DNA of 64,000 bases from NCBI RefSeq assembly GCF_004349105.1, contig NZ_SMLB01000026.1:1-64000 (forward strand), given 5' to 3'. Under the pieces are notes generated by a model, which was not told where the DNA came from, made no database searches, and saw nothing but the letters and a program-made list of their open reading frames with translations. This document shows positions 1 to 64,000 of this stretch, in pieces (the stretch's first letter is position 1; every line of letters begins with the position of its first letter). The position numbers and the translations under genes were made by a program. The DNA is from Jiangella aurantiaca (lineage in GTDB: Bacteria > Actinomycetota > Actinomycetes > Jiangellales > Jiangellaceae).

Positions 1-7
1 GGCCCCC

Positions 8-1465
8 ATGACCGACACCGGCACCCCCACCGAGCCCACCTCGCTGCACCGCTATTTCAAGATCACCGAGCGCGGCTCGACCATCGGCCGCGAGGTGCGC
101 GGCGGCCTGGTCACGTTCTTCACGATGGCCTACATCATCGTGCTGAATCCGCTGATCATCGGCACGGTCGCCGATGTCGACGGCAACTTCCTGGGTGGCG
201 GCGAGACCCCGGACCTCGCCGCCGTCGCCGCGACGACGGCGCTGGTGGCGGGCGTGCTGACGATCGCCATGGGCGTGGTCGCCAACTTCCCGCTGGCACT
301 GGCGACCGGCCTCGGCCTCAACGCGTTCGTCGCGTTCGGGCTGGCGTCGCAGATGACGTGGGCCGACGCGATGGGCCTGGTGGTGATGGAGGGCCTGGTC
401 ATCCTGGTCCTCGTGCTGACGGGGTTCCGGCAGGCCGTGTTCGGCGCGGTGCCGCGTCAGCTGAAGACCGCGATCAGCGTCGGCATCGGCCTGTTCATCA
501 CGCTGGTCGGCTTCGTCAACGCCGGGTTCGTGCGGTCGACGGGTAATCCGTCGCCGCCGATCGGCATGGGCGAGGGCGGCTCGCTGACGACGTGGCCGGT
601 CGCGGTGTTCTGCGCCGGGCTGATCGCCGTCGTCGTGCTGTACGCGCTGAAGATCCGCGGCGCGATCCTGTGGACGATCATCGGCACCGCCGTGCTCGCG
701 GTCGTCGTCGAGACGATCGCCGACCTGGGTCCGTCGGCGGAGAACCCCGGCGGCTGGAACCTCAACGCGCCGCAGCTGCCCGACCAGATCGTCGATCTGC
801 CGGACTTCTCGCTGATCGGCGACTTCAGCCTGCTCGGCTCGTGGGAGTCCGTCGGCGTCGTGAGCGTGCTGCTGTTCGTGTTCACGCTGATGCTGGCCGA
901 CTTCTTCGACACGATGGGGACGATGGTCGCGGTCGGCGCCGAGGGCCACCTGCTCGACGAGAACGGCAACCCGCCGAAGACGACGCAGATCCTGCTGGTC
1001 GACTCCGTCGCCGCGGCGGCCGGCGGTGCCGCGTCGGTGTCGAGCAACACGTCGTACATCGAGTCCGCCTCAGGCGTCGGCGAGGGCGCACGCACCGGCC
1101 TGGCCAGCGTGGTGACGGGCATCTGCTTCCTGCTCGCGACGTTCCTGGCGCCGGTCGTGGCGATCGTGCCGAACGAGGCCGCCGCGCCGGCGCTGGTGCT
1201 GGTCGGATTCCTGATGATGGGCCAGGTCCGCGAGATCGCCTGGGACGACGTCGAGATCGCCATCCCGGCGTTCCTGACGCTGGCGCTGATGCCGTTCACG
1301 TACTCGATCAGCACTGGCATCGGCGCGGGATTCCTCTCGTACGTGATCATCAAGCTGGCCAAGGGCAAGGCCCGCGAGCTGCACCCGCTGCTGTGGATCA
1401 TCGCCGCGCTGTTCGTGGTCTTCTTCGCGATCACGCCGATCGAGGACCTGCTCGGCGTGCGGTGA
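8..1465 (+). CDS. NCS2/AzgA-like purine permease
   Basis: The 485-aa protein is almost entirely hydrophobic, with about a dozen membrane segments, and resembles the AzgA branch of the NCS2 family (adenine, guanine and hypoxanthine proton symporters). The N-terminal stretch with 'GLVTFFTMAYIIVLNP' and the later 'NTSYIESASGVGEGARTG' loop are typical of this branch; the length fits the family. It would import purine bases across the cytoplasmic membrane. The ATG lies 8 bases into the window, so its ribosome binding site and promoter cannot be seen, and a start farther upstream is possible. The gene ends 36 bases before the hydrolase gene on the same strand. Substrate choice among purines (or related bases) cannot be read from the sequence. 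Confidence 0.9.
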   Translation: MTDTGTPTEPTSLHRYFKITERGSTIGREVRGGLVTFFTMAYIIVLNPLIIGTVADVDGNFLGGGETPDLAAVAATTALVAGVLTIAMGVVANFPLALATGLGLNAFVAFGLASQMTWADAMGLVVMEGLVILVLVLTGFRQAVFGAVPRQLKTAISVGIGLFITLVGFVNAGFVRSTGNPSPPIGMGEGGSLTTWPVAVFCAGLIAVVVLYALKIRGAILWTIIGTAVLAVVVETIADLGPSAENPGGWNLNAPQLPDQIVDLPDFSLIGDFSLLGSWESVGVVSVLLFVFTLMLADFFDTMGTMVAVGAEGHLLDENGNPPKTTQILLVDSVAAAAGGAASVSSNTSYIESASGVGEGARTGLASVVTGICFLLATFLAPVVAIVPNEAAAPALVLVGFLMMGQVREIAWDDVEIAIPAFLTLALMPFTYSISTGIGAGFLSYVIIKLAKGKARELHPLLWIIAALFVVFFAITPIEDLLGVR

Positions 1466-1501
1466 CCCGACCTTGTCGGTGCCCTCCGATAGAACCGAGA
1501 C

Positions 1502-2107
1502 ATGACCGAGATCGTGCTGTTCCACTCCGTCCTCGGGCTCCGCCCCGGGGTGCTGCAGACCGCCGAGCAGTGGCGCGCGGCCGGTCATGTCGTCCACCTG
1601 CCCGACCTCTACGGCGGCGCGGTCTTCGACGGCTACGACGAGGCGTTCGAGTTCATGGAGAAGTACGGCGGCCAGGCCGAGCTGCTGCGGCGCACCGACG
1701 CCGCGGTCGACGGCGTCCGGCCCGACGTCGTCTATGCGGGGTTCTCCAACGGCGTCATCTCGGTCGTGCACCTGGTCACGTCGCGGCCGGGTGCCTGCGG
1801 CGCAGTGGCGTTCCACGGTTCGGTGCCGGTCCGGGCGGTCGGCGCCGACCTGTGGCCGTCCGCCGTGCCGGTCCAGGTGCACGAGGCCGAGCTCGACCCC
1901 TTCCGCGACGACGACGCCAACCGCGAGTTCGCCGAGACCGTCGCCTCGTCCGGCGCGTCGTACCACTACTTCTCCTATCCGGGCGTCGCCGCGCACCTGT
2001 TCGCCGATTCGTCGCTGACCGGCGAGTACGCCGCGGAAGCGGCCGGCCTCATGCACGGCCGTGCGCTGGAGTTCATCGCGGCATGTGAGGATCGGGGGGC
2101 GCGATGA
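1502..2107 (+). CDS. Dienelactone hydrolase family protein
   Basis: The 201-aa protein has the compact alpha/beta-hydrolase layout of dienelactone hydrolases. The nucleophile elbow reads G-F-S-N-G around Ser82, so it uses serine where classical dienelactone hydrolase has cysteine. An acidic residue in 'EAELDPF' and the histidine of 'AAHLF' complete a plausible triad. It has no signal peptide and should be cytoplasmic. Substrate is unknown; small esters or lactones are the family norm. It lies 36 bases after the permease and 20 before the next gene, all on the same strand, but nothing ties the three functionally. Confidence 0.8.
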   Translation: MTEIVLFHSVLGLRPGVLQTAEQWRAAGHVVHLPDLYGGAVFDGYDEAFEFMEKYGGQAELLRRTDAAVDGVRPDVVYAGFSNGVISVVHLVTSRPGACGAVAFHGSVPVRAVGADLWPSAVPVQVHEAELDPFRDDDANREFAETVASSGASYHYFSYPGVAAHLFADSSLTGEYAAEAAGLMHGRALEFIAACEDRGAR

Positions 2108-2127
2108 CCCGACGGTGAGGAGCAGGC

Positions 2128-3234
2128 ATGCGGCTGACTCTCCCGGCGGCCGCACTGCTCGTGGTCGCCGCGACGGTGCTCGGTCCGGCGACGGCTGCGA
2201 GCACGACGTCCGCCGCGACGACGTCCGCGGCGCCCGCCGCGAGCGAGCCGGCGCCCGGCGGCTACCCCGGTGATGTAGCCATGGCGTGGGCGTCCGCGCC
2301 GGTGTACGTCGACGAGACGCAGGCCAGCATCGTGTCTGCCGACGACGCCGAGCGGCTGGCCGACCGCGTCGACGGGCACTCGCCCGCCGTGTACATCGCC
2401 GTCGTCCCGGCGACCGCGCTGTCCGACATGCCCGGCGGCGACGACGACGCCCGCGGCGCGGCGTTCCTCGACGCCGTCCACGAGGCGGGCGGTCCCGACG
2501 GCGTATACGTCGTCGTCTTCGGCGGGACGGCCACGTACGGCGCGGCCTACGACGTCGACGCGCCGGTGCAGGAGGCGCTCGAGACGGCGATCGAGCGGCA
2601 CACCCGCTCGCAGCAGGTGGCCATCCTCGACGACACGCTCACCGAGCTGGGAGTGTCCGGCGCGCCCGAGGAGTTTGGCGGCGCCGGCTGGGTGTGGCCG
2701 CTGGTCATCGCGGTGGTGGTGCTGGCCCTCGCGGCCGGCGGACTGTTCTGGTGGCACCGGCGACGCACGCGCGACGGCGGCGAGGGGCCGGCGCTCTACC
2801 GGCCGTCCTTCGACGTGCTGGACGACGAGGCCGACTCGCTGGCTGAGCGGCGGGAGCTGGCCCGCGAGGACGTCACCCGCTTCGGCGAGGAGCTCGATGC
2901 CGCCGACGCCGGCGTCACCGACCCCACAGTTGCCGCAGATGTGCAGGCCGCCATGGACGCCTACGCCGAGGCCGGCGCGGCCGTCGACGGCACGCCTGAC
3001 GACCACGTGCTGCGGGCGGTCCGGGCGACCGTCGAGTACGGTCGGTGGCGCCTGGCGTGTGCGCAGGCGCGGCTGGCCGGCCGTCCACTGCCCGCGCGAC
3101 GGGCCGACTGCTTCTTCGACCAGCGCCATGGAGTGTCCGTGACCGACTGGCAGTACACGCCGCCCGGCGGCCGCGCCCGCGAGGTCCCGGTCTGCGCCGC
3201 CTGCCGCGACCGGCTGGCCGGAGCCGCCCGATGA
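2128..3234 (+). CDS. Secreted-domain membrane protein with TPM-like ectodomain and cysteine tail
   Basis: The 368-aa protein starts with a signal peptide (hydrophobic residues about 4-24), followed by an extracytoplasmic domain with the 'YIAVVPATAL...GPDGVYVVVFGG' pattern reminiscent of TPM/YgcG-type domains. One membrane segment follows ('WPLVIAVVVLALAAGGLFW', about residues 188-210), then a charged helical cytoplasmic part. The C-terminus carries 'CFFDQRHG' (about residue 327) and a closing 'VCAACRDR', a spacing that could bind metal. The stop overlaps the start of the next gene, a paralogue with the same order of parts. Function is unknown; the TPM similarity is my reading of the pattern, not a search result. 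Confidence 0.75.
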   Translation: MRLTLPAAALLVVAATVLGPATAASTTSAATTSAAPAASEPAPGGYPGDVAMAWASAPVYVDETQASIVSADDAERLADRVDGHSPAVYIAVVPATALSDMPGGDDDARGAAFLDAVHEAGGPDGVYVVVFGGTATYGAAYDVDAPVQEALETAIERHTRSQQVAILDDTLTELGVSGAPEEFGGAGWVWPLVIAVVVLALAAGGLFWWHRRRTRDGGEGPALYRPSFDVLDDEADSLAERRELAREDVTRFGEELDAADAGVTDPTVAADVQAAMDAYAEAGAAVDGTPDDHVLRAVRATVEYGRWRLACAQARLAGRPLPARRADCFFDQRHGVSVTDWQYTPPGGRAREVPVCAACRDRLAGAAR

Positions 3235-4658
3235 GGCCGGCCGCACGCGTCGCGGCCACGCTCGCACTGACCACCGCCGCCGCCCTCTCGGCCGCGGTGA
3301 CTCCGGCTGCCGCCGACGAGGCCGACGTCGACCGCTACCTCGACGAGGTCGCCGTCGAGCTGGCCGAGCCCGGCGTCTGGGTCGACCCCGATGCCGCCGA
3401 CGCCATAGGCCGGGACGACGCCGCTGACCTCGACGAGGCCGCCGCGGCCGCGCCGGTCGACATGCGCATCGCCGTCGTCCCGGCGTGGAGGCTCGACCCC
3501 GAAGGGCAGGACCGCCTCGTCGGCCGGGTCCTGCTCTACGAGGGCGAGGAGCTCGCGTCGCAGCTGTACGACCGCGTGGGCGTCGACGGCGTGTACCTGG
3601 TCATGTCGGTGGCCGACTCGTCGTACGACGGCCGCGGCGTCTGGGCGGTGCAGCACAGCGAGGACGGCCCCACCTACTACGTCGAGGACGCCATCGACCA
3701 GGCCATCGACTGCTGCGCGCCGGACTACGGGCCGATGATCGACCGGTTCATCGAGCGCGCCTCGGAGGTCGACCATCCGCTCTACGTCGACGTCGCGCCA
3801 TGGGCCGGCGGCGCCGCCGCGGTCGCCGGCCTCTGGTGGGGCGGGACGGCGCTCGGCGCCCGGCGCCGCCGCCGCGCCGAGGAGCAGCGCCACCTCGACG
3901 TCGTCCGGCCGATGCTGACCGAGGAGGTCATCGAGCTGTCCGACCGCGTGTCCGACCTGCCGACGACCTCCGACATCGCCCAGGCGACGCTGACCAAGGA
4001 GATCCTCGACACCGTCGAGAAGGCCCGGCACCGGCTCGACAAGGCCGCCACCGACGACGACGTCCAGGCGGTGACCTCGCTGCTCGGCACCGCGCGGTAC
4101 CAGATCGCCTGCCTCGAGGCGCTGCAGCAGGGCCGGCCGGTTCCGGAGCCGACGCCGCCGTGCTTCTTCGACCCGCGGCACGGCCCGAGCACCCAGGCCC
4201 GGCAGTGGACGCCGGCCGACGGCGCGGAGCGCGAGGTGCCGGTCTGCGACCAGTGCGCCGCGCGTCTCGACGCCGGCGAGGCGCCCCAGGCCCGGCAGAC
4301 CGGCCGTGGCAGCTACTGGGAGGGCGGCGAGGACCTCGTCGCCTACATCGAGGGCTACTGGAACGGCACGACCGGCGCCTGGCGCTTCCCGCACGACGAC
4401 CATTCGCGCGCCCGCGGCTCGCTGTGGAGCCGGTGGGAGTCGCGACGGCCGCGCGCCCGGCTGTCCAGCTTCGGCCGGTCGCTGAGCAAGGCCGCCAGCT
4501 CGGCACGGACGTCGTCGGGCGACGGCTCGGACTCCGGCGGCTGGGGCGGCGGTGGATTCGGCGGCGGGTCCGGCAGCGGCCGCAGCCGGGGGCGCAGCTT
4601 CGGCGGCGGCTCCAGCCGGCGGTCCTCCCGGCGCTCCGGCGGCGGCCGGCGCTTCTGA
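3231..4658 (+). CDS. Membrane protein, paralogue of the preceding gene, with Gly/Ser/Arg-rich tail
   Basis: The ATG at 3231 overlaps the previous stop (ATGA) and begins a signal peptide (MRPAARVAATLALTTAAAL), giving 475 aa. Parts in order: TPM-like ectodomain ('MRIAVVPAW', 'GVDGVYLVMSVADS'), a membrane segment near residues 190-205 followed by an arginine run, a helical segment, then 'CFFDPRHGPS' at residue 311 and 'VPVCDQCAARL', the same cysteine pattern as in its neighbour. The last 60 residues are rich in Gly, Ser and Arg, as in many YgcG-like proteins. Translational coupling and shared layout suggest the two proteins work as a pair at the membrane; the role is unknown. Confidence 0.75.
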   Translation: MRPAARVAATLALTTAAALSAAVTPAAADEADVDRYLDEVAVELAEPGVWVDPDAADAIGRDDAADLDEAAAAAPVDMRIAVVPAWRLDPEGQDRLVGRVLLYEGEELASQLYDRVGVDGVYLVMSVADSSYDGRGVWAVQHSEDGPTYYVEDAIDQAIDCCAPDYGPMIDRFIERASEVDHPLYVDVAPWAGGAAAVAGLWWGGTALGARRRRRAEEQRHLDVVRPMLTEEVIELSDRVSDLPTTSDIAQATLTKEILDTVEKARHRLDKAATDDDVQAVTSLLGTARYQIACLEALQQGRPVPEPTPPCFFDPRHGPSTQARQWTPADGAEREVPVCDQCAARLDAGEAPQARQTGRGSYWEGGEDLVAYIEGYWNGTTGAWRFPHDDHSRARGSLWSRWESRRPRARLSSFGRSLSKAASSARTSSGDGSDSGGWGGGGFGGGSGSGRSRGRSFGGGSSRRSSRRSGGGRRF

Positions 4659-4671
4659 CGGCTCCGACAGG

Positions 4672-7632
4672 TCAGTCGAAGGCGTCCTCGGCGAGCAGGC
4701 CGGGCAACGTGTCCGGGTCGGCCAGCGCCTCGGCGAGCAGCCAGCGCTTCGCCCACTGACCGGTCGTCCAGGCCAGCCCGCGGGCCAGGCCGTCGGTGGT
4801 CGCGGCGTGGACGTCGTCGCCGTCGGGCCACCAGGCGACGGAGACGCCGCCGACCCGCAGGTCGTCGTGTTCGACGTAGGTCGGTGGCGCCGCGCCGAGC
4901 ACCGAGGCGACGGCGTCAGGCACCGGCTGCCGCCGCCCGGTGCCGGTCACCGCGGCGTCGTGCACGTCTGACGCGAGGTCGACGTCCAGGAGGTCGGCCA
5001 GGGCGACCGGCCCGGGGACGAGTCCGGGCAGGCCGAGCTGCAGCCAGTGCGGTCCGTCGCACACCACCACCGACGACGCTCGGACCACGCGGCTGCCGAC
5101 GCCGTCCGGGACCCGGATCCGGTCCGGCGGCCGCACGCCGGCCGGGTCGTGCGCGGCCAGCGCCGCGTACACCTGCGCGAGCGTCGCGGCCGGCAGGCTC
5201 AGGTCGTCATCGGCCAATCTGGTGAGGACGGCGTCCGGGTCGAGGTCGCCCGGCGAACGCGCCAGCCCGACGGCGGCCGCGAACGCGTCGTCGACCGGGA
5301 CGTCGGCGACCGGCAGCACCGCCCGCACCACCGCGTCGGCGTCGGGCAGCGCGAGCCCGGTCAGCGGCCGGCCGCCGATCCGGGCGTGCCGCCGCAGCCA
5401 CCAGGCGGTGTACGACGGCACGTCGCGCTGGCCGCCGCCGGCAAGGGTCAGCCGCACCGGCGACACGACGGCGGCCCGCGCGTCGGCGTCGGCGGCCAGC
5501 CATTCCAGCACGTGCGGCCAGGCGTCGTCGCGGACCAGGTCGAGATCGGCGACGGCGGTGAACTCGCCGGTGAGGGGTGGCACCGGCTGGCCCGGCAGGC
5601 CCGCCAGCACGTCGTCGACCCACCGGTCCTCGTCGTCGAGGTCGTGCCAAGTGTCCGGCTCCAACGTCACGTCGGTGTCGCGGACGACGGCGAACCCGTC
5701 GCGTACGCCGGCCGCCCGCAGGACGGCCGGGTCGAAGCGGCCCACCAGGTCCGGCGCGACGGTGAACTCGGCCGGGTCCGCGTCCAGGACCGCCAGCAGC
5801 GGCGATCCCGGCAGCAACAGCTCACGTGCCGGGACCGCGGCGCCCGTGGCGTCGGTCAGCGGCAGGCCGGCCAGCCACGGCTCGTCGGCGACGTCGAGGC
5901 CGGACTCGGCGAGCAGCCCGAGCACCGCCTCGGCGACCGGCGCGGGATCGTCGTCGCTCTCGGCGAGGTCGGCGACGGCGCCCTGGACCAGCGGGTCGCG
6001 CAGCACCGAGGCGGCGGTCGCGTCGACGGCGCCGAGCCGGTAGAGCAGCGGGTGGACGGCCTCCGGCGCGACGACGCGCAGGTCGAACGGCGCCAGCAGC
6101 TCCGGGCGCACCTCGCCGGGCACCAGCAGCCCACGCGGCCCGCGGACCAGCCGCCCGTCGGCCAGCGGCACCGGCAAGGCACCCAGCGACTCCTGGTCCG
6201 ACCCGTCCAGCGCGTCGTACAACGCCCGCCACGCCGCCGGCGTCTGCCGGTCCCCGGCCAGCTCGTCGACCACATCGGCCAGCGGCGTCACCGATGCGCC
6301 GAGCCCGGCCAGCACGTCCGGGCGCCACCAGTCGGTCGCGGGCAGCCCCGGGACCACCCCGCGAAGCGCCGCCGGGTCGCCGGTCCGGCTCAAGCCGTCG
6401 ACCAGGGTCACCTCCTCCGGACGCAGCCGCTCGCCGTCGGCGCCAGGCACGAACGGCGTGGCCGCCAGCGCCGTCCGGACCGCCCGGTGCAGCACGGCGT
6501 CGATCGCCTCGACCCCCAGCGGCCCCGGCACCAGCCTCAGCACACCCGCGCCCGGCACGGGCGGGACGAACGACGCGACCAGTCGCGCGTACACCTCGCC
6601 GACCTGCGCCGCCAGATGATCGAGCAGCGCACCCGGCACGACCCGGCGGCGCGAGGAGTCCAGCGGCAGCCCGGCGATCACCAGCGCCGGCAGGTCGGTG
6701 CGGTCGTCGGTGGGTGTGGGCGCGTGCACGACGGCCGGCAGCGACGGCGGTAGCGCGGCCGGCGCCCGTACCCCGGCCTCGTCGGACACCGGCACCGCGA
6801 CCGTCACCGACCAGCCCGGCCGGGACCGCTCCTCGAACGGCCGGTCCGCCATCAGTTCGTCGGGCGCGACGCCGGTGCGGGTCGCCAGCCGCCAGGTCCG
6901 TGTGCCGATCCGGCGCTCCACCAGCCCGTCCGCCAGCTGTGTCGGCGCGCCCGCGTCGAGCCGGCGGATCTCACCGTCGATGTCGACGACCAGCTCGCCC
7001 AGCCATGGCAGCGCCAGCAGCAGCGCGTCGTCGATCTCGGTGAGCAGCCGGCGGACCAGCCGGACGGCGGCGTCGTCGCGCAGCGGCAGCTCGACCGCGG
7101 TGTCGTACCCGTCCGGCACCGCACCGGCGGCCGGGAACGGCAGCCGCAGCACGGGCACCGCCTCGCCGCGCCGGGCCAGCTCGGCGGCCAGCCCCGGCAC
7201 CGACGCCGCGGCCGCGCCCGCCTCGGCCCGCGACCACCGCACGCCGCCGCCGGACGCCGTCAGCACCTGCGGCTCGTCGGTGACCGCCAGCACGGCGGCG
7301 AAGCCGACCCCGAACCGGCCGACGGTGTCGTCGTCGCGCTTGGTGGACGCGCGCAGCGTCGACAGCCCTTCGACCCCGGCCGCGTCGAGCGGCGCGCCGG
7401 TGTTGGTGGCCAGCAGCGTCGAGCCGTCGAGCCGCAGCAGCAGCCGCACCGGCAGACCGATCCTGGCGCCGGCGTCGGCGGCGTTCTGGGCCAGCTCGAC
7501 GACCACGCGGTCGCGGTAGGCCCCGCGGGCCAGCTCGTCCTCGGCGTTGGCGTCCTCGCGGAATCGGGCGGGCGACGCGGACCAGGCCGCCAGGACGCGC
7601 TCGCGCAGCGCCGCGGTGTCGAAGACGTCCAC
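4672..7632 (-). CDS. Sacsin-like GHKL ATPase domain protein
   Basis: The 986-aa protein begins with an Hsp90-like GHKL ATPase domain. The Bergerat helix reads 'VVELAQNAADAGARIG', and a 'VGRFGVGFAAVLAVTD' lid motif follows, as in sacsin/HSP90-like bacterial proteins. The rest is a long Ala/Leu/Asp-rich region without a domain I recognise. The start is the GTG at 7632, preceded by GGGAAAGGGAAAA; the open frame runs on upstream to 8280, but that part is an antisense shadow of DUF3027. The Shine-Dalgarno block belongs to a dispersed repeat (7641-7689). It lies downstream of the DUF3027 gene on the same strand, a neighbourhood I have seen in other actinomycetes. It is probably a chaperone-like ATPase; no client is known. 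Confidence 0.8.
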   Translation of the reverse strand: MDVFDTAALRERVLAAWSASPARFREDANAEDELARGAYRDRVVVELAQNAADAGARIGLPVRLLLRLDGSTLLATNTGAPLDAAGVEGLSTLRASTKRDDDTVGRFGVGFAAVLAVTDEPQVLTASGGGVRWSRAEAGAAAASVPGLAAELARRGEAVPVLRLPFPAAGAVPDGYDTAVELPLRDDAAVRLVRRLLTEIDDALLLALPWLGELVVDIDGEIRRLDAGAPTQLADGLVERRIGTRTWRLATRTGVAPDELMADRPFEERSRPGWSVTVAVPVSDEAGVRAPAALPPSLPAVVHAPTPTDDRTDLPALVIAGLPLDSSRRRVVPGALLDHLAAQVGEVYARLVASFVPPVPGAGVLRLVPGPLGVEAIDAVLHRAVRTALAATPFVPGADGERLRPEEVTLVDGLSRTGDPAALRGVVPGLPATDWWRPDVLAGLGASVTPLADVVDELAGDRQTPAAWRALYDALDGSDQESLGALPVPLADGRLVRGPRGLLVPGEVRPELLAPFDLRVVAPEAVHPLLYRLGAVDATAASVLRDPLVQGAVADLAESDDDPAPVAEAVLGLLAESGLDVADEPWLAGLPLTDATGAAVPARELLLPGSPLLAVLDADPAEFTVAPDLVGRFDPAVLRAAGVRDGFAVVRDTDVTLEPDTWHDLDDEDRWVDDVLAGLPGQPVPPLTGEFTAVADLDLVRDDAWPHVLEWLAADADARAAVVSPVRLTLAGGGQRDVPSYTAWWLRRHARIGGRPLTGLALPDADAVVRAVLPVADVPVDDAFAAAVGLARSPGDLDPDAVLTRLADDDLSLPAATLAQVYAALAAHDPAGVRPPDRIRVPDGVGSRVVRASSVVVCDGPHWLQLGLPGLVPGPVALADLLDVDLASDVHDAAVTGTGRRQPVPDAVASVLGAAPPTYVEHDDLRVGGVSVAWWPDGDDVHAATTDGLARGLAWTTGQWAKRWLLAEALADPDTLPGLLAEDAFD

Positions 7633-7640
7633 GGGCTGTT

Positions 7641-7689
7641 TTCCCTTTCCCTTGTGGGACTCTCCACCGCCTGGGACCTCGCGGTCGGC
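7641..7689 (-). repeat. Copy A of the ~53-nt structured dispersed repeat
   Basis: Read on the minus strand, this stretch holds GCCGACCGCGAGGTCCCAGG, then GAGTCCC-ACA-AGGGAAAGGG. It matches copies at 44786-44838, 52184-52230 and 52730-52782. Two small hairpins can form: GACC-GCGA-GGTC and TCCC-ACAA-GGGA. Its purine-rich 3' end lies just before the GTG start of the sacsin-like gene and serves as its Shine-Dalgarno sequence. Confidence 0.8.
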
Positions 7690-7703
7690 TTGGGGGCGGT
7701 TCC

Positions 7704-8477
7704 CTACGGCGCGTCGAGCTCCAGCGGCACCAGCTCGTAGCTGAGGGTGTCGACGACCGGCTCCGCGGCGTCGTCGGACGGCGGCGGCAGCCGCACGTCG
7801 GAGTGCCCGCCGCAGCCGTGCGCGTGCGAGACGACCTTCCCGTCGAACGGGGTGCGCTCGTTGGTGCACACGCCGAAGGCGTGGCCGAGAGTGCCGGCCA
7901 GCAGCACCGAGAACCCGCAGCTGCCGCACCGGCCGGGCGCCCCCTTCGCGATGTCGGTGTGCGGGCCGGTGTCGCCCTCGTACCAGCGCAGCGCGGTGTC
8001 GTCGCGGCCCTCGCGCGACAGCACCCACTCGCGACCGAGGCCGAGCTCCCGGACCACCTCGAGGACGTCCTGGTCGTCGGCCGACAGGTAGCCGGGCTCG
8101 ATGCGGTAGTCGTCCTCGGCGACGGGCAGCAGGTCGCCGGGGCCGAGGTCCTCGGGCTTGACACGGTCTTCCCACGGCACCCAGGCCGGTGCCAGGACGG
8201 CGTCGGCGCCGGGCAGCAGCACGCACTCGCTGACGGTGACCACCTTGGACCGCGACGCCCGGGTGACGGTGACCGCCCACCGCCAGCCGACGTACCCGGC
8301 CAGCCGGCAGGCGAAGTAGTGGGTGACGACCCGCTCACCCTCGGCGTCGTGGCCGAGGTGGTCGCCGACGGCGTCCTCGCTGCCGACGTCGACGGCCGCC
8401 GCTCGCGCTTCCTCGACGGCCTTGACGAGGACGGAGTCGGCCTTGGCGGGGCGGGTACGAGACGATGTGGCGGTCAC
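7704..8477 (-). CDS. DUF3027 family protein
   Basis: I recognise the actinobacterial DUF3027 family from 'CRLAGYVGWRWAVTVTRASR', 'VLLPGADAVLAPAWVPWEDR' and a C-terminal part with 'CGSCGFSVLLAG', 'CTNERTPFDG' and 'HGCGGH', a cysteine/histidine set that could bind zinc. I chose the GTG at 8477 (start VTATSSRTRPAKADSV), which matches how the family begins; an in-frame ATG at 8531 would add 18 residues that look unlike protein. The GTG has no good Shine-Dalgarno, so a leaderless message is possible. The product is 257 aa and cytoplasmic. Function is unknown. It is followed after 71 bases, filled by a dispersed repeat, by the sacsin-like gene. Confidence 0.85.
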   Translation of the reverse strand: MTATSSRTRPAKADSVLVKAVEEARAAAVDVGSEDAVGDHLGHDAEGERVVTHYFACRLAGYVGWRWAVTVTRASRSKVVTVSECVLLPGADAVLAPAWVPWEDRVKPEDLGPGDLLPVAEDDYRIEPGYLSADDQDVLEVVRELGLGREWVLSREGRDDTALRWYEGDTGPHTDIAKGAPGRCGSCGFSVLLAGTLGHAFGVCTNERTPFDGKVVSHAHGCGGHSDVRLPPPSDDAAEPVVDTLSYELVPLELDAP

Positions 8478-8536
8478 GAGGATCGATTGTCGCAAACTCG
8501 CGCCATGATCGACACATCCAGTCTCCTTCATGAATC

Positions 8537-8639
8537 GGGTTATGCAACGACCGCGAACTCTCTCCAGTCGACATCCGCCCTGGACCGAGGACTCAGGGGG
8601 ACCTCCGGCCCCCCATCGCCCGTCGGTTTTGCATAACCC
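8537..8639. repeat. Perfect 11-bp inverted repeat bounding ~100 bp of divergent intergenic DNA
   Basis: GGGTTATGCAA at 8537-8547 is matched by its exact complement TTGCATAACCC at 8629-8639. The interior holds a GC-rich hairpin (GGGGG-ACCTCCGG-CCCCCC). It lies between the divergent DUF3027 and MFS genes. It may be a small non-coding element with terminal inverted repeats, or paired sites of one regulator. Confidence 0.5.
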
Positions 8640-8683
8640 TCATCGGGCCAGATGCGGGGACATCCTCGGGGCCGGCCGGGTCG

Positions 8684-10240
8684 ATGCGGTTGGATGGGGG
8701 TGTGGCTGAGACGGATCCGCTGGCCGGCCCGCCCGGGGAAGGCGGGGGTCGCGGTGCGCGCGGCGACGGCGGGGCGTACGAGTCGCCGTTCGCCGGTCGG
8801 GAGCTGCCCGGCGACGGCCGTCCCGCCGGCGACGACGCCACCCGTTCGATGCCGCCTCCGCCGACCGCCGGCGCGCGGATGCGCCGGGCCGCCGGGGCAA
8901 CCGGCCGGGCCGCCAGATCCGCCGCCTCCGGGACGTCGCGCGCGGCGAGGGTCAGCGCCAACCGCCTGCACCGCGCCGCCGAGGCGCAGGGCGCCGGGAA
9001 GACCGGCCTGTCCCGGCTGATCGAACTCAACGCCGCCAGCGCTTTCGCCGACGCGCTGGTGACGGTGGCGCTGGCCGGCACGCTGTTCTTCTCCGTCTCC
9101 ACGACGGAGGCGCGCGGCAACGTCGCGCTGTACCTGCTGCTCACCATGGCGCCGTTCGCGGTCGTCGCGCCGGTGCTCGGCCCGTTCCTCGACCGCTTCA
9201 GCCATGGCCGCCGGTGGGCCATCGGGTTCACGGCGGCCGGCCGCGGGTTCCTCGCCTGGGTGGCGGCCGACGCCGTCATCGACGGCGGGGTGTGGCTCTA
9301 CCCGGCGGCGCTGGGCGTGCTGGTCGGGCAGAAGGCATACGCCGTCGCGCGGGCCGCCGCGGTGCCCCGGCTGCTGCCGGAGGGCTGGACGCTGGTGGCG
9401 GCGAACTCCCGGCTGCAGCTGGCGGCCACGTTCGGCACACTGGTCGGCGCGCCGGTGGGCATCGGGCTGGCCCAGATCGGCGACGACTGGCCACTGCGGG
9501 CGGCCTTCTTCGCCTACGTCGGCACGACGGTGCTGGCGATCCTCCTGCCGAAGCGGGTCGACCTGTCGGCCGGCGAGGAGCCGGCGTCGCTCACCGAGGG
9601 CGGCGGCGACGACGCGTCCGCGCCCGGCAAGCCGCGCAAGTTCCGGGTCGGCGCGACGGTGGTCCGCGCGCTGCGGGCCAACGCGGCGCTGCGCTGGCTG
9701 TCCGGATTCATGACGATGTTCATGGCGTTCGTGCTGCGCGAAGAGCCGGTCGCCGGGCTCGACGACCTCGTCCTGCTGGGCATCGTCGCGGCCGCCGCGT
9801 GGCTGGGCAGCACCGCCGGCTCGTCCGTCGGCGCCCTCGTGCAGGCGCGCAGTCCCGACCGCACCGTCATGGTGCTGGTCGGGTTCGGCGCGGCGAGCAC
9901 GCTGGTGACGGCCGTCTTCTGGAACCTGCTGACGGTGATCCTGATCGGGCTCGCGGCCGGGTTCGCCCAGCAGCTGGGCCGGCTGTCGCTCGACGCGATC
10001 GTGCAGCGCGACGTGCCGGAGAAGAACCGGTCCAACGCGTTCGCCCGCTCGGAGACGCTGCTGCAGCTGGGCTGGGTGGTCGGCGGAGGCGTGGGCATCC
10101 TGCTGCCGCTGATCCCGTGGCTGGGCATGACGGTGGCGACCGTCGTCATGGCCGGCGGGCTGGTGTTCGCACTGCGGGTCCGCCCGCCGGCGCGCACGCC
10201 GTCGCCGTCGAGCCCACCGCCGGAGCGGCCCGAGGAGTGA
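8684..10240 (+). CDS. MFS transporter
   Basis: The 518-aa protein has about 100 polar, low-complexity residues at the N-terminus, then roughly twelve membrane segments starting near 'ASAFADALVTVALAGTLFFS'. The 'GPFLDRFSHGRR' loop between segments 2 and 3 is the MFS A-motif (G-x-x-x-D-R-x-x-R/H). The start may be ATG 8684 or the in-frame GTG 18 bases later; the long N-terminal tail means start choice is uncertain but not critical. It is expected in the cytoplasmic membrane; substrate unknown. It is divergent from DUF3027 and convergent with the cold-shock gene 18 bases after its stop. Confidence 0.85.
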   Translation: MRLDGGVAETDPLAGPPGEGGGRGARGDGGAYESPFAGRELPGDGRPAGDDATRSMPPPPTAGARMRRAAGATGRAARSAASGTSRAARVSANRLHRAAEAQGAGKTGLSRLIELNAASAFADALVTVALAGTLFFSVSTTEARGNVALYLLLTMAPFAVVAPVLGPFLDRFSHGRRWAIGFTAAGRGFLAWVAADAVIDGGVWLYPAALGVLVGQKAYAVARAAAVPRLLPEGWTLVAANSRLQLAATFGTLVGAPVGIGLAQIGDDWPLRAAFFAYVGTTVLAILLPKRVDLSAGEEPASLTEGGGDDASAPGKPRKFRVGATVVRALRANAALRWLSGFMTMFMAFVLREEPVAGLDDLVLLGIVAAAAWLGSTAGSSVGALVQARSPDRTVMVLVGFGAASTLVTAVFWNLLTVILIGLAAGFAQQLGRLSLDAIVQRDVPEKNRSNAFARSETLLQLGWVVGGGVGILLPLIPWLGMTVATVVMAGGLVFALRVRPPARTPSPSSPPPERPEE

Positions 10241-10258
10241 GCCCCGCAGGGCCCAGGG

Positions 10259-10642
10259 TCAGAGCTCGAGGTCGTCGGCCACGCCGCGCAGCACGGTGGC
10301 GACCTTGCGCGCCGTGCGCTGGTCGGGGTGCCGGCCGCGCCGGTAGGTGTTCGACAGGCCGTCGAGCAGCTTGATGAGGTCCTCGACGATGGTCACCATG
10401 TCGTCGGGCTTCTTGCGCGTCGCCGCCGACACCGACGGCAGCGGGTCGAGGACGCGCACCGAGAGCGCCTGCTCGCCGCGGCGCCCCTCGGCCACGCCGA
10501 ACTCCACCCGCTGGCCCGGCTTGAGGGCGGTCACGCCCGCGGGGAGCGCGGACGAGTGCACGAACACGTCGCCGCCTTCGTCCTTCGAGAGGAAGCCGAA
10601 GCCCTTCTCGGTGTCGAAAAACTTGACCTTGCCCGTTGGCAC
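10259..10642 (-). CDS. Cold-shock domain protein with C-terminal extension
   Basis: Residues 1-65 form a cold-shock OB-fold with both RNA-binding motifs visible (KGFGFL and DVFVHSSAL). A 60-residue C-terminal helical extension ('MVTIVEDLIKLLDGLSNTYRRGRH') marks the longer actinobacterial type rather than the 67-aa CspA type. The start is GTG 10642 (VPTGKVKFFDTEKG) with AGAGG seven bases upstream; a longer frame to 10675 adds poor sequence. It should bind single-stranded RNA/DNA in the cytoplasm and act as an RNA chaperone. It is monocistronic, convergent with the MFS gene. Confidence 0.93.
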   Translation of the reverse strand: MPTGKVKFFDTEKGFGFLSKDEGGDVFVHSSALPAGVTALKPGQRVEFGVAEGRRGEQALSVRVLDPLPSVSAATRKKPDDMVTIVEDLIKLLDGLSNTYRRGRHPDQRTARKVATVLRGVADDLEL

Positions 10643-10790
10643 GGCTGACCTCTTCGTGTCGGGGGGACCGGACAATCCTCCCGCAGGTGCGGGAGACGCC
10701 TCCAGCCTAAGGCCGACGACGGCCTGTGGGCCTCTCCGGGGGCGATCAATCCGATGACGTACCGTCGTCGCCCATGGTGAGGTTTCCGCG

Positions 10791-11570
10791 ATGACCTTGC
10801 GTACCGGGTTCCCGGTGGTGCGTGCGGTCCGCTACGTCGAGCCACTGCGCGAGGGCGGTTCGCTGCCCGGTCTGGTCGAGGGCGACGACCTCGGCACGTA
10901 CGTCGTGAAGTTCCGCGGCGCCGGGCAGGGCCCGAAGACGCTGGTCGCGGAGATCGTGGTCGGCGAGCTGGCTCGGCGGCTCGGCATCCGGGTGCCCGAT
11001 CTCGTGCTCGTCGACCTCGACGAGGCGATCGCGCGGCGCGAGCCCGACCCGGAGATCCAGGCGCTCCTGCTCGCCAGCGTCGGCGTGAATCTCGGCATGG
11101 ACTTCCTGCCGCGGTCGCTCGGGTACGACGGACACGGCCGGCGGGCCGACGCCGACGAGGCGGCGAAGGTGCTGTGGCTGGACGCCCTGACCGTCAACGT
11201 CGACCGCAGCTGGCGCAACCCGAACCTGCTGACCTGGCACGGGCAGCTGTGGGCCATCGACCACGGCGCCGCACTACTGTTCCAGCACACCTGGCCGGGC
11301 GTGGAGGCGTTCGCCGCGCGGCGGTACCCGATCGACGATCACGTGCTGGCGTTCGCCGCGGACCGGCTGCCGTCGGTCGACGCCGAACTGACCCCGCGGG
11401 TGACACCGTCGGTGCTGGCGGAGATCCTGGCGCTGGTCCCGGACGACTGGCTGCCCGAGGTCCCGAAGCTGGACGGCGCCGAGCCCGACGCCGTCCGCGC
11501 CGTCTACGCCGACCACCTGGCCGCCCGAGCCGCGGCGTCGTCGACCTGGCTGCCGGGCGGTGCCGCATGA
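10791..11570 (+). CDS. HipA-like kinase family protein
   Basis: The 259-aa protein looks like the short HipA-type kinase family. It has the nucleotide-binding start 'YVVKFRGAGQGPKTLVAEIV', the catalytic-type 'LDALTVNVDRSWRNPNLL' (an N-x-D-R-x-x-x-N pattern) and 'LWAIDHGAALLFQ' (D-H/F-G). It lacks the N-terminal HipA domain of classical toxins. The ATG follows GAGG at a suitable distance. Its stop overlaps the ATG of a DUF3037 gene (ATGA), an association common in actinomycetes. Whether the pair is a toxin-antitoxin-like system or a modifying kinase with its partner is unknown. Confidence 0.8.
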   Translation: MTLRTGFPVVRAVRYVEPLREGGSLPGLVEGDDLGTYVVKFRGAGQGPKTLVAEIVVGELARRLGIRVPDLVLVDLDEAIARREPDPEIQALLLASVGVNLGMDFLPRSLGYDGHGRRADADEAAKVLWLDALTVNVDRSWRNPNLLTWHGQLWAIDHGAALLFQHTWPGVEAFAARRYPIDDHVLAFAADRLPSVDAELTPRVTPSVLAEILALVPDDWLPEVPKLDGAEPDAVRAVYADHLAARAAASSTWLPGGAA

Positions 11571-11941
11571 TCCCGTTCGAGTACGCCGTCCTTCGGGTGG
11601 TGCCGCGCATCGAGCGGGCCGAGTTCGTCAACGCCGGCGTCATCGTCTACAGCCAGAAGGCGGGCTACCTTGCCGCCGCGACCCACGTCGACGCTGACCG
11701 GCTGCGCGCATTGGACCCCGAGGCCGACGTCGACGCGATCACGGCGGCGGTCGAGGCGTACGCACGCACCTGCAGCGACCCGGAGGCGGCCGGGCCGGTC
11801 GGCGCGACGGCGATCGGCGAGCGCTTCCGCTGGCTGGCGGCGCCGCGCAGCACCATCGTGCAGCCGGGGCCGGTGCACGCCGGGCTCACCGACGACCCCG
11901 CGGCCGAGCTGGACCGGCTGCTGCGCCGGCTCGTGCTGTGA
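11567..11941 (+). CDS. DUF3037 family protein
   Basis: The 124-aa protein matches DUF3037: it opens with 'PFEYAVLRVVPRIERAEFVNAGVIV', the hallmark of the family, and contains 'FRWLAAPRSTIVQPGPVHAG' and a leucine-rich C-terminus. The start ATG overlaps the stop of the HipA-like gene, so the two are translated together. No enzymatic motif is evident; the family is uncharacterised and travels with HipA-like kinases, so a partner or substrate role is the natural guess. Confidence 0.85.
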   Translation: MIPFEYAVLRVVPRIERAEFVNAGVIVYSQKAGYLAAATHVDADRLRALDPEADVDAITAAVEAYARTCSDPEAAGPVGATAIGERFRWLAAPRSTIVQPGPVHAGLTDDPAAELDRLLRRLVL

Positions 11942-11978
11942 CCGTCGCCGTGCCCGCCTCGCCCTCCCCGCGATCCGC

Positions 11979-12050
11979 GTTGATCTTGGAGTAATGGCGG
12001 GATCAATCGGGCGAATCGGACCGCAACTCCCCGATTACTCCAAGATCGAC
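11979..12050. repeat. Intergenic palindrome P1 (TTGATCTTGGAG family)
   Basis: A 17-bp stem with one mismatch pairs 11979-11995 with 12034-12050; the arms carry TTGATCTTGGAGTAAT. The loop contains ATCAATCGGGC, shared with the palindrome at 20943-21014. It lies between two convergent genes and may end transcription from both sides. Confidence 0.8.
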
Positions 12051-12083
12051 GGTGCGGGCAGGACAGGCGCCGGGCGGTCAGGC

Positions 12084-12710
12084 TCAGGTCGGGGTGCCGA
12101 CGTAGTCGTCGAGCCAGTACGGGAAGTCGAGCAGGTCGGAGAAGACGACGTCGGCGCCGGCCTCGCGCAGCGCGACAGCGTCGTGCCCGCCGGTCGTGAC
12201 CCCGATGGCGTAGGCGCCGGCGGTCCGGGCGCCGATCATGTCGCCGGGATGGTCGCCCACGTAGACGTCCGCGCCCCGTTCCTGCAGCGCCGCGCCCTTG
12301 GACTCCGCGTACCGCTCGCCGACGACATCGTCGACCGGCAGGCCGACGTGCGCGAGCACCGCCCGGACCGCGGACTCGATCTTGGCGCTGACGACGAGCA
12401 CCGTGCCGTGGTGCGCGTGGATGGCGTCGACGGCCTCGACGGCCCCGGGCAGCGGCTTGGTGCCCGGGATGCCCATCGTCGGGTAGAGCGCGCGGTAGAT
12501 CTCGCGCGCCTCGTCGACGCGGTCCGTGGGGACGAACGCGCGCAGAGTGGTGTCGAGCGGCAGGCCGATCATCGGCAGCAGCTGCTGCGGGTCGATGACG
12601 ACGCCGACCTGCCGGAACGCCTCGGTCATGGAGACGGTGATGCCTTCCGCGGAATCGACGAGGGTGAGATCGAGGTCGAATCCGATGGTGAGGGGCACGG
12701 TGATCACCAT
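12084..12710 (-). CDS. HAD-family hydrolase (phosphoglycolate phosphatase-like)
   Basis: The 208-aa protein has HAD motif I 'GFDLDLTLVDS' (D-x-D), motif II in 'VLVVSAKIES' with the lysine of motif III near 'YAESKG', and motif IV 'VYVGDHPGDMIGA' (G-D-x-x-x-D). The cap between motifs I and II is alpha-helical, as in the phosphoglycolate phosphatase/beta-phosphoglucomutase group. I chose ATG 12710; a longer frame to 12740 adds ten unlikely residues. Substrate is a small phosphate ester, not further defined. It is convergent with the DUF3037 gene across palindrome P1. Confidence 0.85.
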   Translation of the reverse strand: MVITVPLTIGFDLDLTLVDSAEGITVSMTEAFRQVGVVIDPQQLLPMIGLPLDTTLRAFVPTDRVDEAREIYRALYPTMGIPGTKPLPGAVEAVDAIHAHHGTVLVVSAKIESAVRAVLAHVGLPVDDVVGERYAESKGAALQERGADVYVGDHPGDMIGARTAGAYAIGVTTGGHDAVALREAGADVVFSDLLDFPYWLDDYVGTPT

Positions 12711-12776
12711 ACGCGGCATTCGCCCATTACCGTGTGACATAGATCACTCGGTGTGCCGCGCGGCTGAGGGGCCGTA

Positions 12777-15419
12777 TCAGGCGCCGCCGAGGGCCAGGAA
12801 CGACCACGCGGTCGCGCGGTCGCGCGCCCCGGCCGCCGCCCGGCGGGCCGCCAGCAGCGCCGCGCCCAGGTCGTCGCCCTCGCGCAGCCGCTCGTGCACG
12901 ATGAGGCTGAGGTCGACGCTCGCGGCGTCGCTGACCGGGACGACGGTGGCCAGCAGCCCGGCGGTGCCCAGCGCCGACAGCGACGTCGTCAACCCGAGCA
13001 GCTCGTCGGCGCCGGTGGGCGAGCCGACACCCGACTCGCACGCCGTCAGCAACAGGCGGTACGGCGGCGACTGCAACCGCTCGATGTCGAACACCGTCAG
13101 CGGGCCGTCGGCCAGTTCCAGCGACGAGAACATCGGGTTGTCGCCCCGGTACCGGCCGTGCGCGCCGACGTGCGCCAGCCAGGACCCGTCCAGCGCGTCC
13201 AACGCTGCGTCGGCAGTGGCGTCGCCGCCGGTCAGCACGGTCGCGTCGGTGTAGACGCCGGCCAGCACGCCGACCTCGGCACCCGACGACGCGAGGTCGG
13301 CACCCGCGATCAGCGCGACCCGCCGGTCGGCCGGCGGCGTGCTGGTGCGGGCGCGCAACCACGCGGTCGCCGACGGCGCCACCGTCACGTCCCGGTCGCG
13401 CAGCGCCGGCAGCGCACCCCACGGGACCGACTGCATCGTCGACGGCGGCACGAGCACCACCGGACCGTCACCGAGCTCGCGGACCGCCGGGCCGAGCATC
13501 GTCTCCTGCAGCCGGGCCAGGCCGGGCTCGGCGGCCGCGAGCAGCACCCCGGCGACGGCGTCGGCCGCCACGGCCGCGCCGCGCAGCGCGAACTTGGCGT
13601 ACTCGACCTCGTCGAGCGCGGCGCCGGACTCGCCCGCGACCACGTGCTTCAGCCGGCCCTCGCGCGCGACGACGGCGTGGAACCGGCCGCCGCGCAGGCC
13701 GACGATGCTCACCAGCGTGCGGCCGCCGAGCGTGTCGAGCAGCTCGCGGACGTCGAGGCTGCGACGGCTCGTCGGTCCGGGGACGGCGGCGTGGCCGGCC
13801 GGGGCAGCCGCGTCGGTCCGCGCGTCCCGGCCGTGGACGTGCCGGCGGATCCGCTCCTCGATGCGCCGCCGCTCGGCCTCGTCGGCGTGGGTGCCGATGA
13901 GGCTGCCGACGGCGCGCAACCGGCCGAGCTCGGCGGTCAGCTCGGCGTCGTGGCGGGCCTCCGGCCAGGGCAGCGAGTGCAAGGTGCCGCGCCAGCGCTC
14001 GGTCCAGCGCAGCAGCTCGCGCGCCGACCCGTCGACGGCGACGCGGCGGGTGGCCAGCGCGGCGAGGTCGCTGCCGTGCACTGTCGCCCGCGCCCGCAGC
14101 TCCGTCGCGCCGAGCGACAGCGCGTGCGTGTCGAGGACGTCCAGCCCGCGGCCGCAGGCGCGCAGCATCGCCCGCCGGTCGCCGGCGGATTCGGCCAGCA
14201 GCGCCTGCGCGTACCAGCCGGTGGCCCGGCGCAGCGCCGACCCGCGGCCCCGGCGACCGGCCGCGGCCGTCCGCAGTGCGTCCTCGGCCAGCTCCGGCAG
14301 CCCCGTCGCCAGCGCCAGCCGGCCGGCCAGCACCAGCGCGTCGAGCCGCTCGGAGGCGTACCGGTCGGTCAGCTCAGCGGCCAGCGCGGCGGCCGCCCGG
14401 GCGTGCCGCTTCGTGACGGCGCCCGCGGCGGCCTGCGCGCGGAGCAGCACCACCCGCGCATGCCGCTCGGCGTCGTCGTGTCCCTGCCGGCGGCTGGACC
14501 GCGCGGCCCGGCGGGCGAGATCGGCGGCCCGGACGGCGTTGCCCGCCGCGAGGTGCACGATGGCCGCCGCGATGAACCCGTCGGACCGCCGCAGCGCCGA
14601 GTCCCGAGCCCCCTCGAGCACCGCCACCAGCTCGTCCGCCGTGGTGGCGGCATCCTCGGTGAGGCCCGCTGCCAACTGGACGACGGCAAGGTCGCGCAAC
14701 ACCTCCGGCGGGACGACGCCCAGCTCCTCATATCGGCGGCGCGCGTCGTAGAGCAGGCGGAGGGCTCGCGGCAGGTCCCCCATCCGATGCGCGCAATCGC
14801 CCCGGTTCTGCACGACGATGGTCGCCAGGTAGTCGTGGCCAGCGCGCTCAGCCAGCTCTTGCGATCGCCCGTACTCCGCGTCGGCGTCGGCGAACCGGCC
14901 GAGGCCCAACAGCGCCGAGGCCAGGTTCGTTCGCGCTGTTGCCTCCCAGCGCGTGTCACCGAGCCGCTCGAGGATGGCGGCCGCCTCGTGGCTGTTCTGC
15001 CGTGCGCCGTCGAGATCTTGGAAGAAGAAGCACACCGCCGCCCGTCGCACGAGAATCCGGGCCCGCTCTGCCGGCTCCGCCCCCTCAAGAGCGCTGTCGA
15101 ACGCGTCGAACGCCGAGCGCCGCCGACCGGCCAGCGCGAGCACCGTGCCGAGGCTGGCCTCGAGGTCGGTGACCCGGGCGGTGAGCCCGTGCTCGTTGCC
15201 GACGCGGATGCCACGGCGCACGGTCCGTAGGGCGCGGCGGACTTCGCCGCGCTCCCGCTGGACGATGCCCAGCGCCTGCAGCGCGTAGGTCTGGTCCAGC
15301 GGTGTCGCCGCACCGGACAGCACGGCGCGGGCGGCCCGATCGGCCTCGTCGGGACTCGACATCGCCAACGCCGGCAACTGATCCGCAGCTACCACCGTCA
15401 ACGTGCTTCCCGAGGTCAC
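12777..15419 (-). CDS. TPR-CHAT domain protease
   Basis: The 880-aa cytoplasmic protein has an N-terminal array of tetratricopeptide-like helices (about residues 20-430, with repeats such as 'ALGIVQRERGEVRRALRTVRRG' spelled over neighbouring helices) and a C-terminal CHAT domain (about 570-880). The caspase/separase-like dyad is visible: His750/His754 in 'HVGAHG' and Cys794 in 'LTACESG'. CHAT proteases act in bacterial defence and regulated proteolysis (for example TPR-CHAT/Csx29 with type III-E CRISPR), but no CRISPR is present here. The start is GTG 15419 with TAGCAT six bases upstream, suggesting a leaderless message. It is divergent, 53 bases apart, from a cytoplasmic subtilase with which it may form a protease pair. 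Confidence 0.85.
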   Translation of the reverse strand: MTSGSTLTVVAADQLPALAMSSPDEADRAARAVLSGAATPLDQTYALQALGIVQRERGEVRRALRTVRRGIRVGNEHGLTARVTDLEASLGTVLALAGRRRSAFDAFDSALEGAEPAERARILVRRAAVCFFFQDLDGARQNSHEAAAILERLGDTRWEATARTNLASALLGLGRFADADAEYGRSQELAERAGHDYLATIVVQNRGDCAHRMGDLPRALRLLYDARRRYEELGVVPPEVLRDLAVVQLAAGLTEDAATTADELVAVLEGARDSALRRSDGFIAAAIVHLAAGNAVRAADLARRAARSSRRQGHDDAERHARVVLLRAQAAAGAVTKRHARAAAALAAELTDRYASERLDALVLAGRLALATGLPELAEDALRTAAAGRRGRGSALRRATGWYAQALLAESAGDRRAMLRACGRGLDVLDTHALSLGATELRARATVHGSDLAALATRRVAVDGSARELLRWTERWRGTLHSLPWPEARHDAELTAELGRLRAVGSLIGTHADEAERRRIEERIRRHVHGRDARTDAAAPAGHAAVPGPTSRRSLDVRELLDTLGGRTLVSIVGLRGGRFHAVVAREGRLKHVVAGESGAALDEVEYAKFALRGAAVAADAVAGVLLAAAEPGLARLQETMLGPAVRELGDGPVVLVPPSTMQSVPWGALPALRDRDVTVAPSATAWLRARTSTPPADRRVALIAGADLASSGAEVGVLAGVYTDATVLTGGDATADAALDALDGSWLAHVGAHGRYRGDNPMFSSLELADGPLTVFDIERLQSPPYRLLLTACESGVGSPTGADELLGLTTSLSALGTAGLLATVVPVSDAASVDLSLIVHERLREGDDLGAALLAARRAAAGARDRATAWSFLALGGA

Positions 15420-15425
15420 GCCCTG

Positions 15426-15431
15426 ATGCTA
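15426..15431 (-). promoter_or_regulatory. -10 element for leaderless TPR-CHAT transcript
   Basis: On the minus strand TAGCAT is followed by CAGGGC and then the GTG start of the TPR-CHAT gene. The 6-nt gap places the transcription start at or next to the start codon. No convincing -35 was seen. Confidence 0.45.
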
Positions 15432-15472
15432 GACATGTAGTCGTTTGCCCGAATCACGTCTGGGGGAATCCG

Positions 15473-16696
15473 ATGCAACCGGATCGCGAACGGCTACACC
15501 AGGAGTTCGAGCGGTTACGCCAGAACAGCGCTCGACGCACCAAAGAACGGGGGTTCGAACTCGCCGCCCGCTGGAACCGCGACGAGACGGCGATCGAGTA
15601 CTTGTACCGGCAGGGCCAGCTGATCTGCGACGAGCGCGACCTCGGCACCGTCCTCGAGGCGTTCGACCAGCTGCGGCTGGACCGGCCGGAGGTATCGGAG
15701 GGCCCGGTCGGGCTGGCCGTCCTGCACCTCCCGGACACCGACGCCGACGAGGTCGCCGCGAAGCTGGCCGATGTCTTGGGCGACGAGCGCATCGTCGCAC
15801 CCAACCACGTCCTGGACGCGCAGGTGCATATGGCCATGTGCCCGGCCACCGAGCCGGTGCCGTCCTTCGGCCCGATCCCGGTGCTCGGCGAGCCCGTCGG
15901 CCCTGGCCGACCTAGGGTGGCCGTCGTCGACACGGGGTACTTCCCGGAGGCCGGGATCGACTCCGGTTTCAGCCGGTTCTCGGCGGTGAAGAAGTACGAG
16001 GTCGACGACGACGTCTACGTGCCAGGCACCGATGAGATTCGGCCGTACGGGGGCCACGGCACGGCGACTACCGCCCGGCTCCTCGCCGTGTCCGGCGCCG
16101 AGTCGATCGAGGTCGAGGTGCGCGACTGCCTGCTCGGCGGCGCGGTCGACGAGCTGGCCATCGTCGAGGACCTGGAGAAGGTGGTCCGCGCGGGCGTGAA
16201 CGTCGTCAGCGTGCAGGCCGGGCTCTACGCTCGGCACGGCACGACGCCCAAGTCGTTCGACATGTTCTACCGCCGGGTGCTGAGCAAGTACCCGGAGACC
16301 GTCATCGTCGCGGCGGCCGGCAACCACGGCACCGACGTCCCGTTCTGGCCGGCGGCATACAGCTGGGTGACGGCGGTCGGCGCGCTGACCCGCGGCGGTG
16401 ACTACCGAGCGCCGTGGAGCAACTTCGGCTACTGGGTCGACGCCTACACGCCGGGCGAGAGCACCGTCATCCCCTACCCGAACGGCCGGTACGACTACAT
16501 CGACGACACCTCGGCCCGGTTCAGCAACGGGCACGCGCTGTGGTCGGGCACGTCGTTTGCCGCCCCGGTGGTGGCCGGCCTGATCGCCCGCCGGATGATC
16601 GAGCGCGAGGTGTCTGCGCCGGTCGCGCGGCACATCGTCCTGCAGGAGGCGGCCATCGGCGCACTGCCGCACGCCGGCCCCCGCCTGATCGTCTGA
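15473..16696 (+). CDS. Cytoplasmic S8 family serine peptidase (subtilase)
   Basis: The 407-aa protein has a complete subtilisin active site: Asp153 in 'VAVVDTGYF', His195 in 'YGGHGTATT', oxyanion Asn284 in 'AAGNHG' and Ser361 in 'SGTSFAAPVVAG'. The first 150 residues are charged and helical, without a signal peptide, unlike secreted subtilases, so it should act in the cytoplasm. The ATG follows GGGGGA at good spacing; the open frame extends upstream, but that part overlaps the divergent CHAT gene. The close divergent pairing suggests that one protease activates or is activated by the other. Substrate unknown. Confidence 0.88.
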   Translation: MQPDRERLHQEFERLRQNSARRTKERGFELAARWNRDETAIEYLYRQGQLICDERDLGTVLEAFDQLRLDRPEVSEGPVGLAVLHLPDTDADEVAAKLADVLGDERIVAPNHVLDAQVHMAMCPATEPVPSFGPIPVLGEPVGPGRPRVAVVDTGYFPEAGIDSGFSRFSAVKKYEVDDDVYVPGTDEIRPYGGHGTATTARLLAVSGAESIEVEVRDCLLGGAVDELAIVEDLEKVVRAGVNVVSVQAGLYARHGTTPKSFDMFYRRVLSKYPETVIVAAAGNHGTDVPFWPAAYSWVTAVGALTRGGDYRAPWSNFGYWVDAYTPGESTVIPYPNGRYDYIDDTSARFSNGHALWSGTSFAAPVVAGLIARRMIEREVSAPVARHIVLQEAAIGALPHAGPRLIV

Positions 16697-16731
16697 CGTC
16701 CACCGGGTCGAATGAGGTGTCCCCGACCCGC

Positions 16732-16795
16732 GTTGATCATGGAGAAATCGGGGTTCCGGAGCTGTTGGAACCCCGATTTCTCCATGATCATCAAC
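16732..16795. repeat. Intergenic palindrome P2 (TTGATCATGGAG family)
   Basis: A perfect 23-bp stem (arm core GATCATGGAGAAATCGGGG) with a 9-nt loop (16758-16766) lies between the convergent subtilase and MFS genes. It has the shape of a strong bidirectional terminator, though it lacks a T tract, and shares its arm with palindromes P1 and P3. Confidence 0.85.
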
Positions 16796-16819
16796 GCTTG
16801 GTGGTGTCGCGCACCTCGA

Positions 16820-18109
16820 TCAGGCGACCGAGTCGGCCGGCGGACCCTCCACGTCACCGGCCGTCTCTCGCCGCCGCTCCGCGCGATACGCGGGCCGGTA
16901 GAGCGGTGTGGCCGCCGCGACGATCAGACCGCCCACCAGCATCGCCACCGCCAGCGAGGCGGACTCGCCCACCGTCGTCAGCGCGACCAGGCCGATGGCG
17001 GCCGCCGGCTGGAACGCCATCGAGCTCAGTGACACGACCGTGGCCCGATGCTCCTCGGTGATCTCGCGGTGCACCAGAGTCATGTGCATCGGGCTGGACG
17101 CACCCTGGACGAAGTAGCAGGCGAGGAACGCCACCAGCACGCCGGCGGCACCCAGCGAGAGTCCCATCGCTGCGACGAACAGGCCTTGCGCCAGGCGAGT
17201 CGCGGCCGCGGTTCCGGCGATGCCGATGCGCTGTGCGAGCCTCGGCGCCAGCGCCGCACCGCCGGCCGACACGAACCAGGCGGCCGCCGCGGCCGGGCCC
17301 ATGATCGCGCCGGCCCGCTCCGCGTCGTCGATCACCTCGGCCAGCCGGACCGGCGTGAGCGACTCGTACGCCGTCGCACCGAACCCCCAGCACAGCTCGA
17401 TGAGGATCAGGCATTGGAGGATCCTCGAACCGCGCACCAGCCGGAGGCTGCCGGCGATGACACCTGGGACCTCGCGCACCGCCCTCACTGTGGCCTGCCA
17501 GCCGGACCGCTGCCGTGCCTCGACGAGCAAACTCATCGTGGCCAGCACCGAGACCGCGCGCAGCACCGCGGCCAGCAGCACCGGAACCGCCAGCGCGTCG
17601 ACCGACGGCAGCGGGTCGAGCGCCACGAGCCCACCGGCGAGCAGCGCGCTCCCGCCGATCGCGATGCCGGCGACCGTCCCGCCCCGAGCCAGGCCCTCGG
17701 AGATGTCGGCGTCCGGGTCGTGCGCTTGGACGGTGTCGACGTACCACGCCTCGAGCGGCCCACTGTCCAGCGCCTTGTAGAGGCCCTGGACCGCGAACGC
17801 GACGGCGAACAGGGCGAGCGAGTCGGCCACGAGGATGAGGGCGATGCCGGCGAGGCTGATCACGCCCGACGCGACGAGCACGGGCCGGCGGCCGAGCGCG
17901 TCGGAGATCCCGCCCGTTGGCAGCTCGAGCACGAACACGACCAGCCCCTGCACGGCAGCCGCCATGCCGAGCTCGGACAACGTCAGCCCACGGTCCAGCG
18001 GGAGCAGCGTCAGGACCGGCAGCAGCAGAGCCGACGGCACCCACCGCAGGGCCAGCAGGATCAGGTATCGCGTCCGCGCCTGCCGCGGATCGAGCTGGGT
18101 CATGGCCAT
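16820..18109 (-). CDS. MFS transporter
   Basis: The 429-aa protein has about twelve membrane segments; 'ISDALGRRPVLVASG' is the MFS loop 2-3 motif (G-x-x-x-D-x-x-G-R-R). I chose ATG 18109 (MAMTQLDPRQART); the open frame runs upstream to 18313 but there it overlaps a divergent small ORF and looks non-protein. It is a cytoplasmic-membrane carrier, probably an exporter of small compounds, with no visible hint of the substrate. It is convergent with the subtilase gene across palindrome P2. Confidence 0.85.
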   Translation of the reverse strand: MAMTQLDPRQARTRYLILLALRWVPSALLLPVLTLLPLDRGLTLSELGMAAAVQGLVVFVLELPTGGISDALGRRPVLVASGVISLAGIALILVADSLALFAVAFAVQGLYKALDSGPLEAWYVDTVQAHDPDADISEGLARGGTVAGIAIGGSALLAGGLVALDPLPSVDALAVPVLLAAVLRAVSVLATMSLLVEARQRSGWQATVRAVREVPGVIAGSLRLVRGSRILQCLILIELCWGFGATAYESLTPVRLAEVIDDAERAGAIMGPAAAAAWFVSAGGAALAPRLAQRIGIAGTAAATRLAQGLFVAAMGLSLGAAGVLVAFLACYFVQGASSPMHMTLVHREITEEHRATVVSLSSMAFQPAAAIGLVALTTVGESASLAVAMLVGGLIVAAATPLYRPAYRAERRRETAGDVEGPPADSVA

Positions 18110-18179
18110 GCATCTTGGCGCACCCGAACGATGGGATGGGGCTTGGATCCACTTCCGAGTGGCCGGTAATGTCCCGCAT

Positions 18180-18320
18180 GTGACTGTCGAACGACGCAAG
18201 CCCCTCGAGGTTCCCGTAGATCCCGACATCACCGCGGAGCTCAAGGCGGCCGACATCGAAGCCCGGGTCGAGGCCGCCGAGCGCAGTGCGGAGCTCCTGG
18301 AGCGTCTGCGCAAGCTCTGA
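18180..18320 (+). CDS. Small hypothetical protein, charged helical (46 aa)
   Basis: From GTG 18180 this frame encodes 46 residues ending in a single amphipathic helix ('ELKAADIEARVEAAERSAELLERLRKL'). Third codon positions are mostly G or C, as in the neighbouring genes, and the alternation of Glu/Arg with Ala/Leu is protein-like. It lies between the divergent MFS start and the helicase_C_3 gene 38 bases downstream, and could be cotranscribed with the latter. No Shine-Dalgarno is obvious; another in-frame GTG lies 21 bases upstream. I do not recognise a family. Confidence 0.5.
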   Translation: MTVERRKPLEVPVDPDITAELKAADIEARVEAAERSAELLERLRKL

Positions 18321-18358
18321 TTCGCAGCAGGCCAGATGCACGCCGTACCGTAGAGCGG

Positions 18359-20743
18359 ATGACCGGGAACGACTCGGCTCCGCGCAGTCTTGCCGACGAC
18401 CTGCGCGCCTGCGCCGACGACGAGCTGGCGGCGCTGCTGCGTGCCCGGCCCGACCTTCTGGTCCCGGTGCCCGCCGACGTCTCGCAGCTGGCCTCGCGGG
18501 CGACCACCCGGGCGTCGGCCGTCCGGGCGCTCGACCGGATGGACCGCTTCACGCTCCAGGTCGTCGACGCGCTGTTGATCTTATCGGCACCCATGAGCCC
18601 CGCCGACGTGCGGGGCTCCCTCGGTGCTCCGGCCGCCGCCGTCGACGACGCGCTGGCGACGCTGCGGACGCAGGCGCTGCTGTGGGGTACCGACGACGAC
18701 CTGCGGCTGCCGCGCATCGTGCACGAGATCGTCGGTCCGCATCCGGCCGGTCTCGGCCCGCCTGCCCGGCAGGCGCTGCTCGCGCTGTCGCCGTCGCGGC
18801 TTGCCTCGATCATGGACGGCCTCGGGCTCACCCCCGCCGGTGATCACGCCGGGAACGTCGACACCGTCGCGGGAGCGCTCACCGACCCCGCCGCGCTGGG
18901 GGCGCTGCTGGACGGCCTCACCGACGACGCCCGCTCGGCGCTGGCGGCGCTGACCCCGGGACCGCCGACCGGCCGCATCGACGACGCCCTGCGCGAGGTG
19001 CACCGCGCGACCGCGCGAACGCCGATCGACCAGCTGCTGGCGGTGGGGCTGCTGGTGCCCGTCGACTCGACGACGGTGGTGCTGCCGCGCGAGGTCGCGC
19101 TGCGCCTGCGTGGCGGCCGTGTGCACACCGACCTCCAGCTGGCGCCGCCGACCCCGTCGGTCACCGAGCGCTCCCCTGACATCGTCGACCGCACCGCCGG
19201 CGCCGGAGCGTTCGACCTCACCCGCAAGATCGAGCTGCTGCTCGACACCTGGGCGGCCGAGCCGCCGCCGGTCCTGCGCACCGGCGGGCTGGGCGTGCGC
19301 GACCTGCGCCGGCTGCCGGAGCTGCTCGACACAGACGAGGCCGGCGCCGCACTGATCGCCGAGGTCGCCTACGCCGCCGGGCTGGTGGCCGTCGGCGACA
19401 ACGCCGACGAGGTGTGGCTGCCGACGCCGGAGTTCGACGCGTGGCGGCGCGAGGACCCGTCCCGCCGCTGGGCCGTCCTCGTGCAGGCATGGCTCACCAC
19501 CAGCCGGGTCGCCGGCGTCGCGGGGACGCGTGACGAGAAGGACCGCCCGATCCCGCCGCTCGGCCGCGACCTCGAGCGTCCGGCCGCGCCCGAGGTCCGC
19601 CGGCTGGTGCTGGAGGAGCTGTCCAGGCTGCCGGCCGGCTGGGCGCCCGACCTCGTCGGCGTGCTGGCCGCGTTGCGGTGGCGCCGGCCCCGCCGCGCCG
19701 GCCGATTCCGCGACGACCTCGCCCGCTGGACGCTGCGCGAGGCTGAGCAGCTCGGACTCACCGGCATGGGCGCGCTCGCGTCGTTCGCCCGGCCGTTACT
19801 CGAGGGCCGCAGCGGCGACCGGGTCGTGGCGGCGGCGGCCGACGCGGTGCGGACCAGCCTGCCGCAGCCGCTGGACCACGTGCTGCTGCAGGCCGACCTG
19901 ACGGCGATCGCACCGGGTCCGCTGCGGGCCGACCTCGAGCGCGAGCTGAGCCTGCTGTCCGACGTCGAGAGCCGCGGCGGCGCGTCGGTGCACCGGTTCA
20001 CCGCCGGCTCACTGCGGCGGGCGCTCGACGCCGGCCGCACCGCCTCCGACGTCCACGCCTTCCTGGCCACCATCTCGCGCACGCCGGTGCCGCAGCCGCT
20101 GACGTACCTCGTCGACGACGTCGCGCGCACGCACGGACAGCTGCGGGTCGGCGCCGCGTCGGCGTTCGTCCGCTGCGACGACGAAGCCGTCCTGGCCGCG
20201 ATCATGGCCGACCCGCGCTCGGCCAGCCTGAGCCTGCGGCGGCTGGCGCCCACCGTCCTGGCGTCGTCGATCGCGGCGAACACGCTGGTCGAGCGGTTGC
20301 GGCAGCTCGGGTTCAGTCCGGTGCCGGAGGCCGCGGACGGGTCCATCGTCATCGGCCGCGCGGAGCCGCGCCGGGCGACGCGGTTCGCGCCGCGGTCCGC
20401 TCTAGCCGAGCTGTCGGCGCCGGAGGAGACGCTGCTCGGTGCCGCCGTCCGGGCGCTGCGGGCCGGCGACCGGTCGCGGGCGGAGCGGCCGGCGGACGGC
20501 GCGCGCGGCCGCCTGGGCCGGACGACCGCCGCCACGACGCTGGCCGACCTGCGCGAAGCGCTCGAGACCGGCGCGACGGTCTGGATCGGCTACGTCGACC
20601 AACACGGCGCCACGACGGAACGCCTGGTCGACCCCGCCCGCATCGAGGGCGGCTGGCTGTCGGCGTTCGATCACCGCAGCGGCGAGGTCCGCTCCTTCGC
20701 GGTCCACCGCATCAGCGGCGTCGCCCCCGTCGACGCGGCTTGA
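18359..20743 (+). CDS. Helicase_C_3 / WYL domain protein, XPB partner type
   Basis: The 794-aa protein matches the actinobacterial helicase-associated (XPB/Ssl2 N-terminal-like, helicase_C_3) family. It has an N-terminal helical region ('LADDLRACADDELAALLRARPDL'), a winged-helix-like middle ('VVDALLILSAPMSPADV'), the 'FVRCDDEAVLAAI...LAPTVLASSI' segment, and a C-terminal WYL-type domain ('VWIGYVDQHGATTERLVDPARIEGGWLSAFDHRSGEVRSF'). It has no Walker motifs and is not itself a helicase. In mycobacteria the homologue sits next to XPB (Ercc3). Here XPB is 28 kb downstream at 48876-50522. A role with XPB in DNA repair or a nucleic-acid-sensing role is inference. Confidence 0.85.
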   Translation: MTGNDSAPRSLADDLRACADDELAALLRARPDLLVPVPADVSQLASRATTRASAVRALDRMDRFTLQVVDALLILSAPMSPADVRGSLGAPAAAVDDALATLRTQALLWGTDDDLRLPRIVHEIVGPHPAGLGPPARQALLALSPSRLASIMDGLGLTPAGDHAGNVDTVAGALTDPAALGALLDGLTDDARSALAALTPGPPTGRIDDALREVHRATARTPIDQLLAVGLLVPVDSTTVVLPREVALRLRGGRVHTDLQLAPPTPSVTERSPDIVDRTAGAGAFDLTRKIELLLDTWAAEPPPVLRTGGLGVRDLRRLPELLDTDEAGAALIAEVAYAAGLVAVGDNADEVWLPTPEFDAWRREDPSRRWAVLVQAWLTTSRVAGVAGTRDEKDRPIPPLGRDLERPAAPEVRRLVLEELSRLPAGWAPDLVGVLAALRWRRPRRAGRFRDDLARWTLREAEQLGLTGMGALASFARPLLEGRSGDRVVAAAADAVRTSLPQPLDHVLLQADLTAIAPGPLRADLERELSLLSDVESRGGASVHRFTAGSLRRALDAGRTASDVHAFLATISRTPVPQPLTYLVDDVARTHGQLRVGAASAFVRCDDEAVLAAIMADPRSASLSLRRLAPTVLASSIAANTLVERLRQLGFSPVPEAADGSIVIGRAEPRRATRFAPRSALAELSAPEETLLGAAVRALRAGDRSRAERPADGARGRLGRTTAATTLADLREALETGATVWIGYVDQHGATTERLVDPARIEGGWLSAFDHRSGEVRSFAVHRISGVAPVDAA

Positions 20744-20947
20744 CCCCGCCTCGCGCACGTCATCCTCGACCTGGGCGGCGAGGTCGACGTCGTGCTGCCG
20801 GCGGCCGACTACCGCGACGCGATCGTGAAGGACACCAACCGCGCTGAGTTCGACGAGCTCGTCGCGCGGGCGGACACCGTCACCACGATGCCGTTCAGCA
20901 CCTCGAGCGGGCCAGGCCTACCTCGCCGCCCGCCCACCTCCAGTTGA
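20744..20947 (+). pseudogene. Remnant of an unidentified gene
   Basis: Directly after the WYL gene's stop the frame continues for 67 codons with protein-like content ('HVILDLGGEVDVVLPAADYRD', 'IVKDTNRAEFDELVARA') and good codon bias, but it has no start. It degenerates near 20910, where a frame change would restore 'QAYLAA'. It ends inside palindrome P3. I take it as the decayed middle of a gene resembling small 'DLGG-VDVVLP' hypothetical proteins. The rest of the 348-base gap holds palindrome P3 and otherwise nothing I can identify. Confidence 0.5.
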
Positions 20948-21014
20948 TCTTGGAGAAATCGGGGAATCAATCGGGCATTTCGCCCACCAACTTCCCGGTT
21001 ACTCCACGATCAAC
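20943..21014. repeat. Intergenic palindrome P3 (TTGATCTTGGAG family)
   Basis: Arms GTTGATCTTGGAG and CTCCACGATCAAC flank an interior with ATCAATCGGGC and a small GGGC-ATTTC-GCCC hairpin. Length and interior match P1 at 11979-12050, so the two are copies of one element. It lies between two convergent genes. Confidence 0.75.
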
Positions 21015-21091
21015 TTCTCGGTGAGGCGGCGGCCGGGCGGGCGGAGCCACGACAGGGTCACCGGGAGAGATCACACGCACCGGCGCCGGCG

Positions 21092-22087
21092 TCAGATCCA
21101 GCCGCGGTGCGCTGCCTCTACCACGAGTCCGACGCGTGTCGTGGTGCCGAGGCGCTCCTGCAGCTCGGTGATCCGCCGCTGCACGGTGCGGCGCCCGACG
21201 CCCAGCTGGCGGCCGATCGCGTCGTCCTTGATGCCGGACGCGACCAGGCCGATCAGCAGGTGCTCGTCGGGGCCGAGGATGTCGTCGACGCCGTCGGGCC
21301 GGGCCAGGTTCACCGTGGCCGCCGAGTTCCAGAGCGTCTCGAACAGCGCGCACAGCGCGTCCAGCAGCGACGACGCGTGCACCAAAAGCGCGCCGGTACT
21401 CTCGCGCACGCGCAGCGGCATCATGGCGACCTCCCGGTCGGCGATGGCGAGCTTCATCGGCAGCTCGGCCATGCAGCGGGCCTCCTCGCCGGCCGCCAGT
21501 AGCTCGCTCAGCGCGCGGAGCTTCGCCGGCTCCTCCAGCGCCTGCCGGTCGTAGAGGCCGCGGTACCGGACGCCCCGCGCGAGCATGCGCAGCTCGATGT
21601 CGATGTTGCCCTCGATGGATCCGACGTAGGGCGGCTTGTCGAAGACCATGACTTCCGAGCGCGCCGACAGCTGCAGCTGCTCGAACCGCTGCACGATGGC
21701 GGCCGGCTCGGTGACCAGCTGCAACGCGTCGGCCGCGGACGAGACCAGCATGCTCTCGCGGAAGCGGTGCTGCAGGGAATGCACCTCGGCGCGCACCTCC
21801 TGCAGCTCCTGCTGGCGATGCATGAGCAGCGGCTCGAACGCCACCTCCGGCGGGACCGCGGTGAACCGGGGCGGCCGGGTGGTGGTGCGGCCGGCCAGCC
21901 CGGACGCCTCCAGCGCCCGCACGGCGGTGCGCACCTCGCGCTGGTCCCAGCCGAGCCGCCGGGCGAGGTCGGCGCCGGTGGCCGGACCGAGGTCGAGCAG
22001 GGCTCGGTAGACCGACTCCTCGGCCTCGCTCAGGCCGATGGCCGACAGCCGTGGGCGCCTCGCGGCGCCGTCGTTCTGCAGTGTCAT
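21092..22087 (-). CDS. TrmB/LuxR-type transcriptional regulator
   Basis: The 331-aa protein has an N-terminal TrmB-like winged helix ('LSEAEESVYRALLDLGPATGADLARRLGW', residues about 18-70), a middle effector-type region with coiled-coil character ('MHRQQELQEVRAEVHSLQHRFRES' in part), and a C-terminal LuxR helix-turn-helix ('LLIGLVASGIKDDAIGRQLGVGRRTVQRRITELQERLG' in part). This architecture is frequent in Streptomyces and relatives beside secreted peptidases. The ATG directly abuts a GTGTGACG/CGTCACAC palindrome, so it probably regulates itself and the divergent subtilase gene. Ligand unknown. Confidence 0.88.
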   Translation of the reverse strand: MTLQNDGAARRPRLSAIGLSEAEESVYRALLDLGPATGADLARRLGWDQREVRTAVRALEASGLAGRTTTRPPRFTAVPPEVAFEPLLMHRQQELQEVRAEVHSLQHRFRESMLVSSAADALQLVTEPAAIVQRFEQLQLSARSEVMVFDKPPYVGSIEGNIDIELRMLARGVRYRGLYDRQALEEPAKLRALSELLAAGEEARCMAELPMKLAIADREVAMMPLRVRESTGALLVHASSLLDALCALFETLWNSAATVNLARPDGVDDILGPDEHLLIGLVASGIKDDAIGRQLGVGRRTVQRRITELQERLGTTTRVGLVVEAAHRGWI

Positions 22088-22089
22088 AA

Positions 22090-22116
22090 GTGTGACGTGA
22101 CTCTAATGCGTCACAC
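22090..22116. promoter_or_regulatory. Palindromic operator between LuxR regulator and subtilase
   Basis: GTGTGACG (22090-22097) and CGTCACAC (22109-22116) form a perfect 8-bp inverted repeat with an 11-bp spacer, directly upstream of the regulator's ATG in the divergent region. The centre-to-centre distance suits a dimeric helix-turn-helix regulator. Assignment to the adjacent LuxR protein is inference. Confidence 0.6.
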
Positions 22117-22245
22117 GTGAGGTGGTGCCCCGCGGCCGGCACAGCCGCTACGTTCACCCGCAAACGTCGGCATTGCCCCCTCTTGTGCCCTCACGCCAGC
22201 ACCCCGGCGCACGGTGCACGAGGCTCGTGACCGAGGAGACCCCGC

Positions 22246-25200
22246 GTGAGGCACGACTCCCCCCGTCGCCGCTGGTTCGCGACCGCCCTGGCACTGCTGT
22301 CCCTGACGGCGCTGACCGCCGCCCCCGCGGCCTCCGCTCCGGCGGGATCTCCGGCGGCGCCGCCCGAGGCCGGCGCCGCGGGAAAGGTCGACACCACCCT
22401 GTCCCGGCAGCTCGACGACGGCGGCACCGCCGACTTCCTGATCGGCTTCGAGCAGCGCGCCGACCTCGTCGCCGCGGCCGCCGTCGACGACTGGGCCGAC
22501 CGCGGCGCCGCCGTCGTCGAGGCGCTCCAGGACACAGCGGAGCGCAGCCAGCGCGCCGTCCGCCGGCAGCTGGATGCGGCCGGCGTCGAGTACCGCGCCT
22601 TCCACGCGTCCAACGCGATCTACGTCTTCGACGGGACGGCGGAGCTCGCCGCGCGCCTGGCCGGCCGGGCGGAGGTCGCCGCGATCGAGCCGGCCCGCAC
22701 CTACGACCTGCCGGAGCCGCGGCACGACGCCACGACGCTGAGCGCGGCCGCCGTCGAGTGGGGCGTGGCGGACATCCGCGCCGACGACGTGTGGACCGAC
22801 TTCGGCACGAAGGGCGAGAACATCGTCGTCGCCAGTATCGACACCGGCGTCGAGTTCGAGCACCCGGCGCTGGTCGGGCAGTATCGGGGGAACAACGGCG
22901 ACGGCACGTTCGACCACGACTACAACTGGTACGACCCCGCGAAGGTCTGCGCGGGCAGCACACCGCAGCCCTGCGACAACAACGGCCACGGCACCCACGT
23001 CACCGGCACCATGACAGGCACCGGCGAGGGCGCGCAGATCGGTGTCGCGCCGGGCGCCCGCTGGATCGCGGCGAAGGGCTGCGAGAGCGACAGCTGCACT
23101 GACTTCTCGCTGCTGGCCGCCGGCGAGTGGATGATCGCGCCGACCGACCTCGACGGCGACAACCCGCGGCCGGACCTGCGCCCGCACGTCGTCAACAACT
23201 CGTGGGGCGGCGGTACGACGGCGCGCTGGTACGACGACCTGGTCGAGGCGTGGGCCGCCGCCGGCATCTTCCCGGCGTTCGCCAACGGCAACTCCGGCCC
23301 GGCGTGCGGGTCCGCGGAGAACCCGGGCAACGGCGCGGCCACCTACAGCACCGGCATGTACGACGTGAACCACGTCATCGACCCGCAGTCCAGCCGCGGC
23401 CCGGGCTACCAGGGCGAGACGAAGCCGGACATCGCCGCGCCGGGCGTGGGCATCCGCTCGTCGCTGCCCGGCGGCACGTACGCCAGCTGGAGCGGCACGT
23501 CGATGGCGACGCCGCACGTCTCCGGGGCGGTGGCGCTGCTGTGGTCGTCGTCGCCGGTGGTGCTGGGCGACATCGAGGCGACCCGCGCGCTGCTGGACGA
23601 GAAGGCGATCGACACCGACGACACCAGCTGCGGCGGCACGCCGGAGAACAACAACGTGTACGGCGAGGGCCGGCTGGACATCCACGCGGCGGTCGCGGCG
23701 GCGCCGCGGGGCGACACCGGTGTGCTGCGCGGCACGGTCACCGACGCCGGCGGCGCGGCGCTGGGCGGCGCCACGATCGCCCTCACCGGCCCGGCGAACC
23801 GGCGGCTCAGCACCGCACCGGACGGCACCTGGTCGGTGCGGCTGCCGGTCGGCGGGTACGAGGTCCGCGCCGAGCTGTTCGGCTACGCCGACGCCGGCGG
23901 CACCGCCACCGTCCGGACCGGCGAGACGACGACCCTGGACCTCACGCTGACCGCGCGGCCGACCGCTACGCTCACGGGCACCGTGACCGAGGGCTCGGAC
24001 CACGGCTGGCCGCTCTACGCCACGATCACCGTCGACGGCGTCCCGGCCGGCACCTACTACACGAACCCGGCCGACGGAAGCTACGCCATCGAGCTGCCCG
24101 CCGGGGACGGCTACGACGTCACCGTCGAGGGCGTCTACCCGGGCCTGACGCCGTCGACCGCCACCATCGACCTCACCGGCGACATCGGCCATGACGTCGC
24201 GCTGGTCGCCGACGGCTACGCCTGCACCGCCCCGGGCTACGAGGAGCGCGACCGTGTCGCGGCCTACACCGAGACGTTCGATCCGGACACCGCACCGCCC
24301 GGCTGGTCCGTCGTCGACCACGTGGGCAACGGCCAGGTCTGGCGGTTCCCGCACGACGACTACAACCGCACCGGCGGCGAGGGCAACTTCGCCTCCGTCT
24401 TCAGTCCGCTCTACGGGCGGGACGGGCGGCAGGACACCGACCTGGTGTCGCCCGTCGTCGACCTGACCGGCGTGGACGTCCCGGCGCTGTGGTTCAAGAC
24501 CGACTACTCCTCCGACGCACGGATCGGCGTCGACCTGTCCGTCGACGGCGGCGCCACCTGGCAGACCGTCTGGGAGCACAGCGGCCTGGACGGGATCTAC
24601 GGCGAGGAGCTGCAGCTGCCGATCCCCGCGGCGGCCGGTCAGCCGGACGTTCGCGTGCGGTTCACGTTCGCCTCGGCGTTCAACGGCTGGTGGCAGGTCG
24701 ACGACGTCGTGCTCGGTCAGCGCAACTGCGCCACCGTCGCCGGTGGGCTGCTCACCGGGCACGTGCTCGATGCCAACACCCGCACGCCGATCGTCGGGTC
24801 CACCGTGACCGGCGCGGCGGACCCCGCGCTCGCCGTCACCACCGTCGCCACCCCGGACGACCCCGGCCTCGGCGACGGCTTCTTCTGGACGTTCGTCCCG
24901 AATCCCGGTGAGCAGGCGTTCATCGGCAGCCGGACCCGCTACACCGACACGACGGTCACGGTCGACGTCGCGGCCGACGCCACCACGCCGGTCGAGTTCG
25001 CACTGCCGGCCGGGCGGCTGGACATCCGCGAGGAGCGGGTCGACGGCGCCGTCCCGCTCGGCGGCACCGGCAGCGCGACGGTCACCGTCGCCAACGACGG
25101 CACCGCGCCGGCCACGCTGGACCTCACCGAGCGGCCCGGCGTCAGCACACCCGCGGCCACCGGAACCGGCGCGCCGGTGCAGCGGGTGCCCGGGACGTTC

Positions 25201-26601
25201 ACCGCCGGCCCTGACGTGAGCGGCGGCGCCGCCGGCACCGCAGCGGCCGGCGAGCCGATCGCACCGTGGGCACTGCTGGCCGACTACCCGTTCGGCGTCA
25301 TGGACAGCGCCGTCGACGTGCTGGACGGCCGGGTGTACTCGATCGGCGGCACCAACGGCTCCGGCGCGACCAACGCGGCGTACGCGCACGACGGCGACGG
25401 CGAGTGGGAGCCGATCGCACCGCTGCCACGGGCCCGGCAACGGCCGCTCGGCGGCTTCCTGCTCGGGCGCTTCTACGCGGCCGGCGGCTGGAGCAACACC
25501 GGCGCCACCCGCGTGGACGTCGACGTGTACAACCCGCGCACCAACACCTGGTCGCCCGGCCCGGCGATGCCGAAGCCGGTGACCAGCGCCGGCTCGGCCG
25601 TCCTCGACGACATGCTCTACGTCATCGGCGGCTGCCCCGGCGACTGCGGCAGCACCGACGTGCTCCGGCTCAACGCCGCCGCCGGGCGGTGGGAGCAGGT
25701 GGCCGACTATCCCGAGGAGACCGCGCTGGTGTCCTGCGGCGCGATCGACCACAAGCTCTACTGCGCCGGCGGCGCACGCGGTGAAGGGCTGAACGAGCTC
25801 ACGTCCACCTACGTCTACGACCCGGCGACGGACACCTGGACGGAGCTGGCCGAGATGCCACTGGGCCTGTGGGGCTCGGCCTACGCGGCCGCAGACGGCA
25901 AGCTCATCGTGTCCGGCGGCGTCACCGACGACGCCGAGGTCATCACGAACGAGGGGTTCGCCTACGACCCTGCCACCGACACGTGGTCGCCGCTCCCGAA
26001 CGCCCCCGTGCCGGTCTACCGGGCCGGCAGCGCCTGCGGCTTCCACACCGTCGGCGGCAGCACCGGTCCCGGGCTCACCAGCGCGACCGCCCTGTTGCCC
26101 GGGTACGCCAACTGCGGCTCCGGCGACGCTGTCGGCTGGCTGGCCGCCGACCCGCCGTCGCTCACGCTGGCTCCGGGCGAGTCCGCCGAGGTGACGCTGA
26201 CCTTCGACGCCAGCGCGCTGGAGCAGCCGGGCACGGTCTCGGCGGCGCTGGTGCTGCGCGACGACACCCCTTACGACGCCGCCGCGATCCCCGTCCACCT
26301 GACGGTGTCGGCGCCGTCGACCTGGGGACGGCTGATGGGAACCGTGCGCGGCCAGGCCTGCGACGGGACCACCGCACCGCTGCCCGGCGCCGTCGTGCAA
26401 CTGGACGCCGCCACCGGATCGCGCACCCTGGTCACCGGCACGGACGGCCGGTACGCGACCTGGTTCGACCGCACCGCCAACCCGGTCGCCGCGGTCGTCG
26501 TGAAGGGCGGCTGGCAACCACAGACCGCCGAGCTGCGGGTCCGGGCCGGCCGCGACACCGTCCGCGACTTCACCCTCCGCCAGACCGGATGCGGCCGATG
26601 A
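22246..26601 (+). CDS. Secreted S8 peptidase with carboxypeptidase-regulatory-like and kelch domains
   Basis: The 1451-aa protein has a signal peptide (about 1-33) and a propeptide-like region to about 160. The subtilase domain carries Asp199 ('SIDTGVEF'), His248 ('NGHGTHVTG') and Ser419 ('SGTSMATPHVSG'). It is followed by two carboxypeptidase-regulatory-like beta domains (about 490-660), a jelly-roll/MAM-like domain (about 684-824, 'LVSPVVDLTGV'), a further regulatory-like domain, kelch repeats (about 1007-1285, 'VYSIGG', 'YVIGGCPGD') and a last beta domain with 'ACDGTTAPLPG'. The start is GTG 22246 with GAGGAG upstream. It is an extracellular protease with adhesive or substrate-binding domains, probably under the divergent LuxR-type regulator. 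The next gene is a protease-less paralogue. Confidence 0.9.
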   Translation: MRHDSPRRRWFATALALLSLTALTAAPAASAPAGSPAAPPEAGAAGKVDTTLSRQLDDGGTADFLIGFEQRADLVAAAAVDDWADRGAAVVEALQDTAERSQRAVRRQLDAAGVEYRAFHASNAIYVFDGTAELAARLAGRAEVAAIEPARTYDLPEPRHDATTLSAAAVEWGVADIRADDVWTDFGTKGENIVVASIDTGVEFEHPALVGQYRGNNGDGTFDHDYNWYDPAKVCAGSTPQPCDNNGHGTHVTGTMTGTGEGAQIGVAPGARWIAAKGCESDSCTDFSLLAAGEWMIAPTDLDGDNPRPDLRPHVVNNSWGGGTTARWYDDLVEAWAAAGIFPAFANGNSGPACGSAENPGNGAATYSTGMYDVNHVIDPQSSRGPGYQGETKPDIAAPGVGIRSSLPGGTYASWSGTSMATPHVSGAVALLWSSSPVVLGDIEATRALLDEKAIDTDDTSCGGTPENNNVYGEGRLDIHAAVAAAPRGDTGVLRGTVTDAGGAALGGATIALTGPANRRLSTAPDGTWSVRLPVGGYEVRAELFGYADAGGTATVRTGETTTLDLTLTARPTATLTGTVTEGSDHGWPLYATITVDGVPAGTYYTNPADGSYAIELPAGDGYDVTVEGVYPGLTPSTATIDLTGDIGHDVALVADGYACTAPGYEERDRVAAYTETFDPDTAPPGWSVVDHVGNGQVWRFPHDDYNRTGGEGNFASVFSPLYGRDGRQDTDLVSPVVDLTGVDVPALWFKTDYSSDARIGVDLSVDGGATWQTVWEHSGLDGIYGEELQLPIPAAAGQPDVRVRFTFASAFNGWWQVDDVVLGQRNCATVAGGLLTGHVLDANTRTPIVGSTVTGAADPALAVTTVATPDDPGLGDGFFWTFVPNPGEQAFIGSRTRYTDTTVTVDVAADATTPVEFALPAGRLDIREERVDGAVPLGGTGSATVTVANDGTAPATLDLTERPGVSTPAATGTGAPVQRVPGTFTAGPDVSGGAAGTAAAGEPIAPWALLADYPFGVMDSAVDVLDGRVYSIGGTNGSGATNAAYAHDGDGEWEPIAPLPRARQRPLGGFLLGRFYAAGGWSNTGATRVDVDVYNPRTNTWSPGPAMPKPVTSAGSAVLDDMLYVIGGCPGDCGSTDVLRLNAAAGRWEQVADYPEETALVSCGAIDHKLYCAGGARGEGLNELTSTYVYDPATDTWTELAEMPLGLWGSAYAAADGKLIVSGGVTDDAEVITNEGFAYDPATDTWSPLPNAPVPVYRAGSACGFHTVGGSTGPGLTSATALLPGYANCGSGDAVGWLAADPPSLTLAPGESAEVTLTFDASALEQPGTVSAALVLRDDTPYDAAAIPVHLTVSAPSTWGRLMGTVRGQACDGTTAPLPGAVVQLDAATGSRTLVTGTDGRYATWFDRTANPVAAVVVKGGWQPQTAELRVRAGRDTVRDFTLRQTGCGR

Positions 26602-26630
26602 CCGCCCGGCGTGATCGACAGGGAGCACCG

Positions 26631-29327
26631 ATGAACCGACGTCGAGGCAGTGTCGCGGCTGTGGTCTCGGTCGCGCTCACCGCCGCGGGCCTGGTCGCAG
26701 CGGCGCCCGCGGCCGGCGCGGACACCGTCACCCTGACCGGGACGGTGCGCGACAGCTCGGGGCAGGGCTGGCCGCTGTGGGCGGACGTCACGGCCGCCGG
26801 TGTCACGGCCGTGACCGACCCGGTGACCGGCGCGTTCTCGCTGGAGCTGCCGCCCGGGTCGCACTCCGCGACGGTGACCAGCCGGTATCCGGGCTATCCG
26901 GGGGCCACGGTCGAGCTGTCCGGCGAGGGGCAGGAGATCACGCTCGAGGTCGATCCGGTGCGCTGCTTCGCACCCGGCTACGCGCTGGTCTCCGACGGCG
27001 TCGCCGCGAGCTTCGACGACGGGCTGCCGGCCGGGTGGACCGTCACCGACGAGATCGGCGCCGCGGAGGAGTGGCGGTTCGACGACCCCGGTGAGCGCGG
27101 CAACCTGACCGGCGGCCGGTCCGGGTTCGCGATCGTCGACGGTGAGTTCTACGGTTACGTCACCCGGCAGGACACGTCGCTGGTGACCCCGGTGCTCGAC
27201 CTGACCGGCGTGGCCGAGCCGGCGATCGGCTTCGCGCACCACTTCGACACCTGGGTCTGGGACGAGCCGGGTGGCATCGCCGACGTCGACCTGTCGCTCG
27301 ACGGCGGTGCGACCTGGGAGACGGTCTGGCACCGGGTCGAGCCGGTGTACGGGCCGGCGACCGAGTCGGTCCCGATCCCGCAGGCGGCCGGGCGCTCGGA
27401 CGTGCGGGTGCGGTTCCGGTACCACGAGGGTCCGTACACGGCGGCCAACGGCTGGCAGCTCGACGATGTGTTCGTCGGGAACCGTAGCTGCGACCCGGTG
27501 GACGGCGGGCTGCTCGCCGGGCACGTGACGGACGGCAACACCGGCGCGCCCGTGGCCGGCTCGGTCGTGACGACCGCCTCCGGCGCGGCGAGCGCGACGA
27601 CCGATGGCGCCGGCTTCTACTGGATGTTCGTCCCCGTCACGGCCTCGCACGAGGTGACCGCGACCCGGCTGCAGTACCAGGACAGCACCCGCTCGGTGCA
27701 GATCGCGGCCGCCACGACCGCGACGGCGGACTTCTCACTGGGTGCGGGGATGCTGACGACCAGCGTCTCGTCGGTGTCGTCGGCGGGCGACCTGGGCGGG
27801 AGCGAGTCCGCGACGGTCACTGTCACCAACGAGGGCACCGCGCCGGCCACGGTCGTGCTGGCCGAGCGGCCGGTCTCGTTCGTCCCGAACACAGAGGGGC
27901 ACCCACGGACGACGGGGTCGGCCACCGCCGCGCTCGCCTCCGACACCGGGTCGGCGGTCTGGCAGGCGCTGCCGGACTACCCGATCAACATCGTCGACAA
28001 CGTCGCCGGCCTGCACGGGGGCCGCATCTACTCCGTCGGCGGCGAATCCGCGTTCGACTACGCGACCACGCGCGGGTTCGTCCTCGACCCGGCGTCGGGC
28101 GAGGGCTGGGTGCCGCTGCCGGCGATGCCGCACGGCCGCGGCGCACCTGCCGGCGAGTTCGTGAACGGGAAGTTCTACGTGACCGGCGGGCGCGAGCCCG
28201 GCATCTACGAGAACGGCATCTCTCCCGGCACCGACGTGTACGACCCGGCCACGAACAGCTGGACCACTGAGCCGGGCGCGCCGATCCCCGTCATGCTGGC
28301 CGGCAGCTTCGTGCTCGACGGGATGATGTACGTCGTCGGCGGCTGCTTCAGCGACGAGGACTCCGACTGCGGCACCGACGACGTGTTCCGCTACGACCCG
28401 GTGGCTCGCGAATGGGAGCAGGTCGCCGACTATCCCGAGCCGATCGCCGAGCCGGCCTGCGGCGCCATCGAGGCCAAGGGCTACTGCGCCGGCGGCCTGT
28501 ACCAGCGGGGACCGACCAAGACGGCCACCTACGCCTACGACCCGAAGATGGACACGTGGACCGCGGTGGCGCCGCTGCCGATGGAGCTGTCCGGCGCCGC
28601 GCACACCGTCGCCGACGGTCGCCTGCTGCTGTCGGGTGGGGTCAGCGGCGGCCGCTACCACGATTCCACCAAGCGCGGGTTCGCCTACGACCCCGTCGCC
28701 GACGTGTGGTCGGAGCTGCCGGCGGCGGCCAACGCGCTGGCCCGCGGCGGCAGCACATGCGGCTTCCACCGCATCGGCGGCGGCAATGCCGGCTACGCCG
28801 GACGGCCGTTCAGCGAGACGCTGCCCGGGTACACCGACTGCGGCAGCGACCGCGACGCGTCCTGGCTGTCGCTGGCGGCCGGGACCACGACGCTGGCGCC
28901 GGGCGAGAGCACGGAGGTCGTCGTGTCGCTCACCGGAGCGGCCGGTGACGGGCCCGGGTCCTACACCGGCGCGATCCTGGTCCGCGGCGACGACACCCCC
29001 TACGACCAGCGCGAGGTCCAGGTCGCCTTCGACGCCGTCGCCCCGCGCACCTGGGGCGCCGTGGCGGGCACGCTCTCCGGCCTGGCCTGCGACGGCTCGA
29101 CGGTGCCGCTGGCGGACATGGACGTCTGGATCGACGGCCGCGACGAGTCGCACACCCTGCGCACCGACGCGGCCGGCCGGTACGTCCTCTGGCTCCCGGT
29201 GAAGCAGAACCCGCTACGCGTCGTCACCGGGGACGACACCTGGATCCCGCGGACGGTGACGGCCCGGGTCGCGCCTGGAAAGGTGACCGACCTCGACCTC
29301 ACCCTCCGCCACGTCGCCTGCCCCTGA
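26631..29327 (+). CDS. Secreted kelch / carboxypeptidase-regulatory-like protein, protease-less paralogue
   Basis: The 898-aa protein starts at ATG 26631 with a signal peptide (MNRRRGSVAAVVSVALTAAG). It repeats, in the same order, the domains of the C-terminal two thirds of the upstream peptidase: regulatory-like domain ('SGQGWPLWADVTAAGV'), jelly-roll domain ('LVTPVLDLTGV'), second regulatory-like domain, kelch repeats ('YSVGGES', 'YVVGGCFSDED') and a final beta domain ('ACDGSTVPLADMDVW'). There is no peptidase domain and no catalytic serine. It begins 29 bases after the upstream stop, so the two form an operon. It probably arose by partial duplication and may bind the same target without cutting it. 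Confidence 0.85.
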   Translation: MNRRRGSVAAVVSVALTAAGLVAAAPAAGADTVTLTGTVRDSSGQGWPLWADVTAAGVTAVTDPVTGAFSLELPPGSHSATVTSRYPGYPGATVELSGEGQEITLEVDPVRCFAPGYALVSDGVAASFDDGLPAGWTVTDEIGAAEEWRFDDPGERGNLTGGRSGFAIVDGEFYGYVTRQDTSLVTPVLDLTGVAEPAIGFAHHFDTWVWDEPGGIADVDLSLDGGATWETVWHRVEPVYGPATESVPIPQAAGRSDVRVRFRYHEGPYTAANGWQLDDVFVGNRSCDPVDGGLLAGHVTDGNTGAPVAGSVVTTASGAASATTDGAGFYWMFVPVTASHEVTATRLQYQDSTRSVQIAAATTATADFSLGAGMLTTSVSSVSSAGDLGGSESATVTVTNEGTAPATVVLAERPVSFVPNTEGHPRTTGSATAALASDTGSAVWQALPDYPINIVDNVAGLHGGRIYSVGGESAFDYATTRGFVLDPASGEGWVPLPAMPHGRGAPAGEFVNGKFYVTGGREPGIYENGISPGTDVYDPATNSWTTEPGAPIPVMLAGSFVLDGMMYVVGGCFSDEDSDCGTDDVFRYDPVAREWEQVADYPEPIAEPACGAIEAKGYCAGGLYQRGPTKTATYAYDPKMDTWTAVAPLPMELSGAAHTVADGRLLLSGGVSGGRYHDSTKRGFAYDPVADVWSELPAAANALARGGSTCGFHRIGGGNAGYAGRPFSETLPGYTDCGSDRDASWLSLAAGTTTLAPGESTEVVVSLTGAAGDGPGSYTGAILVRGDDTPYDQREVQVAFDAVAPRTWGAVAGTLSGLACDGSTVPLADMDVWIDGRDESHTLRTDAAGRYVLWLPVKQNPLRVVTGDDTWIPRTVTARVAPGKVTDLDLTLRHVACP

Positions 29328-29374
29328 TCGGCCGCTGGCCGCGGATGCCACCGATCGGCCGGAACATACCGGTC

Positions 29375-29403
29375 TTGACAGGGCGAATCCGGCGGACCAT
29401 CGT
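29375..29403 (+). promoter_or_regulatory. Putative promoter of the GH84 gene
   Basis: A consensus -35 TTGACA (29375-29380) is followed after 17 bp by CATCGT (29398-29403), a weak -10. The ATG of the GH84 gene is 67 bases farther on. The importer operon promoter at 42458-42486 has the same combination of perfect -35 and weak -10 (CACGAT). Confidence 0.45.
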
Positions 29404-29470
29404 CATCTGCACATTGCTTGGACGTGAACGAGCCCCGTCTAATTCGCGCCAGATCGTGCAGGAGTCGCCC

Positions 29471-31834
29471 ATGGCATCCGACGTTCGCCTCGTCGCTTCC
29501 ACCGCCGTCGCCGCCGTCCTCCTCCCGCTCGCCGCCGCCGGTCCGGCGCCCGCGGCGCCGGAGGCCGTCACCGTTCCCGTCGTCTCACCGACGCCCCAGC
29601 AGATCGACCGGATCGGCGCCGACGTCGTCGTGCCGGGACGGGTGGAGGTCGTGGCGACGGACGACACCGACGCTGCCGCGCTCGACCTGCTGGTCGAGCT
29701 GCTGAAGGACAACGGCGCCGGCCGGGTGGACGTCGTCACGGAGCCGCAGGGACGGACGCCGCTCACGGTGCACCTCGGGCCGGCCGCGCGCGCGGACGTC
29801 GCCGGCGCGCTCGGTGACACCGAGGTGCCGGCGCACGCCGAGGGGTATGCCCTGCGTGTCGACCGCGCCGTGGGCCGGCTGGGCACCGTGACGCTCGGTG
29901 GCACGGACCCGGCCGGGCAGTTCTACGCGGTCCAGACGCTGGGGCAACTGATGGTGCGCACCGACGACGGAGACCACCGCATCGCCGGCGTGGAGGTCAC
30001 CGACTTCCCCGCGATGCCGCTGCGCGGGACCATCGAGGGCTTCTACGGCGCGCCGTGGACGCACGCGGACCGGCTCGACCAGCTGGCGTTCTACGGGCGA
30101 GTGAAGGCCAACACCTACATCTACGCCCCCAAGGACGACCCCTACCACCGGGAGCGCTGGCGCGAGCCGTACCCGCCCGACAAGGCGGCGGAGCTGGCCG
30201 AGCTGGCCGCCGCCGCGACCGGCCACCACGTCCGGTTCACGTTCGCGCTCTCGCCGGGCAACACGATCTGCTACTCCGGCGCCGCCGACCGCGGCGCCCT
30301 GCTGGCCAAGTTCGACGCCATGTACGACCTCGGCGTGCGGGCGTTCTCAATCCCGCTTGACGACATCGCGCTGCAGTTCAACTGCGACGAGGACCGGCAG
30401 CGCTACGGCACCCCGAGCCAGGCGAGCGTCGGCCGGGCGCAGGCGGAGCTGCTCACGTTCGTCCAGCAGGAGTTCGTCGCCGCCCGTGACGGCGTCCAGC
30501 CGCTGCAGACCGTGCCCACACAGTACGGCGACCTGACCGAGACACCGTACAAGCAGGCCTGGCGCACGTACCTCGACCCGGCCGTCGTGGTGATGTGGAC
30601 GGGCACGGACGTGGTGCCGCCGAGCATCACCGTCGAGCAGGCCGAGCAGGCATCGTCGCTGTTCGGGCGGGACGTGTTCGTCTGGGACAACTATCCGGTC
30701 AACGACTACGGAAACACCCGCGGCCGGCTGCTGCTCGCGCCGTACGACAAGCGCGAGCCCGGTCTCTCCGACCACCTGGCCGGCATCGTGTCGAACCCGA
30801 TGAACCAGGCGGCGGCCAGCAAGATCGCGATCTTCGGCTTCGCCGACTTCACCTGGAACGACCGCGGCTACGACGCGCAGCGGTCGTGGCGCCAGGCGAT
30901 GCGGCTGCTGGCCGGCGGCGATGCCGAGGCAGCCGGCGCCCTGGAGGTCTTCGCCGACCTCAACCACCTCGCGCCGAGCTTCGGGGCGCCGTGGCAGCCG
31001 CAGGCCCCGGCGCTGGCCGCCGACATCGCCGCGTTCTGGGAGGTCTTCGCCGACGGCGACCCGGCGGCGGCCGTGACGGGACTACGTCCCCGCGCCGACG
31101 CGATCACCGGCGCGCCGGGCGCCATCCGGGCCGCCGTCGACCCGCGGTTCGTCGACGAGGCGGCGCCGTGGCTCGACGCGGCCGTCCTGTGGGGCCGGGC
31201 CGCGCAGCGGATGCTCGATGCCGTCCAGGCCCGCGTCGTCGACGACGACGCGGCCGCCGAGCAGGCGCTGGCGGAGTCGCGGGACCTGGCCGAGCTGGCC
31301 GGCGCCGTCGTCGTCGAGCCGCCGCGCAACACCTGGGGCCGGGCGCCGGTGCGCATCGCCGACGGCGTCCTCGACACCTTCCTGGTGGAGCTCGGGCTGC
31401 GGGTCGAGCTGTGGGACACCATCGGCGACGCCCGCAACCTCGCGCCCGACGGTGTCGCCACCGCGTCCAGTGTGGAGCAGAACCTCGACCGGCTGGCGGC
31501 GCGGCACGTCAACGACGGCGACTCGGGGACCCGCTGGGCCTCGGGCTACAGCGACGACGAGTGGGTCCAGGTCGAGCTGCCGACGCCGGCCGACATCGTG
31601 GCCGTGACGGTGTCGTGGGAGGCCGCATGTGCGACCGCGTACCGGCTGGAGGCGTCGGTGGACGGGACCACCTTCGCGCCGCTCGCGGAGGTCACCGACT
31701 CCACCTGCGGTCTCGACGTTCTCCGCGTCGACACTCCCGAGCCGGTGCGGTTCGTCCGCATCCAGGGCGTCGACCGGGCGACCTCGTGGGGCTACTCCAT
31801 CTGGGAGCTCGGCATTTACGGCACGGCCCCCTGA
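29471..31834 (+). CDS. GH84 beta-N-acetylglucosaminidase with F5/8-type C domain, secreted
   Basis: The 787-aa protein starts at ATG 29471 behind CAGGAG, with a signal peptide (MASDVRLVASTAVAAVLLPL). After an N-terminal domain (to about 170), the GH84 catalytic barrel begins at 'LRGTIEGFYGAPWTHADRLD'. The catalytic aspartate pair is Asp297-Asp298 in 'IPLDDIALQ'. 'NYPVNDYGN' and 'GIVSNPMNQAAASKIA' are further family signatures. A helical linker leads to a C-terminal F5/8-type carbohydrate-binding domain (about 660-787, 'RNLAPDGVATASS', 'ATSWGYSIWELGIYG'). It should remove terminal beta-GlcNAc by substrate-assisted catalysis outside the cell, supplying the HexNAc locus that follows. Confidence 0.92.
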   Translation: MASDVRLVASTAVAAVLLPLAAAGPAPAAPEAVTVPVVSPTPQQIDRIGADVVVPGRVEVVATDDTDAAALDLLVELLKDNGAGRVDVVTEPQGRTPLTVHLGPAARADVAGALGDTEVPAHAEGYALRVDRAVGRLGTVTLGGTDPAGQFYAVQTLGQLMVRTDDGDHRIAGVEVTDFPAMPLRGTIEGFYGAPWTHADRLDQLAFYGRVKANTYIYAPKDDPYHRERWREPYPPDKAAELAELAAAATGHHVRFTFALSPGNTICYSGAADRGALLAKFDAMYDLGVRAFSIPLDDIALQFNCDEDRQRYGTPSQASVGRAQAELLTFVQQEFVAARDGVQPLQTVPTQYGDLTETPYKQAWRTYLDPAVVVMWTGTDVVPPSITVEQAEQASSLFGRDVFVWDNYPVNDYGNTRGRLLLAPYDKREPGLSDHLAGIVSNPMNQAAASKIAIFGFADFTWNDRGYDAQRSWRQAMRLLAGGDAEAAGALEVFADLNHLAPSFGAPWQPQAPALAADIAAFWEVFADGDPAAAVTGLRPRADAITGAPGAIRAAVDPRFVDEAAPWLDAAVLWGRAAQRMLDAVQARVVDDDAAAEQALAESRDLAELAGAVVVEPPRNTWGRAPVRIADGVLDTFLVELGLRVELWDTIGDARNLAPDGVATASSVEQNLDRLAARHVNDGDSGTRWASGYSDDEWVQVELPTPADIVAVTVSWEAACATAYRLEASVDGTTFAPLAEVTDSTCGLDVLRVDTPEPVRFVRIQGVDRATSWGYSIWELGIYGTAP

Positions 31835-31913
31835 CCGCCCGCCGCCGGGAGGAACTTTCTACCCGCCAGGGCGAGGACGACTCGCACCCGACGAACCCCC
31901 AACAGATCACGGG

Positions 31914-31979
31914 AGAACCATGATCATGAGCAAGTTCCTACCGTTCTGGCGACAGTAACCCGCTCTTGATCATGGTTCT
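31914..31979. repeat. Intergenic palindrome P4 (CATGATCA type)
   Basis: AGAACCATGATCATGAGC (31914-31931) pairs with 31962-31979 with one mismatch around a 30-nt loop. It sits between the convergent GH84 and GH109-like genes. The arm core CATGATCA is shared with P2; the rest differs, so it may be a separate subfamily. Confidence 0.7.
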
Positions 31980-32039
31980 GGGCGGGGTGCGCGGGACCGG
32001 CATCCCGCGCAACCCGCCGCCAGCCGAAGGCGCGAGCCG

Positions 32040-33515
32040 TCAGCCGTCCAGCCAGGGGTCCTCGGGCCGCTCACGATCGAAGGTGGGCCGCGGGTCTTCC
32101 CAGTAGCCGCGGGTGAAGTCGGGCACCCGCACCGAGGTGATGCTGCCGCCCTTCATCGACTCGTGGCTGAGCGGGATGACCGAGCACCAGGCCGCCGAGT
32201 CGTAGACGTCGATGTCGGGGGTCATGCCCAGGCGCATCAGCTGCACCAGGCGGAAGATCGCGATGAAGTCACCGCCGCCGTGGCCGCCGTACTGGTCGGC
32301 GAGGTCCTCCAGTGCCGGCCAGAGCCAGTGGTCGTGCTGGGCCGTGATCGCGTTGAACTCCGCTCCGGTCCGCCAGGTGTGGTTCGTGTGCCCGAGCGAC
32401 TCCAGGTAGATGCGGCCGTTGTCCAGCTCGACGACGCCGCTGCTGCCGGTGAGCGTGGTCTCGCGGCTGTACGGGTGCGGCGAGTTGACGTCGTGCTCGA
32501 CCCGGATCATCCGGCCGTTCGCGGTCTTGATCAGTGCCGTGTGGCGGTCGCCGGAGATGTACTCGTCGTCCTGCCAGGAGGAATGGTCGGGGCCGACCCG
32601 CGGGTCGTTCTCACGGAACAGGGCGAGGTTCATCGGCGGGGTGGCGACGGCGACCAGCTCGGCGAAGCGGTCGCCGCGGTTGACGCCCAGGGCCGCGGAG
32701 ACCGGGCCGAGGCCGTGCATCGGGTAGTGCAGCGCGTTCATCCGGGTCTGCCAGCGCCGCCGCCAGTACTCCGGGTGGTACGCCCCGCCGAAGAGGTACG
32801 GCCAGCGCAGGTCGTGCACGTACCCGCCGGACGCGTGCTGCAGCTCGCCGAACAGGCCGGCCTTGGCCATGTTGAAGATCCGCAGCTCGGGCCGGAAGTA
32901 ATTGACGTTCTCGAGCAGCATGCAGTGCTTGCCGGTGCGCTCCGACGTGCGCACGAGGTCCCAGATCTCGTCCAGGTGCGGCGAGATCGGCAACTCGACT
33001 GCGACGTGCTTGCCGTGCTCCATGGCGGCCTTGGCCTGCGGATAGTGCCACTCCCACGGCGTCGCGACGTAGATCAGGTCGATGTCGTCGCGGCGGACGA
33101 GGTTGAGGAAGTCCTCCTCGCCGTTGGAGTAGCCGACCGGTTCCGTGTCCTGGAAGCCCTGCGCCATGATGCGCCCGATGGTGCGGTTGACGCGCTCCGG
33201 CCGGATGTCGCAGACGGCGGTGACGGCCGAGACGGCGCCCCAGCGGACGTCCTGGCCGCCGCCGCGCTCGCCGAGCCCGATGAGGCCCACGCGGACCTGG
33301 TCGAAGCCTTCGAACGGCACCTCGGCCATGGACCGCTCACGCCCCTTGACGCGCGGCGGCTCGCGGCGGGTGTCCTCGGCGCCGGCCGCGACGTCGGCGG
33401 CGGCCGCCGCTCCGGCGCCGATCCCGCCGAGTCCGGCGGCCGCGCCCAGCGCGGCACCGGTCCTGATGACGTCACGACGAGAGGGTCGATACCTGTGCGG
33501 AAGGGCCACGCCCAT
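32040..33515 (-). CDS. Gfo/Idh/MocA oxidoreductase, GH109-like (alpha-N-acetylgalactosaminidase type), Tat-exported
   Basis: The 491-aa protein opens with a twin-arginine signal ('PSRRDVIRTGAALGAAAG'). An NAD-binding Rossmann fold follows ('VRVGLIGLGERGGG') with 'YVATPWEWHYPQAKAAMEHGKHV', and a C-terminal domain with 'HGLGPVSAALGVNRGDRF'. The size, Tat signal and 'GGHGGGDF' stretch match GH109 alpha-N-acetylgalactosaminidases, which use NAD as a catalytic cofactor bound before export. The start is ATG 33515, with AGGAG only two bases away; the GTG six bases in would have better spacing. TCTGATCGAAT lies just upstream, shared with the GH20 promoter. It probably trims alpha-GalNAc outside the cell. 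Confidence 0.8.
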   Translation of the reverse strand: MGVALPHRYRPSRRDVIRTGAALGAAAGLGGIGAGAAAAADVAAGAEDTRREPPRVKGRERSMAEVPFEGFDQVRVGLIGLGERGGGQDVRWGAVSAVTAVCDIRPERVNRTIGRIMAQGFQDTEPVGYSNGEEDFLNLVRRDDIDLIYVATPWEWHYPQAKAAMEHGKHVAVELPISPHLDEIWDLVRTSERTGKHCMLLENVNYFRPELRIFNMAKAGLFGELQHASGGYVHDLRWPYLFGGAYHPEYWRRRWQTRMNALHYPMHGLGPVSAALGVNRGDRFAELVAVATPPMNLALFRENDPRVGPDHSSWQDDEYISGDRHTALIKTANGRMIRVEHDVNSPHPYSRETTLTGSSGVVELDNGRIYLESLGHTNHTWRTGAEFNAITAQHDHWLWPALEDLADQYGGHGGGDFIAIFRLVQLMRLGMTPDIDVYDSAAWCSVIPLSHESMKGGSITSVRVPDFTRGYWEDPRPTFDRERPEDPWLDG

Positions 33516-33521
33516 CACTCC

Positions 33522-33532
33522 TCTGATCGAAT
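33522..33532. promoter_or_regulatory. Candidate operator TCTGATCGAAT upstream of the GH109-like gene
   Basis: The 11-mer TCTGATCGAAT occurs here, 7 bases before the GH109-like start, and again at 38728-38738 before the GH20 gene. A related GACCGAATC lies at 42379-42387 before the SIS gene. All three are in the same glycan locus, which encodes a DeoR-family regulator. Operator function is inference. Confidence 0.45.
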
Positions 33533-33559
33533 CTGCACTTTTCAATTCAGTACCGAGCA

Positions 33560-36500
33560 TTATCGAGCGCTGCCAGCATCGCCCACAAGGGGTGAAACCG
33601 ACTCGATCCGGAACCCGTCGAACTCGACCATTCCGGTGGCACCGCTGACCACGTTCACGGCGCTCATGAACACCCCGACGTCGACGGCTGCATCGGCGGG
33701 CAGCGCCGCGGAGCCGACCCGGGTCCACGTCAGGCCGTCGGCGCTGCACTCACCGACGAACGACGAGCCGCTCCGGGTCAGGCGCACGTGCACCGGCGCG
33801 GCGAACGACGGCGCCTGGCTGACCGAGTCCAGGCGGCCGTCCCCGTTCGCGTCCCACGAGAAGACGCAGCCGTTGCCGGGCGTGACGGCGACGTTGGCGT
33901 ACCCGGCCGAGCCCTGGACGGCGAGATCGTCGCGGGCGATCAGTCCGGCCCGGGCCCACGGCCAGGTCGGGTCCTGTGCGACGACGGTCGTGGTCACGGA
34001 CGTGCTGTCGGTCAGCGCGTCTTCCCGGTAGACGGTGCCGAACTCGTTCGTCCCGCCCCACAGGTCGCCGCCACCACCGACGATCGCGAACCGGTCGCCG
34101 CGCTGCCCGAACGTCGCGTCGTTGAACGAGACCGACGCGTACGGCGGCTCGACACTGTCGTCGGTGAGCAGGCGCACCGATCCGGCCACCGGCGCCGCCG
34201 GGACGCCGTCCGCCGTCACCCGCACCGGCAGCCGGACCACCAGATCGGCGGGCGGCGCGGTCACCGCGACGTCGACCTCCAGCCGCGCCGACCCGGCGGG
34301 CGGCAGCGACGGCACCGTGCCGCCGCCGACCGGCGTCGCCGTCAGCCCGTCCGGCGTCACGACCTCGACGGCGACGTCCGTCGCGGCGGTGAACTCGTTC
34401 GGGTTGGTCACCGTCACGGTCACCCGCGCCGGCGTCTCTGTGGTCACGACCGGCCGGTCGGCCTCGGCGGACGCGGTCAGCGCGAGCGGGTGCTCCGTCA
34501 GATGCGCGAGCACGCGCCCGGCGACCTCGTGCACGTCCCCTGACGGCGCCACCGGTAGCCGGTCGGTGCGCGCCGCCCATGCGGCGCCGAACTCGTACCA
34601 GTCGATCGGCTCCGGCGCCCGGTCCTCGGCCAGCGCCGCCTCGAGATCGTCGAAGTACGCGCGCCACCGCGGCGCGTAGTACGTCGACACGAGCCCGGAC
34701 CACTCGCGGTTCGCGTAGTCCGTCAGCCCGGCCGCCGCACCCGCCCGCGTCCCCCACACGCTGAGCAGCGTCCGCGCGTCGTGCTCCAGCCGGTCCGCCT
34801 CCGCCGGGTCGGCGCCCCACGACCGGGCATCGGCCAGCCAGCGTCCGAGCAGCCAGTGCGGATTGGTCGCGGCCACCTCGTCGACCAGCTCCAGCAGCGT
34901 CATCCACTCGCCGGTCAGCGCGCGGAACCGGTCGAGGTCGCCGGCCTCGTAGGCGGCCCGGATCGCCGGCAGCAGCAGCCGGCTCCGGTTCGCCAGCGCC
35001 TGCCGCGCGACATCGGCCAAGTCGTACGCGTACGCCGACGACGACCGCAGCTCCGGCGCCACGTCGAGCAGCGCCGGCAGCGCGGCCGCGAACGCCGCCG
35101 CGTTGTAACGCAGCGCGCTCGGCGACCACTCGGCAGCACGATCGGCGGTCAGGCTCGGCTCGGCCGCGAACAGCCCGTCCTGCGCCTCCGACCAGTCGCC
35201 GGACGGCAGCGCGTACGCGGTCCGGCCCAGCGTCCGCCACGCCGCCCGCGCGGACGGGTCCGACCCGCCGTAGCGGCGGTCGGCCCAGTCGGTGAACCAG
35301 GCGTCGAGGTCGACCGGGCCGTCGCGCCAGGCCAGCGACGTGAGTAGGTCCAGCGCGGCGGGGTTGTTGGCGCCGGCCTCAGGCAGCACAGCGATGCCGT
35401 CGAGGGCACTGCCAGGGCGGTCACGCCAGGCGAAGAACCGTTCGTTCCAGACACCGGCGTTGGCGCCCATCGTGGTGTGCCCGCCGAAGTTCCAGATCGA
35501 GCCGAACGCGTACGGCGTGCCCTGCCAGGACGCCTCGCGGTCCAGCCCGTCGTAGCGGTCGGACAGCCCGTCGACGATCAGCATCCGGGACCGGTCGACG
35601 GCGGCCAGCGTCTCGGGCCGCGGATTGTTCTGCCAGCCGAGGATCGCCCAGATCGCACCCGGCCGGGCGGCCTGCAACGCGTCCTCGACCGCCACGCTGG
35701 CCGCCGCCACGTCGACGTCGCCGGCGGTGCCACCCTCGTGCAGCAGGTCCATCTTGTACATCGCGGAGTCGCCGAACCGGGCCCGCGAGCTGCGGTAGAA
35801 CTCCGCGGCGACGCGCGGGAAGTGCACGCCGGTCGGGTCCAGCCAGCCCGGCCGCTCGAACCCGACCCAGTCGCCCTGCGGCACCACGTGCGCTCCGGGG
35901 TTGCGGGCCGCGAACCCGGCCGGGACGGTGCCGAAGTAGCCCGGCAGCACCGGCGTCATGCCCAGCTCCCGCAGCCGGTCGGCGATCCGCCGCCCCAGCT
36001 CGGCCCGCTCCTCGATCAACGACGACGACACCGGACTCGGGAAGCAGCACATGTTCTGCAGCAGCCACCACGGCTGGTGCGCCGGCGGCGGGATCCAGGC
36101 GCGCAGCTCGTCGGCGGTGTAGCCGAACCGCTGGAACGTGTCGTAGTAGACCGCCTCCGCGCCCACCGGCACGAACACCTCGTTGACCCCGTGCAGTGCG
36201 AGCACGTCGATCAGCCGTTCCCAATCGGCCCAGTCCCGGTACGGCCCGGTGTAGCCGTCGTCGGTGTCGTTGAGCGCGAAGCGGTGCGTGACGGTGGCCG
36301 GCCGGACGAGCTCGCGGTCCGGCAGCGGCAGCCGGGCGGGGAGGTCCAGCTGCTCGCCGGTCCACGAGACGTTCGCGCCGGCGAACTCCCCGAGGTAGGC
36401 GTTCAGGCCGGTCAGGAGTACGGCCGGGCTGGTGCCGCCGATCTCGACCCGGCCGTTCCGGGCGGCGATCCGGTAGTGGTCGCCGCCGGGACCGGGCTCC

Positions 36501-36700
36501 TCGGCGACGAACCGGATGCGCCGGGCGTGGTCGGGCAGCAGCCGCCGGGCCGCCTCGACCGCCGGTCGCGCGCTCCAGCCGGCCTCCTCGTACGCGGCCG
36601 GCTCCGCGCTCGCGACCGGTCCGGCGGCGGCCGGCAGCGCTGCCGCCAGTGTCGCCGTCACCAGGGCGAGCGCCACGATGATGCGCCGCACCCGGCTCAC
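33560..36700 (-). CDS. GH89 alpha-N-acetylglucosaminidase (NAGLU-like), secreted
   Basis: The 1046-aa protein starts at GTG 36700, whose TGA overlap (GTGA) with the GH20 gene couples translation. It has a signal peptide ('VRRIIVALALVTATLAAAL') and a NAGLU N-terminal domain ('ARRLLPDHARRIRFV'). The GH89 barrel carries 'FALNDTDDGYTGPYRDWADWERLIDVLALHGVN' in part, 'MCCFPSPVSSSLIEER', 'AMYKMDLLHEGG' and 'AILGWQNNPR', all hallmarks of human-type NAGLU. It ends with an all-helical domain, then about 320 residues of beta-sandwich modules not found in NAGLU ('VTVTNPNEFTAATDVAVEVV', and a laminin-G-like end). It should release alpha-linked GlcNAc outside the cell. Confidence 0.9.
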   Translation of the reverse strand: MSRVRRIIVALALVTATLAAALPAAAGPVASAEPAAYEEAGWSARPAVEAARRLLPDHARRIRFVAEEPGPGGDHYRIAARNGRVEIGGTSPAVLLTGLNAYLGEFAGANVSWTGEQLDLPARLPLPDRELVRPATVTHRFALNDTDDGYTGPYRDWADWERLIDVLALHGVNEVFVPVGAEAVYYDTFQRFGYTADELRAWIPPPAHQPWWLLQNMCCFPSPVSSSLIEERAELGRRIADRLRELGMTPVLPGYFGTVPAGFAARNPGAHVVPQGDWVGFERPGWLDPTGVHFPRVAAEFYRSSRARFGDSAMYKMDLLHEGGTAGDVDVAAASVAVEDALQAARPGAIWAILGWQNNPRPETLAAVDRSRMLIVDGLSDRYDGLDREASWQGTPYAFGSIWNFGGHTTMGANAGVWNERFFAWRDRPGSALDGIAVLPEAGANNPAALDLLTSLAWRDGPVDLDAWFTDWADRRYGGSDPSARAAWRTLGRTAYALPSGDWSEAQDGLFAAEPSLTADRAAEWSPSALRYNAAAFAAALPALLDVAPELRSSSAYAYDLADVARQALANRSRLLLPAIRAAYEAGDLDRFRALTGEWMTLLELVDEVAATNPHWLLGRWLADARSWGADPAEADRLEHDARTLLSVWGTRAGAAAGLTDYANREWSGLVSTYYAPRWRAYFDDLEAALAEDRAPEPIDWYEFGAAWAARTDRLPVAPSGDVHEVAGRVLAHLTEHPLALTASAEADRPVVTTETPARVTVTVTNPNEFTAATDVAVEVVTPDGLTATPVGGGTVPSLPPAGSARLEVDVAVTAPPADLVVRLPVRVTADGVPAAPVAGSVRLLTDDSVEPPYASVSFNDATFGQRGDRFAIVGGGGDLWGGTNEFGTVYREDALTDSTSVTTTVVAQDPTWPWARAGLIARDDLAVQGSAGYANVAVTPGNGCVFSWDANGDGRLDSVSQAPSFAAPVHVRLTRSGSSFVGECSADGLTWTRVGSAALPADAAVDVGVFMSAVNVVSGATGMVEFDGFRIESVSPLVGDAGSAR

Positions 36701-38706
36701 CGGGCCCGGACGACGTCGAATTCGGCCACAGCCGCGAACCGGTTGCTGACGCCGTACTCCGACAGCACCCGCAGCGCGACGTGCCGCGCCTCGGTGGCGG
36801 CGAACGGGACGATGAACTCGGTCCGGTCCTCGGCGAACGTGCCGCTCGCGACCGTCCGCCAGTCCGACCCGTCGGCCGACACCAGCACCTCGAAGTCGCG
36901 GACCTTGCCGTTGACGCCGCCGTCCTGCCGCGGCATGTACCGCACGCCGGCGATCCGCTGCACCGCGCCGAGGTCGACATCGAGCCGGTGCGGCAGCGGT
37001 GTGTCGTAGCGGCTGTGCCAGTGCGTGTACGGGTCGTTGTCGACGGCGTTCACGGCCCGGCCGTCCTCGCCGGCGGTCTCCTCGTCCGACGCGGACGCCG
37101 TCCAGCCGGCCTGGCTGAGCATCCCGGTGTTCGCGCCGATCTCCGAGGCCAGGTCGGCCGGGTCCGGGGTGCCGACGGGGTTGGCGTCGCCCACGCGGTC
37201 GAACCGGTCGAGGAAGGGCCGGACGTCGCCGCCGGGCGCGGCCCAGGTGCGGTCGGCGACGACGGCGAGCGGTCGCCGCGCGAAGTAGTCGACCCAGCCG
37301 ACCGGCAGCTGCTGCGTCCGGTCGGACCAGCGGGCGACGTGGTAGCCGAGCACGCCGTCGATGTCCCAGAACGGATAGTCGCGGTAGGTCGTGCGCACGT
37401 CGAAGAATCCATACGAGCCGGGCGCCGCGCCGAAGCCGGGGCTCACGTAGAGCGGGCCGTCCTGGACGCCGATCGTGCGGTAGCCCTGCGCGACCCGGCC
37501 GGCCGGCGGGCTGAGCCACTCGTTGACGACGACGCGCGTGGGCGGATCGATGCTGGTCGGCTGCTGGAAGTCCCACCACTGCCACAGCTGGGTGGTCTTG
37601 CCGGCGGCGTAAACCATCTCGTCGAGCTCGGTGATGTACTCGACCAGCACGTCGCCGACGTACGGGTAGCCGCGTTCGTGCTGGTAGGCGGCCAGCTCCG
37701 GGCAGGCCTCCTGCGCCGGCCGCAGCGGGACCTCGTCGGTGCCGATGTGCAGGTACGGGCTGTCGAAGATGGCCGCGACCTCGGCCACGAGCCGGCGGGA
37801 GAACTCCCGAGTCGCCGGCTTCGTGTAGTCCAGCGTCCAGCCGCCGCGGTCCGAGCCCTCCCAGCTGTTGTTCGGGCGCGACATGGTCTCGCACTGGAAC
37901 GCGAGGTCCGGGCGCGCGGCGCTGATCGCGGCGGCGTGTCCGGGCAGATCGATCTCCGGGACGATCGTGACCCCGTAGGTCGCCGCGTACGCCTCGAGGT
38001 CTCGCAGCTCGGCCTTGGTGTAGTGCTGCGGCGAGACGATCTCCGGGTAGAGCTCGCTCTCGACCCGGAACCCGTTCCAGTCGGACAGGTGCAGGTGGAA
38101 CGTGTTGAGTTTGAACCACGCCTGCTGCCGGATCTGCTGCTTGAGGTAGTCGACCGGGAAGTACTTGCGGCCGACGTCGAGCATCTGGCCGCGGTCGGCG
38201 AACGTCGGCCAGTCGACGGCGGTGCCGCGAGCCACCATCCCCGCGGCGTCGGAGGTCCGCAGCGCCTGCAGCAGCGTCCGAGTGCCGTAGAACGCGCCGT
38301 CGCGGGCGCCAGCGGCGATGGTGACCGTCTCGCCGACCTCGAGCCGGTAGCCCTCGTCGCCGACGTCGCCCGCCAGGCCGGCGTCGAGGTCGAGCCGGAT
38401 GTCGTGCGGCCGCGCCGGTGCGCTGACGATCCGGGGCCGCGGTATGCCCTCCTGCTCGGCCAGCTCGTCGGCGAGCAGCCGCGCCAGCGGGTGCAGTTCG
38501 CGGCTGTCGCGCGGGTCGACGACGATGCGCGAGCCGGGCACCAGCTCCCAGCTCCCGGCGCCGCCGGTCCAGTGGCGGATCGCGGGGACGGTGACCGGTG
38601 CTGGATTTCCAGGCTCAGCGGGGGCGGGTGCCGCGCTCACCAGGAGGCCGGCGAGCGGGCCGAGGACGGCGGCGGACAGGACGAGGCGCGCTGGACGGGG
38701 AACCAT
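36697..38706 (-). CDS. GH20 beta-N-acetylhexosaminidase with F5/8-type C domain, secreted
   Basis: The 669-aa protein has a signal peptide (to about residue 28), the GH20b domain ('RLEVGETVTIAAGARDGAFYGTRTLLQ' in part) and the catalytic barrel with 'GQMLDVGRKYFPVDYLKQQI', 'VPEIDLPGHA' and the catalytic pair Asp324-Glu325 in 'HIGTDEVP'. 'VNEWLSPP' replaces the common W-x-E region. The C-terminal part (about 535-669, 'DNDPYTHWHSRYD', 'VLSEYGVSNRFAAVAEFDVV') is an F5/8-type C carbohydrate-binding domain. It removes terminal beta-GlcNAc or GalNAc. It is first in a two-gene operon with GH89 and has a recognisable promoter at 38728-38774. Confidence 0.93.
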   Translation of the reverse strand: MVPRPARLVLSAAVLGPLAGLLVSAAPAPAEPGNPAPVTVPAIRHWTGGAGSWELVPGSRIVVDPRDSRELHPLARLLADELAEQEGIPRPRIVSAPARPHDIRLDLDAGLAGDVGDEGYRLEVGETVTIAAGARDGAFYGTRTLLQALRTSDAAGMVARGTAVDWPTFADRGQMLDVGRKYFPVDYLKQQIRQQAWFKLNTFHLHLSDWNGFRVESELYPEIVSPQHYTKAELRDLEAYAATYGVTIVPEIDLPGHAAAISAARPDLAFQCETMSRPNNSWEGSDRGGWTLDYTKPATREFSRRLVAEVAAIFDSPYLHIGTDEVPLRPAQEACPELAAYQHERGYPYVGDVLVEYITELDEMVYAAGKTTQLWQWWDFQQPTSIDPPTRVVVNEWLSPPAGRVAQGYRTIGVQDGPLYVSPGFGAAPGSYGFFDVRTTYRDYPFWDIDGVLGYHVARWSDRTQQLPVGWVDYFARRPLAVVADRTWAAPGGDVRPFLDRFDRVGDANPVGTPDPADLASEIGANTGMLSQAGWTASASDEETAGEDGRAVNAVDNDPYTHWHSRYDTPLPHRLDVDLGAVQRIAGVRYMPRQDGGVNGKVRDFEVLVSADGSDWRTVASGTFAEDRTEFIVPFAATEARHVALRVLSEYGVSNRFAAVAEFDVVRAR

Positions 38707-38727
38707 CGGCTACTCCTGACGATCGAT

Positions 38728-38774
38728 TCTGATCGAATTGACGGGAGAATAGCCAGATTCACGCACAAAGCCAA
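38728..38774 (-). promoter_or_regulatory. Promoter and candidate operator of the GH20-GH89 operon
   Basis: On the minus strand -35 TTGGCT (38769-38774) and -10 TATTCT (38746-38751) are separated by exactly 17 bp. Just downstream of the expected start point lies ATTCGATCAGA (complement of TCTGATCGAAT), followed by ATCGATC. A repressor bound there would block transcription; the DeoR protein of the locus is the obvious candidate. Confidence 0.55.
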
Positions 38775-38788
38775 GAGTCGTCCGGTCG

Positions 38789-39625
38789 TCAGGCGGCGAG
38801 CAGCACCCCGAGCAGCCGTGCGGTCTCGGCCGCCAGCGCGTCGCGGCCGGCGGCGATGTAGCGGCGCGGGTCGACCAGCCCCGGGTCGCCGGCCAGCCGG
38901 TCGCGGACCGCGGCCGTGAACACCGCGTTGAGGTGGGTGGCGATGTTGACCTTCGTCATCCCGGCGGCGACCGCCTTGGTCAGCTCCGCGTCCGGCACGC
39001 CGGACGAGCCGTGCAACACCAGCGGGACCGGCACCGCGGCGCGCAGTTCGGCGATCAGCCCGTGGTCGACGACGGCGTCGCGGGTGCGCATGGCGTGCGA
39101 CGTGCCGACGGCGACGGCGAGCGCGTCGACGCCGGTCGCGGCCACGAACGCCGCCGCCTCGGCGGGATCGGTGCGGGCGCCGGGCGCGTGCACGCCGTCC
39201 TTGCCGCCTACCTCGCCCAGCTCGGCCTCGACGGCGACGCCACGGGCGTGACAGTGCTCGACGACCGCGCGGGTGGCCGCGACGTTCTCCTCGTACGGCA
39301 GCGCCGACGCGTCGAACATGACGCTGCCGATACCCAGCTCGACCGCCTCGTGCACGAGCGCTGGATCTTCGGCATGGTCCAGGTGCACGACGACGGGAAC
39401 GGACGCCGCCCGGGCGACCGCCAGCGTCGCGGCGGCGATCGGCGCGAGGGCACCGTGGTAGCGCACGCAGTTCTGGCTGAGCTGGAGCACGACGGGCGTG
39501 CCGGCCCGCTCCGCGCCGGCGACCAGCCCCTCGGCGTGCTCGAGCAGGATCACGTTGAATGCTCCGACGCCGCCGGCACGGGCGGCGGCGGTGTCGAGCA
39601 GGGTGGTCATCGAGGTCAGCGTCAT
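38789..39625 (-). CDS. Class II ketose-bisphosphate aldolase (tagatose/fructose-bisphosphate type)
   Basis: The 278-aa protein has the class II aldolase layout: 'VGAFNVILLEHAEGLVAGAE', zinc ligand region 'VVVHLDHAEDP', 'VMFDASALPYEENVA', 'VEAELGEVGGKDG', 'AVAVGTSHA' and 'VLHGSSGVPDAEL'. The ATG at 39625 overlaps the PfkB stop (ATGA); a second in-frame ATG lies 15 bases in. The short form, and the operon with a PfkB kinase, ROK kinase and AgaS-like isomerase, favour tagatose-1,6-bisphosphate cleavage to DHAP and glyceraldehyde 3-phosphate (KbaY/AgaY role) over glycolytic fructose-bisphosphate aldolase. It is cytoplasmic and is the last gene of the four-gene operon. Confidence 0.88.
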   Translation of the reverse strand: MTLTSMTTLLDTAAARAGGVGAFNVILLEHAEGLVAGAERAGTPVVLQLSQNCVRYHGALAPIAAATLAVARAASVPVVVHLDHAEDPALVHEAVELGIGSVMFDASALPYEENVAATRAVVEHCHARGVAVEAELGEVGGKDGVHAPGARTDPAEAAAFVAATGVDALAVAVGTSHAMRTRDAVVDHGLIAELRAAVPVPLVLHGSSGVPDAELTKAVAAGMTKVNIATHLNAVFTAAVRDRLAGDPGLVDPRRYIAAGRDALAAETARLLGVLLAA

Positions 39626-40539
39626 CCGACTCGCTCCGCGTGCAGGGTGGGCAGGAACCGTGCGTAGCCGGCGAGGTCGACCTCGCCGGCGGCCGCGGTG
39701 AGAACGGCGGCCGCCCCGAGCGCCGCGGCGTCGGCGAGGACGTCCGGCCAGGGCGCGCCGGTCATCAGACCGCGGACGAGCGCGGCGACGGTGGCGTCGC
39801 CGGCGCCGGTCGGGTTGCCGCTGAGCCCCGGGACGGCCGCCACCCGCCAGACCTCGTCGCCGGCGAGTCCCAGCAGGCCAGCGGCGCCCTGCGACACGAC
39901 CACGCGGTCGGCGCCCAGAGTCAGCAGCCGGCGGGCGGCGTCCAGGGTCGCGCCGGGGACGGCGGCGGCGAGCTCCTCGGCGTTCGGCTTGAGCAGCGCC
40001 GGGCCGGCTCCGGCGGCGGCCAGCAGGGCCGGCCCGGAGGTGTCGGCGACAGCCGGGACGCCGGCGGCGCGGGCGGCCGCGAGCAGCCGCGGCAGCAGGT
40101 CGTCCGGCGCACCGGCGGGCAGGCTGCCGGAGACGACCAGCGCGGCGGCGCCGGCCAGCTCCTCCGTCACCGCCGCGACGACGGCGGACCACTCGGCCTG
40201 CGACAGGGGGCGGCCGGGCTCGTTGAGCGCGGTGGCCGCGCCGGAGTCGTCGACGACTGTGACGGTGCGGCGTGTCGCGGCGGCGACCGGCACCGTCCGC
40301 ACGGGGAGTCCGGCGTCCGCCAGCGCGTCGGCCAACCATCGGCCGCCCGGCCCGCCCAGCGGCGCGACGACGACCGCCGGGACGCCGAGCGCGTGCAGCA
40401 CGCGGGCCACGTTGACGCCCTTGCCGCCGGGGCGTTCCAGCACGTCGGCCGCCCGATGGCTGGCTCCGGGCGTCAGCTCGGGCACCCGGTAGGTGACGTC
40501 GATCGCCGGGTTGGGCGTGACGCAGACGACCCGGCTCAC
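39622..40539 (-). CDS. PfkB-family 1-phosphofructokinase / tagatose-6-phosphate kinase
   Basis: The 305-aa protein starts at GTG 40539 with 'VCVTPNPAIDVTYRVPEL' and contains 'ERPGGKGVNVARVLHALG', 'VSGSLPAG', 'LKPNAEEL' and the catalytic 'GNPTGAGDATVAALVRG' (G-A-G-D with Asp as base). These match the FruK/LacC branch of the PfkB family. In this operon tagatose-6-phosphate is the likely substrate, giving tagatose-1,6-bisphosphate for the next gene's aldolase; fructose 1-phosphate cannot be excluded. It overlaps its neighbours by 4 bases on each side. Confidence 0.88.
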   Translation of the reverse strand: MSRVVCVTPNPAIDVTYRVPELTPGASHRAADVLERPGGKGVNVARVLHALGVPAVVVAPLGGPGGRWLADALADAGLPVRTVPVAAATRRTVTVVDDSGAATALNEPGRPLSQAEWSAVVAAVTEELAGAAALVVSGSLPAGAPDDLLPRLLAAARAAGVPAVADTSGPALLAAAGAGPALLKPNAEELAAAVPGATLDAARRLLTLGADRVVVSQGAAGLLGLAGDEVWRVAAVPGLSGNPTGAGDATVAALVRGLMTGAPWPDVLADAAALGAAAVLTAAAGEVDLAGYARFLPTLHAERVG

Positions 40540-41441
40540 GCGACCAGCTCCCTTGCCAGCAGGCCGGCACCGACGCAGCCGGCGCGGTCGCCCAGCTCGG
40601 CGCCGACGAGGCGCGGCGGCCGCTGGAACGTCAGCCGCGCGGCCAGTCGTCCGGCCAGCGGCCGCAGCACCAGTTCGGGCGACTCGCCCATCCCGCCGCC
40701 GATGGCCACGACCGACGGCGCCACGACGCCGGTGAGCAGCGACAACCCGTACGCCAGCGCATCCAGCGCGTCGTCCCAGACCGCGACCGCGGCCGGGTCG
40801 CCACGGCGGACCAGCTCGGCGACGTCGCGGCTACCGGCGACCGGCGTGCCGGTCGCGGCGGAGTACCGGCGGGCGACGGCGGCGGCCGAGGCGATCGCCT
40901 CCAGGCAGCCGTGGCCGCCGCAGGCACACGGAAGGTCGTGGCCGACGTCGACGTGACCGACCTCGCCGGCATATCCGTCGCCGGAGAACACCCGGCCGTC
41001 GAGGATCAGCGCCGCCGCGATGCCGGTCCCGACCGGCAGGAACACCGCGTTCCGCGCGCCCCGGCAGGCGCCGGCGCGATGCTCGGCCAGCCCACCCGCA
41101 CGCACGTCGTGCCCCACCGCGACGGGACAGCCCAGCCGCGACGCGAGCAGGTCGCGCAGCGGCACGTCCCGCCAGCTCAGGTTCCCGGCGCGCACCGCGA
41201 CCCCGGCGGCGTCGTCGACGATGCCCGGCACGACGACGCCGACGGCGGCCGGCCGCCCGCCGTCACTCAGCCGCCGGACGATCGCCTCGACGGCGTCGAG
41301 CACCGGCGCCCCGTCGGACCCGGCCGGCGGCGTAGTGGTCCGGTCGACCGGGCCGAGGCGGCCGTCGGCGCCGAGCACCCCCGCCTTGATCGACGTGCCG
41401 CCGACGTCGACGGCGACCACGCGCCCGGCCACGTCAGCCAC
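40536..41441 (-). CDS. ROK-family sugar kinase
   Basis: The 301-aa protein has the ATP-binding start 'VVAVDVGGTSIKAGVLG' and the ROK zinc-site motif 'CACGGHGCLEA' with upstream 'GEVGHVDVGHD'. It lacks the N-terminal helix-turn-helix of ROK repressors, so it is a kinase. In context it would phosphorylate GalNAc or GlcNAc (AgaK/NagK role) after import. Start is GTG 41441, overlapping the SIS gene by 8 bases; a GTG nine bases downstream is also possible. Its stop overlaps the PfkB start. Confidence 0.88.
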   Translation of the reverse strand: MADVAGRVVAVDVGGTSIKAGVLGADGRLGPVDRTTTPPAGSDGAPVLDAVEAIVRRLSDGGRPAAVGVVVPGIVDDAAGVAVRAGNLSWRDVPLRDLLASRLGCPVAVGHDVRAGGLAEHRAGACRGARNAVFLPVGTGIAAALILDGRVFSGDGYAGEVGHVDVGHDLPCACGGHGCLEAIASAAAVARRYSAATGTPVAGSRDVAELVRRGDPAAVAVWDDALDALAYGLSLLTGVVAPSVVAIGGGMGESPELVLRPLAGRLAARLTFQRPPRLVGAELGDRAGCVGAGLLARELVA

Positions 41442-42330
41442 CCGGCAGGACGACCGAGCGGGTGAGGTGCCGGGGCTGGTCGGCGTCCAGGCCGCGCGCC
41501 TCGGCCAGGCCGACCGCGAGCCGCTGCGCCATCACCAGCTGCGCCAGCGGGTCGAGCTCACTGGTCACGAACGTGGCGCCGGTGGCCTCGACGTCGTCGG
41601 CCAGCCCGGCCGGCGGTGGACCGAACGACCACACCAGCCGACCCGGCTCGGCGATCGAGATGGGGCCGTGCCGGTAGTCCATGGCGGGGTACGCCTCTGC
41701 CCAGAACTGCGCCGACTCGCGCAGCTTCAACGCTGCCTCGTGCGCCAGCCCGACCGTCCAGCCCCGCCCGACGAACGTCGCCTGCTCGATGTCGGTCAGC
41801 CCGTCCAGCGGCTCGGCCAGCGCCTTCTCAGCGTCGGCGACCACCGGCCCGAGGTCGTGCCCGAGGTGGGCGCGCAGCAGCGCCAGCACACTGGTCGCAG
41901 ACCGGGTCTGCACGACCGCTCGCTCGTCGGCGAAGTCGAGGACGACGGCCTCGCCGGCGGCGTCGACGGCCGGGGAGCCGGCGGAGGCCGTGAGCACGAC
42001 GGTGCGCGGTGCGCGGGCGCCAGCGGACGCGACCGCCGCCAGCAGGCCGAGCACCTCGGTGGTCGTGCCGGACCGGGTGATCGCGACGACGGCGTCGTAG
42101 CCGCGGCCGATCGGCGTCTCGGACGCGGGGAACGCGTCGGTCTCACCGAGGCCGGCCTGCTCGCGCAGCGCCGCGTACGCCATGGCCACGAACCACGACG
42201 TGCCGCAGCCGACGACGGCGATCCGCTCGCCCGGTGCCGGGAGCACCCGGCGGGCGTCGTCGAGCAGGTCGGCGGCGCGGACCCAGCAGGCCGGCTGACT
42301 GGCGATCTCCGCCCTGACGTGTTCGGTCAT
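41434..42330 (-). CDS. SIS-domain sugar isomerase/deaminase, AgaS-like
   Basis: The 298-aa protein has two SIS folds: 'RIAVVGCGTSWFVAMAYAAL' with 'VVAITRSGTTTEVLGLLAAV', and 'TFVGRGWTVGLAHEAALKLRES' with 'MDYRHGPISIAEPG'. The opening 'EIASQPACWVRAADLL' resembles AgaS and the isomerase half of GlmS; there is no glutaminase domain, so it deaminates or isomerises rather than makes hexosamine. With the PfkB kinase and aldolase, the likely reaction is galactosamine-6-phosphate to tagatose-6-phosphate plus ammonia. A deacetylase (NagA/AgaA) is not in the window and must come from elsewhere. It heads the four-gene operon. Confidence 0.85.
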   Translation of the reverse strand: MTEHVRAEIASQPACWVRAADLLDDARRVLPAPGERIAVVGCGTSWFVAMAYAALREQAGLGETDAFPASETPIGRGYDAVVAITRSGTTTEVLGLLAAVASAGARAPRTVVLTASAGSPAVDAAGEAVVLDFADERAVVQTRSATSVLALLRAHLGHDLGPVVADAEKALAEPLDGLTDIEQATFVGRGWTVGLAHEAALKLRESAQFWAEAYPAMDYRHGPISIAEPGRLVWSFGPPPAGLADDVEATGATFVTSELDPLAQLVMAQRLAVGLAEARGLDADQPRHLTRSVVLPGG

Positions 42331-42370
42331 GGATGTGTGTCCCCTCTCGTGCGGCCGACCCGGCGCCTGC

Positions 42371-42387
42371 ATCATATCGACCGAATC
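42371..42387 (-). promoter_or_regulatory. -10 and candidate operator for the SIS-ROK-PfkB-aldolase operon
   Basis: On the minus strand GATTCGGTC (complement GACCGAATC, 42379-42387) runs into TATGAT (42371-42376), a near-consensus -10. The first motif resembles TCTGATCGAAT before the GH20 and GH109-like genes. No clear -35 was found. CAATCG occurs twice more just upstream (42390-42420). Confidence 0.4.
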
Positions 42388-42457
42388 ACTCGGCAATCGC
42401 TCAAACTCAATCGGCCTCGGTCACATCCGGTCAAAGTCGCGTTCGCGTCGCGGGCTG

Positions 42458-42486
42458 TTGACATGGTTTGTGACGGCCGCCACGAT
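42458..42486 (+). promoter_or_regulatory. Putative promoter of the sugar importer operon
   Basis: TTGACA (42458-42463), 17-bp spacer, CACGAT (42481-42486). The -35 is perfect, the -10 weak, so activation or tight repression is plausible. The solute-binding protein starts 87 bases downstream. Confidence 0.45.
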
Positions 42487-42518
42487 GGGTATCCGCATCG
42501 ACAGATTGTGCGCGAAAC

Positions 42519-42533
42519 ATGCGTGAAACGCAT
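42519..42533. promoter_or_regulatory. Palindrome ATGCGT-GAA-ACGCAT upstream of the importer operon
   Basis: A perfect 6-bp inverted repeat with 3-bp spacer, centred 47 bases before the solute-binding-protein start and about 40 bp downstream of the putative -10. Its place in the leader suits a repressor. The regulator is unknown; the DeoR protein at the end of this operon is a candidate. Confidence 0.45.
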
Positions 42534-42572
42534 ACAAACAATCATCGCGGTGAGCGGACCTGGAGGGCGGAC

Positions 42573-43823
42573 ATGAGACGACTGGTGTCCTTGACGGCGG
42601 CAGCGGTGGCGGCTGGACTCACGCTCACGGCGTGCGGGTTCGGCGGCGACGACGGCGGGAGCGGCGGATCGGCCGAGGACGGTGGCTCGACCACCCTCGA
42701 TCTGCTGGTCCCGCAGTACAGCGATGGGACGACGGCGCTGTGGGAGGAGATCATCGCGTCGTTCGAGGACGCGAACCCCGACGTCACGGTGAATCTCGAG
42801 GTGCAGTCGTGGGACAACATCAACGACGTCATCCGCACCAAGGTGCAGGCCGGTGAGGCGCCGGACATCCTGAACATCGACGCGTTCAGCGGGTTCGCCA
42901 AGGACGACCTGCTCTACCCGGCCGAGGACGTCGTTTCCGAGGACACGTTCGCCGATTTCCAGGAGTCGTTCATCGAGAACGCCTCGCTGGACGGCACCGT
43001 CTACGGCCTGCCGATGATCGCGTCGGCGCGGGCACTGTTCTACAACGAGGACCTGCTCGCCCAGGCCGGTGTCCCCGAGCCGCCGGCCACCTGGGACGAC
43101 CTACTGGCCGCGGCCACGGCGGTCACAGGCCTGGGCACCGGCGTCTACGGGTACGGGATGCCGCTGGGCAGCGAGGAGGCCCAGGCCGAGACGTCGATCT
43201 GGACGTTCGGTGGCGGCGGGTCCTGGACCGACGGCGACGCCATCACCGTCGACACGCCAGAGAACCTGGCGGCGGTGGAGTTCATGAAGCAGCTGATCGA
43301 CGCCGGCGCCACCCAGCCGGACCCGGGCGCCACCGACCGCACCCCGATGCTGGACGTGTTCATCCAGGGCCAGATCGCCATGGCCGTCGGTCTGCCGCCG
43401 ACGATCGGGCAGATCGAGGAACGCAGCCCCGACCTCGACTACGGCATCGCGCCGGTCCCGACGCAGGACGGGTCACCGGTGACGCTCGGCGTCGCCGACC
43501 ACCTGATGGCGTTCCGCAACGACGACGACAAGCAGGACGCGATCCGGGCCTTCCTCGACCACTTCTTCTCCACCGACGTGTACCTGACCTTCGTCGACAC
43601 TGAGGGGTTCCTGCCCACCACGAAGTCCGGCGCGGAGGGCACCGCCAACGCCGAGCGGTTCGCCGACTTCCTCGCGCTGCTCCCGGACGCGAAGTTCTAC
43701 CCGAGCACCAACGAGGCGTGGGCGGCCACGCAAGGTGCGCTGCAGAGCCTGGTCGGGCAGATCCAGACCCAGGACGCCGCGAGCGTGTTGCAGCAGATCC
43801 AGGCCAGCGCCGACAACGCATGA
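42573..43823 (+). CDS. Sugar ABC transporter substrate-binding lipoprotein
   Basis: The 416-aa protein starts at ATG 42573 behind GGAGGG. It has a lipoprotein signal with lipobox 'LTLTAC' (Cys at about residue 22), then a Gly/Ser/Asp linker and a family 1 solute-binding fold ('TLDLLVPQYSDGTTALWEEIIASFEDANPDVTVNLE' in part, 'PMIASARALFYNEDLLAQAGV', 'GVADHLMAFRNDDDKQDAIRAFLD' in part). It should capture oligosaccharides or amino sugars at the outer face of the membrane. It overlaps the first permease gene by 4 bases. Context suggests a HexNAc-containing ligand. Confidence 0.92.
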   Translation: MRRLVSLTAAAVAAGLTLTACGFGGDDGGSGGSAEDGGSTTLDLLVPQYSDGTTALWEEIIASFEDANPDVTVNLEVQSWDNINDVIRTKVQAGEAPDILNIDAFSGFAKDDLLYPAEDVVSEDTFADFQESFIENASLDGTVYGLPMIASARALFYNEDLLAQAGVPEPPATWDDLLAAATAVTGLGTGVYGYGMPLGSEEAQAETSIWTFGGGGSWTDGDAITVDTPENLAAVEFMKQLIDAGATQPDPGATDRTPMLDVFIQGQIAMAVGLPPTIGQIEERSPDLDYGIAPVPTQDGSPVTLGVADHLMAFRNDDDKQDAIRAFLDHFFSTDVYLTFVDTEGFLPTTKSGAEGTANAERFADFLALLPDAKFYPSTNEAWAATQGALQSLVGQIQTQDAASVLQQIQASADNA

Positions 43824-44779
43824 CCACCGACACCCCGACCCGCCCCGACGGCCGCGTGACGCGCCGGCCGCGGGGCGCGCCCTCTCGGCCGCGCCGCGGG
43901 TGGTCGCGGTGGGCCGCGACGGCCCGAGCCCTCCCCTGGCTCGGACCGACGCTGGTCCTCATCGCCGGGGTGGTGTTCTTCCCCGCCGGCTACATGGCGT
44001 GGACGTCGGTGCGGGACCTGAGCCAGTTCGGTGTCGACAACGGCCCCGCCGGGTTCGACAACTACGCGCGGCTGCTGGAGTTCACCGCGCTGCCGCGAGT
44101 CCTGACCAACACCGTCGTGTGGGTGCTCGGCGTGGTCGTGGTGACCGTGCTGATCTCACTCGGGCTGGCGCAGTTCCTGGACAAGGCGTTTCCGGGACGG
44201 CGGTTCGTGCGGTTGGCCATCATCGTGCCGTGGGCGGCCAGCGTCGTCATGACCACTACCGTCGTCTACTACGGGCTGGACCCGTTCTACGGCATCATCA
44301 ACGCCTTCCTCGTCGACGTCGGGCTGCTGGACCAGCCGTACGGGTTCACCCGCAACGCCGTCCCGGCGTTCCTCACCGCCATGGGGATCGCGGTGTTCGT
44401 GTCGCTGCCGTTCACCACCTACACGCTGCTCGCAGGCCTGCAGACCATCCCGGGCGACGTGCGCGAGGCCGCCGCCATGGACGGCGCCGGACCGTGGGCG
44501 ACCTACCGGCGCATCATCCTGCCGCTCCTGCGCCCCGCACTGGCGGTGGCCACCATCATCAACATCATCAACGTGTTCAACTCCCTGCCGATCCTGCAGG
44601 TCATCACCGGCTCCATCCCTGGCTACAACGCCGACACCACCACCACGCTGATCTTCAAGTTCATCCGCGCCGACCGGCAGATCGACACCGCGGCCGCGCT
44701 GAGCATCGTCAACTTCCTCATCGTGCTCGCGGTGATCCTCGTGTACTTGAAGGTCGTCAAGCCGATGCGGGATGACTAG
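43820..44779 (+). CDS. Sugar ABC transporter permease (MalF-like)
   Basis: The 319-aa protein starts at ATG 43820 in the upstream stop (ATGA). An Arg-rich cytoplasmic tail precedes six membrane segments ('WLGPTLVLIAGVVFFPAGYMA' first). The EAA loop that contacts the ATPase is 'REAAAMDGAGPWATYRRIILPLLRP' in part, with the G nine residues on. It pairs with the second permease at 44841. No ATPase gene is present in this operon, as usual for actinomycete sugar importers that share MsiK. Confidence 0.92.
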   Translation: MTTDTPTRPDGRVTRRPRGAPSRPRRGWSRWAATARALPWLGPTLVLIAGVVFFPAGYMAWTSVRDLSQFGVDNGPAGFDNYARLLEFTALPRVLTNTVVWVLGVVVVTVLISLGLAQFLDKAFPGRRFVRLAIIVPWAASVVMTTTVVYYGLDPFYGIINAFLVDVGLLDQPYGFTRNAVPAFLTAMGIAVFVSLPFTTYTLLAGLQTIPGDVREAAAMDGAGPWATYRRIILPLLRPALAVATIINIINVFNSLPILQVITGSIPGYNADTTTTLIFKFIRADRQIDTAAALSIVNFLIVLAVILVYLKVVKPMRDD

Positions 44780-44785
44780 CCGCAT

Positions 44786-44838
44786 GCCGACCGTGAGATC
44801 CCAGGCGGGAGCGAGTCCCACAAGGGAGAGGAAACCAG
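44786..44838 (+). repeat. Copy D of the ~53-nt structured dispersed repeat
   Basis: It matches the copy at 52730-52782 at 45 of 53 positions by my hand alignment. It has the GACC-GTGA-GATC arm (one mismatch in the stem, GNRA-type loop) and the TCCC-ACAA-GGGA hairpin, ending in AAGGGAGAGGAAACCAG. It fills the junction between the two permease genes and supplies the Shine-Dalgarno for the second. Confidence 0.8.
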
Positions 44839-44840
44839 CC

Positions 44841-45686
44841 GTGGCTGCTGCCATCCGTACGCGGAGCACCCGGCGGCCGCTGATGGCCGTCGCCGGTGCC
44901 GTCATCGCGCTGGTCTTCGTCCTGCCGTACCTGATCATGCTGATCGGGTCGTTCAAATCACGCGCGGAGATCCTGCAGGTCCCGCCGACGTACCTGCCGC
45001 AGGAATGGCTGCCGTCGAACTACGTCGACATGTGGTCCACCCCCGAGACGCCACTGCCGTACAACCTTGTGTCGACGATCGTCATCTCGGTCTGCGCCAC
45101 CCTGGTGGTCCTGGCCGCCGCCGCACCGGCCGCCTACTACACCGCCCGGCACCGCTTCCCCGGCCGGCTGGTGTTCCTGCTGCTCGTGCTGATCACCCAG
45201 ATGCTCCAGCCGACTGTGCTGGCCACCGGCCTCTTTCGGCAGTTCGTCACCCTCGGCATCAACGACACCTGGCTGGCCATGATCCTGGTCAACGCCGCGT
45301 TCAACCTGTCCTTCGCCGTCTGGATCATGCACAGCTTCTTCGCCGCCATTCCCAAGGAACTCGACGAAGCCGCCGCCCTCGACGGCGCCTCCCGGCTGCA
45401 GACCCTGCGCAGGGTGACCCTTCCCCTGGTCTGGCCCGGCGTGGTCACCGCGATCACCTTCACGTTCGTCGCCTGCTGGAACGAGTTCGCCGCCAGCCTC
45501 GTCATCCTGACGACGGCGGAGAACCAGCCGCTGTCGGTGGCGTTGACCAAGTTCGTCGGCCAGTACGAGTCGGCCTGGCAATACGTCTTCGCCGTCTCGA
45601 TCGTCGGTATCGTGCCGGTGGTCGTGCTGTTCGCGCTGATCGAGAAGAGACTGGTAGCGGGGTTGACCGCAGGGGCGGTCAAATAA
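44841..45686 (+). CDS. Sugar ABC transporter permease (MalG-like)
   Basis: The 281-aa permease has six membrane segments and the EAA loop 'DEAAALDGASRLQTLRRVTLP' in part. I chose GTG 44841 because the conserved MalG N-terminus begins soon after and GGGAGAGG lies about 9 bases upstream. An in-frame ATG at 44772 overlaps the first permease's stop and would add 23 residues read entirely from the dispersed repeat. Which start is used matters: the repeat either supplies the ribosome binding site or is translated. It is followed after 14 bases by the DeoR gene. Confidence 0.88.
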   Translation: MAAAIRTRSTRRPLMAVAGAVIALVFVLPYLIMLIGSFKSRAEILQVPPTYLPQEWLPSNYVDMWSTPETPLPYNLVSTIVISVCATLVVLAAAAPAAYYTARHRFPGRLVFLLLVLITQMLQPTVLATGLFRQFVTLGINDTWLAMILVNAAFNLSFAVWIMHSFFAAIPKELDEAAALDGASRLQTLRRVTLPLVWPGVVTAITFTFVACWNEFAASLVILTTAENQPLSVALTKFVGQYESAWQYVFAVSIVGIVPVVVLFALIEKRLVAGLTAGAVK

Positions 45687-45700
45687 AGGGGGACACCACC

Positions 45701-46537
45701 ATGACCGACCAGCCGGCCGGGGACGCCGGCACCGACCTGGACGGCCAGGTGCCCGACCGCGCCCGGCGCTGGCGGCAGATGCTGGACCTGCTCGCCGAAC
45801 GCGGCCGGCTCAGCGTCACCGAGACGGCGTCGGCGCTGTCGGTCTCCGAGGCGACCGTCCGCCGCGACTTCACCGAGCTGGCCCGGCAGCAGCTGGTCAC
45901 GCGTACCCACGGCGGCGTCCTGGCGACGGCGGTCGCCTACGACCTGCCGGCCCGGTACCGCGCGTCGTCGGGCAGCGACCCGAAGGAGCGCATCGCCGCG
46001 CTGGCCGCCGACCTCGTCGAGCCCGGCATGGTGGTCGGGTTCAACGGCGGTACGACGACGTCGGCGACGGCGCGCAGGCTGGCCGCGCGCATCGAGCACG
46101 GGCCGCACTCCGGCGAGCACGCGCTGACCGTCGTCACCAACGCGCTGAACATCGCGACGGAGATGGTGCTGCGGCCGCACATCCGTACCGTCTCGCTCGG
46201 CGGGGTGGCCCGGCCACAGTCCTACGAGATGACCGGGCCGCTGGCCACGCTGGTCCTCAACGAGCTGTGGCTCGACATGCTCTTCCTCGGCATCGACGGG
46301 CTGACGGCGGCCGGCGGGGCGGGCTGCCGGCACGTCGGCGAGGCCGGCATCAACGCGCTCATGGTGCAGCGGGCCAGCCGGGTGGTCGTCGTCGGCATCG
46401 GCGAGAAGATCGGCCACCGCGCGTTCGCCCGCATCTGCGACGTCGACCAGGTCGACCTGCTGGTCACCGACCCGAGCGCGCCGGAGGACGAGCTGGCCGC
46501 CCTGCGCACGGCGGGCGTCGAGGTCCACCTCGTCTGA
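45701..46537 (+). CDS. DeoR/GlpR-family transcriptional regulator
   Basis: The 278-aa protein has the DeoR helix-turn-helix ('RWRQMLDLLAERGRLSVTETASALSVSEATVRRDF' in part, then 'TRTHGGVL') and the C-terminal sugar-phosphate sensor ('GMVVGFNGGTTTSATARRLA', 'LTVVTNALNIATEMV', 'GIDGLTAAGGAG', 'RVVVVGIGEKIGHRAF'). The start is ATG 45701 behind AAAGGGGG. It is the last gene of the importer operon. Family members are usually repressors released by a phosphorylated sugar; here tagatose- or hexosamine-phosphate would fit, and the GAYCGAAT sites of the locus are candidate targets. Confidence 0.92.
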   Translation: MTDQPAGDAGTDLDGQVPDRARRWRQMLDLLAERGRLSVTETASALSVSEATVRRDFTELARQQLVTRTHGGVLATAVAYDLPARYRASSGSDPKERIAALAADLVEPGMVVGFNGGTTTSATARRLAARIEHGPHSGEHALTVVTNALNIATEMVLRPHIRTVSLGGVARPQSYEMTGPLATLVLNELWLDMLFLGIDGLTAAGGAGCRHVGEAGINALMVQRASRVVVVGIGEKIGHRAFARICDVDQVDLLVTDPSAPEDELAALRTAGVEVHLV

Positions 46538-46551
46538 CGCCCCGCCCGGCG

Positions 46552-48267
46552 TCAGCAGACGTCGTCGACGTCGACGGCGCCGTCGGCCTCGTTCGGCGTC
46601 TCCGTGCCGCCCGGCGTCTCACTGTCGCCGGTCGGCTCGTCGGCCGGGGCCTCCTCGTCGGGAGCCTCCTCGGTCGGCTCGTCCGTCGGCTCGTCCGTCG
46701 GTTGCTCCGTCGGGTCGTCCGCCGAGGGCTCGGTGGCCTCGCTGGTCGGGCCGTCCGCGTTGTCAGGGTTCTCCGGGCTGGGCGGCGGCGTCTCGGCCGG
46801 CGGGTCGAGGGACTGCTGGACGTACTCGCGGATGACGTCGTAGTCGGGGTTGTGGTACTCGATGATGTCGTCGGTGAACGGCAGGCTGCGCAGTCCGCCC
46901 GACTCCTGCACCTTCAGTGCCAGTTCGGCGAAGTCGGACAGCCGGTCCTGCGTGATGTCGGTGGACATGGTGTTCTCGGCCGCAGACGCGAGCTGCTGGT
47001 AGCGGCGCAGCACCGTCATCGGGTCGGCCTGCTCGGTGATGGCGCCGATGACGCAGCGCTGCCGCCGCATGCGCTCGTAGTCGTCGGAGACCGGGCCGGG
47101 GCCGCAGCGGGCACGGGCGAACCAGAGCGCCCGGTAGCCGTCGAGGTGCTGGTTCTCGCCCGGCTCGATCCAGCCCGAGGGCTCGGTGCAGCGGCCGTAC
47201 TGCTCCTTGGTGCCGATGGGGATGCGGTACGGCACGTCGATGTCGATGCCGCCGAACGCGTCGACGAGGTACTGGAAGCCGCGCAGGTTGACCATGACGT
47301 AGTAGTGGATGTCCAGCCCGAGCGCCTCGCCGACGATGAGCTTGACCGCCTCGGCGCCGGGGTCGGGAATGCCCTCGAAGTACTCGGGGAACTCGTGCGG
47401 CACGAAGCGGTACACCGCCGACAGCCAGTAGTAGGCGTCCTCCTCGGGCCCCGTCCAGCCCTCGGGGTAGGCCTCGGCCAGCGGGGTGTCCGGCGGCATC
47501 GGCAGGTTGAGCAGGTTGCGCGGCAGCGAGAACAGGGCGGTGTCGCCGGTCTCGGTGTTGATGCTGGCGACCATGACGGTGTCGGTGCGGGTCTCCTCCC
47601 GGCCCGGTCCGGCGTCGGAGCCGAGGATGAGCACGTTGACGCGCTGCTGGCCGGCCCACGGGTCCTCGTCGGAGCTGTCCGGACGGGTGAGACTGCGGCT
47701 GTCGTCGTCGGCGAAGACGTTGCCGATGAAGCCGCGCTGGGTGTACGCGTACCGGCTGCCGATGCTGAGGGGGCTGACCACCAGCGAGGCGACCACGACA
47801 ACGACGAGCGCGGACAACAGCCGCTGCGGCGCCTTCAGGCCGCGCGGCTGCAGCAGGTACAGGCTGACCAGCGCGGTGACCAGCCAGGCGACGGCGACGG
47901 CGGCGAGGCCGGCGGTGACGAGGTTCAGCGTGTCGGTGTCGGTACCGGCGTCGACCAGGCCGGACAGCCCACCGCGCACCGCGTAGACCGCGGCCGCCGC
48001 GGCCAGCAGCACGAACACCGCCAGGATGGTCCAGCCCAGCTTCTTCCGGCCCGCCGAGATCAGCCCGGCACCGGGAATCAGGGCGCCGACGCCGACCTGG
48101 CGCAGAAAGCGGCGATACTGAGCCGGGCTGACGCCGCTGCGCCGCGCCCGACCTCGTCGGCCGACCGTCTCCTCGCTGCTCATCGATGCCGCCGCCGCGC
48201 GCGTGCCCCTACGCGGGCCTGCCTCCTTCACCGGATCGGGACGTGCTGCCGATGGGTCGCCGGACAT
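46552..48267 (-). CDS. LCP family (LytR-CpsA-Psr) cell-wall glycopolymer ligase
   Basis: The 571-aa protein has a cytoplasmic Arg-rich tail, membrane segments at about 75-105, 120-150 and 155-185, and an extracytoplasmic LCP domain. That domain shows 'VNVLILGSDAGPGREETRTDTVMV' in part, 'FSLPRNLL', 'YPEGWTG', 'AVKLIVGEALGLDIHYYVMVNL' in part and 'WFARARCGPGPVSDDYERMRRQRCV' in part, with the conserved Asp and Arg residues that bind the lipid pyrophosphate. About 90 C-terminal residues are low-complexity Pro/Thr/Glu/Asp. LCP enzymes attach teichoic acids, arabinogalactan or capsule to peptidoglycan. It starts 14 bases past, and convergent to, the DeoR gene. Confidence 0.92.
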   Translation of the reverse strand: MSGDPSAARPDPVKEAGPRRGTRAAAASMSSEETVGRRGRARRSGVSPAQYRRFLRQVGVGALIPGAGLISAGRKKLGWTILAVFVLLAAAAAVYAVRGGLSGLVDAGTDTDTLNLVTAGLAAVAVAWLVTALVSLYLLQPRGLKAPQRLLSALVVVVVASLVVSPLSIGSRYAYTQRGFIGNVFADDDSRSLTRPDSSDEDPWAGQQRVNVLILGSDAGPGREETRTDTVMVASINTETGDTALFSLPRNLLNLPMPPDTPLAEAYPEGWTGPEEDAYYWLSAVYRFVPHEFPEYFEGIPDPGAEAVKLIVGEALGLDIHYYVMVNLRGFQYLVDAFGGIDIDVPYRIPIGTKEQYGRCTEPSGWIEPGENQHLDGYRALWFARARCGPGPVSDDYERMRRQRCVIGAITEQADPMTVLRRYQQLASAAENTMSTDITQDRLSDFAELALKVQESGGLRSLPFTDDIIEYHNPDYDVIREYVQQSLDPPAETPPPSPENPDNADGPTSEATEPSADDPTEQPTDEPTDEPTEEAPDEEAPADEPTGDSETPGGTETPNEADGAVDVDDVC

Positions 48268-48332
48268 TGTGCCTCACGTGACGAACTCCCGCGGAGGCAC
48301 CCGCGTTCCCGGCGTGCCCGGCATGTCCCGAT

Positions 48333-48839
48333 TCACAGCTTCCGGTTCATGAGCACGGAGTCGCGGTCGTCTCCAGGCGCGACCCGGATCGAGCCGGGGT
48401 TGCGGCCCACCTCGACGAAGCCGCACGACTCGTAGAACCGCCCCAGCCCGAGTCCGTCGCGGTAGGTGAGGTGCAGGAACTCCAGCCCGTCGGCGCGGGC
48501 GAGGTCGGCCAGCCCGTCGAGCAGCGCCCGGCCGGCGCCGCGGCCCTGGAACCGCGGGTGCACCTGCAGCCGGAGGACCGTGGCCCAGTGCCGGAACAAC
48601 GGCCGGGTGGAGCCGATGACGAAGCCGAACCCGGCTCGCTCGCCGTCGATGCGCAGGACGCCGAGGAACCCCGCGCCGGCCGCCAGCTCCGCGAGGTGCT
48701 CGTCCAGCGCGGGCCGTACGTCGTCGGCGCCGACCGGCGGCAGGAACCCGACGGCGCCCCCGGCGTTGCTGACGTCGACCCAGCAGCTCAGCAGCCACGA
48801 CGCCAGCTCGTCGCCGATCTCGGTGACTCGTTCGACCAT
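48333..48839 (-). CDS. GNAT family N-acetyltransferase
   Basis: The 168-aa protein has the GNAT acetyl-CoA motif 'LRLQVHPRFQGRGAGRALLDGLADLARADG' in part (Q/R-x-x-G-x-G/A) and 'LHLTYRDGLGLGRFYESCGFVEVGR' in part. I chose ATG 48839 with GAGG nine bases upstream; a GTG at 48848 is also possible. Acceptor substrate unknown. It is divergent from XPB, with only 36 bases between. Confidence 0.85.
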   Translation of the reverse strand: MVERVTEIGDELASWLLSCWVDVSNAGGAVGFLPPVGADDVRPALDEHLAELAAGAGFLGVLRIDGERAGFGFVIGSTRPLFRHWATVLRLQVHPRFQGRGAGRALLDGLADLARADGLEFLHLTYRDGLGLGRFYESCGFVEVGRNPGSIRVAPGDDRDSVLMNRKL

Positions 48840-48863
48840 TTCGCTCACGCCTCGACCGTACGG

Positions 48864-48869
48864 GACAAT
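48864..48869 (+). promoter_or_regulatory. -10 element for leaderless XPB transcript
   Basis: GACAAT ends six bases before the GTG start of the XPB gene, and no Shine-Dalgarno is present between them, so the message is probably leaderless. Confidence 0.4.
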
Positions 48870-48875
48870 GGCGAG

Positions 48876-50522
48876 GTGAACGACGGACCCCTGATCGTCC
48901 AGAGTGACAAGACCCTGCTCCTCGAGGTCGACCACGACCAAGCCGACGACTGCCGACGCGCCATCGCGCCGTTCGCCGAGCTGGAGCGGGCCCCCGAGCA
49001 CGTGCACACCTACCGTCTGACCCCGCTCGGCCTGTGGAACGCCCGGGCCGCGGGTCACGACGCCGAGCAGGTCGTCGACACTCTGCTCAGCTACTCCCGC
49101 TACCCCGTCCCGCACGCCCTCCTGGTCGACGTCGCCGAGACGATGGCCCGGTACGGCCGGCTGCGGCTGGAGAGCCACCCGGTCCACGGGCTGGTCCTCG
49201 TCAGCACCGACCGCGCGGTGCTCGAGGAGGTGCTGCGCTCCAAGCGGGTCGTTCCCCTCGTGGGCGCCCGGCTCGACGCCGACACCGTCGTCGTCCACCC
49301 GTCCGAGCGCGGCAACCTCAAGCAGGCGCTGGTCAAGCTCGGCTGGCCGGCCGAAGACAGCGCCGGCTACGTCGACGGCGAGGCGCACCCCATCGCGCTG
49401 GCCGAGGACGGCTGGGCGCTGCGGCCGTACCAGCGCGAGGCCACCGACGGCTTCTGGCACGGCGGCTCCGGCGTCGTCGTGCTGCCGTGCGGCGCCGGCA
49501 AGACGCTGGTCGGCGCGGCGGCCATGGCCCGGGCCGGCGCCACCACGCTGATCCTGGTGACGAACACCGTCGCGGCCCGGCAGTGGAAGGACGAGCTGGT
49601 CAAGCGGACCAGTCTCACCGAGGACGAGATCGGCGAGTACTCCGGCGCGAAGAAGGAGATCCGCCCGGTCACCATCGCGACCTACCAGGTCCTCACCACC
49701 CGGCGGAAGGGCGTCTACGCGCACCTCGAGCTGCTCGACGCCCGCGACTGGGGCCTCATCGTGTACGACGAGGTGCACCTGCTGCCGGCGCCGATCTTCC
49801 GCATGACGGCCGACCTGCAGGCCCGCCGCCGGCTGGGGCTGACGGCAACGCTGGTGCGCGAGGACGGCCGCGAGGACGACGTCTTCACGCTGATCGGCCC
49901 GAAGCGCTACGACGCGCCGTGGAAGGAGATCGAGAACCAGGGCTGGATCGCCCCCGCCGACTGCGTCGAGGTCCGCGTCACCCTGTCAGACGGCGAGCGG
50001 CTGGCCTACGCGACCGCCGAGCCCGACGAGCGCTACCGGCTGGCGTCGTGCACCGACGCCAAAACACGCGTCGTCGAAGGCCTGGTGAGGCGGCATGCCG
50101 GCGAGCCCACGCTGGTCATCGGCCAGTACATCGAGCAGCTGGACGAGATCGGCGAACGGCTCGGCGCCCCGGTGGTCAAGGGCGAGACGACGGTGCGCGA
50201 GCGGCAGCGGCTGTTCGACGGCTTCCGCGCCGGCGAGATCCGCACGCTGGTGGTCAGCAAGGTGGCGAACTTCTCCATCGACCTGCCCGAGGCCAGTGTC
50301 GCGATCCAGGTGTCGGGCACGTTCGGCTCGCGGCAGGAGGAAGCGCAGCGGCTCGGCCGTATCCTGCGCCCCAAGTCCGACGGCCGGACGGCGCGGTTCT
50401 ACTCGGTGATCGTCCGCGACACCGTCGACCAGGACTTCGCCCAGCACCGGCAGCGCTTCCTCGCCGAGCAGGGTTACGCCTACCAGATCGCCGACGCCGA
50501 GGACGTCCTCAGCGACGACTGA
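48876..50522 (+). CDS. xpb: DNA repair helicase XPB (Ercc3-like)
   Basis: The 548-aa protein has an N-terminal DNA-damage-recognition-like region ('LIVQSDKTLLLEVDHDQADDCR' in part), then an SF2 helicase core: Walker A CGAGKT (205-210), DEVH (298-301), 'LGLTATLVREDGRE', and motif VI 'RQEEAQRLGRILRPK'. This matches bacterial XPB, a 3'-5' translocase. The start is GTG 48876 (VNDGPLIVQSD), leaderless by its upstream bases. In mycobacteria the helicase_C_3/WYL gene is adjacent; here it is 28 kb upstream at 18359-20743. Confidence 0.93.
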   Translation: MNDGPLIVQSDKTLLLEVDHDQADDCRRAIAPFAELERAPEHVHTYRLTPLGLWNARAAGHDAEQVVDTLLSYSRYPVPHALLVDVAETMARYGRLRLESHPVHGLVLVSTDRAVLEEVLRSKRVVPLVGARLDADTVVVHPSERGNLKQALVKLGWPAEDSAGYVDGEAHPIALAEDGWALRPYQREATDGFWHGGSGVVVLPCGAGKTLVGAAAMARAGATTLILVTNTVAARQWKDELVKRTSLTEDEIGEYSGAKKEIRPVTIATYQVLTTRRKGVYAHLELLDARDWGLIVYDEVHLLPAPIFRMTADLQARRRLGLTATLVREDGREDDVFTLIGPKRYDAPWKEIENQGWIAPADCVEVRVTLSDGERLAYATAEPDERYRLASCTDAKTRVVEGLVRRHAGEPTLVIGQYIEQLDEIGERLGAPVVKGETTVRERQRLFDGFRAGEIRTLVVSKVANFSIDLPEASVAIQVSGTFGSRQEEAQRLGRILRPKSDGRTARFYSVIVRDTVDQDFAQHRQRFLAEQGYAYQIADAEDVLSDD

Positions 50523-50666
50523 CCCTTGCGCCCGTGATCAACTTTGCGGGGATATTCGGTGGACACCGCGGCGAACGCGGACTAGGCTCCCATGCCCTTC
50601 GCGACCGGACCGGACCACCGGGCCGTCGGAAAGCGCCATCTTCCGCCGAGCCCCTGGAGGCCGTCC

Positions 50667-52727
50667 ATGTCCGCCGACCCCGTCCTGCACGCCGAGCGCG
50701 AGCACCTGCGCCGTTCCCGCGCCGACCTCGAGGCGATGCGCGAGCACACCCTCTCGCTGACGGCGCAGGGCAGCGACCACGTGTCGACCGAGTACCTGAA
50801 GGCCGCGCTGTACCGGCGGGCGAAGGCGCTGGCGGACGACCCGAACCTGCCGCTGTTCTTCGGCCGCATCGACCGCACCGACGATGAATCGGACGAGACG
50901 TACGAAACCTTTCATATCGGCCGGCGGCACGTCATGGACGGCAACGGCGACCCGATGGTCGTCGACTGGCGGGCGGACGTGTCGCGTGCCTTCTATCGGG
51001 CGACCAGGGCCGACCCGCACGGCGTCACGCTGCGCCGCCGCTACGGGTTCGCCGGCGGCGAGCTGACGTCGTACGAGGACGAGCACCTGCTGGACCCGGG
51101 TGAGGCCGACATCACCAGCCGCATCCTCACCGAGGAGATCGAGCGGCCGCGCGTCGGCCCGATGCGCGACATCGTCGCGACCATCCAGCCGGAGCAGGAC
51201 GAAGTGGTCCGGGCGAGCCTGGACCGGACGGTGTGCGTCCAGGGCGCGCCGGGCACCGGCAAGACCGCCGTCGGGTTGCACCGGGCGGCGTTCCTGCTGC
51301 ACACGTACCGCGAACGGCTGGCCCGCACCGGCGTGCTGGTCATCGGCCCGAATCAGGCGTTCCTGCACTACATCGCCCAGGTGCTGCCGACACTCGGCGA
51401 GGTGGACGTCCGCCAGGTCACCGTCGCGGAGCTGGTCGAGAGCGTCCCGATCAGGGGCACCGACAACCCCGAGACGGCCGCCCTGAAGGGCGACGAACGC
51501 CTTGCGACCGTCATCCGCAACGCGATCTGGTCGCACGTCCAGGAGCCGGCCGAGACGCTCTACGTCACCCGCGGCACCCGGCGCTGGCGGGTCCCGGTGC
51601 ACGAGGCCGCCGACGCGATCCGGACGCTGCGCGAACGCGGCGACGGCTACACCACGGCCCGCTCACTGCTCGGCCAGCGGCTGGCCCACCGGATCCTGCT
51701 GCGCATGGAGGCGGCCGGCGAGATCACCGACGACCGCGTCCAGAACGCCGTGGCCCGGTCCCGGCCGGTGAAGGACTACGTCGACCAGCTGTGGCCGGCG
51801 CTGGACCCGGTGAAGCTGGTCATGCGGCTGCTCAGCGAGCCGGAGCTGCTCGCCACCGCCGCTGACGGAATCCTCGGCGACGACGAAAGGCAACGGCTGC
51901 TCTGGCGCAAGCCCGCCCGCGGCCCGAAGACCGCACCGTGGTCGCACGCCGACGCCGTCCTGGTCGACGAGGCCGCCGCGGCGCTCGAGCGGGTCCCCGG
52001 CGTGGGGCACGTCGTGCTGGACGAGGCGCAGGACCTCTCCCCCATGGAACTGCGCGCCGTCGGCCGTCGCGCGGCCACCGGTTCGCTGACCATCCTCGGC
52101 GACATCGCCCAGGGCACGACGCCATGGGCGACGCCGTCGTGGCCGGAGGCGCTACGCCATCTCGCCCACGACGACGCGCATCCCCCTTTCCCTCCTGGGA
52201 CTCACCGCCGCCCGGGACCTCGCGGTCGGCCTCCGGCCACCCTCGAGGTGCTGCGCAAGGGCTACCGCGTCCCGGCCGCCGTCGTCGAGTTCGCCGGCCG
52301 GCTGCTGCCGGTCATCGCGCCGGGCATCGCGCCGCCGGAGCCGGTCCGGTCCAACCCCGGCCGCCTGGACGTGACGCGAGCGCCCGGCGGCGACCTGCGC
52401 GCAGCCGTCGCCGACGCCGTCAGGGAGGTCGCTGCGCGCGAGGGCTCGGTCGGCGTCATCGTCGCCGACGACGCCGCCCCCGAGGTCGCGGCGGCGCTCG
52501 ACGACGCCGGTCCGCCGTACGGGCAGCTCGCCGACGACGCCCGGATCACGCTGCTGCCGGCCACGCTCGCCAAGGGTCTGGAGTACGACCACGTGGTCGT
52601 CGTCGAGCCGGCCGCCATCGTCGCGGCCGAGCCGGCCGGGCTGCGCCGCCTCTACGTCGTGCTCACCCGCGCGGTGTCGTCGCTCACCGTCGTGCACTGC
52701 CACCCCCTGCCAGACGCGCTGGCCTAG
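50667..52727 (+). CDS. HelD-like UvrD/SF1 helicase with in-frame repeat insertion
   Basis: The 686-aa protein starts at ATG 50667 behind TGGAGG. The N-terminal coiled region ('HAEREHLRRSRADLEAMREH') and 'FGRIDRTDDESDETYHIG'-type segment are typical of HelD/HelR, which bind RNA polymerase and remove it from DNA; some confer rifampicin tolerance. Walker A is GAPGTGKT (193-200), motif II 'HVVLDEAQDLSPMELR', then 'GDIAQGTTPWA', 'GYRVP' and the closing 'LYVVLTRAVSSLTVVH'. Residues about 506-523 (Pro/Gly/Arg-rich) are encoded by copy B of the dispersed repeat, inserted in frame between 'GDIAQGTTPWA' and 'GYRVP', where homologues as I recall them are shorter. Activity of the altered protein is unknown. 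Confidence 0.88.
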   Translation: MSADPVLHAEREHLRRSRADLEAMREHTLSLTAQGSDHVSTEYLKAALYRRAKALADDPNLPLFFGRIDRTDDESDETYETFHIGRRHVMDGNGDPMVVDWRADVSRAFYRATRADPHGVTLRRRYGFAGGELTSYEDEHLLDPGEADITSRILTEEIERPRVGPMRDIVATIQPEQDEVVRASLDRTVCVQGAPGTGKTAVGLHRAAFLLHTYRERLARTGVLVIGPNQAFLHYIAQVLPTLGEVDVRQVTVAELVESVPIRGTDNPETAALKGDERLATVIRNAIWSHVQEPAETLYVTRGTRRWRVPVHEAADAIRTLRERGDGYTTARSLLGQRLAHRILLRMEAAGEITDDRVQNAVARSRPVKDYVDQLWPALDPVKLVMRLLSEPELLATAADGILGDDERQRLLWRKPARGPKTAPWSHADAVLVDEAAAALERVPGVGHVVLDEAQDLSPMELRAVGRRAATGSLTILGDIAQGTTPWATPSWPEALRHLAHDDAHPPFPPGTHRRPGPRGRPPATLEVLRKGYRVPAAVVEFAGRLLPVIAPGIAPPEPVRSNPGRLDVTRAPGGDLRAAVADAVREVAAREGSVGVIVADDAAPEVAAALDDAGPPYGQLADDARITLLPATLAKGLEYDHVVVVEPAAIVAAEPAGLRRLYVVLTRAVSSLTVVHCHPLPDALA
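52184..52230 (-). repeat. Copy B of the dispersed repeat, inside the HelD coding sequence
   Basis: On the minus strand it reads GCCGACCGCGAGGTCCCGGG, then GAGTCCC-AGG-AGGGAAAGGG, with both hairpins (GACC-GCGA-GGTC and TCCC-AGGA-GGGA). It lies antisense within the helicase gene and is translated as Pro/Gly/Arg-rich residues. The insertion keeps the frame. Confidence 0.8.
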
Positions 52728-52729
52728 CG

Positions 52730-52782
52730 GCCGACCGCGAGGTCCCAGGCGGCGGCGAGTCCCGGAAGGGAAAGGAGACCAG
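52730..52782 (+). repeat. Copy C of the dispersed repeat, between HelD and the ether-lipid operon
   Basis: It contains GCCGACCGCGAGGTCCCAGG and GAGTCCC-GGA-AGGGAAAGGA, with hairpins GACC-GCGA-GGTC and TCCC-GGAA-GGGA (GNRA-type loops on both). It begins 3 bases after the HelD stop. Unlike copies A and D it is not followed by a start codon at ribosome-binding distance. The following stretch to 52915 shows no gene; a weak TATTGT (52833-52838) is the only -10-like hexamer. Confidence 0.8.
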
Positions 52783-52915
52783 TTCACCAGTAGCGATACG
52801 ATGCCGATGCCCGCGAAGGGCTACATTCTGTGTATTGTCTGCACGGCGTATGGGGTCATCGGCACCCCCCGAACATCGCTCGAGGTGAGCGACGGCACCT
52901 GCCTGGGGAGGGCGC

Positions 52916-52975
52916 ATGGCATCTGACTTCGACCTGGCACGGGCCGGACGCGGTGCCCTGGGAACCCACCCGTGA
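52916..52975 (+). CDS. Possible 19-aa leader peptide coupled to the ether-lipid operon
   Basis: ATG 52916 follows GGGGAGGG at close spacing and opens a 19-codon frame (MASDFDLARAGRGALGTHP) whose stop overlaps the GTG of the acyl-CoA reductase (GTGA). The strong ribosome binding site in front of so short a frame, and its exact overlap, suggest translational coupling. The reductase GTG itself has no Shine-Dalgarno. Alternatively it is a chance frame. Confidence 0.4.
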   Translation: MASDFDLARAGRGALGTHP

Positions 52976-55269
52976 GCGCCACCACGGCCAGCGGAGGAAC
53001 CTCGATCTTGCACGGCGCACACGTTCTCCTCACCGGCGCGACCGGGTTCGTCGGACAGGCACTGCTCGAGAAGCTGCTGTCGAGCTACCCGGACACCCGG
53101 GTGACCCTGATCGTCCGGCCGCGCGGCGCGCTCACCGCGCAGGACCGCATCGACCGGCTGTTCCGCAAGCCCGTCTTCAGCACCTGGCGCAAGGCCGTCG
53201 GTGACGACGAGGCCGAGCGGCAGTACCGCGAGCGGGTCACCGTCCTCGAGGGCGACCTCGGCGAGCTGCCGCCGCTCCCGTCCGATGTCGACGTCGTCAT
53301 CCACTCGGCGTCCACCGTCTCCTTCGACCTGCCGATCGACGAGGCGTTCGCCTCCAATGTGTCCGGGCCGGAGTCGCTCTACCGAGCGCTGCTCGCCGGC
53401 GGCACCGACCCGCACGTCGTGCACGTCTCCACGGGCTACGTCGCCGGGCTGCGGAAGGGCATCGTCGAGGAGCGCAGCCTCGAGCACGACGTCGACCGCG
53501 TCGCCGAGCTCGCGTACGCCCAGGCCGCCCGGCCCGACATCGAACGGCTCTCCCGCAGCCCGCGGCTGCTGCGCCGGCTGCTCACGCAGGCGCAGGCCGA
53601 GCACGGCCGGGCCGGCGCGCGCGTCGTCACCGGCGCCGCCGAGCAGGCCCGGCACGACTGGGTCCGCGCCGAACTGGTCGAGGCCGGCCGCACCCGGGCG
53701 CAGAGCCTGGGCTGGCCCGACGTCTACACGTTCACCAAAGCGCTGGGCGAGCGGGTCGCCGAGGACCTCTGGGCCGGCGCCGGCCACCGGCTCACCGTCG
53801 TCCGGCCGACCATCATCGAGTCGTCTCTCAAGCACCCGTTCCCGGGCTGGATCGACGGCTTCAAGGTCGCCGATCCGCTGATCGCGGCGTACGGCCGCGG
53901 CCTGCTGCCGGAGTTCCCGGCGCTGGCCGACACCGTGCTCGACGTCATCCCGGTCGACTTCGTCGTCAACGCCGCCCTGGCCGCGGCCGCCTCGCCGCCC
54001 CCGCCGGGCGAGGCGCAGTACTTCCAGGTCAGCTCCGGCATCACCAATCCACTGCCGTTCGGCCGGCTGCTCCGGCTGGTGCACGAGTACTTCGAGGCCA
54101 ACCCGCTCACGGACGCCAAGGGCGGCCACCTCGCCGTCCCGTCGTGGTCGTTCCCGCACCGCGGCGTGGTCGAGCGCGCGCTGCGCCGTCGCGAGCGGGT
54201 CGTCGACGTCGCCGACAAGGCGGTCGACCGGCTGCCGCCGGGCGAGCGGACGCGCAAGTGGATCTCCACCATCTACCGGGCCCGGCGCGACCTCGACACG
54301 CTGCGCAAGTTCACCTCGCTGTACCAGCCGTACACCGAGACCGAGGTCATCTTCGACGACGCCAAGCTGCGGGCGTTGCACGCGTCGCTGCCCGACGAGC
54401 GCAAGGCCGAGCACGGCTTCGACGTCACCGAGATCGACTGGGCGCACTACCTGCAGAAGATCCACATCCCGGGGGTGCCCGGCCTGACCCGCGGCAGCGG
54501 CGGCGACGGCTCCAGCGCCGGCCCCGCGCCGCTGGAGCTGCCGGAGCGCACCGACGTCGTGGCCGTCTTCGACCTGCAGAAGACCGTCGCCGCGGCGACA
54601 CTGGTCGAGCACTACGTGTGGATCGAGCTGGCCGCCAAGCCGCTGTCGCGGTGGCCGGTCGTGCTGAGCAACCTGGTCGCGCTGGGCCCTCGCTACCTGC
54701 AGGCCGAACGGCGCGACCGCGGCGACTTCATCCGCACGTTCATGCGCCGCTACGAGGGCGTCAACGAGAACGAGCTGCGCAAGATCATCGCCGACGAGGT
54801 GACGGTGTCGCTGCACCGCGGCCTCTTCGAGCAGGCACTGGAGCGCATCAAGGCGCACCGCGCGGCCGGGCACCGCACCGTCCTGCTCACCGGCGAGATC
54901 GACGTGTTCGTCGAGCCGCTGGCGCCGCTGTTCGACGTCATGGTCGCCGGCAAGATGGAGTCCGACGAGACCGGCCGGTGGACGGGGCACCTGGCCACGC
55001 CGCCGCTGGTCGGCGAGGCGCGGGCCGCCTGGCTGCGCCGCTACGCCCGCACCGAGGGCCTGGACCTCGCCGGCTCGTACGCCTACGGCGACAGCTACGC
55101 GGACCGTTCCTGGCTGGAGGTCGTCGGCCACCCCAACGCCGTCAACCCTGACGCCAGCCTGTACCGGTACGCCAAGTCCAAGCGCTGGCCGGTGCACAGC
55201 TGGACCACCACCGCCGAGGGCCGGCTGTCGCCGGTCCTGCGCAGCGTGCGGGGAGCACGACGGGCATGA
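52972..55269 (+). CDS. Fatty acyl-CoA reductase (NAD-binding_4 type) fused to degenerate HAD domain
   Basis: The 765-aa protein begins with an extended-SDR reductase domain of the 'male sterility'/FAR type: 'HVLLTGATGFVGQALLEKLL' near residue 15, 'VDVVIHSASTVSFDLPIDEAF' in part, 'HVSTGYVAG', catalytic Tyr252-x-x-x-Lys256 ('YTFTKALGE') and 'VVRPTIIESS'. A FAR-C-like helical region follows, then a HAD-IB-like domain (about 525-765) with 'VFDLQKTV' (Asp534, but Gln536 where the second catalytic Asp belongs), 'LLTGEID' and 'GDSYADRSWLE'. The start is GTG 52972; TTG 53008 behind GGAGG is an alternative. It should reduce fatty acyl-CoA to fatty alcohol, the alkyl donor for ether lipids. Coupled by ATGA to the SDR gene. 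Confidence 0.87.
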   Translation: MSATTASGGTSILHGAHVLLTGATGFVGQALLEKLLSSYPDTRVTLIVRPRGALTAQDRIDRLFRKPVFSTWRKAVGDDEAERQYRERVTVLEGDLGELPPLPSDVDVVIHSASTVSFDLPIDEAFASNVSGPESLYRALLAGGTDPHVVHVSTGYVAGLRKGIVEERSLEHDVDRVAELAYAQAARPDIERLSRSPRLLRRLLTQAQAEHGRAGARVVTGAAEQARHDWVRAELVEAGRTRAQSLGWPDVYTFTKALGERVAEDLWAGAGHRLTVVRPTIIESSLKHPFPGWIDGFKVADPLIAAYGRGLLPEFPALADTVLDVIPVDFVVNAALAAAASPPPPGEAQYFQVSSGITNPLPFGRLLRLVHEYFEANPLTDAKGGHLAVPSWSFPHRGVVERALRRRERVVDVADKAVDRLPPGERTRKWISTIYRARRDLDTLRKFTSLYQPYTETEVIFDDAKLRALHASLPDERKAEHGFDVTEIDWAHYLQKIHIPGVPGLTRGSGGDGSSAGPAPLELPERTDVVAVFDLQKTVAAATLVEHYVWIELAAKPLSRWPVVLSNLVALGPRYLQAERRDRGDFIRTFMRRYEGVNENELRKIIADEVTVSLHRGLFEQALERIKAHRAAGHRTVLLTGEIDVFVEPLAPLFDVMVAGKMESDETGRWTGHLATPPLVGEARAAWLRRYARTEGLDLAGSYAYGDSYADRSWLEVVGHPNAVNPDASLYRYAKSKRWPVHSWTTTAEGRLSPVLRSVRGARRA

Positions 55270-56051
55270 CGGAGCCGCTGCTCACCGGCCGGGCGCTGGT
55301 CACCGGCGGGACGTCCGGCATCGGCCTCGCCTTCGCCAACGCGCTGGCCGCCCGTGGCTGCGACCTCGTCCTGGTGGCCCGCGACGAGGACCGTCTCAAG
55401 CGCACCGCCGACGAGCTGCGCCAGCGGTACCGCGTCGACGTCGAGGTGCTGGCGGCCGACCTCGCCGACCGCGCCGAGGTCGACGCCGTCGCCGCCCGGC
55501 TGACCGACCAGGACTCCCCCGTCGAGGTCTTCGTCAACAACGCCGGCAGGGGCGTCCACTCCCGTCTGGTCACCGACGACACCAGCGAGCACGAGCACGC
55601 CATCGACCTCATGATCACCGCGGTCGTCGTGCTCGGCGCGGCCGCCGCCCGCACCATGCGCGAGCGCGGGCACGGTGTCATCGTCAACGTGTCGTCGGTC
55701 GCGGGACTCATCACGATGGGCGGCTACTCGGCGGTGAAGTCGTTCGTCCGCACCTACTCCGAGAGCCTGTCGCTCGAGCTGGCCGGCACCGGCGTGCAGG
55801 TGACGGCGCTGCTTCCGGGCTGGGTGCGCACGGAGTTCCACGAGCGGGCCGGCATCCGGACCGGCTCCATCCCGTCGTCGCTGTGGCTCGACGCCGACCG
55901 CGTGGTGGCCGATTGTCTGGCCGATGTCGAGAAGCGGCGGGTCCGTTCGGTACCGTCAGCACGGTTCAAGGTCCTGGCCTGGCTGGCCGAGCACGCCCCT
56001 CGGGCGGCGGTGCGGAAGGTCACGGCGCGACTGGTGAGCGGACGACGATGA
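55266..56051 (+). CDS. SDR family oxidoreductase (candidate acyl/alkyl-DHAP reductase)
   Basis: The 261-aa classical SDR has 'TGGTSGIG' (residues about 13-20), 'NNAG', 'VNVSSVAG' and the Tyr154-x-x-x-Lys158 pair ('YSAVKSF'). The C-terminal 'LPGWVRTEFHERAG' and the basic, slightly amphipathic end resemble SDRs that act on lipid substrates at membranes. Between a fatty acyl-CoA reductase and an acyltransferase/alkyl-DHAP synthase, the likely reaction is NADPH reduction of 1-alkyl-DHAP to 1-alkyl-glycerol-3-phosphate. Starts in the previous stop and overlaps the next start, so translation is coupled. Confidence 0.88.
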   Translation: MTEPLLTGRALVTGGTSGIGLAFANALAARGCDLVLVARDEDRLKRTADELRQRYRVDVEVLAADLADRAEVDAVAARLTDQDSPVEVFVNNAGRGVHSRLVTDDTSEHEHAIDLMITAVVVLGAAAARTMRERGHGVIVNVSSVAGLITMGGYSAVKSFVRTYSESLSLELAGTGVQVTALLPGWVRTEFHERAGIRTGSIPSSLWLDADRVVADCLADVEKRRVRSVPSARFKVLAWLAEHAPRAAVRKVTARLVSGRR

Positions 56052-56818
56052 GCGAACTGCCGAGTACGAAGAGGTACCACGCGGCCTGGCACCGCTGGGC
56101 CCGGTTCGTGGCGCAGCGCCTGCTCCTGCGTCCGGTCGTGCACCTGACGACGAAGGTGACGGTGCGCGGCGCGGAGAACCTCGACGGGCTGGCCGTGCCG
56201 TTCATCGTCGTGGCCAACCACAGCAGCCACCTCGACGCGCCGCTGCTCGTCACCGAGCTGCCGCGACGCTACACCCGCACGATGGCCGTCAACGCCGCCG
56301 CCGACTACTTCTACCGCTGGTGGTGGATGAAGGCGACCACGTCGGTGTTCTTCAACACCTACCCGGTGAGCCGCACGAACGCCGACATGGGAAAGGGCCG
56401 CGGCCTGGCCAACCGGCTGCTGAGCGAGAACGTCCCGGTCGTCGTGTTCCCCGAGGGCACCCGGCGCAACACCGAGGGCGGCGTCAAGCGGTTCAAGCCC
56501 GGCGCGGCCGCGCTGAGCATCACGCAGAGCGTGCCGTGCGTGCCGGTGGCGATCATCGGCACGGACCACGCCATGCCGGTCGGGCACTGGTGGCCGAAGC
56601 GGGGCCGGCCGCCGGTGGCGCTGGTCATCGGCACACCGATCCACCCGCAGCCTGGGGAACGGACCCGCGAACTGACCGAACGGCTCGAGGCGAAGGTGGC
56701 CGCCATGGTGGCCACCGGCGACCCCGACGCCGAGGGGAAACCGCTACGCGACGCCACCGAACCGGACGAGTCGGCGGAACAGGCGAGCGACCGCGCGCAG
56801 AAGGAGGAGGCGTCGTGA
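56048..56818 (+). CDS. PlsC-type 1-acylglycerol-3-phosphate / DHAP acyltransferase
   Basis: The 256-aa protein starts at ATG 56048 in the SDR stop. It has the acyltransferase motifs 'VANHSSHLDAPL' (His58, Asp63; H-x4-D), 'FNTYPVSR', 'FPEGTRRN' (134-139) and 'VPCVPVAIIG'. This makes it a membrane-associated LPLAT/PlsC enzyme. Within this operon it could acylate DHAP to start ether-lipid synthesis (the GNPAT role) or acylate sn-2 of alkyl-glycerol-3-phosphate; the motifs do not decide. The C-terminus is charged and disordered. Its stop overlaps the next gene's GTG. Confidence 0.9.
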   Translation: MSELPSTKRYHAAWHRWARFVAQRLLLRPVVHLTTKVTVRGAENLDGLAVPFIVVANHSSHLDAPLLVTELPRRYTRTMAVNAAADYFYRWWWMKATTSVFFNTYPVSRTNADMGKGRGLANRLLSENVPVVVFPEGTRRNTEGGVKRFKPGAAALSITQSVPCVPVAIIGTDHAMPVGHWWPKRGRPPVALVIGTPIHPQPGERTRELTERLEAKVAAMVATGDPDAEGKPLRDATEPDESAEQASDRAQKEEAS

Positions 56819-58503
56819 CGGGTGTCAAGCATCAAAAGTGGTGGGGCTGGGGGGTCGAGGGCATCGCCTTCACCCACGAGGACAAGCCGAAGCTGGCGCC
56901 GTTCGTCATGGAGAAGATCGGCATCGACCTCAACGCGCCCGGCACGCCGCCGCCCGCGTTCGAGGACCTCAAGGTGCCGGCCTCCCAGCTGGACGACGAC
57001 CTCGCCGCGAAGTTGCGCGACGCCCTGGGTGAGCAGTACGTCAACACCGACGACCTCGACCGCGTGGTGCACACCTATGGCAAGGGGCTGGTCGACCTCG
57101 TCCGGGTCCGCGCCGGCGACCTCCCCCGCGTCCCCGACGTCGTGGTCTACCCCGGCGACGAGGACCAAGTGCGGCAGGTGGTCGACGCCGTGGTGGCGGC
57201 CGACGGCGTCCTCATCCCGTTCGGCGGTGGCTCGAACATCTCCGGCTCGCTGACCCCGCCGCCGGCCGAGCAGCGCGTCGTCGTCTCCCTCGACCTCGGC
57301 CGGCTCAACCGGGTGCTCGAAATCGACGAGGCTGCCGGGCTGGCCCGGGTCCAGGCCGGCGCGCTCGGGCCGGACCTCGAGGACCAGCTCAACGCCCGCG
57401 GCTGGACCATGGGCCACCAGCCGGACAGTTTCAAACACTCGACACTGGGCGGCTGGATCGCGACGCGCAGCTCGGGCATGCAGTCGGACAAGTATGGAGA
57501 TATCAGTGACATCGCTCGAGGTATGCGTGTCGTGCTGCCGGGCAAGGTGATCGCCCTGCGGCCGCTGCCGAGCACGTCGTCGGGCCCGAGCGTCCGCGAG
57601 ATGATCCTGGGCTCCGAGGGCCGTCTGGGCGTCATCACCGAGGCCTGGGTCAACGTCCACCGGGTTCCGGAGAACCGCGAGATCATCGCGTACCTGTTCC
57701 CGACGTGGGCGGCGGGCATCGCTGCGATGCACGAGATCTCCGAGTCCGACGCGTCGCCGACGGTCACCCGCGTCTCCGACGCCAACGAGACCGCGTTCTC
57801 GCTGTCCATGCAGAAGCCGTCGAAAGGGCTGGCGGCGAAGGCCGGCCCGATCCTGTTCAATGTGCTGGAGCGGCGCGGCTGGGACCTGTCCGCGGCGTGC
57901 CTGTCCTACATCGGCTACGAGGGCGCGGAGTCCCACCTCAAGCACCAGAAGGCCATCGTCGGCAAGATCGTGAAGAAGCACGGCGGCATCAAACTGGGCA
58001 ACGGCCCGGGCGCGCTGTACGACCAGAAGAAGTTCGACACCCCTTACATCCGCGACTTCCTCCTCGACATCGGCGCGCTCGGCGACGTGTCCGAGACCGC
58101 GGCGCCGTGGTCGAAGCTGATGAACCTGTACGCCAACACCATCCGGGCGGCCACCGACGCCTTCGACGAGTTGGGCGTCAAGGGGTTCGCGATGTGCCAC
58201 CTGTCGCACAGCTACCACTCCGGCGCGTGCCTGTACTTCACCTTCGCGTTCCCGCCCAGCACCGACGTGCCGGCTGAGCAGATCGAGCAGTACTGGGTGG
58301 TGAAGAAGGCGATCCAGCAGTCGTTCATCGACAACGAGGCCACCATCTCGCACCACCACGGCGTCGGCACCGACCACGCGCACTGGCTCGAGGACGACAT
58401 CTCACCGGCCGGCACCGACGTCATGGCCGGGCTCCTCGAGTCGGTCGACCCAGGCCGGAACCTCAACCCTGGGACGCTGCTGCCAGCTCACCGGGAGTGG
58501 TGA
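56815..58503 (+). CDS. agpS: Alkyl-dihydroxyacetonephosphate synthase (AGPS-like, FAD)
   Basis: The 562-aa protein begins 'KWWGWGVEGIAF', matching the K-W-x-G-W-G start of AGPS. It has the VAO-type FAD domain ('VPFGGGSNISGS'-like stretch near 136, 'HQPDSFKHSTLGGWIATRSSGM' in part from His201, 'GSEGRLGVITEAWV') and the substrate domain with 'SYHSGACLYFTFAF' and the catalytic triple histidine 513-515 ('SHHHGVGTDHAHWL'). These are the hallmarks that set AGPS apart from lactate and glycolate oxidases. It would replace the acyl group of acyl-DHAP with a fatty alcohol, making the ether bond. The start is GTG 56815 overlapping the PlsC stop. Its end overlaps the convergent MFS gene by 41 bases. Confidence 0.88.
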   Translation: MTGVKHQKWWGWGVEGIAFTHEDKPKLAPFVMEKIGIDLNAPGTPPPAFEDLKVPASQLDDDLAAKLRDALGEQYVNTDDLDRVVHTYGKGLVDLVRVRAGDLPRVPDVVVYPGDEDQVRQVVDAVVAADGVLIPFGGGSNISGSLTPPPAEQRVVVSLDLGRLNRVLEIDEAAGLARVQAGALGPDLEDQLNARGWTMGHQPDSFKHSTLGGWIATRSSGMQSDKYGDISDIARGMRVVLPGKVIALRPLPSTSSGPSVREMILGSEGRLGVITEAWVNVHRVPENREIIAYLFPTWAAGIAAMHEISESDASPTVTRVSDANETAFSLSMQKPSKGLAAKAGPILFNVLERRGWDLSAACLSYIGYEGAESHLKHQKAIVGKIVKKHGGIKLGNGPGALYDQKKFDTPYIRDFLLDIGALGDVSETAAPWSKLMNLYANTIRAATDAFDELGVKGFAMCHLSHSYHSGACLYFTFAFPPSTDVPAEQIEQYWVVKKAIQQSFIDNEATISHHHGVGTDHAHWLEDDISPAGTDVMAGLLESVDPGRNLNPGTLLPAHREW

Positions 58504-59716
58504 CGGGCGACGCCGGGCGCGGCCGCTGGGTGCGTAGCCGTACGACGGCGAGCACCACCGCGAGCGCCGCGGCGGTCACCGTCACGGCGAACGCGGGCCG
58601 GTGTCCGCCGAGGTCGGCCAGCCGGCCGGCGATGCCGGACCCGACGGCGTAGCCGATGCCGGTGGCGCCGGCCAGCAAGGTCATCGCCGCGCCGACCCGG
58701 GTGACCGGCACCTGCCGCTCGGCGGCGGCGAACACGCTGATCATGTACGGCGCGACGGCGAGGCCGAGGACCAGCACGACAGGGACCAGCGCGGCCAGCG
58801 ACCCGGCCAGCAGCAGCGGCGACGACAGCACGACGAGCCCGATCGCGAACACCAGGATCCGCCGGTCGTAACCGAACCGGGCGGGCAGCGCCGCGGTCGC
58901 CAGTCCGGCCAGCACACTGCCCACACCGAGCAGCGAGTGCACCAGGCCGGCCAGACCGGGCGAACCCGCGGCCGTGGCCAGAGCCGTCGTACCGGTCTGA
59001 GTGGCGCCGAAGATGACGCCGATGAGCAATTGGGCCAGGCAGAGGGTCAGGAACGCGACGGTGACGAACGACTCGCCGTGCGCGGCCGCGGACGCGCGCA
59101 GCGCGTGGGTCAGCCGGGCGGTCGAGTGCAGCGCGAACCACGAGCCGAACACCACCAGCAGCGCGGCCGCAGCGAGCAGCGCGCCGCGCGGGCTGAGCGC
59201 CACCGCGCCCAGGCCGACCAGCGCCGGGCCGAGCACGAACGACGCTTCGTCGGCGGCGCCCTCGTAGGAGAAGGCGGCGTCGACCAGCCGCGGCTGCGCG
59301 CTGCCGGTGCGGTGCGTGATGGGCCGCCACCGCACCCGCGCCAGCGGACCGACCTGCGGCATCGTGAACCCGGCGACGGCGGCCGCGGCGACGAGCACGG
59401 GGGTGCCGGCGCCGGCCTGGACGGCCGCGACCAGCGCGGCGAGCGCGACGCCCGCCGTCAGCGACTGTGCGAGCACGACCGGCCGCTGACCGACGCGGTC
59501 GGCGATGCCGCCGGCGAGCGGGGCGCCGACGGCGTTCGCGACGGCCAGCGCTCCGGCTGCCAGGCCACCGGCGGCGTACCGGCCGGTGGCGTCGGACACC
59601 AGCAGCAGCGTGCCGAGCTGGCTCATGGCCAGCGGCAACCGGCCCAAGAAGGCGACGACGACGTAACCGATGCCGGCCAGCGAGAGCAACCGGCGGTACG
59701 AGGCTAGAGGGGACAC
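58463..59716 (-). CDS. MFS transporter
   Basis: The 417-aa protein has about twelve membrane segments and the loop 2-3 motif 'GGIADRVGQRPVV' (G-x-x-x-D-x-x-G-x-R). The start is GTG 59716 with CGGAG five bases upstream; the frame is open farther upstream, but that region looks non-coding. Its last 41 bases overlap the AGPS gene on the other strand. Substrate unknown; a link with the ether-lipid operon is not supported. Confidence 0.85.
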   Translation of the reverse strand: MSPLASYRRLLSLAGIGYVVVAFLGRLPLAMSQLGTLLLVSDATGRYAAGGLAAGALAVANAVGAPLAGGIADRVGQRPVVLAQSLTAGVALAALVAAVQAGAGTPVLVAAAAVAGFTMPQVGPLARVRWRPITHRTGSAQPRLVDAAFSYEGAADEASFVLGPALVGLGAVALSPRGALLAAAALLVVFGSWFALHSTARLTHALRASAAAHGESFVTVAFLTLCLAQLLIGVIFGATQTGTTALATAAGSPGLAGLVHSLLGVGSVLAGLATAALPARFGYDRRILVFAIGLVVLSSPLLLAGSLAALVPVVLVLGLAVAPYMISVFAAAERQVPVTRVGAAMTLLAGATGIGYAVGSGIAGRLADLGGHRPAFAVTVTAAALAVVLAVVRLRTQRPRPASPVTTPGELAAASQG

Positions 59717-59816
59717 GAGGACTCCGGAGGAACGCTTCAGCGGCGCGCCTCCCCACCACCAGGTCGCGCACGAAGCCCTGTGCTGATAGCAGTCTAGCAA
59801 ACACCGGCCGCACTCC

Positions 59817-59882
59817 CGTGATCATCAACCTTCTGTGCTGCTGTCACAGCTGCTATCACGACGCCAGAGGTTGGTGATCACG
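59817..59882. repeat. Intergenic palindrome P5 in a divergent region
   Basis: CGTGATCATCAACCT (59817-59831) pairs with 59868-59882 with one mismatch; the interior holds a smaller CTGTG-CACAG hairpin. Unlike P1-P4 it lies between divergent genes, ending 21 bases before the HD gene start, so a terminator role does not fit here. Confidence 0.65.
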
Positions 59883-59903
59883 AGAGCCGAGGAGAATGGC
59901 CGC

Positions 59904-60530
59904 ATGGACGATCTCGAGCGCCGCTGGGCCGCGCTGGCCGGTGACTCGCCCGCGGCGACGGCCGAGGGCGCGGACCTGCTGGCCCGCTGGCGCGAGCCGC
60001 ACCGTCACTACCACTCCGACCGGCATCTGGCCGCCGTGCTCGACGCCGTCGACGAGCTGGCCGACGCCGCGAGCGACGCTGACGCCGTCCGGTTCGCCGC
60101 CTGGTTCCACGACGCCGTCTACGAGGGGAAGCCGGGCGAGGATGAAGCGGCCAGCGCCCGGCTCGCGCGCGAGGTGCTGACACGGCTCGATCAGCCGGCG
60201 GCGCAGGTCGACGAGGTCGAGCGCCTGGTGCTGCTGACCGCCGGCCACGATCCGGAGCCCGCCGACGGTAATGGCGCCGTGCTCTGCGACGCCGATCTCG
60301 CCGTGCTGGCCGGCCCGCCGTCGGACTACGCGGCCTACGCGGCGGCCGTCCGCGACGACTACGCGCACGTGTCCGACGCCGACTTCGCCACCGGCCGGGC
60401 CGCCGTGCTGGCCGGCCTCCTGGACCGGCCGGCGCTGTTCCGCACCGAGGCCGGCCACCGCCGCTGGGAGGACCCGGCCCGGCACAACGTGGAAACCGAG
60501 CTCGTCCTGCTCCGCGCGTCGGCCCCGTGA
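59904..60530 (+). CDS. HD-domain metal-dependent phosphohydrolase
   Basis: The 208-aa protein resembles the COG4339-type HD phosphohydrolases: 'HYHSDRHLAAVL', then 'RFAAWFHDAVYEGKPGEDE' with the HD pair, 'LTAGHDPEP' and 'VLCDADLAVLAGP' supplying the other metal ligands. The start is ATG 59904 behind AGGAGA. It has no signal peptide. Substrate is unknown (nucleotides or nucleotide-like in related HD proteins). The toxin cassette starts 70 bases downstream. Confidence 0.85.
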   Translation: MDDLERRWAALAGDSPAATAEGADLLARWREPHRHYHSDRHLAAVLDAVDELADAASDADAVRFAAWFHDAVYEGKPGEDEAASARLAREVLTRLDQPAAQVDEVERLVLLTAGHDPEPADGNGAVLCDADLAVLAGPPSDYAAYAAAVRDDYAHVSDADFATGRAAVLAGLLDRPALFRTEAGHRRWEDPARHNVETELVLLRASAP

Positions 60531-60550
60531 CGCCGGCCGCGCGCGGCGGC

Positions 60551-60556
60551 TACGAT
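60551..60556 (+). promoter_or_regulatory. -10 element for the toxin-immunity cassette
   Basis: TACGAT in the 70-base gap before the first immunity gene is a good actinobacterial -10; no convincing -35 lies 16-18 bp upstream. It is the only promoter-like signal before the cassette. Confidence 0.35.
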
Positions 60557-60600
60557 CTGACCACTCGACGCGGAACGGGCACCTGCACGGAAAGGGCGGC

Positions 60601-61035
60601 ATGGGCAAGGCCGAACAGCAGGAGCAGCTCGACCGCATCGTGCGCCGGTTCGCCGATGTCGCGCCGCCGAACTGGGCGCGGCTGGTCGGCAACTGGGAGG
60701 CGTACCGCGGCCCCACCGGCGAGCTGACGCTCAACTACCTCACCCTGGCGGTCGTGGACGGCGGCGACCGCTGGCTGTACGGCCAGGTCGGCTACGACGA
60801 GCCGCTCTACGACCTGGTCGCCGAGCTGAACCGGATGGCAGCCGCGGACGTACCCGACCATGCCTGGACCGTCCTCGACCTCGAGGTCGACCAGGACCAC
60901 ACGTTCCGCGTCGAGTTCGGCTACGACCCGCCCAAGCGCGCCCGCGGCATCCACGACGAGGAGTCGATGGGCCGCTTCGAGACCTACCTCGACCGCTGGG
61001 TCGCCGAGCACGGACCACGACCGCCCGCGCGATAG
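60601..61035 (+). CDS. YezG/DUF600-like immunity protein (first copy)
   Basis: The 144-aa protein starts at ATG 60601 behind GGAAAGGG. The pattern 'EQLDRIVRRFADVAPPNWARLVGNWEAY' (in part), a central beta sheet ('LNYLTLAVVDGGDRWLYG') and 'LDLEVDQDHTFRVEFGYD' resemble YezG, the antitoxin of the B. subtilis LXG nuclease YeeF. It is distantly similar to the gene at 63353-63772, which follows the toxin. Ten bases later begins the small helical gene of the cassette. Immunity function is inferred from family resemblance and position. Confidence 0.75.
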   Translation: MGKAEQQEQLDRIVRRFADVAPPNWARLVGNWEAYRGPTGELTLNYLTLAVVDGGDRWLYGQVGYDEPLYDLVAELNRMAAADVPDHAWTVLDLEVDQDHTFRVEFGYDPPKRARGIHDEESMGRFETYLDRWVAEHGPRPPAR

Positions 61036-61045
61036 GAGGCCTGTC

Positions 61046-61351
61046 GTGACCACTGAGGAAGAGGCCACCGTCGCCAACCCGTATCGGGCGGCCATCGTCG
61101 GGCGACGCGACCAGTCCCGGCCACTTACCGAGGAGTTCGCCGCCGAGCTCGACGACGCGGTCGCGGCCATGAACGCCGGCGCCTGGATCAGCACCACCGC
61201 CGACACCTTCTTCGCCGAGCTCACCGGCCACGTCACGACCGTCGGCACCGCCGCCGAAGGCGTCATGGAGACCTACCGCACCGCCATCGAGGAACAGCCG
61301 GAGCAGGTCCCGCCGAACTCCTGGCAGACGCACTGGCGGAACCTGCGATGA
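61046..61351 (+). CDS. Small helical WXG100/LXG-partner-like protein
   Basis: The 101-aa product starts at GTG 61046 behind a perfect AGGAGG six bases away. It is predicted helical ('LTEEFAAELDDAVAAMNAGAWISTTADTFFAELTGHVTTVG' over two helices), with 'AGAWIST' at the turn in place of a strict W-x-G. Such small helical proteins sit before LXG-type toxins and act as chaperone or secretion partners of type VII systems. Its stop overlaps the toxin start (ATGA), so the two are made together. No type VII machinery is in the window. Confidence 0.7.
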   Translation: MTTEEEATVANPYRAAIVGRRDQSRPLTEEFAAELDDAVAAMNAGAWISTTADTFFAELTGHVTTVGTAAEGVMETYRTAIEEQPEQVPPNSWQTHWRNLR

Positions 61352-63339
61352 GCGTCGCCTCGATCGACCTGGAGCAGATGGCAGGGCTGATCCGGGCCAT
61401 GGAGAACGCCTCGACCGAGCTGGAGAGCAGGGTCGGCAGCGTCCGCGGGCACCTGACGGACGTGTGGCTGTCCACCGACGAGCTCGACCGCGTCAACGGC
61501 GTGCTCAGCTGGATCGACGAGGAGCTGCCGGGCCTGCGCCGGCGGCTGGCGCTGGCCCGGCACGTCGAGGCGCAGACGCCGGGCGTGCAGACGTTCGCGC
61601 AGATCGACGAGTCGACGATTTCCACCGCGACGCCGGAGGAGGCGCGCGAGCGGGCCGACCGCGCCGCCGAGCTGATCGAGGAGTACGACGACGGCGAGAT
61701 CCCCGAGGAGCTGCGCGAGCTGCTCGCCGACAACGCCACCGACCCGTACTTCGCGCAGCGGCTGGCCGAGCAGGTCAGCCCCGAAGAGGTCGCCGCCGTC
61801 GTCGTCGACATGTCCTACTCGCGTCAGGAGCTGGTCCGGAGCCAGGGCATGAGCCCGGACGTCAGTGAGGTCGACGCCTTCGACCAGCAGTACGAGGCGT
61901 TCGTGGCCGATCTCGGGACCACGCTCGGGCTGGCGACGCAGAACACCGGCGACCTCGCGCTGGACCCCGAGTACGCCGACCGGTGGCTCGAGGCGATCAT
62001 CACGGAGGAGGCGCCGACGATCGGCCAGGCCGGCGCGCTCGGTCTGGTGATCTCGCGCGGCTCGTGGTCCACCGACTTCCTCACCACCGTCGCCCGCGGC
62101 GTCTACGACTACGAGCGCGAGGTCGACGAGCGGGACATGTGGCGCAACCGTGCGTCGAGTGGGAGCGAGATCTTCGGCGCCATCGACCCCGTCGAGGGCC
62201 CCGACGACCAAGGCGCGCCGACCGGCTACACGCCGTACTACGACCCGCTGGCCGGCATCATGGCCGCCGTCGGCCGTAATCCCAGCGCCGGGCACGAGCT
62301 GTTCGGGCACGGCGACACGGTCGAGATCTCCGCCGACGGCGAGACCGCCCAGGTGAACGCGTTCATGGAGTACCTGATCGCGCGCCGCCGCTGGCCGGTC
62401 GACGAGGGCGCCGGCGCCCGCGAGGCGATCGCCGCGGCCATGACGCCGTTCGAGGGCGGCGACGTCATCAGCGCCGACATCGCCACCGGCGCACGCGCGA
62501 TCGTCACCATGAAGGCCGAGGAGATCGAGGCCCGCGGCGACGACACCAACTGGTTCTCCGAGATCGGCCACCTGGTCCTCGACGGCTTGGGCCTGATCCC
62601 GGTGGTCGGCGAGGCCTTCGACGCCGTCAACGCGGTCTGGTACGCCGCCGAGGGCAACGTCATCGACGCCGGGCTCTCCGCCGCGGCGCTGATCCCATTC
62701 CTCGGCTGGGGCTCCACCGCCGGCAAGTGGACCCGGCGCGCGCTGACAGCCGAGGAGCTGACCATCCTCGGCCGGCTCGACACGTTCCCGGCCGGCTTCG
62801 ACCACGTCTCGATGGTGGCCCGCGCCGACGGCGTCCCGCTGCCCACGTTCGAGTTCAGCAACCTGCGCGCGTTCAACCGCGCGGCCAACAACGCCCACCC
62901 GAACGCCCGTTATGTCTTCAACGGCGTCGCTTGGGAGACCGATTCGCTGGGCCGGCCGATCCGGGTGGAGGGCGCCCCGTCGGGCTCGGCGGCCGGGCGC
63001 AACCGGCGGCTGCAGCAGGGCATCGGGCACGAGGGCATCGACGGCGACGTCGGCTTCCACATCCTGGCCGACTCCCTCGGCGGTCCGACGAACCGGCTCA
63101 ACGTCGTCCCCGGCAACGGCAAGCCGCTGGGCGACGGCATGCGCAACCTCAACCAGGGCCGATACGCCGAGATGGAGCGCTACCTGCGCGAGGCGCTGGG
63201 CAACAACCAGAGCGTCGAGGTCGACATCCTCCCCCGGTACCGGCCGGACAACACGACCACCAGACCGGACTCGTTCACCGTGCGCACCTGGGTCGACGGT
63301 GAGCTGCGGGAGTTCGAGTTCCGGAACAGACCGGGTTAG
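61348..63339 (+). CDS. Polymorphic toxin with C-terminal DNA/RNA non-specific endonuclease domain
   Basis: The 663-aa protein begins with helices ('SIDLEQMAGLIRAMENASTELESRVG' in part) like type VII/LXG effectors. It continues with a long helical body and a hydrophobic pretoxin segment (about 410-455, 'GLGLIPVVGEAFDAVNAVWY'). The C-terminal nuclease domain (about 540-663) has 'GDVGFHILADSLGG' (His571 as base), 'NRLNVVPGN' and 'MRNLNQGRYAEMERYLREAL' in part, then 'VEVDILPRY'. This matches YeeF-type endonuclease toxins. It has no classical signal peptide. Immunity genes of one family lie on both sides. It probably kills or inhibits related bacteria. Confidence 0.85.
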   Translation: MSVASIDLEQMAGLIRAMENASTELESRVGSVRGHLTDVWLSTDELDRVNGVLSWIDEELPGLRRRLALARHVEAQTPGVQTFAQIDESTISTATPEEARERADRAAELIEEYDDGEIPEELRELLADNATDPYFAQRLAEQVSPEEVAAVVVDMSYSRQELVRSQGMSPDVSEVDAFDQQYEAFVADLGTTLGLATQNTGDLALDPEYADRWLEAIITEEAPTIGQAGALGLVISRGSWSTDFLTTVARGVYDYEREVDERDMWRNRASSGSEIFGAIDPVEGPDDQGAPTGYTPYYDPLAGIMAAVGRNPSAGHELFGHGDTVEISADGETAQVNAFMEYLIARRRWPVDEGAGAREAIAAAMTPFEGGDVISADIATGARAIVTMKAEEIEARGDDTNWFSEIGHLVLDGLGLIPVVGEAFDAVNAVWYAAEGNVIDAGLSAAALIPFLGWGSTAGKWTRRALTAEELTILGRLDTFPAGFDHVSMVARADGVPLPTFEFSNLRAFNRAANNAHPNARYVFNGVAWETDSLGRPIRVEGAPSGSAAGRNRRLQQGIGHEGIDGDVGFHILADSLGGPTNRLNVVPGNGKPLGDGMRNLNQGRYAEMERYLREALGNNQSVEVDILPRYRPDNTTTRPDSFTVRTWVDGELREFEFRNRPG

Positions 63340-63352
63340 GTAGGGTCGCGAC

Positions 63353-63772
63353 GTGACACCGGAGCAGCAGAGGACACTTGACGAGATCATCGCCGTGTAC
63401 CGGCGGGCGGCGCCGGCCGGCTGGCTGCGCATCGTCTGCCGGTGGGAGTGCGAGCTCGAGGACGACGGCGAGCCTGCCCGGGCCATGGCGCACGTGCTGA
63501 TCGTCGACGACGGCGGCACCCTGACCCAGGTGCAGTTCCCGGCCCCCGACGAGCTCACCTTCGTGCTGTCCGACTTCCACGCCGACCTCGCCCGCGAGAC
63601 GTCCAGCGGGCAGCTCTCCGTCGACCTCCTCATCGACCACGACACCCACGACCTCACGCTCACAGAGGAGTCGTCGAAGATGCTGCACGGCGACTGGCAG
63701 GACTCCCGCGAGCGGGTGCACCAGTACCTCGACCGGCACCGCGACGAGCTGGCGGCGCTGGCAGGTCAGTGA
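63353..63772 (+). CDS. YezG/DUF600-like immunity protein (second copy)
   Basis: The 139-aa protein from GTG 63353 shares its layout with the first immunity gene: 'RTLDEIIAVYRRAAPAGWLRIVCRWECEL' (in part), 'AHVLIVDDGGTLTQVQF', 'SVDLLIDHDTHDLTLTEE' and a C-terminal helix 'RVHQYLDRHRDELAAL'. A TAGGGT hexamer lies seven bases before the GTG, so it may have its own leaderless promoter and be expressed without the toxin. Its end overlaps the convergent DUF4031 gene by 7 bases. As the gene right behind the nuclease, it is the more likely cognate immunity protein. Confidence 0.75.
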   Translation: MTPEQQRTLDEIIAVYRRAAPAGWLRIVCRWECELEDDGEPARAMAHVLIVDDGGTLTQVQFPAPDELTFVLSDFHADLARETSSGQLSVDLLIDHDTHDLTLTEESSKMLHGDWQDSRERVHQYLDRHRDELAALAGQ

Positions 63773-64000
63773 CGCTTGCGCCGGCGAAGGCCGGCGGCCA
63801 GCAGCCGGGCGACCAGGTCGCGGCTGCGCACCGGCACGGCACCGGCGTCGACGGCGCGCTGGTAGTCCGCGGCAGGCAGGTCGTAGTGGTCGCCGTCGAA
63901 GCCGCGCGCGGGCAGCCCGAGGCGGGTGGCGAACTCGTGCAGCTCCTCGAACGACTCGTCCGACGCGAGGTGCGACCAGAGCCGGCCGTGCCCCGGCCAG
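63766..64000 (-). CDS. DUF4031 family protein (5' end cut by the window)
   Basis: Read on the minus strand from the window edge, the frame gives 'WPGHGRLWSHLASDESFEEL', 'GFDGDHYDLPAADYQRAV', 'VPVRSRDLVARLLAAGLRRR', then the stop. This is the conserved body of the small DUF4031 proteins (about 85-90 aa), so only around ten N-terminal residues lie outside. Function unknown. Confidence 0.8.
   Translation of the reverse strand, partial: WPGHGRLWSHLASDESFEELHEFATRLGLPARGFDGDHYDLPAADYQRAVDAGAVPVRSRDLVARLLAAGLRRRKRH

Follow-up and report, generated by a model that had tools for sequence, protein, structure and literature searches.

Do four overlapping genes of the actinomycete Jiangella aurantiaca encode a compact bacterial counterpart of the eukaryotic ether-lipid pathway? 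The window analysed here, a stretch of 64,000 nucleotides, lies on one of the 102 contigs of a 6.6 Mb genome, and direct reading of its open reading frames confirms the four genes and overlapping junctions that an earlier note had described at 52972–58503. All four lie on the plus strand: a fusion of a fatty acyl-CoA reductase (FAR) with a HAD domain (52972–55269, 765 aa), a short-chain dehydrogenase/reductase (SDR; 55266–56051, 261 aa), a PlsC-type acyltransferase (56048–56818, 256 aa) and a protein assigned below as alkyl-DHAP (alkylglycerone phosphate) synthase, AGPS (56815–58503, 562 aa). Each junction is a 4-bp overlap (ATGA at 55266, ATGA at 56048, GTGA at 56815). Every motif named in that note was recovered in the four translations, and Pfam agrees with its family call for each protein. 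The 5′ neighbour is a plus-strand helicase-like ORF ending at 52727 and the 3′ neighbour a convergent, minus-strand MFS-like ORF ending at 58463, both named by eye; the operon therefore sits among unrelated genes. A sequence scan of 52600–58700 found neither a sigma-70-like promoter nor an intrinsic terminator.

We note that the MFS-like ORF shares its last 41 bases (58463–58503) tail to tail with AGPS. At 61348–63339, a 663-aa ORF whose N-terminal part is helical and whose C-terminal part is nuclease-like by eye is possibly a secreted polymorphic protein.

Gene 4 is well assigned as an AGPS with the catalytic Arg, Tyr and His residues kept; this identity, claimed from motifs before, is upheld by PDB match, residues and tree. 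The protein carries the Pfam domains FAD_binding_4 and FAD-oxidase_C, KWWGWG at residues 8–13, HHHGVG at 513–518, R319 and Y474. In a phmmer search against PDB sequences it matches Dictyostelium AGPS (2uuu, 1.1e-110) and guinea-pig AGPS (4bby, 4.1e-83), with D-lactate dehydrogenase and glycolate oxidase at 4.2e-18 and 7.8e-17. In the alignment, R319 and Y474 stand opposite the residues that differ in PDB entries 4bc7 and 4bca, and H513–515 opposite the HHH. In guinea-pig numbering we take the catalytic residues to be R419 and Y578 (the sites that differ in 4bc7 and 4bca) and H615–617. R319, Y474 and H513–515 are invariant across a 9-row AGPS alignment. In a tree of 53 rows, hand-picked from 102 and built by a short search with long branches for the outgroups and guinea pig, a 30-row group (SH-aLRT 99) unites the clade of the Jiangella protein, a Verrucomicrobiota/Planctomycetota/Acidobacteriota/KSB1 clade, one Gemmatimonadota row and eukaryotic AGPS, whereas the mycobacterial and myxobacterial homologues and three GlcD-like paralogues from the same genome fall outside it. 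Phylogeny against the D-lactate and glycolate dehydrogenases had been proposed as the test that could refute the assignment, and the protein does not cluster with them. The competing reading, that gene 4 encodes a D-lactate, glycolate or 2-hydroxyglutarate dehydrogenase-like oxidase whose linkage is incidental, can point to the two folds in common and to GlcD as best NCBIfam model (115 bits, below the cut-off of 568); it is highly improbable, because the PDB sequence match to AGPS is better by about 90 orders of magnitude, the AGPS-type Arg, Tyr and HHH are all there, and the tree sets gene 4 apart from the GlcD-like paralogues. Identity as GlcD or D-lactate dehydrogenase is ruled out by NCBIfam score, PDB search and tree.

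The FAR1-type reductase part of gene 1 (residues ~10–515) is also well assigned. Pfam finds NAD_binding_4 (2.7e-49), HAD (5.3e-30) and Sterile (4.1e-9), the last barely above its cut-off (36.9 against 35.4 bits). TIGR01490 matches above cut-off, the best PDB sequence match is the FAR 7eoz (8.7e-56), and the GxxGxxG and YxxxK motifs are present as GATGFVG at residue 22 and YTFTK at 252. In the HAD-IB domain (residues ~531–728), motif I (54565–54585) reads FDLQKT, a D-x-Q form in which Gln replaces the second Asp of DxDxT, while motifs II and IV are kept. HAD phosphatases use this second Asp as their general acid/base, and its replacement therefore makes ordinary phosphatase activity doubtful. 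Across 29 FAR-HAD rows, eight keep D at this position, while 17 have E, three Q and one H; all 11 other Jiangella genomes have Q. Most AGPS-linked FAR-HAD proteins carry Glu, Gln or His there. With this Asp lost in the lineage, a working phosphatase is not favoured. The HAD half is nevertheless strongly conserved: of the five segments it has the lowest dN/dS against three of the four genomes compared, and against the remaining one only one segment is lower. It probably does not act as a standard phosphatase, and our guess is a structural or regulatory role.

The proteins encoded by genes 2 and 3 are less specific in their matches. The SDR (adh_short, 4.5e-42) has GGTSGIG at 14, NNAG at 91 and YSAVK at 154, and its best curated NCBIfam match, mycolate reductase, scores 179 bits, far under the cut-off of 380. 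It is, judged by these matches, a generic classical SDR with its motifs intact, proposed as an acyl/alkyl-DHAP reductase. The PlsC-type protein (PF01553, Acyltransferase, 1.2e-20) has HSSHLD at 58 and FPEGTR at 134 and matches a single PDB chain at E≤1, PlsC 5kym (2.7e-14); within the operon it could acylate DHAP (the GNPAT role) or alkyl-G3P (the AGPAT role). The genome encodes six PF01553 proteins and gave no match to PlsY, in a search whose control matched in 8 of 14 cases and not in Corynebacterium. PF01553 enzymes therefore probably carry out sn-1 acylation in this genome, and consequently the operon's PlsC (P0003) may have the DHAP-acylating role. Resemblance to the PlsC neighbours of an AGPS clade at 42–43% identity was uninformative as to specificity, since P0003 is the best own-genome PlsC match for five of the six, mostly by small margins.

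The search for the same gene order in other genomes, suggested in the earlier note, found it in all 11 other Jiangella genomes, so that all 12 share the four genes in one order and orientation, and found the gene set conserved together in an AGPS subfamily. Pairwise dN/dS against four of the 11 is 0.16–0.31 for the FAR segment, 0.11–0.14 for HAD, 0.23–0.32 for SDR, 0.24–0.31 for PlsC and 0.13–0.16 for AGPS. The operon is thus under purifying selection within the genus, and with this range of 0.11–0.32 and the same order and direction in all Jiangella genomes looked at, the four-gene set is not a product of chance.

Beyond the genus, a scan of named genomes confirmed at least 586 AGPS relatives, the best 80 of which were kept for locus reading (E≤1e-8, with flanks of varying length). 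Among these 80, the AGPS subfamily comprises 34 loci (L066–L098 and L102) at 53–80% identity; three of them, starting less than 0.7 kb before AGPS, were excluded, and the other 31 have at least 1.3 kb of upstream sequence. In these 31, out of the best 80 of at least 586, an SDR lies upstream of AGPS in 28 and a PlsC in 24, and FAR-HAD lies inside the fetched flank in 19, co-directional as in the window in two Georgenia loci and divergent in 17; four of the 12 loci with no nearby FAR-HAD have less than 4 kb of upstream sequence. Genome-wide, full-length FAR-HAD is present, linked or not, in 22 of 23 subfamily genomes (from 23 of the 34 loci), the exception being Actinoplanes. SDR and PlsC are absent upstream of AGPS in the Frankia, Kineococcus and Actinoplanes loci, four more subfamily loci have no PlsC, and in one Kineococcus locus (L085) the opposite strand carries an SDR-like gene (49%) 1.8 kb downstream. 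The remainder of the best 80 of at least 586 serve for comparison: 39 control loci with AGPS-like proteins at 34–40% contain a PlsC-like gene in none, a FAR-like gene in one and an SDR-like gene in three (2–9 kb away), and seven loci at 42–43% have a PlsC-like gene upstream in six and an SDR-like gene downstream in four.

A sample of 396 genomes of the phylum gave AGPS matches at E≤1e-30 in 129 and at ≥59% identity in three. FAR-HAD occurs in 93 of the 396 at E≤1e-60, 92 of these being without AGPS at ≥59%, and the fusion therefore has uses beyond the AGPS pathway. Of the three genomes with AGPS at ≥59%, only that of the window is among the 93; the other two (G366 and G409) have AGPS at 59–61% with an adjoining PlsC-like gene. 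In Microbacteriaceae, the family of Plantibacter, 59 of 199 genomes match AGPS at E≤1e-80, 55 at ≥59% and four with the distant type. Several actinobacterial families have related clusters, and the operon is no one-off.

Its history within the family is a separate matter. Among seven other Jiangellaceae genomes, three have AGPS at 64–67%, with FAR-HAD divergent. The window's AGPS groups with Georgenia at 100/100 support, not with its own family. A tree forced to unite it with the three other rows from its family is worse by 178 log units (p-AU 7e-48, for a constrained group picked after the quick 53-row tree had been seen), and vertical inheritance of AGPS within the family is rejected by this topology test. 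The Georgenia grouping (L066, L070) and the common co-directional order together make horizontal transfer of the operon probable. In two same-family clusters, the divergent SDR-PlsC-AGPS and FAR-HAD units are separated by what looks by eye like a TetR-like regulator (L048:12957–13556 and L046:6782–7528); none was noticed adjoining the window's operon.

In sum, we read the operon as a DHAP route to 1-O-alkyl glycerolipids, a reading from sequence to which we give a probability of about 0.8. FAR would convert acyl-CoA to fatty alcohol, and the PlsC-type enzyme would supply 1-acyl-DHAP or fill the sn-2 position later. AGPS, with FAD, would swap the acyl group for the fatty alcohol to give 1-alkyl-DHAP, and the SDR would reduce the ketone to 1-alkyl-G3P, which would enter normal phospholipid or glycolipid synthesis. 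The four protein families, the AGPS active-site residues and the conserved linkage are what can be read from the DNA itself. From these we infer the substrates of the SDR and PlsC enzymes, the chain type and the final lipid. The earlier proposal of a compact bacterial ether-lipid counterpart thus stands on AGPS identity and the conserved gene set, but its word "complete" and its mapping of four steps exceed the evidence: AGPS and FAR keep their places, whereas the PlsC could take the GNPAT or the AGPAT role, the SDR is generic and the HAD half probably does not work as an ordinary phosphatase. Counting against the DHAP route are the far broader occurrence of FAR-HAD than of AGPS, the generic nature of the SDR and PlsC families and the incompleteness of some subfamily loci. 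Disruption of the AGPS homologue MXAN_1676 in Myxococcus, which cut ether lipids only slightly according to PMC9131029, also counts against it.

The breadth of FAR-HAD in the phylum sample, with 92 of 93 genomes outside the group with AGPS at ≥59%, lends itself to another explanation, in which the fusion supplies fatty alcohols or wax esters and the operon leads to storage or specialised alkyl glycerols and not to membrane ether lipids. We consider this quite unlikely: FAR-HAD is nearly universal in the genomes of the AGPS subfamily and lies in the flank of AGPS in 19 of the 31 loci among the best 80 of at least 586, no wax synthase was noticed by eye among the ORFs of 49–63 kb, and the bacterial reductases FcrA and FarA are described as often serving other pathways, ether lipids included (PMC11948995). 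A different question is whether the alkyl lipid is the end product. It is possible, in our tentative estimate, that the operon makes an alkyl precursor which an O2-dependent desaturase other than CarF/PEDS1 then turns into a vinyl-ether (plasmalogen) lipid. Branched-chain dimethylacetals (DMAs) in aerobic actinobacteria argue for such an end product. In the aerobe Kineococcus rubinsiae, anteiso-C15:0 DMA at 2.9% by GC-MS is taken by its authors to indicate plasmalogens; they found the DMA surprising, as DMAs are usual in anaerobes, and noted the same in aerobic Subtercola (PMC7472656). Aerobic-actinobacterial DMAs have been on record since 2000 for Subtercola and later for Kineococcus. Four Subtercola species (Microbacteriaceae) contain 6.9–17% iso-C16:0 DMA (PMC5945732). 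On the genome side, two other Kineococcus genomes have AGPS at 59–60% together with FAR-HAD, and the 55 of 199 Microbacteriaceae genomes with AGPS at ≥59% point the same way. However, the species with DMAs and those whose genomes were read differ, the link running by genus or family and not by strain, and within Microbacteriaceae the same account gives little DMA for Agreia and none for Frondihabitans (PMC5945732). PF10520 (CarF/PEDS1) had no match at E≤0.1 in the Jiangella genome, in a search whose control matched in only 1 of 14, below cut-off, and none in 23 of 23 subfamily genomes, where the control was silent (0 of 14); absence of CarF/PEDS1 is thus not established.

Still more doubtful, but more specific, is the suggestion that the cluster supplies the genes so far missing for the branched-chain plasmalogens seen as DMAs in aerobic actinobacteria, with a CarF-independent, O2-dependent enzyme for the vinyl-ether step whose candidate in many Microbacteriaceae would be a ferritin-like pair flanking FAR-HAD. 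Two related ferritin-like genes flank FAR-HAD in 10 of 23 AGPS genomes (L077:4350–5144 and about 7569–8354; L071:3527–4354 and 6641–7570; further L093, L079 and L098), lie elsewhere in three and are missing from 10, both Kineococcus genomes included. All di-iron ligands are in place in the downstream copy (E45, E77xxH80, E141, E171xxH174), whereas the upstream copy keeps only part of them and is degenerate. For the downstream copy, Pfam matches to FA_desaturase_2 and Rubrerythrin are weak (5 of 10 members, best 7.8e-5) and stay under the cut-off in the one member displayed. A fold search with the predicted model of the full-pattern copy (pLDDT 87.5) returned acyl-ACP desaturases and R2-like oxidases, with one match under E 0.001, TM about 0.5–0.6 and large rmsd. 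As a desaturase candidate the pair is speculative. The Jiangella genome has one ferritin-like gene (L154:8033–8827, contig C63), 68% identical and unlinked to the operon. An obligate partnership with AGPS is not supported, given the 10 AGPS genomes with no such gene and the same-family genome G018, which has one without subfamily AGPS.

How does the proposed DHAP route compare with known systems? The eukaryotic peroxisomal steps are carried out by FAR1, GNPAT, AGPS and PexRAP/DHRS7B (PMC9131029). The reductase, synthase and SDR families are alike, and the Jiangella AGPS is eukaryote-like in active site and tree position, whereas the Jiangella genes form one operon with no organelle, FAR is fused to HAD, and the acyltransferase is PlsC-type, with the GNPAT role only proposed. 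Myxobacteria are the best-studied aerobic bacterial case, yet most of their ether-lipid steps are described as uncharacterised; in Myxococcus xanthus, the operons MXAN_1676–1674 and elbA–E similarly group AGPS, FAR and acyltransferase in an ether-lipid-making aerobe, and elbB encodes a HAD protein (PMC9131029). The M. xanthus FAR is joined to an acyltransferase in MXAN_1675 or forms part of the multidomain ElbD (PMC9131029), unlike the Jiangella FAR, which is fused to HAD with SDR and PlsC separate. No ElbD-type FAR-ACS-ACP-AT multidomain protein is found among the four operon proteins, and two Myxococcota AGPS rows (MXAN_1676 not being among the tree rows) fall outside the clade of the Jiangella AGPS.

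The mycobacterial AGPS-like proteins of Rv3107c type belong to the same family, at 34–37% identity in 13 loci among the best 80 of at least 586, but form a separate clade; these 13 loci gave no FAR- or PlsC-like hits, and SDR-like hits in two, 2 kb and 9 kb away (E≤1e-8, flanks varying). The Rv3107c-type gene is known as agpS. Ether lipids are on record for another Actinomycetota group: Sinninghe Damste reportedly described in 2023 the ether/ester membrane lipids of Rubrobacterales. In 'Ca. Promineifilum breve', an acyl-CoA reductase gene and an AGPS gene are also close together, with an ether-lipid role already proposed, but the reductase is FcrA, the two are nine genes apart, and the available text of that account describes no SDR-PlsC-AGPS operon (PMC11948995). 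The anaerobic plsA/plsR system likewise yields ether-type chains in bacteria, some Actinobacteria included, but does so by reducing ready-made diacyl lipid esters and involves neither DHAP nor an alcohol or AGPS step (PMC9702350).

Black Sea metagenomes had already yielded AGPS homologues from Actinobacteria (PMC11868695); the proximity of AGPS to a different acyl-CoA reductase and the Rubrobacterales ether lipids are also in print. Among the papers listed by our literature search there was no description of the actinobacterial operon, its spread, the FAR-HAD fusion and its altered motif I, the Georgenia grouping or the aerobic-DMA link. What is new here is the loss of the second motif I Asp in this lineage, the Georgenia grouping and the link to aerobic DMAs. 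We regard the operon type as well supported and its chemistry as familiar: the locus represents a variation on the AGPS ether-lipid pathway.

The operon may help to explain ether-type lipids that have been reported, unexplained, in some aerobic bacteria. As a eukaryote-like AGPS operon with relatives in several actinobacterial families, cultured strains included, it offers a compact genetic entry point to the whole route, and it brings the dimethylacetals of aerobic Subtercola and Kineococcus within reach of a genetic test.
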